A DNA stretch of 34,961 nucleotides, taken from positions 1 to 34,961 of the forward strand of contig JAQBNI010000092.1 in the NCBI GenBank assembly GCA_028288625.1. Direction: 5' to 3'. The translations under genes were made by a program, and so were the position numbers. Origin of the DNA: Bacteroidota bacterium. Its GTDB lineage: Bacteria > Bacteroidota > Bacteroidia > Chitinophagales > JADIYW01. Under the pieces are notes generated by a model. It saw only the letters and a program-made list of their open reading frames with translations. It had not been told where the DNA came from and searched no databases. Of this stretch, positions 1 through 34,961 are shown piece by piece (position 1 is the stretch's first letter; every line of letters begins with the position of its first letter).

Positions 1-36
1 AGGTCTGTTCAATCCTAATTTACACAAACCACTTTC

Positions 37-1878
37 CTACCACATATCGGGATTGTAAGGATCGAGTTTATTATAAGTTTCATGATCTTTCAGCGATAGT
101 GCAAATTCATCTTTTTGAAAATAGATCAACCCACGATTCAAATAACCATTTGCATTTGCTGGATAAATATCCAATCCTTTTGTAAGATCAACGATCGCCT
201 GATCTGTATTTCCTGTTACCGCATGCGCCACGCCGCGGTTTACAAAATATTCACCCGTTTGTTTTTTATTCGGCGCACCATCAATAGAATCTCTTGTAAT
301 AGCAGCATTATAACTTTGAATAGCAAGCTGAACAAGCGATTGCTGCTGGTTTGCAAAACCGGGTGATTTAGGATCTAAAGAAAATGCTTTATCCATGTAG
401 GATTTTGCAAGACTGTTATTTACATAAGCATCCTTTGGTTCAAGCCTGATTGCTTCCTTATAATTTTCAATAGATTTTGCAAAATCTTTTTTATCATCCC
501 TGTAATAATTTCCGGCTTGCTTCCATGCAAGCGGACTATCGGGATAATAAGATTTTACATGCTCCCATAGCGTTCCGCTGTTATCCCACACCTTGATTTG
601 CTTCATGGTTAGAAATGCAAACACCGCTAAATATAAAGCTGCACCAACCGGCGCAAATGTTTTATATGAAGGTTTATTTTCTACAAGCCAGTCATATCCC
701 TTTATCAAAATAAAAAATAAGCCGATGTATCCGATATAGGTGAAACGGTCAGCTAAATAACCCTGACCCGCACCGACAATTTGCAAAAGGAACATCACAT
801 TGAAAGTAAAAAACGCCCAACCGAAAAGCAGGTCGTTCTTTTTTTTGCGGTATGCCCAAATTAAAAATGCTATAACCAACACCGGTACAATTGCGAGACA
901 TACAAATGCGATCACAGGAAGTTTTGGCGGATAAGGATACAGCGGTGACATCTTAAACGGCACAAGCCATTTTACGAGATAAGTTGCATAAGCATACGCA
1001 CCCACTGCGAGCCTGTCGATAAAAGTATAGTTGATGCTTGCATTTCCAAAGTTGAGTGATTTTTGCTGACCGAGAAAATGTATATTGATCAAACCAAAGG
1101 TGAGAGACAATATCCACCAGGGTAATTTTTCTACGATCAATATTTTTGGAGAAAACCATTTGCGCTTAAAATAAAAATCCAGCGCCACCATCGACAGCGG
1201 CAATGTTACGGCTTGCACTTTTGCGAAATAAGAAAACAGGGAAAGCAGAATTGCAAAAACATACCAATATACTTTTGACTTTTGAGATTGTATGTACGAG
1301 ATGTACGCAACGAGTGCAGCCAAAAAAAACATTCCGTACAAAACATCTTTTCTTTCCGTTATCCACGCAACGGATTCTACACGCAACGGGTGAATGCCAA
1401 AAAGCAGGGCCCCGATAAATGCCGCCGATTTGCTGAAACCCATTTTAGAAAACATAGCAAAGACAAACAAGGTGCAGACAAGGTGCATCCATAAATTATC
1501 GAAATGGAAAATGAACGGCGCTTTCGTTGGATCAGGTGCAAACCAATGCTGCTCCATCGCAAACGTAAGGATCGGCAATGGATTATAGTTGCCGATTACA
1601 TCTGTAGTGAAAATTGTTTTAACAGCGCTCCAATCCCAGCTATAAGAAAATATTTTGAGGTGAGGATTATCAAGGATATTGTCCGGGTCATCCCAGTTTA
1701 CAAACTGCAAAGCTGTAGTGTGTGAAAATACAAGGCAAGTGATGATCAACAATGCAATTCCAAATCCCCATAATTGCCATGCATTTTTAGGTTGTGATTT
1801 TGGCACAACTTTTTTCTGACCCGGCAGATTGTGAATCGCTTTTTGCTTTTGCTTCGGTTTGGGATTGGTTTTTGCCAT
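37..1878 (-). CDS. TMTC-like GT-C membrane protein with C-terminal TPRs
   Basis: A 613-residue polytopic membrane protein. After a Lys/Pro-rich cytoplasmic start, the first hydrophobic helix (about residues 36-55) leads into NWDDPDNIL, with a DD pair at 63-64. That acidic pair in the first loop is typical of GT-C glycosyltransferases that use polyprenyl-linked sugars. About ten hydrophobic segments follow, including the HPLRVESVAWITERKDVLYG block near residue 162 that is characteristic of TMTC-type proteins. The last 160 residues are tetratricopeptide repeats (units such as NYKEAIRLEPKDAYVNNSLA). The family context is protein O-mannosylation or cell-surface glycosylation; the sugar and target cannot be told from sequence. 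It starts with ATG and appears to be a single transcription unit, with no close gene on its strand except the small ORF upstream. It could also be annotated simply as a TPR protein. Confidence 0.8.
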   Translation of the reverse strand: MAKTNPKPKQKQKAIHNLPGQKKVVPKSQPKNAWQLWGFGIALLIITCLVFSHTTALQFVNWDDPDNILDNPHLKIFSYSWDWSAVKTIFTTDVIGNYNPLPILTFAMEQHWFAPDPTKAPFIFHFDNLWMHLVCTLFVFAMFSKMGFSKSAAFIGALLFGIHPLRVESVAWITERKDVLYGMFFLAALVAYISYIQSQKSKVYWYVFAILLSLFSYFAKVQAVTLPLSMVALDFYFKRKWFSPKILIVEKLPWWILSLTFGLINIHFLGQQKSLNFGNASINYTFIDRLAVGAYAYATYLVKWLVPFKMSPLYPYPPKLPVIAFVCLAIVPVLVIAFLIWAYRKKKNDLLFGWAFFTFNVMFLLQIVGAGQGYLADRFTYIGYIGLFFILIKGYDWLVENKPSYKTFAPVGAALYLAVFAFLTMKQIKVWDNSGTLWEHVKSYYPDSPLAWKQAGNYYRDDKKDFAKSIENYKEAIRLEPKDAYVNNSLAKSYMDKAFSLDPKSPGFANQQQSLVQLAIQSYNAAITRDSIDGAPNKKQTGEYFVNRGVAHAVTGNTDQAIVDLTKGLDIYPANANGYLNRGLIYFQKDEFALSLKDHETYNKLDPYNPDMW

Positions 1879-1959
1879 AGATGGTTTTCTTGATCAACAC
1901 TATGAAGTTAAAATTTTATGGCGACGACACAATAATTTGGAAGTGCTTTTTCTGGGAAA

Positions 1960-2124
1960 TTATCCTCCGCAGCCGATAAGCCTGTTCGGGTTTTTCTTCA
2001 CGAGTTCTTCGAGTTCGGGCATTAATGATTCTGATGGATCTGGAAGTTCTGTCTCAATGACCTTAGGTGATTTTGCTTTTGATGAAGTTTTCTTCCCGGC
2101 GGGTTTTTTCTCTTTCTTAGCCAT
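1960..2124 (-). CDS. small Lys-rich protein ending in IGCGG
   Basis: A 54-residue ORF starting MAKKEKKPAGKK. The frame opens upstream at a non-ATG codon (2172), but the ATG at 2124 gives the cleaner product. The first half is Lys/Ser/Pro-rich and basic. The second half is acidic and probably helical (MPELEELVKKNPNR), ending in the motif NRLIGCGG at the extreme C-terminus. I do not recognise a named family. It lies 81 bp upstream of the GT-C protein on the same strand. The highly charged composition with a defined C-terminal Cys-Gly-Gly looks like a real conserved small protein rather than a chance ORF, but a short low-complexity ORF cannot be fully excluded. Confidence 0.55.
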   Translation of the reverse strand: MAKKEKKPAGKKTSSKAKSPKVIETELPDPSESLMPELEELVKKNPNRLIGCGG

Positions 2125-2170
2125 AACCAAAGTTATTATTCTTATCGCACAGATGAATTTAAATAATTTC

Positions 2171-2250
2171 ACGCAAAGTTACAAAGTTAAATAAGACGCA
2201 AAGAGATTAGATTAAAAACCTTGAGCCTTTGCCTTCTTAGAGCCTTTGCC
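2171..2250. repeat. imperfect palindromic intergenic repeat (ACGCAAAG words)
   Basis: The word ACGCAAAG occurs at 2171-2178 and 2196-2203. The near-inverse word CCTTTGCC occurs at 2226-2233 and 2243-2250, so the stretch can fold on itself. I have seen this word style (ACGCAAAG against CTTTGCG) as a dispersed intergenic repeat in Bacteroidota; that is recollection, not a search. It runs up to the start of the following dioxygenase gene. Confidence 0.5.
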
Positions 2251-2257
2251 TGATATT

Positions 2258-3334
2258 ATGCAGAACAAAGTTCTAAAGAGTCCCAACAAATTTTATCTTT
2301 ATAGGGTGAGATTCCTGCAAAAATATACCGGCTTTTTTCGCAATATCCGTTTCCTCCATTTCATTTATAATTTATTTCATCATAAAGGATTGCAACACAA
2401 CATTCATCTCTATCCTTATTACGAAATTAAAAAGTCGGTCTATAGCTCGATTTCACATAGAGATTTCAAACATAAAAAAGCAAAACCGCCGTGGCTCGAT
2501 ACGATCGTAAGTGAAAAAGACATTCTGAATCATCCTTTGTTTTGTCACCTGCCGAAACCTATCGAGGAGCAAATGATACATTGGAATAAAAATGGATTTT
2601 TAGTGTGGAATAATTTTCTCGATGATCAGACAGTGGATGCGATCAATAAAGATATCGATAGCTTGTTAAAAGCAAATACGGTGGACTACAATTATACAGG
2701 AAGAAAAATATTTAATGCTTACAAACAATCTGCCGTGATCCGGAATATTATTACGGACAAGCGATTGATGGAATTGTTTTGCCTGATCCTCGATAAAAAA
2801 GTATTGCCTTTTCAAACGATCAACTTTTTAAAGGGAAGCGAGCAGTCGGCGCATTCGGATTCCATTCACATGAGCACATTTCCGCAAGGCTTTATGATTG
2901 CCGCGTGGTTTGCGCTGGAAGATGTTTCAATAGAACAAGGACCTTTGTCGTACTACCCCGGATCGCAGCTATTGCCTTATATTACAAATGAAGATTACGA
3001 TTACGAGGGCAATAGTTTTATGGTGGATGGAAATGCGAATAAGAAATTTGAAGAGAAAATACAATCCGAAATAAATGAAAACGATCTCCATAAAGAAATA
3101 TTTACTGCGAAGAAGGGAGATGTTTTTATCTGGCACGCCAACCTGATCCATGGCGGGGAACCCTTGTTAAACCAGGCGCTGACAAGGAAAAGTATGGTAG
3201 TACATTATTTCGCGGAAGGAGTGATCTGTTACCATGAGATCAGCGAGCGACCTGCAATTTTTGATACGGAATTGGTGGGAGAGATACGCGATGAATTTTA
3301 TAAGGGAGAAACAAACCTTCTGGATTTCAGGTAA
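2258..3334 (+). CDS. phytanoyl-CoA dioxygenase (PhyH) family protein
   Basis: A 358-residue Fe(II)/2-oxoglutarate oxygenase of the PhyH family. The metal ligands are visible: His199-x-Asp201 in HSDSIHM and the distal His298 in LIHGGEPL. Arg310 in LTRKSM is the probable 2-oxoglutarate carboxylate anchor. The jelly-roll elements FMIAAWFALEDV and GPLSYYPGSQLL match the family. The substrate is unknown; bacterial members hydroxylate a wide range of small molecules. I start it at the ATG at 2258. A TTG four codons earlier is in frame but lies in the palindromic repeat. It is a single gene between two minus-strand genes. The N-terminal 80 residues (basic, aromatic-rich) are an extension before the catalytic domain. 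Confidence 0.85.
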   Translation: MQNKVLKSPNKFYLYRVRFLQKYTGFFRNIRFLHFIYNLFHHKGLQHNIHLYPYYEIKKSVYSSISHRDFKHKKAKPPWLDTIVSEKDILNHPLFCHLPKPIEEQMIHWNKNGFLVWNNFLDDQTVDAINKDIDSLLKANTVDYNYTGRKIFNAYKQSAVIRNIITDKRLMELFCLILDKKVLPFQTINFLKGSEQSAHSDSIHMSTFPQGFMIAAWFALEDVSIEQGPLSYYPGSQLLPYITNEDYDYEGNSFMVDGNANKKFEEKIQSEINENDLHKEIFTAKKGDVFIWHANLIHGGEPLLNQALTRKSMVVHYFAEGVICYHEISERPAIFDTELVGEIRDEFYKGETNLLDFR

Positions 3335-3347
3335 TATTTTAATCCAC

Positions 3348-3677
3348 TTACCACAATTCGTCGTCGCTGATATCTGCAGGTTTTTTGAATTGAAATAATT
3401 TGCGGGTTTCAATTTTTTGCTGCTGACGTGCAATGATCAGGTCGGTAATGATCTCCGCAGAATTTTCTCCCTTGTGTTCTTTTAGCAGACTTCGTACTTT
3501 ATCTTCATGAACATCTATCCTGTATAACAAATAAAGTAAGTGCTCAAAATCATTGTTGATCCAGGCATTTATTTTTTGAATGATGAATTTCCTGAATTCT
3601 TCAAAAGAATTAAAGCTTATACTGTTTTCTTCCAGCAATTGCAGTGTGTACTCTTGTATCTTTAATTCGTCTTCCAT
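3348..3677 (-). CDS. conserved hypothetical protein, all-alpha
   Basis: A 109-residue ATG-started ORF, acidic to neutral, with long predicted helices (FEEFRKFIIQKINAWINND, EHLLYLLYRIDVHEDKVRSLL) and an ending rich in Asp/Glu (DISDDELW). It has no signal peptide, membrane segment or recognisable catalytic motif. The composition and Leu/Ile heptad spacing are those of a real protein. It sits downstream of the TPR/PrsW/TIGR02757 operon on the same strand, but about 100 bp away and separated by a palindromic repeat, so it may be a separate unit. Function unknown. Confidence 0.6.
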   Translation of the reverse strand: MEDELKIQEYTLQLLEENSISFNSFEEFRKFIIQKINAWINNDFEHLLYLLYRIDVHEDKVRSLLKEHKGENSAEIITDLIIARQQQKIETRKLFQFKKPADISDDELW

Positions 3678-3766
3678 GAGAAAGAGATGAGATGATGAGA
3701 AGTGAGAGACGAGAAAAAATCCGGTGTATCAATATTTAGAAACCATTCTCACATCTCTTCTCTCTT
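3678..3766. repeat. palindrome of degenerate GAG-rich / CTC-rich 7-nt units
   Basis: The left arm (3678-3713) carries GAG or GATG words at roughly 7-nt spacing. The right arm (3748-3766, CTCACATCTCTTCTCTCTT) is approximately its inverse complement. The two arms can pair across a spacer of about 35 nt. The stretch fills the gap between two minus-strand genes and contains no ORF. It resembles other short-period palindromes in this window. Confidence 0.45.
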
Positions 3767-3776
3767 TATCTTAAAT

Positions 3777-4535
3777 CTAAATGATTATTTTTTCAATTCC
3801 CATTCCAAAAAGTGCGAAATCAAAACGTACGGGATCTTTTGCGTCAATTTCTTTTAAGTTACTTGTTAATTCTGTAACTGTCAACCAGTCGCGTTGTTTT
3901 CTTTCAATCAATTTCAATTTGCGTGCATAGTTTTCTACGTGCACATCCAGCGGACATAAAAGATCTTTTGGTTTTATTTTTTTCCAGATGCCAAAATCCA
4001 CTTTATTTTTATCAGATCTTACCATCCATCGCAGATACATATTCAATCGCTTGCAAGTCGATTTTCTTTCGGGTGTAGCCACATGCTTCTTTGTTCTCAC
4101 GGGAAAATCTTCCAAAGAAAAAAATGTATTATGAAATTGTATCAGTCCTTGTTCTATATCTTTTTGCACGAATAAATTTTCCAGGGAATCATTCTTTGCA
4201 TAATATTGCTTCAGGAAGGCAATGAAATATAAGAGATCCGTGCTGTTAAAAGTGCGGTGGACAAATGTTGTAAAGGGTTTCAGATCTTTTTGAGAATGGT
4301 GTAAAATAAAATCATGCGGCTGTTCATCCATTAACTGCATAAGCTGATTACAATTTCTCAGAATAGTTTTTCGCTGACCCCAGGATAATGTTGCAGCAAA
4401 TAATCCTGCAATTTCAATATCCTGTTTCTTAGAAAAGCGATGAGGAATGGAGATCGGATCGTCTGAAATAAATCCCGGTCGATTATATTTCTCATAATAA
4501 AACTCTAAAATATCTTTTGTTTGTTGAGTTACCAT
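3777..4535 (-). CDS. TIGR02757 / DUF2400 family protein
   Basis: A 252-residue protein matching the TIGR02757 (DUF2400) family. It shows the family's N-terminal pattern YNRPGFISDDPISIPHRF, the LFAATLSWGQRKTILRN block, and the later RWMVRSDKNKVDFGIWKKI and CPLDVHVENYARKL blocks. The fold is probably HhH/endonuclease III-like (the DVH element recalls it), but the biochemical activity is not established to my knowledge. It starts with ATG 3 nt downstream of the PrsW-family gene's stop and is the last gene of a three-gene operon. No catalytic Lys or Fe-S cysteine motif of a classical glycosylase is evident. Confidence 0.85.
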   Translation of the reverse strand: MVTQQTKDILEFYYEKYNRPGFISDDPISIPHRFSKKQDIEIAGLFAATLSWGQRKTILRNCNQLMQLMDEQPHDFILHHSQKDLKPFTTFVHRTFNSTDLLYFIAFLKQYYAKNDSLENLFVQKDIEQGLIQFHNTFFSLEDFPVRTKKHVATPERKSTCKRLNMYLRWMVRSDKNKVDFGIWKKIKPKDLLCPLDVHVENYARKLKLIERKQRDWLTVTELTSNLKEIDAKDPVRFDFALFGMGIEKIII

Positions 4536-4538
4536 CGG

Positions 4539-5225
4539 CTATGGCATTTTAAACGGTGACTGATTGTTGGATTGCTCCAGGATATAGCGCACATTCTTTA
4601 TACAAAAATATAACCCGATAAATGCGAAAGCGGATAACGCGGGAATATTCTGCTGCATCAACAGAAAATCATACGTACCATGCAGCAATACAGGATAGAT
4701 CAATCCTTTCCCCATAAGTTCGTCGCGGTGCGTGAGATCGAATTTTGCCAGACCGACATGATAGCCCATGGAAACTGCAAAGATCGCATGTGCCGGAATT
4801 GCTGTGATCATCCTGAACAACACTACGCCTATTCCGTCCTGCGATAAGTACAATACATTTTCAAAAGCGGCAAAGCCCATTCCTATCATCATTGCATATA
4901 CAATGCCATCATATGGTTCGTTGAATTCTCTTCTTTTAAACACAACATACCGGAGAAAGAAAAATTTTGCAAGCTCTTCGCTCAGCGCAACCACTAAAAA
5001 TGCGTACAAACCGGTATTAATAAAATTTCCGGAAACCGAAAACAATTTACCGCCGATAAGAGATCCAATTACTGCAGGGAAAACACTCAGTATTCCTAAA
5101 CAAAACGCAAGTATGACCAGCCACACCGGTTCTTTTTCATAGCGATCTTTATGAAATACATACCAGCAAATTGCCAGTGCCGGTGCAATAGTGATGAGAA
5201 TATATGTTGAGCTTAAATGCTGCAT
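4539..5225 (-). CDS. PrsW family intramembrane metalloprotease
   Basis: A 228-residue multi-pass membrane protein of the PrsW/CPBP-like clan. The glutamate pair and lysine of the family are seen in SEELAKFF (Glu83, Glu84, Lys87), followed by FAAFENVLY (Glu122-Asn123) and two histidine-containing helices (HAIFAVSMGYHVG, His146; LLHGTYDFLL, His182). Glu and His residues in membrane helices are the presumed zinc site. PrsW in Bacillus cleaves an anti-sigma factor; the target here is unknown. It starts at ATG 3 nt after the upstream TPR gene and is followed 3 nt later by the TIGR02757 gene, so all three are probably co-transcribed. Confidence 0.88.
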   Translation of the reverse strand: MQHLSSTYILITIAPALAICWYVFHKDRYEKEPVWLVILAFCLGILSVFPAVIGSLIGGKLFSVSGNFINTGLYAFLVVALSEELAKFFFLRYVVFKRREFNEPYDGIVYAMMIGMGFAAFENVLYLSQDGIGVVLFRMITAIPAHAIFAVSMGYHVGLAKFDLTHRDELMGKGLIYPVLLHGTYDFLLMQQNIPALSAFAFIGLYFCIKNVRYILEQSNNQSPFKMP

Positions 5226-5228
5226 GTA

Positions 5229-6122
5229 TTATTTTACACGGATATATTTAAAGTCATATTCCGTTTGCCATGTCTTTCCAAGGTCGTTTGATTTTTCGCC
5301 AAGCTGACGCACTTCATCAGCATTCGTATTAAAAAACGTGAGCCTTCGTTGTATATTTTTTCCGTTCAGTGATTGTGCTCTGGAGTCCGCAAACCTCATC
5401 GCGTCATTCGTGTAACTGCCGTTAATGAATTCCGTTATCGCGCCTTTGTCATCCACCCATGTTTGCTGCCAGTATTTTTCGGATGTATTATAAGTATTGA
5501 TACTTTTCCCCTTTCCTCCAAGATAATCTATCCAATTCTCAAAGATCACGCACTCACCAAGTATCTGTTCGATATGACTTACTCCCGCTTGTTGTCCTTG
5601 CGGATTGTAAACTTTCCAGTCGCCGATCCAGAAATCAAACTGATGTGCTTCAGGAATATATGCACATGGCATCAGGTTTTTTTTAATTTTTTCCGTGATC
5701 ATTTTAAAATCCGGATCTGCATGTAAGCTTTTCAGATCTTCATCCTGCATAGTTCCGTCATATTGGGTAAAGCCTGCATCCGCACTTTTGTTGAGCCATA
5801 CCAACGCGCTGTCTTTTTTCGAAATTTTATTATATGCACATGCAATGTTGTACATCACTGTCGGATTTCCATTGATCAGCACCGCTTTTTTATACGCCTC
5901 AATTGCTTTATTGTATTGCTGAAGGTTGAAATAACTTTGTCCTAACCTGTTGAGTTGATAGCCCGGGCGGTCCTTGGGATTTGACTGTAAGATTTTTTCG
6001 TATGCTGCAGCAGCTTTCTCCCATTGCTGCACTTTATACAATGAATCAGCAACATTTTGTGCAAATATACTTTGTGCAGGAACACATGCAAGTATCAATA
6101 AAAGTACAATTGTATTCTTCAT
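5229..6122 (-). CDS. secreted TPR protein with C-terminal beta domain
   Basis: A 297-residue exported protein. The ATG at 6122 is chosen because AAGGA sits 5 nt upstream and the product begins with a clean signal peptide (MKNTIVLLLILACVPAQS, cleavage near IFAQ-N). A TPR region follows (YKVQQWEKAAAAYEKIL; YNKAIEAYKKAVLI; YNIACAYNKISKKDSALVWL), then from about residue 150 an aromatic-rich domain (FDFWIGDWKVYNPQGQQAG). That domain resembles lipocalin-like DUF1579-type domains found in Bacteroidota secreted proteins. It is probably periplasmic. It is the first gene of the operon with the PrsW protease and TIGR02757. A longer form starting at 6143 is possible. Confidence 0.75.
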   Translation of the reverse strand: MKNTIVLLLILACVPAQSIFAQNVADSLYKVQQWEKAAAAYEKILQSNPKDRPGYQLNRLGQSYFNLQQYNKAIEAYKKAVLINGNPTVMYNIACAYNKISKKDSALVWLNKSADAGFTQYDGTMQDEDLKSLHADPDFKMITEKIKKNLMPCAYIPEAHQFDFWIGDWKVYNPQGQQAGVSHIEQILGECVIFENWIDYLGGKGKSINTYNTSEKYWQQTWVDDKGAITEFINGSYTNDAMRFADSRAQSLNGKNIQRRLTFFNTNADEVRQLGEKSNDLGKTWQTEYDFKYIRVK

Positions 6123-6165
6123 AATTTCCTTCTTAACCTGCATAATTGATGATACTGCAATAATG

Positions 6166-6260
6166 TACTTTCGTTACTTTTTTTCTTAGTCAAAAAGTAA
6201 ACCAAAAAAGACAAGGCAAAAACAATTGCTCCGCTGTTTTCGCCATCCCACGCTTCTTCC
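6166..6260. repeat. dispersed-type repeat with GTTACTTTTT inverted arms
   Basis: GTTACTTTTT (from 6173) is followed by AAAAAGTAAAC (6192-6202), forming a hairpin. An A-rich run and GCTCCGCTGTTTTCGCC follow. I recognise this as the style of a dispersed intergenic repeat in Bacteroidota (AAAAAGTAACCAAAAAAGACAA words), from memory only. It lies in the gap between two minus-strand genes; no gene is seen here. Confidence 0.4.
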
Positions 6261-6302
6261 ATTTTACTCAATTCAACTTTATCATTCAAATGAACAGCGC
6301 TG

Positions 6303-6332
6303 TCACTTTCACCTTCATTCTCACCTTCACTT
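6303..6332. repeat. hexanucleotide array, TCACNT-type, five units
   Basis: Five consecutive 6-nt units read TCACTT, TCACCT, TCATTC, TCACCT, TCACTT. The array ends 2 nt before the stop codon of the downstream minus-strand gene at 6335. Similar words in inverted orientation appear at about 24776-24793. It may be an arm of an eroded palindromic repeat. Confidence 0.5.
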
Positions 6333-6334
6333 TA

Positions 6335-7474
6335 TTATTGAATAGCATTCTTCAGATCTTCGATCAGGTCATCTGCATCTTCAATCCCAACACTTAAGCG
6401 GATCAGCGAATCTACAACGCCTGTTTTGCGTCTTTCTTCTAAAGGTATACTTCCATGTGTCATCGTTGCGGGATGACCGATCAATGATTCCACACCTCCC
6501 AATGATTCGGCAAGTGAAAATAATTTTGTGGATGATAAAACTTTATTCGCAGCTTCGATACTGTCGTCTTTTAAAGAAAAAGAAACCATCGCGCCAAATT
6601 TTTTCATTTGCTTTTTCGCGATCTCATGCCCGCTATGTTCTGTAAATCCGGGGAAATTTACATTCCCAACCTTTGGATTACCTTTTAAATATTGTGCAAT
6701 TTTTTCCGCGTTCTCACATGCACGATCCATACGAATATGCAAAGTTTTTATTCCGCGTAAGATCAAAAAACAATCCTGCGGACCAGGAACTCCGCCGCAT
6801 GCATTCTGGAGAAAATACAACTGATCGGCTAATGATTTTTCTTTTACAACAATCGCGCCGTGAATCACATCGCTGTGTCCTCCTAAATATTTTGTAGCAG
6901 AATGTAAAACTATGTCAGCACCAAGATCTAAAGGTGTCTGAAGGTATGGCGAAGCAAATGTATTATCAACGCAAACTAAAATATTTCGCTTCTTCGCAAT
7001 TGCACAAACTGCTGCAATATCTACAATATTCAACATTGGATTAGTAGGAGTTTCTATCCAGATCAGTTTTGTATTGTCTTTTAACGCGCTTTCAATGTTG
7101 GATAGATCCGTCATATCCACAAATGAAAACTGCATACCGAACCTTCCGAATACTTTTGTAAAAATCCGGTAAGTGCCCCCATACAAATCGTTGCACGAAA
7201 CAATATGGTCGCCTGAACTGAATAATTTTGCAATCGCATCTGTTGCCGCTAAACCACTCGCAAAGCAAATTCCATGATTACCGTTTTCCAGTGCGGCGAG
7301 TTGTGTTTGCAAAACATCGCGCGTTGGATTATGTGTCCGCGCATATTCGAAACCCTTATGTACGCCCGGCGCATCCTGCACATAAGTTGAAGTTTGAAAG
7401 ATCGGAGTCATTATTGCTCCCGATGTTTTATCCGGCTCAATGCCGGCATGGATAGCTTTTGTTGCAAATTTCAT
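6335..7474 (-). CDS. cystathionine gamma-synthase/gamma-lyase family PLP enzyme
   Basis: A 379-residue fold-type I PLP enzyme of the Cys/Met metabolism family, full length. The N-terminal YARTHNPT (Tyr44, Arg46) is the phosphate-binding loop of the neighbouring subunit. ASGLAATDA, VDNTFASPYLQTPLDLGAD and the Schiff-base lysine Lys195 in SATKYLGGHSDV all match. The C-terminus has the substrate-carboxylate motif SLGGVESLIGHPATMTH. Family members make cystathionine from Cys and an acyl-homoserine, split it to Cys, or use sulfide directly; sequence alone does not separate them. The gene is preceded by a Cys-rich leader ORF and terminator (7499-7612). Induction on Cys shortage would favour a Cys-yielding role (gamma-lyase). 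It starts at ATG. Confidence 0.88.
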   Translation of the reverse strand: MKFATKAIHAGIEPDKTSGAIMTPIFQTSTYVQDAPGVHKGFEYARTHNPTRDVLQTQLAALENGNHGICFASGLAATDAIAKLFSSGDHIVSCNDLYGGTYRIFTKVFGRFGMQFSFVDMTDLSNIESALKDNTKLIWIETPTNPMLNIVDIAAVCAIAKKRNILVCVDNTFASPYLQTPLDLGADIVLHSATKYLGGHSDVIHGAIVVKEKSLADQLYFLQNACGGVPGPQDCFLILRGIKTLHIRMDRACENAEKIAQYLKGNPKVGNVNFPGFTEHSGHEIAKKQMKKFGAMVSFSLKDDSIEAANKVLSSTKLFSLAESLGGVESLIGHPATMTHGSIPLEERRKTGVVDSLIRLSVGIEDADDLIEDLKNAIQ

Positions 7475-7496
7475 ACTTGTAAATTTAGTTATTTAA

Positions 7497-7527
7497 AATA
7501 AAAAACCGCTTACATCTGCAAGCGGTT
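7497..7527 (-). terminator. attenuator terminator upstream of the cystathionine enzyme gene
   Basis: On the minus strand AACCGCTT pairs with AAGCGGTT (7520-7527 with 7504-7511) across an 8-nt loop. The stem is followed by U-rich TTTTATTTT. It lies between the leader ORF stop and the ATG at 7474, so it stops transcription before the gene unless disrupted. Confidence 0.85.
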
Positions 7528-7612
7528 ATCTGATTATATGAATCCGAAATTACCTGTGCCTGCATGGATAACCATGGCAACAGCAACAAGCAACAGCGAA
7601 AATTGATTTCAT
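7499..7612 (-). promoter_or_regulatory. putative cysteine-responsive transcription attenuator
   Basis: The leader transcript can form three structures. (1) A pause hairpin, CATGG-TTAT-CCATG (7563-7576), overlaps the end of the Cys run. (2) An antiterminator pairs ATC(CA)TGCAGGC(ACA)GGT (7552-7569) with ACCGCTTGCAGAT (7514-7526): 13 pairs including one G-U, with two bulges. (3) The terminator (7504-7527) uses the same 5' arm as the antiterminator, so the two exclude each other. A ribosome stalled at Cys codons 9-12 would mask the pause hairpin but leave the antiterminator strand free, giving read-through. Completed translation to the stop at 7550 would cover that strand and allow termination. 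Pairings were worked out by hand; no folding energy was computed. Confidence 0.75.
7550..7612 (-). CDS. Cys-rich leader peptide
   Basis: A 20-codon ORF, ATG to TAA, encoding MKSIFAVACCCCHGYPCRHR. Four consecutive Cys codons (TGT TGC TGT TGC, codons 9-12) and a fifth at codon 17 make 25% Cys, far above normal. Only 75 nt separate its stop from the downstream ATG, and an intrinsic terminator fills that gap. This is the classical layout of an amino-acid attenuator leader, here with Cys as the sensed residue. It shares the MKS start and five-Cys content with the leader at 20422-20472. Its start lies a few nucleotides after an A/T-rich TATATTTA, so the mRNA may be nearly leaderless. The peptide itself probably has no further function. 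Confidence 0.78.
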   Translation of the reverse strand: MKSIFAVACCCCHGYPCRHR

Positions 7613-7665
7613 ATTGTAAATATATAAAATGGTTTTTCAATACGTGTAAAGGGAATGTAAAATAA

Positions 7666-8919
7666 CTAATCCTTCAGTAAATTAATAACTAAGGCTGTTT
7701 TAAGCTTAGGCTCAAACCATGTGGATTTCGGGGGCATGATATTGCCGCTGTCTGCTATATTCATTAGCTGTATCAATGTGACAGGGAAAAAAGCGAAAGC
7801 AATTTTCATTTCACCGGAATCAACGCGCTTTTGCAATTCTTCCAAACCGCGAATGCCTCCAACAAAATCAATGCGCTTATCTGTTCTTTGGTCTTTAATA
7901 TTTAAAACAGGATCGAGAATATATTTACTGAAAATGGTAATATCCAAAACGCCGATCGGATCACTTTCATCAAAGGTGCTTGTCTTTGCAGATAGCCTGT
8001 ACCAGTTGCCGTTGATATACATCGACAGTTCGTGCAAATGCTTTGGTTTATAAATTTCAGCTCCTTTCTTTTCAACTTCAAAATTTTCTTTTATTTTTTC
8101 GATGAGCTCTTCTTCGCTTAGTCCGTTAGAATCTTTTATTAAGCGATTGTAATCCTGTATTTGTAATTGATCAGAAGGAAATAAGCATGATAAAAAAAAA
8201 TTGAAAGGCTCATTACCTGTGTAACCGGGGTTTTCTTCTCTTAACTGCATTCCAACTTTTGCTGCTGCTGCGGTGCGATGATGACCATCAGCAATATAAC
8301 TTGCGGTAACATTCGTATGAAATAATTCCGTGAGTTTATCAATAATATTTTCCTCTTCTATTTTCCATAATTGATGCCGCACATTTTGCGCATCTGTAAA
8401 ATCATTTTCCGTTTCGTTTTGAGTACAGTACGTTTTTATAATCGCGTCAATTTCCTCAACAGGCTTATAGGTAAGAAATACCATGCCGGGTTGCGCCATT
8501 TTTGTTTTCATATGGCGTATCCTGTCGTTTTCTTTTGAAACCAGTGTAAGCTCATGCTTTTTTATTCTGTCTTCAAAATAATCATCGATCGAGCTTCCTG
8601 CAACTAAACCCGTTTGCGTTCTGCCGTTCATGGTTTGCGAATAAATATATAAGCACGACTGTTCATCTCTTACGAGATAACCTTTCCGAAGAAACTCTTC
8701 AAATTTTTCTTTTCCTTTTGCATACACTTCGTCTGCATACGGATCTACAGTTTCATCAAAATTGATTTCGGGTTTTGAAATATACAGGAAAGAGTATGGA
8801 TTATTTTTTGCTTCTTCTTTTGCTTCCACAGAATTTAATACATCATAAGGTTTACAAGCCACCTTGTCGGCAATATCTCTGCGCGGACGTAATGCCCTGA
8901 AGGGTTTGATCGTAATCAT
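7666..8919 (-). CDS. DUF1015 family protein
   Basis: A 417-residue protein of the DUF1015 family. The N-terminus MITIKPFRALRPRRDIADKV matches the family start closely, which is why I use the ATG at 8919; an upstream extension to 8973 would overlap the preceding gene. Family blocks KVACKPYDVLNSVEA, the histidine-rich ADGHHRTAAA (a phosphotransferase-like motif) and the C-terminal KSTWFEPKLKTALVINLL are all present. The exact reaction is not known to me; some members are described as SerK-like free-serine kinases, which fits the ADGHHR motif. It follows the S41 protease gene by 31 nt and is probably co-transcribed with it. It is the gene upstream of the cys leader but does not run into it in frame. 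Confidence 0.88.
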   Translation of the reverse strand: MITIKPFRALRPRRDIADKVACKPYDVLNSVEAKEEAKNNPYSFLYISKPEINFDETVDPYADEVYAKGKEKFEEFLRKGYLVRDEQSCLYIYSQTMNGRTQTGLVAGSSIDDYFEDRIKKHELTLVSKENDRIRHMKTKMAQPGMVFLTYKPVEEIDAIIKTYCTQNETENDFTDAQNVRHQLWKIEEENIIDKLTELFHTNVTASYIADGHHRTAAAAKVGMQLREENPGYTGNEPFNFFLSCLFPSDQLQIQDYNRLIKDSNGLSEEELIEKIKENFEVEKKGAEIYKPKHLHELSMYINGNWYRLSAKTSTFDESDPIGVLDITIFSKYILDPVLNIKDQRTDKRIDFVGGIRGLEELQKRVDSGEMKIAFAFFPVTLIQLMNIADSGNIMPPKSTWFEPKLKTALVINLLKD

Positions 8920-8950
8920 TTTTACTGAATGAAGAGCTCGATTGTAATTC

Positions 8951-10639
8951 TTATTCCTTTTTCGCGGAATCATCTTTGTCGCTCTTTATTTGTTTTTTCT
9001 CTTTGGTTTTATCAGTTGCGGATGCCTTCTTCTTATCTGTTTTTCCGTCGTCCAAAGATGCAGTTTGAATGTTGAATTTCTGAAAAGAACCGTCATAAAA
9101 TGATTTCATTGCTCTTACATAGATCGGATTCTGCTCGTTTGTTACCTGGTAATATGCGCTGGCATTCCACAGGTCCTGTGCAATTAAACCCTTTAGCTGA
9201 TTTTGAATTGTAGGAATGCTTTTGATATAATTTTCTGCGGAATCAGGTTCTATTTTTTTGTTTTTTGCAAAAGCAAAAAATCTTCCCAGGAAAACAGAAT
9301 CCACTTTAAAGTTTTTAAGGTAAGCATCAAATGTCGGGTAGGATTTTTCCAGGCTGTGGCGATTGCTGTTTACATATTCTAACACGAATTGGTTGAATGA
9401 ACCCGAGCGCACCAGCTTGCCATAATATTTAGAGCTCCACGTTGTATCAAGCCCTACAAAAATATCCGGTGTAATTCCGCCGCCGCCATAGACAATGCGT
9501 TTTCCATTTGTAAAATATTTTGTAGAATCTGTAATTTTTATTTTTGCCTGGTCAAACAATTCACCATTCTCGTACCGGTCTTCAATATCCTCATAATACT
9601 TATCTATACCCTTTGTATAAGATTTTTGTATGTTCCTCCCACTTGGTGTATAATAATGCGCCATGGTCAAACGAACAACCGACATATCCGGCAACGAATA
9701 ACCTTTCTGCACCAATCCTTTCCCGAACGTTCTTCTTCCTATAACAAGCCCTCTGTCCCAATCCTGTATGGCTCCTGAGACTATTTCACTTGCGGAAGCT
9801 GTGTTCTGATCTGCCATCACTACAAGTTCGCCTTTTTCGAAGTTGCCTGATTTTGTAGCATTCAAATCAATTCTTGGCTGTGATCTTCCTTCCGAATACA
9901 CAACCAATTTCCCTTCGCTTAAAAACAGATCTGATAACGCATGTGCCTGGTTCAGATATCCGCCGCCATTTCCTGTAAGGTCTAAAATTATTTTTTTAGC
10001 GCCTTGTTTTTTTAATGTATCGATTGCGGCTTCTGTTTCCTCTGTTGCGGTTGCAGAGAAACGGGCAAGTTTTACATAACCGATATCTGGTGCCGCCATG
10101 TATTGTGCTTCGATCGCGTAGATTGGAATTTTATCGCGGATGATCTCAAACTCAAGGAGATCTTTTTCTCCGATACGTTTAATTTTTATAGTGACTTTCG
10201 TTCCTTTCTTTCCACGCAACTTTTTAAACACACCGTCATTATTAATTCCTACACCTGCTACTTTCGATGTATCTACAAAAACGATTTTATCTCCGTCTTC
10301 TACGCCTACTTTTTGCGACGGACCACCCGGGATCACATGCACAACAATGATCGTATCGAGGTAGATCTGGAATTGTATTCCTACGCCTTCGAAATTTCCT
10401 TCCAATGGCTCGTTCGCTCTCTTAATTTCATCTGCATTCATATATACGGAATGCGGGTCGAGTTTTTTCAAAATTTCTGTAATGCCAATTTCAACAAGAG
10501 AATCAACCCGTGGATCCTCTACATAATAATTATCGAGCAGATTTAAAAACGTCGCCATCTTTTGCTGATACATCTGTGCTTGTAAACGGGAGTGACAAAA
10601 CAGTCCGGAAAATGCAATAAATAATAGGATTTTTTTCAT
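8951..10639 (-). CDS. S41 family C-terminal processing peptidase
   Basis: A 562-residue secreted serine protease of the CtpA/Prc (S41) family. The start at 10639 gives a signal peptide (MKKILLFIAFSGLFCHS, cleavage near LQAQ). The order is an N-terminal S41 domain (YYVEDPRVDSLVE), a PDZ domain (about residues 80-160, with EGVGIQF and VIPGGPSQKVGVEDGD), and the protease core. The catalytic dyad is visible as Ser282 in TASASEIV and Lys307 in TFGKGLVQ, with the family's spacing of 25. A C-terminal extension of about 200 residues ends in a Lys/Asp-rich tail. It trims C-termini of periplasmic proteins; substrates are unknown here. An upstream in-frame start (10669) is less likely because it precedes the signal peptide. 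It is the first gene of a pair with DUF1015. Confidence 0.9.
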   Translation of the reverse strand: MKKILLFIAFSGLFCHSRLQAQMYQQKMATFLNLLDNYYVEDPRVDSLVEIGITEILKKLDPHSVYMNADEIKRANEPLEGNFEGVGIQFQIYLDTIIVVHVIPGGPSQKVGVEDGDKIVFVDTSKVAGVGINNDGVFKKLRGKKGTKVTIKIKRIGEKDLLEFEIIRDKIPIYAIEAQYMAAPDIGYVKLARFSATATEETEAAIDTLKKQGAKKIILDLTGNGGGYLNQAHALSDLFLSEGKLVVYSEGRSQPRIDLNATKSGNFEKGELVVMADQNTASASEIVSGAIQDWDRGLVIGRRTFGKGLVQKGYSLPDMSVVRLTMAHYYTPSGRNIQKSYTKGIDKYYEDIEDRYENGELFDQAKIKITDSTKYFTNGKRIVYGGGGITPDIFVGLDTTWSSKYYGKLVRSGSFNQFVLEYVNSNRHSLEKSYPTFDAYLKNFKVDSVFLGRFFAFAKNKKIEPDSAENYIKSIPTIQNQLKGLIAQDLWNASAYYQVTNEQNPIYVRAMKSFYDGSFQKFNIQTASLDDGKTDKKKASATDKTKEKKQIKSDKDDSAKKE

Positions 10640-10687
10640 ATAAAATTTATGAACGTTAAATGTACTCAATTGCCTGAATTTCTATGG

Positions 10688-11458
10688 TTATTGTTTCTTA
10701 ATTTTTTTACGAAACCGAATATTCAATAGCTCTACAGCAAGCGAAAAGAAAATAGCAAAATATAAATATCCTTTGGGAATGATCTCGTCATGAAGATCAC
10801 CGTTTCCAATAGCGTGCATCTGGTGCAAGCCTTCTATCAGCAACATAAAACCAATAAGGATGAGGAATGACAAGCCCAGCATTTGCATAGAGGGATGACG
10901 ATTTACAAAATTACCTACGGGTCCGGAAAACAGCATCATAATTCCAATGGACAAGATCACCGACAGCATCATGACAAGTATTATTTTTGTTAATCCTATA
11001 GCAGTAATAATACTGTCGATCGAGAAAACAATATTGATGAGTGTGATCTGGATAATGATCGCCTTCATGTTTGCCTGGTGAGATTTATATTCTTTAGGAA
11101 ATGCTTCGCCTTCCAGCTTATGATGTATCTCTGAGATACTTTTGTAAATTAAAAATAATCCGCCACCGAGTAAAATAAGGCTTTGACCTGTTGGAGCAAT
11201 GTCTTTTCCGAATAAATTAAAATGGATAAATGGATTTTGCATTTTTAAGACAAACGCAATTCCGAGCAGGAGCAACAACCTTAAGATCATTGCAATAAGC
11301 AAGCCTATATTTCTTGCTCTTGGCTGTAATTTTTTTGGTAGCCGGTCTGCAATGATGGAAATGAAAATAATATTATCAATTCCTAAAACTATTTCCATGA
11401 ATGTAAGCGTAAGTAAACTTATCCAGGTGGCCGCTTCTCCAAAAACACTAAAATCCAT
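10688..11458 (-). CDS. TerC family integral membrane protein
   Basis: A 256-residue, mostly hydrophobic protein of the TerC/Alx family. The signature acidic helices are seen: TLTFMEIVLGIDNIIFISII near the N-terminus and NIVFSIDSIITAIGL in the middle, both Asp-containing membrane segments proposed to bind metal ions. The C-terminus has FAIFFSLAVELLNIRF and a basic tail. Members affect tellurite resistance, Mn2+ export or cofactor loading of exported proteins. I start at the ATG at 11458 (an adjacent ATG at 11461 is equally possible), because a TATCTTTG -7 element lies about 20 nt upstream. The longer frame to 11569 would need to pass through that promoter and has no family homology I can see. 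Confidence 0.85.
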   Translation of the reverse strand: MDFSVFGEAATWISLLTLTFMEIVLGIDNIIFISIIADRLPKKLQPRARNIGLLIAMILRLLLLLGIAFVLKMQNPFIHFNLFGKDIAPTGQSLILLGGGLFLIYKSISEIHHKLEGEAFPKEYKSHQANMKAIIIQITLINIVFSIDSIITAIGLTKIILVMMLSVILSIGIMMLFSGPVGNFVNRHPSMQMLGLSFLILIGFMLLIEGLHQMHAIGNGDLHDEIIPKGYLYFAIFFSLAVELLNIRFRKKIKKQ

Positions 11459-11796
11459 CATCTTAAATATTTGCAGACCAAAGATACATTTTAGGCGGAG
11501 TATTAAAAAGGGGAGAATCAGAGCGCAGGAAGCGTTGCCGGCTACGTACCGGTTTAAAAAGTGAGGCAATAATTTTCTATTTCGTCAGGATACCCAACAG
11601 TAATATCATTAATAAAATCAAAAAGTACTGAAATGCTTGCATTTCTCTGGTGACAGGTAATTGTTTTCGCATAATCAATGGTTTTGTTTCTGAATTTATG
11701 CAAATAAAAACATATTGTCAATATTTTAATGCTAAAAAACAGAATACGTACTGTGTGCAAATGTGGAAAACCTAAATCAATTATATTTTGACAACA
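11459..11796. other. intergenic stretch without a convincing gene
   Basis: About 338 nt between TerC and the LpxH-like gene, both on the minus strand. It holds a -7 promoter element for TerC (11479-11486) and a small palindrome GAAATGCTTGCATTTC near 11630-11645 with no U-tract. A minus-strand frame at 11554-11760 starts only at TTG, has odd composition, and I do not count it as a gene. Confidence 0.5.
11479..11486 (-). promoter_or_regulatory. Bacteroidota-type -7 element for TerC
   Basis: The minus strand reads TATCTTTG, an exact match to TAnnTTTG. It lies 20 nt upstream of the ATG at 11458, giving a short leader. I do not see a clear TTG at the -33 spacing, so support is from the -7 element only. 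Confidence 0.4.
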
Positions 11797-12576
11797 TTAG
11801 CTTCTGTCAATGCCTTTAAATTGCAGATCATGCTGATAGTAGAATAACTCCCAGTCGCCGTTATTATATTCCAATGCAGTTAGGTTTTCCATCCAGTCGC
11901 CGCTATTCATATACACTGTTTTCCCTTTCCCGGAAACTACTTCCCGGATCTGTGGCTTATGAATGTGACCGCAGATGACATAATCAAATCCTTCTTCAAT
12001 TCCAATTTCAATCGCGACATCTTCAAAATCCTGAACCCTTTTTTTTACAACCGACTTCACCTTATCCTTAATATATTTTGAAATTAAAATATTATCCTTG
12101 CCGTATCTCATCCTTATTTTATTGATGAAACGGTTAAATTGAAATATTTTATCATAAGTTCTGCCGCCTAGTTTTGCAAGCCATCGCGCGCTGCCGCCAA
12201 CAGAAAGATCATATTTATCGCCATGGAAGATCCAGTGCTTCTTTCCATCCACTTCAAGGATGATCTCATCGCGTAACTGAATGGTATCAAATTTATACCC
12301 GGAAAAATTGCGCATGTGATCATCGTGATTTCCCGTCAGGTAATACACCGGAATTCCCTGGCGTGCAAGATCAAGTATCAAAAAGATATTTTCTATATGT
12401 TCCTGCGGAAAATAACCTGCAGCAAAATTCCAGATATCCAGCCAATCGCCATTAATAATTAATACGATAGGCTCAATGCTTTTTAAATACTTGTTTAATT
12501 CTGCGGCATGCGAAGCCCGCGTACCCAAGTGGATATCCGAAATAATACAAATTTCTACGCGACGCCGTTCTGACAT
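11797..12576 (-). CDS. UDP-2,3-diacylglucosamine diphosphatase-like metallophosphoesterase
   Basis: A 259-residue calcineurin-like phosphoesterase with all metal motifs: Asp14-x-His16 (SDIHLG), Asp44 (NGDWLD), Asn83-His84 (GNHDDH), His118 (FHGDKYD) and His204-x-His206 (CGHIHKP). The closest known role is LpxH-type hydrolysis of UDP-2,3-diacylglucosamine to lipid X in lipid A synthesis, at the inner face of the membrane. The longer, basic helical insert at about 150-190 (FNRFINKIRMRYGKDNI) is a possible membrane-association patch, as in LpxH. It starts with ATG. No lipid A genes neighbour it. A generic phosphoesterase assignment is the safe fallback. Confidence 0.82.
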   Translation of the reverse strand: MSERRRVEICIISDIHLGTRASHAAELNKYLKSIEPIVLIINGDWLDIWNFAAGYFPQEHIENIFLILDLARQGIPVYYLTGNHDDHMRNFSGYKFDTIQLRDEIILEVDGKKHWIFHGDKYDLSVGGSARWLAKLGGRTYDKIFQFNRFINKIRMRYGKDNILISKYIKDKVKSVVKKRVQDFEDVAIEIGIEEGFDYVICGHIHKPQIREVVSGKGKTVYMNSGDWMENLTALEYNNGDWELFYYQHDLQFKGIDRS

Positions 12577-12771
12577 ATGAAGAATAAAATTAATAATACT
12601 TAGTGATATTGCTGCCGTTGAAGGATTAACGGACTATTTCCTTTATTGTTGAACCGCTGATTAAATAGTTTCTTAAAATTAATTTAACTGGAGAAAATCC
12701 ATTAATTTTTTCCTTTTTAGCATATTTGTATTAAAGGAAGAATAAATTTTTCACATTTTAAAAATAATAAC

Positions 12772-13794
12772 ATGTCTTACGCGAAATTAGAGTACATCTG
12801 GCTGGATGGTTACAAGCCGACGCAAAGCCTTCGAAGCAAAACCAGGATCGAAAGAGAATTCACCGGCAAACTGGATGATTGTCCAACATGGTGTTTTGAT
12901 GGTTCTTCCACAGAACAGGCGCCGGGAGGATCTTCAGACTGCTTATTAAAACCGGTATTTGTATGTCCGGATCCTGCGAGAAAATTCGGCTATCTCGTTA
13001 TGTGTGAAGTATTATCCCCGGATGGCACGCCGCATGTAAGCAATGGTCGTGCAACAATAGAAGACGATGACAATGATTTTTGGTTCGGTTTTGAGCAGGA
13101 ATATTTTATATGGAATCCCAAGATCGATAAGCCTATTGGCTGGGGTGACTTTACCTTAACAGGCGAGCCAGGTCCGCAAGGTCCTTATTATTGCTCTGTT
13201 GGTGGCGGAAAAGCTGTAGGACGTTATATAGTAGAAGAACATCTTGACCTTTGCCTTGAAGCGGGTTTAAATGTTGAAGGTATCAATGCGGAAGTTGCGA
13301 TTGGACAATGGGAATTCCAGGTATTTGCAAAAGGCGCAAAGGCAGCAGGTGATCAGACATGGATCGCGCGTTACCTGATGGAAAGAGTAGCAGAAAAATA
13401 TGGCTACAGCATTAACTGGCATTGCAAACCACTTGGCGATACCGACTGGAACGGCTCAGGCATGCATGCAAACTTCTCTAATGGCGTATTGCGTTCTTGC
13501 GGAAGCAAGGAAACATATGATACGATCTGCGAATCATTTCGTCCATTTATAAAAGAACATATTGAAGTATACGGCGCTGATAACGATCTGCGTTTAACGG
13601 GAAAACACGAAACACAATCTATTGATAAATTTTCATTCGGTGTTTCTGATCGCGGAGCTTCTATACGTATTCCGATTGCAACAGTAGACAAAGGATGGAA
13701 AGGATGGCTGGAAGACCGCCGACCGAACTCCGCTGCTGATCCATATAAAGTAGCGGCACGAATTGTAAAAACAGTGAAGACTGCAAAAGTATAA
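12772..13794 (+). CDS. glutamine synthetase, GSII (eukaryotic-like) type
   Basis: A 340-residue glutamine synthetase of the short GSII class. The beta-grasp domain (LEYIWLDGYKPTQSLRSKTR) is followed by the catalytic domain. Visible motifs are WCFDGSSTEQAPG, the glutamate-bearing FGFEQEYFIW, GGGKAVGRYIVEEH, NAEVAIGQWEFQVF, KPLGDTDWNGSGMHANFS, and RLTGKHETQSIDKFSFGV with SDRGASIRIP. It condenses glutamate and ammonia with ATP in the cytoplasm. The length and motifs exclude the approximately 470-residue GSI and the 700-residue GSIII. It is a single gene with a strong terminator right behind. A near-consensus -7 element (CATATTTG, 12721-12728) lies 43 nt before the ATG. GSII lacks the adenylylation site of GSI. 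Confidence 0.93.
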   Translation: MSYAKLEYIWLDGYKPTQSLRSKTRIEREFTGKLDDCPTWCFDGSSTEQAPGGSSDCLLKPVFVCPDPARKFGYLVMCEVLSPDGTPHVSNGRATIEDDDNDFWFGFEQEYFIWNPKIDKPIGWGDFTLTGEPGPQGPYYCSVGGGKAVGRYIVEEHLDLCLEAGLNVEGINAEVAIGQWEFQVFAKGAKAAGDQTWIARYLMERVAEKYGYSINWHCKPLGDTDWNGSGMHANFSNGVLRSCGSKETYDTICESFRPFIKEHIEVYGADNDLRLTGKHETQSIDKFSFGVSDRGASIRIPIATVDKGWKGWLEDRRPNSAADPYKVAARIVKTVKTAKV

Positions 13795-13812
13795 ATGTTT
13801 GCTTTTAATGTT

Positions 13813-13840
13813 AAAGCCTTCCGCATGGAAGGCTTTTTTT
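13813..13840 (+). terminator. intrinsic terminator after glutamine synthetase
   Basis: AAAGCCTTCC pairs with GGAAGGCTTT across the 4-nt loop GCAT, followed by T residues. The stem has 10 pairs. It sits 18 nt after the stop codon at 13794, and the U-tract abuts the end of the convergent minus-strand gene. Confidence 0.9.
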
Positions 13841-13841
13841 A

Positions 13842-14657
13842 TTAAATGAGTTTTGATTTCACTAATGCATCCAGCAATTGTTCCCTGAATTGCCAGTTGG
13901 TATGTAATGCATTCTGTGCGTTATCGTATGCTGCCGGACTGAGTAAGTATTGTCCGTTTTGAAATGCTTCTTCCCTGATAAATTGAAACGCAAATTGTGT
14001 TGTAAAATCTTGCCCGAAAACCGGATCTAAAATATCGCCAATAAACAACCCGTGAAATAGATACCCCGACTCAACATGATACTGCTTATCAAGTTCATCA
14101 ATAATAAAAGGAGATGCCTTTACCAATGCTTCCCCGAATTTGATATAATCGTTTTTAAAATCAACTCTGCCATTCACATCATATACACTTCTTGCGAGAT
14201 CAACCGTAAGATGTGCATTTAATCCTGCACATAAAATCCGCAATTGTGATTGATGGGAGAAACAAAGTGTATAATAATTCTTCCAGTGATATTCTGTTTC
14301 CTTTCCTGTAAGGTGATCGTGCAAATTGAATAAAAATCTTTTTGCAAATGCGATGGTGATTGCTTTCGCTTTTTTGATATCTGTATATTTTTCCGGTTCG
14401 TTTTTCAAAGAAAGCAATGCCTGGTGTGTAGTTTGTTCGTATACCAAGGGAAACAAACCGCGGTTGTCATTATGGATCTGAAAAATATGTGTGATACGGG
14501 AAAGCTTATCTTCTACCATCAACTCGGAAGTCATGTTAGAGGTATCGCTTAATTGCAGCAACTCACTCATCTCCTGTGAAGTAATTGCCTGCTGTTGAAC
14601 TTTGGAACAGCCTGCAAATAAAAGGACAGTGGATATTATGTAGAAATATTTTCTCAT
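13842..14657 (-). CDS. DUF5995 family lipoprotein
   Basis: A 271-residue predicted lipoprotein. The N-terminus MRKYFYIISTVLLFAGCSK has a lipobox with Cys17 as the likely lipidated residue. Blocks NRGLFPLVYEQTTHQAL and LCAGLNAHLTVDLARSVYDV match the DUF5995 pattern as I know it, including the Asn-Ala-His element followed by D. The remainder is helical and His/Tyr-rich. The function is unknown. Its start overlaps the stop of the upstream dienelactone hydrolase gene by 4 nt (ATGA), so translation is probably coupled. In other members the domain is said to be hydrolase-like, but I see no proof here. Confidence 0.75.
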   Translation of the reverse strand: MRKYFYIISTVLLFAGCSKVQQQAITSQEMSELLQLSDTSNMTSELMVEDKLSRITHIFQIHNDNRGLFPLVYEQTTHQALLSLKNEPEKYTDIKKAKAITIAFAKRFLFNLHDHLTGKETEYHWKNYYTLCFSHQSQLRILCAGLNAHLTVDLARSVYDVNGRVDFKNDYIKFGEALVKASPFIIDELDKQYHVESGYLFHGLFIGDILDPVFGQDFTTQFAFQFIREEAFQNGQYLLSPAAYDNAQNALHTNWQFREQLLDALVKSKLI

Positions 14658-15340
14658 GCCAATTGCTGCTGAAAAAAATTCATCATGTGCTTAAATGCGC
14701 GCTTGCCCTGATCGGTATTAAAAAACAAATGCGGAATTCCGTGCGGCAAATTATACCAATGCGTTTCGAGCTTTCCGTTCAATTGCCTTTCCAGTTCTTT
14801 CACGCGCCAGACCGGGCACATCGGATCTACGTATGCAAAATGTCCCTGGATCTTATGATCGATGAAAGAGGCACATCTTGCGGGGATACCGCTGCCGGTT
14901 AAACCAAACGAATGATGAAATACAACAGGCGCTTTTACTTCAGGACGTATCGCTGCATGCAACACAAATCCGCCGGTTAAACATTGTCCCACAACACCGA
15001 TATTATTTTCATCTACATTATCAAATTCCTTGAACTGATCAAGTATCTCAAAAAATTCTGCCAATGGTGCATTACCGGTGGGTTCATTATTTCTCACCAT
15101 TGCATTCATCAAAAACTGTACGCAATATTTTCGCAATGTCGTTCCACCGCTGTATAAGTCGGGAATCAATACATTATAATCTCCTTCATTACATAAAATT
15201 TCTGCGCTCTTATGTGTAGCCTTTTGAATGCCCGTTAAATCCGGCAGGAATAATATCCCCGGGCGCTTTTCTTCAGAAGGCGATTCATAATAAAAGCCGT
15301 TGATCTTGCGGTTTAATAATGGTAATTGTACGGATCGCAA
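14654..15340 (-). CDS. dienelactone hydrolase family protein
   Basis: A 228-residue alpha/beta hydrolase of the dienelactone hydrolase family. The nucleophile is a Cys (Cys120 in VVGQCLTGGF), as is typical of this family, with Asp172 (YVDPMCPVW) and a histidine in LPHGIPHLFF (His200 or His204). It lacks a signal peptide and is cytoplasmic. The start is TTG at 15340, with no usable in-frame ATG nearby, so the exact start is uncertain. It is the first gene of a coupled pair with the DUF5995 lipoprotein. The substrate is unknown; DLH family members hydrolyse lactones and other esters. Confidence 0.85.
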   Translation of the reverse strand: MRSVQLPLLNRKINGFYYESPSEEKRPGILFLPDLTGIQKATHKSAEILCNEGDYNVLIPDLYSGGTTLRKYCVQFLMNAMVRNNEPTGNAPLAEFFEILDQFKEFDNVDENNIGVVGQCLTGGFVLHAAIRPEVKAPVVFHHSFGLTGSGIPARCASFIDHKIQGHFAYVDPMCPVWRVKELERQLNGKLETHWYNLPHGIPHLFFNTDQGKRAFKHMMNFFQQQLA

Positions 15341-15440
15341 TTTATTTGTTTTTGAAATGTATTGATAAAAATCATATGAAAGATAATAAATAAATTTCGC
15401 TTGATAGGTTTATATTTGGTATCATTAACCGGTCAATCTT

Positions 15441-16799
15441 TTGAGAGATAAAAAATTAGCTGCTATTTTATTATTTGCATTGCTTACCAGGCTTGTTGTA
15501 TTTATTATTTTTCAGCCATGGAATGAAACAGTTGTTACAAATGACGTTTTTATTTATGATGCCATAGGGTATAACATCCTGGCGAAGTGCATTGCATTTA
15601 ATTTTTCTTTTTGCGCGGATACCTTCAGAACGCCGGTATACCCTGCATTTGTAGCTTTGTTTTACTGGCTGTTTGGTGTTAAGGTATGGGTTGTTTTGCT
15701 TGCACAAATACTTTTAAATGTGATCAGCGGATATCTTTTGTTTAAAATAAGTGAACGTTTATTTTTCAATAAAAACATCGGATATATTGCATTGATATTA
15801 TTTGCCCTGGATCCCCAGCAAATCATTTTCACTACTTATTTGTATACAGATACATTGTTTGTACTGTTTTTTCTATGGAGCATGTACTTATTCATTAAAG
15901 CAATTCAGGAAGGCAAATCAAGATTGTTTTTTTATTCAGGAATATTATTCGGGTTGACGATCTTAACAAGACCAATCGCAATCTATTTTCCTGTTTTATT
16001 ATTTGTATACATTATCGTGCAAAGAAATTTCTCACTTAAAATGAAATTAAGAAATGCCGTTCTGTTTACAGCATGTGCTTATTTAATGCTGGTTCCGTGG
16101 ATGTACAGGAATTATAAATCGTATGATCATTTTGCTTTAAGCTCAATCAATGGCTACAATCTTTTATTTTATAATGCAGCTTATACGGAAGTTAATAAAT
16201 CTCATAAAACTTATGACCAGGTGTGTAATGAATTTGTACAACTGGCAAAATCTGAAGCACCTGAAAATTTAAAATCACAAATGCCGCAAAATATAGAGCA
16301 GCGTTTACATGGATTGACATTTGAAAAATCTGATGTATATAATGATGTTGCAAAACAATATTTAAAAAAGAATTTATTTTCTGCTATTAAAGCGCATCTG
16401 TCAGGCAGTGTAAAGTTGCATTTGAATATGGGAAGTGAAGTGATCATGCAGCGATTGCATTTGCCTGTTAAGCGCTGGACGGATACTGAAAAATATTCGG
16501 GAAGTATTTTTACGCTCGCCAAGAGGTTTTTTAATTCTAAAACAACAGCAGAAGTAATTCTTGGATTGCTGGTGCTTGGATTTTTATTTTTTATTTATAT
16601 CACTGCTTTTATAGGACTCGTGCAGCTGTCTTTTGTGCAGAAACAATGGATGACAGCCATCTTTATCGTGATGCTGGTTGGTTATTTCGCATTTATCTCG
16701 GGCATTTTCTATACACCAAGATACAGGTTGCCGTTCATGCCTTTTTATATGCTGTTGAGCGGAATTTGTATTTCCGGATGGAAGAGAAGAATTTCCTAA
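15441..16799 (+). CDS. glycosyltransferase family 39-type membrane protein
   Basis: A 452-residue polytopic protein with about ten hydrophobic segments, related to ArnT/PMT-type GT39 proteins. The first loop after the opening helix carries the acidic residues expected of the catalytic base (TNDVFIYDAIGYN, Asp35 and Asp40), and RTPVYPAF and TRPIAIYFPVL match family positions. It probably transfers a sugar from a lipid carrier to an envelope acceptor. The start is a TTG at 15441; an in-frame stop upstream (15426) leaves no ATG, so TTG is the best choice. Its stop overlaps that of the convergent siroheme gene (16796-16799). It may be a single-gene unit. Confidence 0.78.
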   Translation: MRDKKLAAILLFALLTRLVVFIIFQPWNETVVTNDVFIYDAIGYNILAKCIAFNFSFCADTFRTPVYPAFVALFYWLFGVKVWVVLLAQILLNVISGYLLFKISERLFFNKNIGYIALILFALDPQQIIFTTYLYTDTLFVLFFLWSMYLFIKAIQEGKSRLFFYSGILFGLTILTRPIAIYFPVLLFVYIIVQRNFSLKMKLRNAVLFTACAYLMLVPWMYRNYKSYDHFALSSINGYNLLFYNAAYTEVNKSHKTYDQVCNEFVQLAKSEAPENLKSQMPQNIEQRLHGLTFEKSDVYNDVAKQYLKKNLFSAIKAHLSGSVKLHLNMGSEVIMQRLHLPVKRWTDTEKYSGSIFTLAKRFFNSKTTAEVILGLLVLGFLFFIYITAFIGLVQLSFVQKQWMTAIFIVMLVGYFAFISGIFYTPRYRLPFMPFYMLLSGICISGWKRRIS

Positions 16800-17377
16800 T
16801 CTTTATCTTTTTTTAGGAAAGATGAAGTGATCTCATTCAGCTTATCTACTTTATCCTTGAAATCTCCTTTTAAAGAATTTCTATATTGATTAAGATTTGT
16901 GATTAGTTCATTAATATTTTCAGGTAATACATCTTCAAAGAATTCACGCAACCGCTTTGATAGTGTAGGAGATTTTCCGTTTGTTGAAATTGCGATCTTT
17001 AAATCTCCCTTAGTAACAATACTTCCCAAATAAAAATCACACAGCTCCGGCGTATCTGCAACATTGATCAATATATTTTTATTCTTCGCCGCGCGATGTA
17101 TCTGCTGATTCAATTCTTTGTCGTTTGTCGCGGCAATAACGAGCTGTATATTTTCAAGATCTGATTCTTCAAATTCCTTATACTTAATTACTACTGACGA
17201 TCGACCATCGACCATCGACAAAATCTCCTGAGAGATCTTTTTCGCAATAACAGTAATATTTGATTCGGGTGAACTTTTTAAAAGCAATGAAATTTTTTCT
17301 GCAGCTACATTTCCACCACCGACAATTAATATATTGAAATTTTTAGTTTGCAGGAATATCGGGTAAAGCGTATTCAT
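16796..17377 (-). CDS. precorrin-2 dehydrogenase / sirohydrochlorin ferrochelatase (siroheme synthase N-domain)
   Basis: A 193-residue protein corresponding to the Met8p/CysG N-terminal half. The Rossmann NAD-binding motif is ILIVGGGNVAAEKISLLL, followed by ITVIAKKI. LVIAATNDKELNQQIHRAAKNKNILINVADTPELCDFYLGSIV is the family's core (cited as shorter pieces: LVIAATND and ADTPELCDFYLGSI). GDLKIAISTNGKSPTLSKRLREF supplies the end of the active-site region. It oxidises precorrin-2 and inserts iron to give siroheme, the cofactor of sulfite reductase. Its ATG overlaps the SUMT stop by 4 nt (ATGA), so it is coupled. An imperfect 7-nt tandem tract lies in the coding region at 17200-17219 (the MVDGRSS stretch). 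Confidence 0.88.
   Translation of the reverse strand: MNTLYPIFLQTKNFNILIVGGGNVAAEKISLLLKSSPESNITVIAKKISQEILSMVDGRSSVVIKYKEFEESDLENIQLVIAATNDKELNQQIHRAAKNKNILINVADTPELCDFYLGSIVTKGDLKIAISTNGKSPTLSKRLREFFEDVLPENINELITNLNQYRNSLKGDFKDKVDKLNEITSSFLKKDKD
17200..17219. repeat. 7-nt tandem tract inside siroheme synthase gene
   Basis: The plus strand reads ATCGACC ATCGACC ATCGAC, nearly three perfect copies of a 7-nt unit. It encodes the VDGRSS segment on the minus strand. A unit of 7 nt is not a multiple of three, so loss or gain of one copy would shift the frame. Confidence 0.7.
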
Positions 17378-18144
17378 ATTTTTTTTCCGGGGAATTTACC
17401 GGCATGTGCTTTTTCCTGCATCATGTAGTTTGAAGAATTTTCCACCACTTCACCCAACACAATAATTGCAGGAGATTTAATGTGATGCTCCGCTACCAGT
17501 TTTTCTATATCCGCTATTGTACCGGTAACCGATCTTTCATTTTGCAAGCTCCCGTTTTGAATAACGGCTACAGGTAATTCTTCGCCCCGGAACTTTTTAA
17601 AAATGGAAATGATCTTAGATAGCTGGCTCATGCCCATCAGCACAACAACCGTTGCAGAACTTTTTGCAGCTATTTCTATATCGCCGGATAATTTACATGC
17701 TGATGTTGTGCCTGTAGTGATCCATACACTTTCATTACTTCCGCGTTTAGTAAGTGGAATATTGTGCAGTGCAGGAATTCCTGTTGCGGAAGAAATTCCC
17801 GGAATCACTTCTGTTGCTATATCGAACTGCTGTGCATACTCCAGCTCTTCCTGTCCACGCCCGAAAATAAACGGGTCGCCACCTTTTAACCGTACCACAA
17901 TTTTATTTTGTAAGGCATGATGAACGATCAGCTTATTGATCTCTTCCTGTGAGGCATTGTGTTCTCCGTTGCGTTTCCCAACATAAATTTTTTCCGCTTT
18001 CTCTGCGTAATCCAGGAGATCAGTGTGTACCAATGCATCATACAATACTACATCCGCACGCTGCAAAGCTTTGATCCCTTTTAAAGAGATCAACTCCGGG
18101 TCGCCCGGTCCGGCACCTACCAGTATGAGTTTTTTTTGAGACAT
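17374..18144 (-). CDS. cobA: uroporphyrinogen-III C-methyltransferase (SUMT)
   Basis: A 256-residue SAM-dependent methyltransferase that converts uroporphyrinogen III to precorrin-2. Motifs present: VGAGPGDPELISLKGIKAL at the N-terminus, ADVVLYDALVH, YVGKRNGEH, VRLKGGDPFIFGRGQEE (the SAM/substrate loop), PGISSATGIPALHNIPLTKRG, and VLMGMSQL with ATVVV near residue 165. The length matches stand-alone SUMT, without a CysG fusion. It lies 11 nt after the sulfite reductase stop and overlaps the next gene, forming a reductase-cofactor operon. The coupling to siroheme synthesis suggests the operon supplies the cofactor together with its apoenzyme. Confidence 0.92.
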   Translation of the reverse strand: MSQKKLILVGAGPGDPELISLKGIKALQRADVVLYDALVHTDLLDYAEKAEKIYVGKRNGEHNASQEEINKLIVHHALQNKIVVRLKGGDPFIFGRGQEELEYAQQFDIATEVIPGISSATGIPALHNIPLTKRGSNESVWITTGTTSACKLSGDIEIAAKSSATVVVLMGMSQLSKIISIFKKFRGEELPVAVIQNGSLQNERSVTGTIADIEKLVAEHHIKSPAIIVLGEVVENSSNYMMQEKAHAGKFPGKKI

Positions 18145-18155
18145 GATGAAAGAAA

Positions 18156-20279
18156 TTATGCCTTATAGTTGCTTTCTACAACCAGCTTATCCGTGCCCAT
18201 TGTATTTTCCCTGTAAGCCATTACTTGTTTAAAAAGCTTTTCGAATTCAGAAACGTACGCTTCTGCAAATTCTTTTTCCGGTTCATTTTTATTGATGGAT
18301 AAAACTAAATTTTCAAATCCACCTTCCACTTTTAATTCTCCTGTTTCTACAAAAGTTTTATCAAAATCCTGCATGATCTTTATCTGCGTGTTACACTCAA
18401 CATCCTTACTCAATAGCATCGCTTTGGCAGCGATCACAAAACCGGTGTATGCATAATAAATTGCTTCCGCGTATTTTTCCTTTTTTAATGCTTCGCTCGC
18501 CTCCACCTGTTTATTATAGGCATCGCGGATAATCGTGCCGACCATGTCATACATGACACCTGCACATTCTCCCACACCGACTTCAGGTGTAAAATATTCT
18601 TCCATACCATAATCAAAATAATCATCATCCACAAATTTGCTTTGATCTGCAATTGGTTTCAACAAAGTATAGAAATAATTCTTTCCTAATCTTTTATAGT
18701 AATCATTAAAATATTCGGTGTCATTTCCATTCTGATCAAAATCATTCAGGATAGCGCGCAATGCATCCGGCATTTTTTTCGTAGGCAATTTTACGATCTT
18801 ATCACCAACAGTTCCGTTTCCGTTTTGGTCAACGCCGCCGCCTAATGCGATCTGCATGGCAGGCGCTACTTTATCACCAACACGTATAGAGCTTCCATGC
18901 AAACCAATACTTGCCGACATATGCTGTCCGCATGAATTCATACAGCCGCTCATTTTAATATGAATTGCTTTATCAAAAATGAGATCGTAATATTCTTTTT
19001 GAATCACATCTTCCAGAATTTTTGCAAGCGTCATACTATTCGTTACGCCGAGGTTACAGGTATCTGTTCCCGGGCAAGTAGTAATGTCCGCAATAGTTCC
19101 GTAGCCCGGATTTGCAAAACCCAATTCACTCAAAACACTATATACATAATGCAATGCAGCCTTGCGTACAAATTTGATCACCATATTCTGGTTCATCGTT
19201 ACGCGCATATCCTGCGATGCATAATCATTTACAAGCTGTGCTAATTTCCTCGCTTCATCCGGTTTAATATCTCCGTTCGTTACCTTGAGATACACACCAT
19301 AAAAACCTTTTTGTTTTTGCTCGAAAACATTTGTCTTCAACCAATCCTCATATAATTTCTGATCTGCAATTTCAACTTGCGGTATTTCTTTTTCTGCTGC
19401 AGGTTTCTGCTCAGGCACAGAATAAATATCGATCGGATATGATTTTACTTTATTGGCAACGCGCTCTTCATTTATCAATTCAAGAAACTTTGGCAAGCCA
19501 AGATCTTTCACCAAATATTTCATGCGCGCCTTATGTCTTCGAACGCGCTCTCCATAACGATCAAAAACACGCAAGCCCGCTTCAATAAACGGAATGATCT
19601 GGTCTTCCTCTAAAAATTCAAATGCAGTTTGCGCAGTGAATGCCTGCGCGCCAAGTCCACCGCCGACAACCACTTTAAAACCACGCTTGCCATCTACGAT
19701 CTTTGGAATGAAACCAAAATCGTGGATGTATGTAAATGCAGTATCCTTTTCGGAAGATGAAAATGCAATTTTATTTTTCCTACCCATATCCTGGCAAATC
19801 GGATTGCGCAAAAAGAAACGGAATGCTTCAAAGGTATAAGGAGAAACATCAAATAACTCATCGGGATCTACGCCCGCCTGGTCGGAACATGTAATATTCC
19901 TAACGGTATTGCCGCACGCTTCACGCCCTGTGATGCCAACATCTTCCAAACCTGTCCAGACTGCAGGTGCATTCTCCACTTTTAAAAAATGAAGCTGGAT
20001 ATCCTGGCGGGTAGTGAGGTGCAGGTTGGCATTACAATACTGCTCGGACAGTTCCGCAACGCGAATAATTTGCGGCGGTGTGATCCTTCCCATCGGTAAT
20101 TTGATGCGAAACATCTGAACGCCTAGTTGGCGCTGTCCATATATACCACGGGTTAAACGAAAAGCCTTGAACTTGTCTTCCGGCATTTCTTCATTCTTAA
20201 ATGAAGTGATCTTTTGCTGCAATTCGAAAATATCTCTTGCGGCTTCCGGGGTGATGTTTTTTGTGATGGTTACTGACAT
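18156..20279 (-). CDS. siroheme-Fe4S4 sulfite reductase (single chain, HEPN-type C-terminus)
   Basis: A 707-residue hemoprotein of the nitrite/sulfite reductase family. Two ferredoxin-like half domains are seen (RQLGVQMFRIKLPMGRITP and KPDEARKLAQLV). The siroheme/[4Fe-4S] cysteines are Cys402 and Cys408 (CPGTDTCNLG) and Cys446 and Cys450 (SGCMNSCGQ). The last ~110 residues (AIYYAYTGFVIAAKAMLL) resemble a HEPN-like helical tail seen in Bacteroidota reductases. It reduces sulfite to sulfide (or nitrite to ammonia). The Cys-rich leader upstream argues strongly for sulfite. It is first in an operon with SUMT and siroheme synthase. It starts at ATG 20279, after a terminator that must be passed by antitermination. 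Confidence 0.85.
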   Translation of the reverse strand: MSVTITKNITPEAARDIFELQQKITSFKNEEMPEDKFKAFRLTRGIYGQRQLGVQMFRIKLPMGRITPPQIIRVAELSEQYCNANLHLTTRQDIQLHFLKVENAPAVWTGLEDVGITGREACGNTVRNITCSDQAGVDPDELFDVSPYTFEAFRFFLRNPICQDMGRKNKIAFSSSEKDTAFTYIHDFGFIPKIVDGKRGFKVVVGGGLGAQAFTAQTAFEFLEEDQIIPFIEAGLRVFDRYGERVRRHKARMKYLVKDLGLPKFLELINEERVANKVKSYPIDIYSVPEQKPAAEKEIPQVEIADQKLYEDWLKTNVFEQKQKGFYGVYLKVTNGDIKPDEARKLAQLVNDYASQDMRVTMNQNMVIKFVRKAALHYVYSVLSELGFANPGYGTIADITTCPGTDTCNLGVTNSMTLAKILEDVIQKEYYDLIFDKAIHIKMSGCMNSCGQHMSASIGLHGSSIRVGDKVAPAMQIALGGGVDQNGNGTVGDKIVKLPTKKMPDALRAILNDFDQNGNDTEYFNDYYKRLGKNYFYTLLKPIADQSKFVDDDYFDYGMEEYFTPEVGVGECAGVMYDMVGTIIRDAYNKQVEASEALKKEKYAEAIYYAYTGFVIAAKAMLLSKDVECNTQIKIMQDFDKTFVETGELKVEGGFENLVLSINKNEPEKEFAEAYVSEFEKLFKQVMAYRENTMGTDKLVVESNYKA

Positions 20280-20361
20280 ATAGATTTTTAGTTAGATTCT
20301 CATTTCTAATAACTCAAAACTTTGTTAATGCAAGGTTTCTGGCGTTGCTCGAAATGACTAC

Positions 20362-20394
20362 AAAAAAAGCCTGTCGCAATTAATGGACAGGCTT
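20362..20394 (-). terminator. attenuator terminator upstream of sulfite reductase
   Basis: On the minus strand AAGCCTGTC pairs with GACAGGCTT (20386-20394 with 20367-20375), 9 pairs with a 10-nt loop, followed by five T residues. It lies between the leader ORF stop and the sulfite reductase ATG, about 85 nt upstream of the ATG. Confidence 0.88.
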
Positions 20395-20421
20395 GTATTT
20401 TTAATTATTCAACCTATCCGT

Positions 20422-20472
20422 TTATAACGGACAAACACAACAACAATTGCATCGGTTGAATTTGCTTTTCAT
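20422..20472 (-). CDS. Cys-rich leader peptide
   Basis: A 16-codon ORF encoding MKSKFNRCNCCCVCPL with five Cys codons out of 16 (codons 8, 10-12 and 14). It ends at TAA and is followed by a hairpin and an intrinsic terminator, before the sulfite reductase ATG. It shares the MKS start and Cys content with the leader at 7550-7612, while the rest of the sequence is unlike, which points to selection for Cys codons rather than recent duplication. The ATG lies just after an A/T-rich stretch (TAAATTCG) that could serve as a -7 element, in which case the mRNA would be nearly leaderless. Confidence 0.78.
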   Translation of the reverse strand: MKSKFNRCNCCCVCPL

Positions 20473-20537
20473 TTATCGAATTTAATAATAATTATGCGAA
20501 AATGCTTGGTGTTAATGATTTTTTAAAGGAATCACAA

Positions 20538-21131
20538 TTACTCGTTCTCTGCTACGACTTCCTGCACTTCCGGAACAAACCGTTTCAGCAGGTTTTCTAT
20601 ACCTTGTTTTAGCGTTACTACACTCGAAGGGCAGCCGCTGCACGATCCCTGTAGTTGAAGCGTTAATTTTCCATCTTCAAATTTTACAAAGCTGATATTA
20701 CCGCCATCCATTTCAACGGCAGGCTTTACATATTTATCCAAAGCTCCTTTTATGCGGATCTCCACATCACTGTCTGTATCATTAACGGTGTTTGTTGCAG
20801 TCTTCTCGTGCTTAACAAAATTATCTGTGAGTATAGGTAGTTTATTTTCTATCGAGGATTTGATATAATCCTTGATCGGGATCATCATTTCGGGCCATTG
20901 CTTTTCTTCATTCTTTGTAACCGTCACAAAATTATTGCTGATGTAAACGTTGGTAACGCCATCAAATCCAAATATTCCTTTTGCGAGCGGCGCCTGGTCG
21001 GTTTCTTCCATTGATTGGAATTCAACAAAATCATTCAGCAATAAAGGTTTATTGGTGACGAATTTCAGCGTATTCGGATTTGGCGTTGATTCTGTATAAA
21101 TGATAACCGGTATTTCTGTTGGAGTATCCAT
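20538..21131 (-). CDS. Nfu/NifU-type iron-sulfur carrier
   Basis: A 197-residue protein with two parts: an N-terminal Nfu_N domain (YTESTPNPNTLKFVTNKPLL, FGFDGVTNVYISNNFVTVTK) and a C-terminal NifU-like domain with the cluster-binding Cys164-x-x-Cys167 in GSCSGCPSS. It carries [4Fe-4S] clusters to apo-proteins in the cytoplasm. It lies upstream of the sulfite reductase leader on the same strand, about 65 nt away. A cluster carrier next to a [4Fe-4S] enzyme is suggestive, but the intervening attenuator makes the reductase operon independently regulated. It starts at ATG. Confidence 0.9.
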   Translation of the reverse strand: MDTPTEIPVIIYTESTPNPNTLKFVTNKPLLLNDFVEFQSMEETDQAPLAKGIFGFDGVTNVYISNNFVTVTKNEEKQWPEMMIPIKDYIKSSIENKLPILTDNFVKHEKTATNTVNDTDSDVEIRIKGALDKYVKPAVEMDGGNISFVKFEDGKLTLQLQGSCSGCPSSVVTLKQGIENLLKRFVPEVQEVVAENE

Positions 21132-21190
21132 TGATTTAATTGAAGTATGTTTTTAAATAACAAGATGTTTTGAAGAGAAGTTCATTACCG

Positions 21191-21952
21191 CTAATTTCCT
21201 TTGTAAGTAATTGTTGCATTGGCTTGTGCGGTAGGCTGGATCAGCATTTCCTCGATATTGACATGTGCAGGCTGTGTTGCCATAAAATAAATGCTCTCCG
21301 CAACATCCTCCGCTTTCAACGGCTGGTAGCCTTCATACATGGCTCCCGCTTTTTTAGTATCCCATTTGAAACGCACTAACGAAAATTCTGTTTCGGCAGC
21401 ACCGGGACTAATCACGGAAACCTTTATGTTGTGATGCACCATGTCGATTCTTGCACTGCGGCTGATAGCACGTACCGCGTGTTTTGTTGCGCAGTATACA
21501 TTTCCGCCTCCGTATACTTCCCAGCCAGCAAGCGAGGAAACATTGATGATATGACCTTTTTTTCGTGCGATCATTAACGGGCTAACCTCTCTCAACATAT
21601 ACAACAAGCCCTTCACATTGGTATCGATCATTTGTTCCCAGTCATCATACACACCTTCCTGGATCGGACCTCGTCCCGCACCTAATCCGGCGTTGTTTAA
21701 TAACACATCAATATTTTTCCACTTTTCATTTAATGATGCTACTGCGGACTTCACTTCTTCCAATTCTTTCACATCAAAATTTAAAGAAAGTACGTCAACA
21801 TTATATTTTTCTTGCAGGGTAGTTTCCAGTTTTTGCAGCCTGTCATTTCTGCGTCCTGTAATAATAATATCCCATTTATTCTGCGCAAATTTATGAGCAG
21901 CCGCTTCACCAAAACCCGAAGTGGCGCCGGTTATCAGAATGATGTTGTTCAT
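21191..21952 (-). CDS. short-chain dehydrogenase/reductase
   Basis: A 253-residue classical SDR. The cofactor motif is ITGATSGFGEAAA (TGxxxGxG), with ITGRRNDRL favouring NADP(H). NNAG, the serine in INVSSLAG (Ser139/140), Tyr153 and Lys157 (YCATK) complete the catalytic set. It resembles the YdfG-type serine/3-hydroxy acid dehydrogenase group in overall layout, but the substrate cannot be assigned. I use the ATG at 21952; the frame opens nine bases earlier at a TTG. It lies 59 nt upstream of the Nfu gene on the same strand. Confidence 0.85.
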   Translation of the reverse strand: MNNIILITGATSGFGEAAAHKFAQNKWDIIITGRRNDRLQKLETTLQEKYNVDVLSLNFDVKELEEVKSAVASLNEKWKNIDVLLNNAGLGAGRGPIQEGVYDDWEQMIDTNVKGLLYMLREVSPLMIARKKGHIINVSSLAGWEVYGGGNVYCATKHAVRAISRSARIDMVHHNIKVSVISPGAAETEFSLVRFKWDTKKAGAMYEGYQPLKAEDVAESIYFMATQPAHVNIEEMLIQPTAQANATITYKGN

Positions 21953-22000
21953 TGCATGCAAAAGTAAGAATTAAGTTGTTAATTTTATTTCAAACTATAG

Positions 22001-22330
22001 ATGATGACCATACAGGATGCGCAAACTACTATTGATAACTGGATAAAAACCAAGGGTGTCCGTTATTTTAATGAACTGACCAACATGGCGATATTATCGG
22101 AAGAAGTGGGAGAAGTTGCGAGAATTATTGCACGTCAATACGGGGAGCAGTCTTTTAAAGAATCCGATAAGGAACATGATCTTGCAGACGAGCTCGCAGA
22201 CGTATTGTTCGTCCTGATTTGTATTGCTAACCAAACCGGTGTAGATCTGACTGATGCTCTTGAAAAAAATCTTTCCAAAAAAACAGACCGGGATACGCTC
22301 CGGCATCAGAATAATGAAAAACTGAAATAG
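22001..22330 (+). CDS. MazG-like nucleotide pyrophosphohydrolase
   Basis: A 109-residue single-domain MazG/all-alpha NTP pyrophosphatase. The metal-binding motifs are EEVGEVARII (Glu-Glu-x-x-Glu) and DLADELADVLFVL (Asp/Glu-x-x-Asp), as in the family. It hydrolyses nucleoside triphosphates to the monophosphate, probably for nucleotide pool cleaning. Two ATGs are adjacent at the start (22001 and 22004). It is divergent from the SDR gene 48 nt away. Confidence 0.85.
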   Translation: MMTIQDAQTTIDNWIKTKGVRYFNELTNMAILSEEVGEVARIIARQYGEQSFKESDKEHDLADELADVLFVLICIANQTGVDLTDALEKNLSKKTDRDTLRHQNNEKLK

Positions 22331-22405
22331 CACAGCCTACATTATTGCTCAAATATTTTTCATCATTAACAAAAATCCTTACCTTGTATTATAAAATCAT
22401 ACGAT

Positions 22406-23014
22406 ATGAAAGTACTAAAATGGATATTAATCGCCGGTGTAGCGCTCTTGCTGGCAGGAGTGATCAGCACCTTTTTTATGTCTGAAAATTTCAGAATAAG
22501 TCAAACCCAAATCATCAAAGCCTCCCCGGAAGCCGTGTATGACCAGCTTGCAACCCCAAAAAACTGGAAAAATTGGTCGTACTGGCAAGGTCTGGATGAT
22601 AAAATGGCTATTACTTATAATGATATTCCTTCCGGTGAAGGCGCAAGCTATTCCTGGAAAAGCGAAAAGAAATCATTGGGAAGCGGCTCCTTCATCATTG
22701 TCCATGCAGATCCAAATCAATATATCCTCGGGAAACTCACGTTTGACGGTCACGGAGACGCAACCTCCGAATATATACTTAAACCTGTGGAAGGCGGGAC
22801 TGAAGTCACCAGTGCAATGAATTCAGAAACCAAGGGAATCTTTAGCAAGCTGATGGGACGTGTGATGATGAAACCAATGATGGCTAAGGCATTTAAGGCG
22901 AGCGCAGATAAAATGTCAACCTATTTAGAATCGAATCCTGCTGTTGCAAAAAAAGGAATTGATTCAGTTTCTCTTACTGCACGAGACTGCACTGCAGTTC
23001 CTGCGGCAAAATAA
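22406..23014 (+). CDS. SRPBCC (START/polyketide-cyclase-like) family protein
   Basis: A 202-residue protein with one N-terminal membrane helix (LKWILIAGVALLLAGVISTFF) and a SRPBCC domain. FRISQTQIIKASPEAVYDQL and NWKNWSYW are typical of the fold's first strand and helices. The domain binds hydrophobic ligands; the ligand is unknown. It is membrane-anchored and probably faces the periplasm. It is followed by an intrinsic terminator. It starts at ATG. Confidence 0.8.
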   Translation: MKVLKWILIAGVALLLAGVISTFFMSENFRISQTQIIKASPEAVYDQLATPKNWKNWSYWQGLDDKMAITYNDIPSGEGASYSWKSEKKSLGSGSFIIVHADPNQYILGKLTFDGHGDATSEYILKPVEGGTEVTSAMNSETKGIFSKLMGRVMMKPMMAKAFKASADKMSTYLESNPAVAKKGIDSVSLTARDCTAVPAAK

Positions 23015-23042
23015 TTTGTAATTTTGTCATATTATATATTCT

Positions 23043-23075
23043 AAATGCGGACAATATGTCCGCATTTTTGTTTTT
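23043..23075 (+). terminator. intrinsic terminator after SRPBCC gene
   Basis: AAATGCGGAC pairs with GTCCGCATTT across loop AATAT (10 pairs), then TTG and TTTTT. It lies 28 nt after the stop at 23014 and isolates the Hsp20 gene. Confidence 0.88.
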
Positions 23076-23151
23076 ATTGCTCTGTATTTAACCGATGGAA
23101 TAACTTTTGAAATCTTCAGATCAAATATTATTAACCGCTAAAAACAAAAAT

Positions 23152-23598
23152 ATGAGAACATTAGTAAAAGCACAATGCGGCATACCGGCAACTAACAGGT
23201 ATTTTTTTGATGACATTTTCGGAAAAGAATTTTTCAACTATCAACCAAACGCATTTAAAACTGCACCGTTGGTAAACGTGAAAGAAAATGATAAAGAATT
23301 CTTATTGGAAGTATCGGCGCCGGGTTTACAAAAAGAAGATTTTAAGTTGCAAGTGGAGGATGGAGTACTCTCTATATCCGCAGAAGTAAAAACTCAAAAC
23401 GAGTCTGACGAAAACACAAAATTCACACGAAGAGAATTCAGCTATCAGTCTTTCAGAAAAAGTTTTACGTTGAATAAAGAAAATGTAGATACTGAAACCA
23501 TCGTTGCAAAATATGAGAACGGTATTTTAAATGTATCTATTCCTAAGAAGGTAAAAACTGAAGAAGAAAATAAAGCGAAGACGATTTCGATCTTATAA
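23152..23598 (+). CDS. Hsp20/alpha-crystallin family small heat shock protein
   Basis: A 148-residue small heat shock protein. The alpha-crystallin domain runs over the C-terminal two thirds, with FLLEVSAPGLQKEDFKLQVE, the GVLSISAEVK strand and the closing ENGILNVSIPKK motif. It binds unfolding proteins in an ATP-independent manner. I use the ATG at 23152; the frame opens at a TTG at 23107, but the N-terminus MRTLVKAQCGIPA is more natural. It is flanked by terminators on both sides, so it is a single transcription unit. Confidence 0.93.
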   Translation: MRTLVKAQCGIPATNRYFFDDIFGKEFFNYQPNAFKTAPLVNVKENDKEFLLEVSAPGLQKEDFKLQVEDGVLSISAEVKTQNESDENTKFTRREFSYQSFRKSFTLNKENVDTETIVAKYENGILNVSIPKKVKTEEENKAKTISIL

Positions 23599-23621
23599 TG
23601 ATCAGGAATAAGAATTACAAA

Positions 23622-23649
23622 CAAGGGAGTTGCTCCCTTGTTTTTTTTT
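23622..23649 (+). terminator. intrinsic terminator after Hsp20 gene
   Basis: CAAGGGAG pairs with CTCCCTTG across loop TTG, followed by nine T residues. The 8-pair stem lies 23 nt after the stop at 23598. The U-tract reaches the end of the convergent gene at 23648. Confidence 0.9.
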
Positions 23650-24772
23650 ATAGCTTAGCTTTCAGTTTATCTGCATAATCAGAATTCATCACCTTTAATT
23701 CCTGAACCATTTTTTTTGCATTCTCCGGCTTGTCTTGTTTTATATAAACCTGCCCGAGATAATATCTGCCCAGTTCGGTTTTACTGTCATACTGAATGGC
23801 TTTGATGAGTTTGGATTCTGCTGCTGAGTAATTTTTCTGGGAAAAATCTATCCAGCCAAGCTCCAGCCAAGCCACAGCATATTTAGGATCCACTTCAACC
23901 GCCTTATACAAATACGGTTGAGCTTCCTCATATTTTTCTTTTTCATTTAATATCCATCCCAGCCTGTAATTAGACACGGCGTTGTCCTTATCCGTTTCCA
24001 TTCCTTTCTTATAATAAATGATCGCCTTATCATAATCTTTCTGCGGTCCTTCCGTATAATATATATCTGCAACATTAAAATTATAAGTTGAATTATCGGG
24101 CATAAGGTCTGATGCAATTTTATAATTTTCCAAAGCAAGATCCTTTTGTTTTAGCTGACTATAAGCATATCCTAATTCATTATAAGCTTCCGCATATTTA
24201 TCATCAATAAGAATTGCTGCTAATGCATGCTCTACTGCCTTTTGATAATTTTTCTGATCGTTCATGATCCATGCGATCTTATAATTGGCGATCTTATTCT
24301 TCTTATCTATAGCCAGGCTCTTTTTATAATATACCAATGCATTATCATAATCCTTGCTGTTGTAATATGCGTCCGCCAAACCGATAATGGCATTGGCTTC
24401 TTCAGGATCTAAAGCGAGAGATTTCTTATATTTTTCGATGGATCTATCATATTGCTTCAACTTAAAAAGCGCGTATCCATACTCGGAATATAATTTTGAA
24501 GAAGGAGAGATCAAGATTCCTTTTTCCGCAGTATTTAATACATCTTCATGCTTACCCAATTCATTCTGGCAATATGCAATGTCATAATATGTAGTGCCGT
24601 TTTTCGGATTAAGTTTATTTGCTTTGAGATACCATTTTAATGCGCTTACCAAGTCATCATCCGCCTCAAAACCTTTCCCTTTTTTCAGGGCTGACTGTTC
24701 CGTTTCGGTTTGCGCATAGGCAATATTCAACACTAAGAATATGCTTGCAATGTATGTTAAAAGCTTTCTCAT
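23648..24772 (-). CDS. secreted multi-TPR protein
   Basis: A 374-residue exported TPR protein. The start at 24772 (ATG) gives a signal peptide MRKLLTYIASIFLVLNIAYAQ. Then about ten consecutive 34-residue tetratricopeptide repeats follow, each with the W/Y-G/A-Y pattern (NAIIGLADAYYNSKDYDNAL; IANYKIAWIMNDQKNYQKA). A helical scaffold of this kind usually mediates protein-protein contacts in the periplasm; a partner is not evident. A longer frame starts at TTG (24781). A TATATTTG -7 element lies 68 nt upstream (24840-24847). Confidence 0.85.
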   Translation of the reverse strand: MRKLLTYIASIFLVLNIAYAQTETEQSALKKGKGFEADDDLVSALKWYLKANKLNPKNGTTYYDIAYCQNELGKHEDVLNTAEKGILISPSSKLYSEYGYALFKLKQYDRSIEKYKKSLALDPEEANAIIGLADAYYNSKDYDNALVYYKKSLAIDKKNKIANYKIAWIMNDQKNYQKAVEHALAAILIDDKYAEAYNELGYAYSQLKQKDLALENYKIASDLMPDNSTYNFNVADIYYTEGPQKDYDKAIIYYKKGMETDKDNAVSNYRLGWILNEKEKYEEAQPYLYKAVEVDPKYAVAWLELGWIDFSQKNYSAAESKLIKAIQYDSKTELGRYYLGQVYIKQDKPENAKKMVQELKVMNSDYADKLKAKL

Positions 24773-24839
24773 TTTTTTCAAGTGAAGGTGAATTATTTTC
24801 TATTGCTTGTTGAAGAAGTATTGTCGAGCAGATATTATT

Positions 24840-24847
24840 CAAATATA
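24840..24847 (-). promoter_or_regulatory. Bacteroidota -7 element for the TPR gene
   Basis: The minus strand reads TATATTTG, matching TAnnTTTG. It lies 68 nt upstream of the ATG at 24772, in the divergent gap shared with the acyl-CoA synthetase gene. I see no clear -33 TTG at normal spacing. Confidence 0.4.
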
Positions 24848-24944
24848 ATATGCACCGTTTATTTTTGGCGTAATTTTTTTGATTTAATTTTTTATATTTA
24901 GTCGTCTGTTTTCTGACGCATTCAGTTCTAAATATTATTGACGC

Positions 24945-26594
24945 ATGACCATACAATCGCCACTACAAAAATTATCCTACTGGACCGAAAAATATCCGGA
25001 GAAAACTTTTTTACGGCAGCCGTTCAACGGACAATGGCTTCATTTTAGCTGGAAGCGTGCAGATGAAGAGATACGGAAAATGGCGGCTTACTTACGGTCA
25101 TTGAATCTTCCGCCTCAAAGCAAGGTGGCGATCATCTCTAAGAACTGCGCACACTGGATCATGAGCGACCTGGCAATCATGATGGCAGGGCATATCTCTG
25201 TTCCACTGTACCCGACAATCCCTGCGGAACTCATCCGTTATTGCCTGGAGCATTGCGAAGCAAAAGTGGCTTTTATCGGAAAGCTCGATGACTGGAACAA
25301 GCAGCGTTCAGGCTTACCTGAAGGCGTAAAGGGTATTTCTTTCCCTTTATGGACGGAAGCCGGTTATGAAAACTGGGATGATATTATTTCGAAAACCGCT
25401 CCTTATAAAGAAAATTATATTCCTCATCCCGCGGATATTGCAACAATCATTTACACTTCAGGGACAACAGGCTTACCAAAAGGCGTGGTGCAAACCGTTC
25501 ATGCTTTATCCTATGCGGCAAGTTGGGCGCTTACTGAAATGAAAGATTTAAGTGATAACGAGCGATTCTTTTCCTACTTACCGCTTTCTCATATCGCGGA
25601 AAGAATGCTTGTGGAGCTTGGGGGGTTGTATTGTGGAGGAACGATCTCTTTTGCGGAATCACTCGAATTATTTCCTGCAAACTTAAAAGATACGCGCCCG
25701 TCTGTTTTTCTTGCAGTACCGAGAATATGGACAAAATTTCAAATGGGCATTTTATCGAAACTTCCGCAATCGCGCTTAAATATTTTATTAAAGGTTCCTG
25801 TCATCAGCGGGATCATCAAAAGAAAAATAAAAGAAGGATTGGGATTAGACCAGGCAAAATATTTGTTGACCGGTGCTGCACCGCTACCGGTGGTTACAAT
25901 GAATTGGTTTGAAAAACTTGATTTTATTTTGCTGGAAGCTTATGCGATGACAGAAAATTGTGCGTACTCGCATTTCACGCGAAAAGACAACAGGAAACCG
26001 GGTTACGTTGGAACGCCGATGCCAAATTGTGAGATTCAATTATCAGAAGATGGAGAGATATTGGTAAAGAGCGAATGCACGATGAAAGAATATTATAAAG
26101 AACCTGAAAAAACAAAAGAAGCAATTACGGAGGATGGATTTTTGCGCACGGGCGACCAGGGAGAAATTGATGACAATAGTTTTTTAAAAATTACCGGTCG
26201 GGTTAAAGATATTTTTAAAACGGATAAAGGAAAATATGTTGCGCCTGCCCCAATCGAACTGGAGCTATCAAAAAATACATACATCGAGCAAGTGTGCGTG
26301 GTGGGAGCAAACCTTCCGCAAACCATGGCATTGGTGGTGCTTTCAGCCGATGGTAAAAATGAGGATAAGGCGGGACTTTGCAAGAGCCTCGAAGAAACCA
26401 TGATCGATGTAAATAAAAATCTGGATAAACATGAGAAGATGAAGAAAATGATCATCATGAATGATGAATGGACGATAGATAATAATTTACTTACACCGAC
26501 TTTAAAAGTGAAACGCAATATTTTAGAAAAAGCAAAAACTCCTTTTTACGAAAAATGGTATAGAGATGATAGCACTGTCATTTGGGAAAATTAA
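24945..26594 (+). CDS. long-chain acyl-CoA synthetase (AMP-binding enzyme), copy 1
   Basis: A 549-residue adenylate-forming enzyme. The P-loop-like core motif IIYTSGTTGLPKGVV is at about 168-182. YAMTENC, the GFLRTGDQGEID hinge motif and the C-terminal GRVKDIFKTDKGKYVAP with the catalytic lysine region complete the family. It activates a carboxylic acid to an acyl-AMP and then a CoA thioester. The length fits a bacterial/fungal long-chain FadD-like enzyme; the chain length cannot be told. It starts at ATG 24945. It is followed by a close paralogue 166 nt downstream on the same strand. Confidence 0.88.
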   Translation: MTIQSPLQKLSYWTEKYPEKTFLRQPFNGQWLHFSWKRADEEIRKMAAYLRSLNLPPQSKVAIISKNCAHWIMSDLAIMMAGHISVPLYPTIPAELIRYCLEHCEAKVAFIGKLDDWNKQRSGLPEGVKGISFPLWTEAGYENWDDIISKTAPYKENYIPHPADIATIIYTSGTTGLPKGVVQTVHALSYAASWALTEMKDLSDNERFFSYLPLSHIAERMLVELGGLYCGGTISFAESLELFPANLKDTRPSVFLAVPRIWTKFQMGILSKLPQSRLNILLKVPVISGIIKRKIKEGLGLDQAKYLLTGAAPLPVVTMNWFEKLDFILLEAYAMTENCAYSHFTRKDNRKPGYVGTPMPNCEIQLSEDGEILVKSECTMKEYYKEPEKTKEAITEDGFLRTGDQGEIDDNSFLKITGRVKDIFKTDKGKYVAPAPIELELSKNTYIEQVCVVGANLPQTMALVVLSADGKNEDKAGLCKSLEETMIDVNKNLDKHEKMKKMIIMNDEWTIDNNLLTPTLKVKRNILEKAKTPFYEKWYRDDSTVIWEN

Positions 26595-26603
26595 TAGGCT
26601 ACC

Positions 26604-26700
26604 GTCATCCCCGACCTGATCGGGATCTCACGAATCTAGTGTTCTGTCTAAAAATCAATAAACTGTTAACATGAATGAGATTCCCGTACGCGAGGGTGAC
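26604..26700. repeat. imperfect inverted repeat between the two acyl-CoA synthetase genes
   Basis: The left arm (26604-26630) begins GTCATCCCCGACCTGATCGG and ends in GGGATCTCA. The right arm (26676-26700) begins TGAGATTCCCG and ends in GAGGGTGAC. The arms are imperfect inverse complements across about 45 nt. The words GTCATCCC and GGGTGAC are of a type common as dispersed intergenic repeats in bacteria; I have not searched for copies. Confidence 0.55.
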
Positions 26701-26760
26701 AATAAATTACCTAAAAAAATAATTTATTTCCGCTAACTTCAATCGCATAATCAACTGCGA

Positions 26761-28416
26761 ATGCGGGAAAGCATCATCACTCCTTTAGAAAAATTTTACC
26801 AATTCGAAAAGGAAAAAAGCCAGCAAACATTTTTAAGACAAGCCCATAACCTGCAGTGGATACATTACAGCTGGAAGCGTGTTGGAAGTGAAGTCCGCCG
26901 GATGACTGCATATCTTCAATCTTTAAATCTTCCGAAACAAAGTAAAATTGCGATCCTTTCAGAAAATTGTGCGCACTGGATCATGGCTGATCTTGCGATC
27001 ATGATGAGCGGACATATTTCCGTTCCCTTATATCCAAGCATTTCTTCCGATTTAGTTAAGTATTGCCTCGAACACAGTGAATGCAAAGTTTTGTTTGTCG
27101 GCAAGGCATTAAAATGGGACGAGCAAAAGAAAGGCGTTCCGAAACGGATAAAAAAAATTCAATTCCCTTTGTGGCACAATACGGGATGTGTTAACTGGGA
27201 TGATATTATTAAGGATGAAGAGCCCGTCACAAAAAATTACATTCCTTCTCTCAAAGATATTGTTACCATCATTTATACTTCCGGTACAACCGGATTACCA
27301 AAAGGTGTAGTGCATAATTACAGGGCTATCTCTACCGCGCCTACTTTATTGTTAGAAGAAATTAAGCGTTTAGGTTTATTGACAGACAACGAGCGATTCT
27401 TGTCTTTTCTGCCGCTTTCACATATTGCGGAAAGAATGCTTGTAGAAATGGGAGGCTTGTATGCAGGTGCGCCGATTTCGATTGCTGAATCTATTGAGCG
27501 AATGCCTGAAAACTTAAGGGATACACAACCTACGGTTTTTCTTGCAGTGCCGCTGATCTGGACACGCATGCAAAATAAAATATTACAACGTCTCCCGCAA
27601 AACCGTTTGGATAGATTATTATCCATTCCATTTTTATCCGATTTTATAAAAAAGACAATCAAAGAAAATGCAGGATTGTCTGCGGCAAAATTTATTATCA
27701 GCGGAGCGGCTCCGATTCCTATTGCTTTAATAAACTGGTATGAAAAATTAGGAATTGAAATTTTTGAAGCATATGGCATGAGTGAGAATTGTGCATACTC
27801 ACACGGCAACCGACCGGGAGACAGAAAGATTGGAACAGTTGGAATTTGTATGCCCGATTCCGTTTGTAAAATTTCTAAGGAAGGAGAGATTTTGGTGAAG
27901 AATGATTGCACAATGGTTGGCTATTATAAAGATCCTGAAAAAACAAAAGAAACAATTACGAAGGATGGTTTTTTGAAGACAGGCGACATGGGCGAAATAG
28001 ATGAAGAAGGATATTTAAAGATCACCGGTCGCATCAAGGAATTATTTAAAACCGATAAAGGGAAATATGTTGCACCAGCACCAATCGAACTTGAGCTTTC
28101 TAAAAATCAGCAGATCGCGCAGATCTGTGTTGTGGGAAGTGGTTTAAAACAACCCATCGCTTTGCTCGTATTGGAAGAAACAGATGAAGATAAAGAAGAA
28201 ATTGAGCAGAGTCTTTTGCAAACTTTAGAAGAAGTAAATGCAACATTAGATAATCATGAGCGCATTGCAAAGTTTGTTATTCTAAAGGATCCCTGGACAA
28301 TAGAAAATGATCTCATCACGCCAACAATGAAAGTGAAACGAAATGTTCTGGAAAAAAAATATCACAATGATTTTTTGAAGTGGCAGGGAGAAAAAGAAAG
28401 AATTATTTGGGAATAA
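26761..28416 (+). CDS. long-chain acyl-CoA synthetase (AMP-binding enzyme), copy 2
   Basis: A 551-residue paralogue of the preceding gene. The same motifs are in the same order: IIYTSGTTGLPKGVV, YGMSENC, GFLKTGDMGEID, GRIKELFKTDKGKYVAP. Long stretches are shared with copy 1 (for example NCAHWIM and SWKR near the N-terminus and ERFLSFLPLSHIAERMLVE in the middle), so the pair arose by tandem duplication. Differences are concentrated in the substrate-binding middle part, which could mean a different acyl preference. ATG start at 26761. Copy 1 precedes it on the same strand, separated by an inverted repeat. Confidence 0.88.
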   Translation: MRESIITPLEKFYQFEKEKSQQTFLRQAHNLQWIHYSWKRVGSEVRRMTAYLQSLNLPKQSKIAILSENCAHWIMADLAIMMSGHISVPLYPSISSDLVKYCLEHSECKVLFVGKALKWDEQKKGVPKRIKKIQFPLWHNTGCVNWDDIIKDEEPVTKNYIPSLKDIVTIIYTSGTTGLPKGVVHNYRAISTAPTLLLEEIKRLGLLTDNERFLSFLPLSHIAERMLVEMGGLYAGAPISIAESIERMPENLRDTQPTVFLAVPLIWTRMQNKILQRLPQNRLDRLLSIPFLSDFIKKTIKENAGLSAAKFIISGAAPIPIALINWYEKLGIEIFEAYGMSENCAYSHGNRPGDRKIGTVGICMPDSVCKISKEGEILVKNDCTMVGYYKDPEKTKETITKDGFLKTGDMGEIDEEGYLKITGRIKELFKTDKGKYVAPAPIELELSKNQQIAQICVVGSGLKQPIALLVLEETDEDKEEIEQSLLQTLEEVNATLDNHERIAKFVILKDPWTIENDLITPTMKVKRNVLEKKYHNDFLKWQGEKERIIWE

Positions 28417-28421
28417 AATTA

Positions 28422-28486
28422 ACCACTTAAGGAACAGAAGGAACTTAAGATGTCTTTTCTATTGTGTCTTAAGTTTCTTAAGTGGT
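28422..28486. repeat. nested palindrome between acyl-CoA synthetase and amidase genes
   Basis: ACCACTTAAG (28422-28431) is the inverse complement of CTTAAGTGGT (28477-28486). Inside it, AACTTAAGA (28442-28450) is the inverse complement of TCTTAAGTT (28467-28475). The result is a long two-step hairpin of 19 pairs with an internal loop. It lies just before the amidase ATG at 28501. It could reduce read-through, and it fits the family of short-word palindromes seen elsewhere here. Confidence 0.6.
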
Positions 28487-28500
28487 AAAAAAATACGTTT

Positions 28501-29988
28501 ATGACTTTTGAAGAATACAAGAAACAGGATGCAGTTGGATTAGCAGAACTTGTAAAGCAAAAGCAAGTTGCACCAACTGAATTATTAGACATTGCGATAA
28601 AGCGAACAGAAGAAGTGAACCCGAAAATAAATGCGATCATTACCGAGTTGTATGATTTTGGAAAAAGATCTATTTCAGAATTAAACAGCAGCAGTCCGTT
28701 CGCCGGCGTACCGTTTTTATTAAAGGATCTTTGCATTCAATTAAAGGGAACAAGATACACAAGTGCATCGCGCTTGCAAAAAGATTACATCTCTACACAA
28801 ACAAGCAGTGTAGTTCAAAAAGCTATTGACGGCGGCTTTATCATTTTCGGAAAAACAAATACTTCTGAGTTTGGGTTAAACCCATTTGTAGAAAACGATC
28901 TTTTCGGCAACACAAAGAATCCATGGAACCTTGAATGTACTCCGGGTGGATCAAGCGGTGGAAGCGCTGCTGCAGTGGCGGCGGGCATTGTTCCTATGGC
29001 AACTGCAAATGATGGCGGTGGATCGATCCGCATTCCCGCAAGCTGCAATGGTTTGTTCGGATTGAAACCATCAAGGGGAAGAGTTTCGTTAGGTCCCATA
29101 TCCGGTGATCTGTGGAGCGGTGCAGCTACACATGAATTGTGCGTTTCGAGAAGCGTCCGTGATTCTGCGCATTATCTCGATCTTGTTTGCGGTAATACAA
29201 TTGGTGATCCATACATCATTCAAAAGCCCGATCGTCCTTACGCCGAAGAAATAAAAATTGCATGCAGGAAATTAAAGATCGGTTTTTCTTACGAGCATCC
29301 ATTCGGAGAACAGGATGAAGAAAATATAAGCGCGATAAAACACACCGTAAAAATTTTACAGCAGGAAGGACATGAAGTAACAGAAGTAAAATTACCCTAC
29401 AGCAGTCAGTTGGTTTCCGATTGTTTGTATTCTTTAGTGATTGGCGAATTATCTGCAACCATAGAATTAATTGCAAAGGAGCGCGGCAAGTCTGCACAAG
29501 TTGAAGAGATCGAACCAACAAACTGGTTGTTGTACACGTTAGGAAAAAAAATAAGTGCGAATGAATTTTGCTTATCGAAACTGCAGTGGAATATTTTATC
29601 GAGGTCGATGGAAAAATTCCATGAAGAATATGATCTGCTTCTCACGCCAACATTGGGTATGAGACCATTTAAGATCGGTGCGCTGCAGCCCAAGAGTTGG
29701 GAGCAAGTTGGCTTGAAGTTTTTAAATTCAATCGGCGCGACAGGATTACTAAGACACACCTCACTTATTGAAGAAACAAAGAAAAAAATATTTCAGTGGA
29801 TCCCTTATCCGCCGCTGGCAAATCTAACGGGACAACCAAGCATGTCAGTTCCATTATATTGGAGCAAAGAAAATTTACCGATCGGTGTAATGTTTACAGG
29901 AAGATTAAATGATGAGGCTACTTTATTGAGGCTTGCAGCGCAATTGGAAAAGGCTGAACCGTGGTTTGATAAGGTGCCTCAGCTATAA
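28501..29988 (+). CDS. amidase signature family enzyme
   Basis: A 495-residue amidase with the Ser-Ser-Lys triad visible: Lys75 (PFLLKDL), Ser151 (GGSSGGSAAAVAAG) and Ser175 (GGGSIRIPAS). The signature glycine-rich segment is intact, and the C-terminal NLTGQPSMSVPL is typical. It hydrolyses an amide; family members range from GatA to fatty-acid amide hydrolases. With no gatB/gatC nearby, it is probably not the tRNA amidotransferase. It lies behind two acyl-CoA synthetases on the same strand, so a lipid amide substrate is a speculation. ATG start, strong terminator after it. Confidence 0.88.
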   Translation: MTFEEYKKQDAVGLAELVKQKQVAPTELLDIAIKRTEEVNPKINAIITELYDFGKRSISELNSSSPFAGVPFLLKDLCIQLKGTRYTSASRLQKDYISTQTSSVVQKAIDGGFIIFGKTNTSEFGLNPFVENDLFGNTKNPWNLECTPGGSSGGSAAAVAAGIVPMATANDGGGSIRIPASCNGLFGLKPSRGRVSLGPISGDLWSGAATHELCVSRSVRDSAHYLDLVCGNTIGDPYIIQKPDRPYAEEIKIACRKLKIGFSYEHPFGEQDEENISAIKHTVKILQQEGHEVTEVKLPYSSQLVSDCLYSLVIGELSATIELIAKERGKSAQVEEIEPTNWLLYTLGKKISANEFCLSKLQWNILSRSMEKFHEEYDLLLTPTLGMRPFKIGALQPKSWEQVGLKFLNSIGATGLLRHTSLIEETKKKIFQWIPYPPLANLTGQPSMSVPLYWSKENLPIGVMFTGRLNDEATLLRLAAQLEKAEPWFDKVPQL

Positions 29989-29991
29989 GTA

Positions 29992-30020
29992 AAAAAAGCG
30001 CTTCGGTGATACGCTTTTTT
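29992..30020 (+). terminator. bidirectional intrinsic terminator between amidase and hypothetical gene
   Basis: AAAAAAGCG pairs with CGCTTTTTT across loop CTTCGGTGATA, followed by A and T. It is near-symmetrical, so it can serve the amidase on the plus strand and the convergent minus-strand gene ending at 30027. Confidence 0.8.
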
Positions 30021-30026
30021 ATTATG

Positions 30027-30638
30027 TTATTGACCGCACTTATAGTTATTAATGTTTTCAAGTATATCCATCTTGGCAATAGTAAAGGCACCTCCCCCAA
30101 ACACACCTCCTTTTTTCTTGCCGGTTTCAGTAGGTAGTTTAGCATTCTCCTGAATATTTGCATTTATTTTTTCGAGTAATTCATTGCAACCGATAAAATA
30201 TTTTTTCACTACTTCAAAAAGTTCTTCCGGCTTATCGCCAGAATAATACGCAATTCTGTCTTCCAGCATTTTATGCGCTTTATCAAATAAAAATGCATAT
30301 TTAACGCCTTTTAGATAATAACATGTAAGCATATAAGAATCGTTATAGGCTACAATTCGATGCAAACCTTTCCATCCTCCATTTTTAAAATAAGGAAGTC
30401 CAATCATTTTTATATTGCCAAGTTCCAGCAAAATTATGTTTTTCTCTGAAGCTCGTTTCTCCTTATGATTTTCATTGTAATAATATAAAAACTCACCGTC
30501 TGTTTTAATACCTACATCGTAGATAAAAACCTTTTCGCTATCACTTTTTACAAAATATCCTACAGCGTTTTGCGCAAATGAACTCTTTGTTAGAATGAAT
30601 AAGATAGAAATGCTTATTACCTGTATGTATATTTTCAT
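30027..30638 (-). CDS. hypothetical secreted protein
   Basis: A 203-residue protein with an N-terminal signal peptide (MKIYIQVISISILFILTKSS, cleavage near SFAQN). The mature part has alternating strands (VGYFVKSDSEKVFIYDVG, GEFLYYY, IILLELGNIKMIG) followed by helices (KAHKMLEDRIAYYSG, EVVKKYFIGCNELLEKINA), then a Gly/Lys stretch GKKKGGVFGGGAF. I do not recognise a family. It is flanked by terminators on both sides, so it is a single unit. ATG start. Confidence 0.65.
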   Translation of the reverse strand: MKIYIQVISISILFILTKSSFAQNAVGYFVKSDSEKVFIYDVGIKTDGEFLYYYNENHKEKRASEKNIILLELGNIKMIGLPYFKNGGWKGLHRIVAYNDSYMLTCYYLKGVKYAFLFDKAHKMLEDRIAYYSGDKPEELFEVVKKYFIGCNELLEKINANIQENAKLPTETGKKKGGVFGGGAFTIAKMDILENINNYKCGQ

Positions 30639-30670
30639 AGGTGTTAATTAATATTCTAAGATACTAAAAT

Positions 30671-30700
30671 AAAAAAGCGCATCAGTTGATGCGCTTTTTT
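30671..30700 (-). terminator. bidirectional intrinsic terminator after infB
   Basis: A perfect palindrome: AAAAAAGCGCATCA and TGATGCGCTTTTTT around a 2-nt centre. It lies 47 nt past the infB stop at 30748 on the minus strand. Symmetry means it could act in either direction. Confidence 0.85.
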
Positions 30701-30714
30701 ATTTTTTCTATAAG

Positions 30715-30738
30715 GTCCTGAAACAAGTTCAGGATGAC
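30715..30738. repeat. REP-like short palindrome
   Basis: GTCCTGAAACAAGTTCAGG with a following ATGAC: TCCTGAA pairs with TTCAGGA around ACAAG. The words are those of a very widespread intergenic palindrome in bacteria (GTCATCCTGAAC type). It lies 9 nt beyond the infB stop codon, between it and the terminator. Confidence 0.6.
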
Positions 30739-30747
30739 GGTTTGTCT

Positions 30748-33513
30748 TTATAATTTCCTCTTCACCTCCACTTGTTCAAACGCTTCCACGATATCACCAA
30801 CTTCTATTTCATTATAACTTTTAAGTTTCAATCCGCATTCATAACCTTTCACTACATCTTTCACATCATCTTTAAAACGCTTTAAAGATTCCAATTCTCC
30901 GGTATGCACTACGATGCCGTTGCGTATCACTCTTATTTTATTATTTCTCGCAACTCTTCCATCCAATACATAACAGCCCGCGATCGTTCCCACCTTGCTT
31001 ACCTTGAACACTTCCCTAACTTCAATATTTCCAACAATCTTTTCCTCAAACTTAGGTTCCAACAAGCCTTCCATCGCTGCTTTTATTTCATCGATTGCAT
31101 CGTAAATGATCGTGTAATACTTGATCTGGATATCTTCTTTCTCTGCAAGATTTTTTGCGTTGAGAGAAGGTCGAACCTGGAATGCAACAATGATCGCATC
31201 GGAAGCAGATGCCAATAAAACATCCGACTCGCTGATTGCGCCAACACCTTTATGAATAACATTCACTTGTATTTCTTCCGTAGATAATTTCAGCAATGAA
31301 TCGCTTAATGCCTCCACAGAACCATCTACGTCTCCTTTTATAATTAAATTTAATTCCTTGAAATTTCCTAATGCTAAACGGCGACCGATCTCATCCAGCG
31401 TAATGTGTTTCTTCGCGCGCATGCCTTGCTCGCGAATAATTGTTGCACGTCGGTTTGCGGTTTCCTTTCCTTCGTCCTCATCTTCGTACACTCTTATTTT
31501 ATCTCCTGCCGTTGGTGCGCCCATTAAACCGAGCACCTGTACAGGGCTTGAAGGTCCTGCAGTTTCAATACGCTGTCCACGCTCGTTGGTCATTGCTTTT
31601 ACCTTGCCGAAATATTGTCCTGCAACAATAAAATCTCCGACATGCAATGTTCCTTCCTGTATCATCACCGTAGAAACATAACCTCTTCCTTTATCTAATT
31701 CCGCTTCTATCACGGACCCGATTGCAGGCTTGTCAGGATTTGCTTTCAGGTCGAGCATTTCCGATTCGAGCACAATTTTATCTAACAGCTTATCGATGTT
31801 CAATCCTTTCTTAGCGGAGATCTCTTGTGCCTGGTATTTTCCGCCCCATTCTTCCACCATGATATTCATTTGCGATAACTGGTTGCGGATATTATCCGGA
31901 TTGGCACCGTCTTTATCAATTTTATTAATTGCGAAAATCATTGGCACTTCCGCAGCTTGCGCGTGAGAAATTGCTTCACGTGTTTGCGGCATGATGCTAT
32001 CGTCAGCAGCAATCACAATTACAGCGATGTCTGTAAGCTTCGCACCACGCGCACGCATTGCAGTAAACGCTTCATGTCCCGGTGTATCTAAAAATGTGAT
32101 GTGTTCACCTTTTGCAGTTTCCACTTCGTATGCACCTATGTGCTGCGTGATGCCACCCATTTCACCTGCAACAACATTTGCACTTCTTATATAATCTAGT
32201 AATGATGTTTTACCGTGATCGACGTGACCCATGATCGTAACGATTGGCGGGCGTTTTACAAGATCTTCAGGTTCATCAATATATTCTTCTTCTTCCTCGT
32301 CTTCATCAGAGAGGTTTATAAACTGCACTTCGTAACCAAACTCACTCGCCACTAATTCTATTACCTCCGCATCGAGACGCTGATTGATGGAAACGAAAAC
32401 GCCGAGTGCCATACAAGAGCTGATGATCTGTGTCGGAGACACATCCATTAATCCTGCGAGCTCACTCACTGAAATGAATTCCGTTAACTGCAATATGTTG
32501 CTTTCTACTTCGTCGCCTTCTGCACGCGCCGCATGATCATCACGTTTTGATTTACGATATTTTGATCGGTCAGATTTTGTTTTTGTTCCCTGCAATTTTG
32601 CCATTGTGGAACGGATCTTTTCCTGGATGTCTTTTTCAGAAATTCCTTCTTTGGAATCTCCGGGTTTCCCGGGAGGTCCACCGGGACGCCTGTGGTCAGG
32701 TCCGGATCTTCCGATTATTGTTCGCGGTGGTCTTGTGTCTTTTGACGGCTCGAACTTTTTTATATCAACTTTATTCTGCGTGATGCGCGCGCGCTTATTT
32801 TTATCGTCGCGGACAACTTTTGCTTTTTCGCGTTTTGCTTTTTCATCATCGCGGAAAATATCTTCAGGTCTTCTTTCCTGTTTTAAAGGAAGATCTATTT
32901 TACCCAATATTTTTGGTCCGGAAAGCGTTTCAATTTTCGCTCTTACAAATTCTTCGGGAGACTTCTCCTCTGCTTTGGTTGCCGGTATTTCTACTTCCGG
33001 CGCTTTTTCTTCTTTCTCTTTTACTTCTTCGGTTGCTTTCTTCGTGGTCTTTTTCGGTTTTTCCCCGTCTTTTACCTCTTCCTTTTTTTCTTCTTTTTTC
33101 TTGCTCTTCTTACCTTCTTCGAGATCGATCTTGCCAACCACCTTAGGTCCTTCGACTTCGGTTTTTGCGATCGTATGAACTACTTCTTTTTCTTTCGGCT
33201 TAACTTCTTCTTTCGGCGTTTCCTTAGCCGCTTCTTTAGCAGTTTCCTTGGCAGTTTCCTTAATTACATCTTTGATATAAAGCTCTTCTTCCTTGCGCTT
33301 CCCGATATTGATCAGTTCCGCTTTTTCTTTAATCGCAATGGATTGCATAAAATCGCGCAAAAGAATATCGTACTGCTCTTCGGTGAGTTTAGTATTCGGC
33401 GTATTTGCTACATCCTTGAATCCCTTTGCATGCAGGTGCTCTACAATCGTAGATATACCGACATTGAGTTCCTTTGCCGCACTTGCCAATCTTATCGTTT
33501 TCCCTTCTGACAT
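30748..33513 (-). CDS. infB: translation initiation factor IF-2
   Basis: A 921-residue IF-2. The N-terminal IF2_N domain ([25 protein letters not shown]) is followed by a long charged Lys/Glu-rich linker (about residues 75-340, with runs of KETAKE and [16 protein letters not shown]). A second IF2_N-like segment ([25 protein letters not shown]) precedes the G domain: [12 protein letters not shown] (about 427), [15 protein letters not shown]. The EF-Tu-like and C-terminal domains follow to the end. It delivers fMet-tRNA to the 30S subunit and promotes subunit joining. It lies behind nusA and (partial) rimP in the conserved order. ATG start at 33513. Confidence 0.97.
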
Positions 33514-33525
33514 ATTTCTTTGTTA

Positions 33526-33596
33526 GGTGTAAGGTGTAAGTATGAAGTTGTAAGTAACCGTTTGCTTCTAACTACTTATACCTTATTACTTATACC
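33526..33596. repeat. palindrome of 7-nt units GGTGTAA / TTATACC
   Basis: The left arm reads GGTGTAAGGTGTAAG (33526-33540), i.e. two 7-nt units. The right arm (33575-33596, CTTATACCTTATTACTTATACC) is the approximate inverse complement with the same 7-nt period. The structure fills the 85-nt gap between nusA and infB, where a hairpin would be transcribed inside the operon. Confidence 0.6.
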
Positions 33597-33598
33597 AT

Positions 33599-34837
33599 CT
33601 ATTCAAATTCTGATTTTAATATCTTTAAAACATCATCGATGGTTTCTTCTTCCAGATCAGTTCTGCGCACGAGTTCATCCCTGTCTAATTCCAGCACTGA
33701 CTTTGCTGTATCGCAACCGATCGCTTTTAATTGATCAATTATCCAGCCATCAATTTCATCTGAAAACTCATCGAGATCCACATCATCCTCCACAACTGTA
33801 TCGGTATCACGGAATACATCAATCTCATAACCCGTTAACTTGCTCGCAAGTTTAATATTGAAGCCGCCTTTTCCGATCGCGAGCGAAACCTGGTCTGGTT
33901 TCAGGTAAACAGATGCTCGTTTTTTTACATCGTCCAATGCGATACCCTCAATCTTTGCAGGTGTTAACGAGCGTTGCAACAAAAGATTTACATTGCTTGT
34001 ATAATTAATAATATCGATGTTTTCATTTCTAAGTTCGCGAACGATGCCATGTATACGCGATCCCTTCATACCTACGCACGCACCAACAGGATCAATTCTG
34101 TCGTCGTAAGATTCAACAGCAACTTTTGCTCTTTCACCCGGCTCACGAACAATTTTTTTGATCACGATCAGCCCGTCAAAAATTTCCGGAACTTCCTGCT
34201 CCAGTAATTTTGCGAGGAAGGAAGCGTCAGTTCTTGAAAGTATAACCAACGGATTGCTTCCGCGTAGTTCTACATTTTTTACAACCGCGCGAATGCTATC
34301 GCCTTTTTTATAAAAATCTGTCTTGATCTGTTCTGTTTTTGGCAGGATCAATTCGTTGCCTTCATCATCCAGCAATAAAATTTCTTTCTTCCAAACCTGG
34401 TACACTTCTGCAGAAATGATATCGCCTACACGGTCTTTATATTTTTTGTAAACTTCATCTTTTTCAAGATCAAGCACCCGTGAAATAAGCGTTTGACGCG
34501 CAGCTAAAATTGCCCTTCGTCCAAAAGATTCTATAGAGATCGGTTCGTATAATTCTTCACCAACTTCCATATCCGGCTCAATGGTTTTTGCAAGCGTAAT
34601 ATCAACTTCCGCAAGCTTATCTTCCACCTTACCATCTTCTACTATTGTTCTGTGTCGCCAGATCTCAAGGTCTCCCTTATCTGTGTTTACAATAATGTCA
34701 AAGTTTTGATCGGAGCCGTATTTCTTACGCAACAATGTTTTGAACACGTCTTCGAGGACGCGCATCATTGTTGGACGATCAATGTTTTTAAAGTCTTTAA
34801 ACTCCGAAAACGATTCTACTAATTCTATGCTATTCAT
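33599..34837 (-). CDS. nusA: transcription termination/antitermination protein NusA
   Basis: A 412-residue NusA. The N-terminal RNA-polymerase-binding domain (about residues 1-125, SFSEFKDFKNIDRPTMMRVLEDVFK) is followed by an S1 domain (about 130-200, GDIISAEVYQVWKKEILLL), then two KH domains (VGACVGMKGSRIHGIVREL; LAIGKGGFNIKLASKL). The C-terminal helical part DELVRRTDLEEETIDDVL resembles one acidic repeat. It acts in pausing, termination and rRNA antitermination. It lies 5 nt after the end of rimP and 85 nt before infB, the conserved bacterial order. ATG start. The 412-residue length is a little shorter than in E. coli (495), as usual in Bacteroidota. Confidence 0.96.
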   Translation of the reverse strand: MNSIELVESFSEFKDFKNIDRPTMMRVLEDVFKTLLRKKYGSDQNFDIIVNTDKGDLEIWRHRTIVEDGKVEDKLAEVDITLAKTIEPDMEVGEELYEPISIESFGRRAILAARQTLISRVLDLEKDEVYKKYKDRVGDIISAEVYQVWKKEILLLDDEGNELILPKTEQIKTDFYKKGDSIRAVVKNVELRGSNPLVILSRTDASFLAKLLEQEVPEIFDGLIVIKKIVREPGERAKVAVESYDDRIDPVGACVGMKGSRIHGIVRELRNENIDIINYTSNVNLLLQRSLTPAKIEGIALDDVKKRASVYLKPDQVSLAIGKGGFNIKLASKLTGYEIDVFRDTDTVVEDDVDLDEFSDEIDGWIIDQLKAIGCDTAKSVLELDRDELVRRTDLEEETIDDVLKILKSEFE

Positions 34838-34842
34838 GCCAA

Positions 34843-34961
34843 TTACAATTTAAAATTGAAATGTTTTTTTACTGATTTTATTTCTTCGAAATGCAAAGCA
34901 TGCTTCTCCGCTATTTCTGTCTTTTTTTGTTTTATTATTTCTAATACGGTTATTCTCTCTT
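34843..34961 (-). CDS. rimP: ribosome maturation factor RimP, C-terminal fragment
   Basis: The last 39 codons of an open frame that enters from the right edge and ends at TAA (34843-34845), 5 nt upstream of the nusA ATG. The visible end is ITVLEIIKQKK...ALHFEEIKSVKKHFNFKL; the pattern (strand, KQKK, then an I-P/F-xx-I-K-x-x-K ending in F) fits the SH3-like C-terminus of RimP, and position ahead of nusA and infB strongly supports it. The N-terminus is outside the window. Confidence 0.75.
   Translation of the reverse strand, partial: ERITVLEIIKQKKTEIAEKHALHFEEIKSVKKHFNFKL

Follow-up and report, generated by a model that had tools for sequence, protein, structure and literature searches.

The minus strand of the window, i.e., the 34,961 nucleotides of Bacteroidota DNA that were analysed, carries a short open reading frame (ORF) rich in Cys codons ahead of a reductase operon, which raises the question of whether transcription of this operon is governed by the supply of charged tRNA(Cys). 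A sequence-only reading had proposed an attenuator at this site, and this interpretation is supported by the conservation of the ORF and of all three mutually exclusive RNA pairings within the genus. The element is very probably a ribosome-mediated transcription attenuator of the trp/his type that would sense the charging of tRNA(Cys). It would give a concrete, testable account of how sulfite reduction and the supply of siroheme are tuned in these Bacteroidota, and Cys-codon attenuators with an intrinsic terminator would then be known from a new phylum and for sulfur-assimilation genes. The features are compiled in the table.

Table. Features of the Cys-codon leader and its operon in the window, and loci of relatives with tandem units
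Feature	Position	Strand	Remarks
TTAAC box, upstream promoter-like element	20511..20515	(-)	conserved in 7/7 genus members
TAAATTCG, -7-like element	20477..20484	(-)	TAnnTTTG type of Bacteroidota
Whole element	20472-20362	(-)	between nfu (end 20538) and reductase ATG (20279)
Leader ORF MKSKFNRCNCCCVCPL, stop included	20422..20472	(-)	16 codons; ATG 20472, TAA 20424-20422; conserved in 7 genus members
Strand 1 AUUCAACC	20454..20461	(-)	pairs with strand 2 GGUUGAAU; just upstream of Cys run
Control codons 10-12 (TGT TGT TGT)	20437..20445	(-)	
Further Cys codons of leader	20449-20451 and 20431-20433	(-)	
Small hairpin CCGTT-ATA-AACGG	20418..20430	(-)	RNA CCGUU...AACGG; stop codon within
Strand 2, antiterminator GGATAGGTTG	20410..20419	(-)	RNA GGAUAGGUUG; able to pair with strand 3
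Strand 3 CAAGCCTGTCC, terminator 5' arm	20385..20395	(-)	RNA CAAGCCUGUCC
Intrinsic terminator, strands 3 and 4	20362..20394	(-)	9 pairs, 10-nt loop, seven T; arms AAGCCTGTC (20394-20386) and GACAGGCTT (20375-20367); T-run 20368-20362
Siroheme-type sulfite (NirA-like) reductase, by context	18156..20279	(-)	707 aa; predicted first regulated gene; Pfam NIR_SIR + NIR_SIR_ferr
Uroporphyrinogen-III C-methyltransferase (SUMT)	17374..18144	(-)	NCBIfam NF004790 / TIGR01469 above cut-off
Precorrin-2 dehydrogenase / siroheme synthase N-terminal type	16796..17377	(-)	TIGR01470 above cut-off
Tandem loci L023, L024, L029, L030, L037, L038, L039, L041	upstream of reductase		
Tandem loci L043, L044, L045, L046, L047, L053, L060, L075	upstream of reductase		

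The claimed 16-codon ORF is present on the minus strand with its five Cys codons, which occupy positions 8, 10, 11, 12 and 14, and it has no internal Met. When the 258-nt intergenic region was dinucleotide-shuffled 20,000 times, an ORF with at least five Cys in eight residues arose once. Comparison of the seven genus genomes, own included, that have the reductase and its upstream region revealed a leader in every one (MKSKFNRCNCCCVCPL, MKCLVSLSNCCCASPQ, MKNVVKLNNSCCFCPQ, MKRLVSLNTCCCFPPQ, MKQIVSLYNCCCSNPQ, MKLIVSLFINCCSCSQ and MKRVSLSNCCCAIPH), in which the start, the AAA second codon, the frame, the Cys run and the stop are all kept; indels within the ORF are limited to one of 3 nt, and the spacer beyond the ORF varies freely. 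The expectation that a Cys-rich ORF should recur in relatives was borne out in all seven genus members and in many distant Bacteroidota. A covariance model of the genus element gives one strong match per genome, always at the reductase, and no strong match in an eighth genus genome, which lacks the reductase. Its weaker matches are mostly bare terminator hairpins, and three of them (L165, L171 and L186) are genuine Cys leaders that belong to other genes.

The antiterminator, the nine-pair terminator with its T-run and their position ahead of the reductase start could all be confirmed, and the folding check proposed earlier recovered all three exclusive pairings, which are conserved in the genus. 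The element folds at -36.8 kcal/mol (z = -5.7 versus shuffles), and the complementarity of strands 2 and 3 in the window has p = 0.003 versus shuffles. A mechanical terminator scan, limited to loops of at most 8 nt, missed the terminator only because of its 10-nt loop. The postulated pause hairpin is the tip of the 1:2 structure; it carries the stop codon and shows covariation (CCG/CGG to CCA/UGG) among genus members. Relatives form the 1:2 pairing from GUCAGCYUA and UAGGUUGAC in place of the window's version. All 7 core pairs between strand 2 (GAUAGGU) and strand 3 (RCCURUC) are kept in the seven sequences, as are the 7 core pairs of strands 3 and 4, where two-sided changes indicate a covarying terminator. 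In each of the seven sequences, the 1:2 structure retains the stop hairpin and 7 to 11 of its 11 pairs; these pairing percentages favour the structure, since 2:3 and 1:2 were defined on a single relative (L005), a bias that affects the two-sided changes and the slid controls (20-45% paired) less. The covariation score of 1:2 and 3:4 exceeds all 500 shuffles and all slid controls. The parts of the element, their conservation, the exclusive pairings and the association with particular genes can be read directly from the sequences.

Strand 1 lies just upstream of the Cys run and would therefore be masked by a ribosome stalled on codons 10-12. When the seven sequences were folded with such ribosome blocks, the free RNA adopted 1:2 plus 3:4; a ribosome on the Cys codons left strand 2 free, and 2:3 formed in 7/7 before strand 4 was made; placing the ribosome at the stop codon allowed the terminator to form. 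At equilibrium, folding favours the terminator over the antiterminator, and the switch must therefore be kinetic, as is usual for such attenuators. We infer ribosome stalling, termination and a response to cysteine as follows. RNA polymerase would start a short way upstream of the leader ORF, whose 16-codon peptide a ribosome would begin to synthesise. With ample Cys-tRNA, the ribosome should reach the stop codon and cover strand 2, thereby allowing the 3:4 terminator to form and ending the RNA near 20362. If Cys-tRNA is short, the ribosome would stall on codons 8-14 and mask strand 1, leaving strand 2 to pair with strand 3 ahead of the synthesis of strand 4; formation of the terminator would then be blocked, and the polymerase could read into the genes for sulfite reductase, SUMT and siroheme synthase. 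An untranslated leader would form 1:2, and transcription would be terminated. The most likely purpose of this arrangement is that sulfur-assimilation genes would be read only when charged Cys-tRNA is short.

The label 'sulfite' for the reductase is drawn from gene context. The protein scores below the cut-off of the NCBIfam NirA/sulfite reductase model, and its closest solved structures by sequence are ferredoxin-nitrite reductases and NirA, with sulfite reductases giving weaker matches; the NirA of M. tuberculosis is itself a sulfite reductase. The assignment is based on the adjoining siroheme genes, on a CysH-like gene downstream of the reductase in one relative (L025), on the Cys leader itself and on the co-occurrence of PAPS_reduct genes: every reductase-bearing genus member has a second gene of this type, whereas the reductase-less genome has one, not two. 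The reductase, SUMT and siroheme synthase are pathway genes of the sensed amino acid, and the same applies to metY and cysM in the relatives described below.

The search for Cys-rich ORFs with a terminator before reductase genes that the sequence-only reading had suggested was fruitful across Bacteroidota. In 80 named genomes, 47 units of Cys leader plus terminator were found in 56 kb upstream of the reductase versus one in 1.14 Mb of flanking DNA, with thresholds that were set after the first examples had been seen and were used unchanged for the off-target control; the analysis is computational throughout, and most of its evidence comes from metagenome-assembled genomes (MAGs). The units occur in Chitinophagales MAGs, Saprospiraceae, Cyclobacteriaceae, Fulvivirga, Splendidivirga, Agaribacillus, Cesiribacter and Adhaeribacter, and a weaker Cys/Met form is found in two more families, one of which includes named Chitinophaga while the other groups with Sphingobacteriaceae. 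No leader of the terminator type was found upstream of the reductase in Spirosomataceae, Roseivirga, most Chitinophaga and a Flavobacteriaceae-like family (f25). On a tree of 109 reductases, on which the weak-leader labels were set by hand, leader presence is strongly clustered and requires at least 10 changes, which indicates that the leader has been both gained and lost. In a simple duplex test, the 2:3 complementarity reaches p<0.05 in 40 of 66 units, with about 3 expected, and is not significant in the other 26; by the same test, the 1:2 pairing outside the genus reaches p<0.05 in 14 of 66 units and is not established there. Pontibacter has poly-Cys ORFs, for which a terminator was not found; in L069, L070, L074, L092 and L094, the distance from the ORF start to the reductase downstream is about 470-570 nt. 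In the Pontibacter loci, L254 (around 1755-1873) and L025 (-1929), the Cys run lies at or beside the stop codon and has no clear terminator, and these ORFs are possibly a second type that resembles the mycobacterial one.

Cys leaders are also located before other sulfur genes. Five of seven testable relatives in the window's genus have a leader with terminator before metY, which encodes an enzyme of the O-acetylhomoserine sulfhydrylase type (L292, L293, L294, L295 and L298; e.g., MIKIFSMNAMCCCCKTE and MLNRFSMNMFCCCCMTV); some of these are Cys(-Met) leaders, and their antiterminator pairing has p values of 0.001-0.03. A close metY was not found in the window's own genome, nor was a Cys leader at the cysD/cysH loci of the genus and near relatives. 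In relatives more distant than the genus, such leaders with terminators precede a 2Fe-2S ferredoxin gene (L165), a 1-Cys peroxiredoxin gene (L252) and a PALP-JAB (cysM-JAB) operon (L244 and L249), in L249 with ThiS next, a combination that resembles the CysM-Mec-CysO route. These leaders have no sequence in common with that of the window and share in-frame Cys codons, an antiterminator and a terminator. In the own genome, poly-Cys DNA patterns gave far too many out-of-frame matches to be of use, and among the loci examined this non-exhaustive pattern search yielded only the known leader and a weak GTG-start candidate, L110, which sits inside what looks like other sequence. Several poly-TGY matches in relatives were dropped as repeats read in other frames.

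At sixteen loci, the reductase is preceded by a series of two complete leader-terminator units (e.g., MNFNTHIANSINNITCCCCCCCIRIL followed by MLNTRFPMMCCCCCCMIPRITCKVY in L043), and two units also precede cysM (L244:1485-1830). Two attenuators in series should sharpen the response. Moreover, in-frame ATG codons are enriched in the leaders (101 versus 14 and 20 in the other frames); 3' of the Cys run, 46 are in frame versus 7 and 5 in the other frames, and these cannot be alternative starts because they lie downstream of the run. Met follows the Cys run immediately in 22 of 56 units. This pattern suggests joint sensing of Cys and Met, which is plausible since sulfide feeds both Cys and, via metY, Met, and a leader with codons for both would allow a single RNA to respond to the two end products of sulfide. 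Non-homologous Cys attenuators of sulfite reductase, metY, cysM-JAB(-ThiS), ferredoxin and peroxiredoxin genes, with tandem units in Saprospiraceae and allies and, in many lineages, Met codons beside the Cys run by which one leader reads the supply of both Cys and Met, probably constitute a sulfur-amino-acid attenuation regulon of Bacteroidota.

The presence of redox proteins (1-Cys peroxiredoxin, ferredoxins) downstream of the relatives' leaders would also fit a nascent Cys-rich peptide that itself senses thiol redox state, a metal or persulfide and arrests the ribosome independently of tRNA(Cys) charging. However, the peptide is unconserved beyond the Cys run between operons or families, and the Met codons that join the run in many leaders fit the supply of sulfur amino acids better, which makes a peptide sensor improbable. 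Poly-Cys leader ORFs have been described in Mycobacterium, Propionibacterium and Bifidobacterium (Seliverstov et al. 2005, PMC1262725); they respond to cysteine and are referred to as translation attenuation in PMC13236596, which cites Canestrari et al. 2020. Like the leader of the window, they place runs of Cys codons before cysteine genes, but they lack a conserved terminator, which the window's element has. Control of this actinobacterial type, in which the stalled ribosome uncovers a ribosome-binding site or obstructs Rho and the hairpin plays a secondary part, could be considered in view of the terminator-free ORFs in Mycobacterium and others (PMC1262725) and of the few Bacteroidota named above (L254, L025, Pontibacter). 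It is very improbable for the window, given a strong intrinsic terminator with T-run, a dedicated and conserved antiterminator, and leader structures that finish well ahead of the reductase start.

Promoter-like elements are located in front of the leader. The upstream box reads (A/C)ATTAAC in genus members (ATTAAAC in one) and lies 25-26 nt, counted by eye, before the -7-like element in 7/7; the latter is TAnnTTTA in most relatives and is separated from the leader ATG by a few nt in 7/7. The RNA 5' end predicted from these motifs is likely to fall within about 10 nt of the leader ATG. In addition, the distance from the T-run to the reductase start has a median of 44 nt and a minimum of 25 across units, which leaves little space for a separate promoter. 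In the window, this distance is 82 nt, and about 65 nt lie between the end of nfu, on the same strand, and the leader ATG that follows; the hairpin might thus be the terminator of nfu, with a Cys-rich ORF that arose by chance and a reductase promoter further downstream. Yet nfu is adjacent in 8 of 92 loci only while leader and terminator stay with the reductase; the ORF frame, the Cys run and the antiterminator are conserved; the chance of such an ORF is about 1 in 20,000; and every genus member has the promoter-like pair ahead of its leader, all of which renders an nfu terminator highly improbable. A sulfur-metabolite riboswitch or protein-binding antiterminator, accompanied by an incidental ORF, would account for the strong conserved RNA structure and the sulfur-assimilation genes but is extremely improbable, as the window has no match at gathering score to Rfam 15 covariance models (T-box, known riboswitches), no aptamer is conserved outside the genus, and the non-homologous leaders share only in-frame Cys (and Met) codons and the antiterminator/terminator.

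The putative tRNA(Cys)-sensing attenuator shares with the classical trp/his/leu attenuators of Enterobacteria the leader ORF with control codons, the exclusive 1:2, 2:3 and 3:4 pairings, the U-run terminator and the biosynthetic operon. It differs in its control amino acid, Cys, in the lack of a Shine-Dalgarno sequence and in the predicted RNA 5' end near the leader ATG. Beside the trp/his/leu and mycobacterial systems that had been named as precedents, there is a published Cys attenuator with an intrinsic terminator outside Bacteroidota that had not been mentioned, namely the uORFC-8-2 motif in the cysS leader of Rhodobacterales, for which ribosome-mediated attenuation upon shortage of Cys-tRNA(Cys) was proposed (Brewer et al. 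2021, PMC8632094). Both have a short ORF with adjacent Cys codons, a stem in which the Cys codons lie and an intrinsic terminator; however, uORFC-8-2 has two Cys codons and is confined to cysS of Alphaproteobacteria (PMC8632094), whereas the Bacteroidota leaders precede sulfite reductase and other sulfur genes, have 3-8 Cys codons and are sometimes tandem, with Met. The window's element, upstream of a sulfite reductase gene in Bacteroidota, falls outside that motif. Within the phylum, leader-peptide attenuation before amino-acid biosynthesis operons was reported for Flavobacterium psychrophilum in an article whose main text mentions neither a cysteine nor a sulfite reductase case (PMC9723704). 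A cysteine attenuator of Bacteroidota was not found in the literature searched, and an earlier listing is possible in the survey of bacterial attenuators by Lopatovskaya et al. 2010 or in the F. psychrophilum supplement; its novelty is to be understood as 'not found' rather than 'shown absent'. The kind of attenuator and its Cys version before cysS are already known, and the tandem attenuators and the Met codons flanking the Cys run in relatives are new.

Two further features of the window lie apart from the operon. A glutamine synthetase of the GlnII type is encoded at 12772-13794 (+), with a score below the NCBIfam cut-off (367.9 of 500 bits), and a perfect 11-pair hairpin at 23619-23643, which resembles a bidirectional terminator, separates the converging genes 23107-23598 and 23648-24781.
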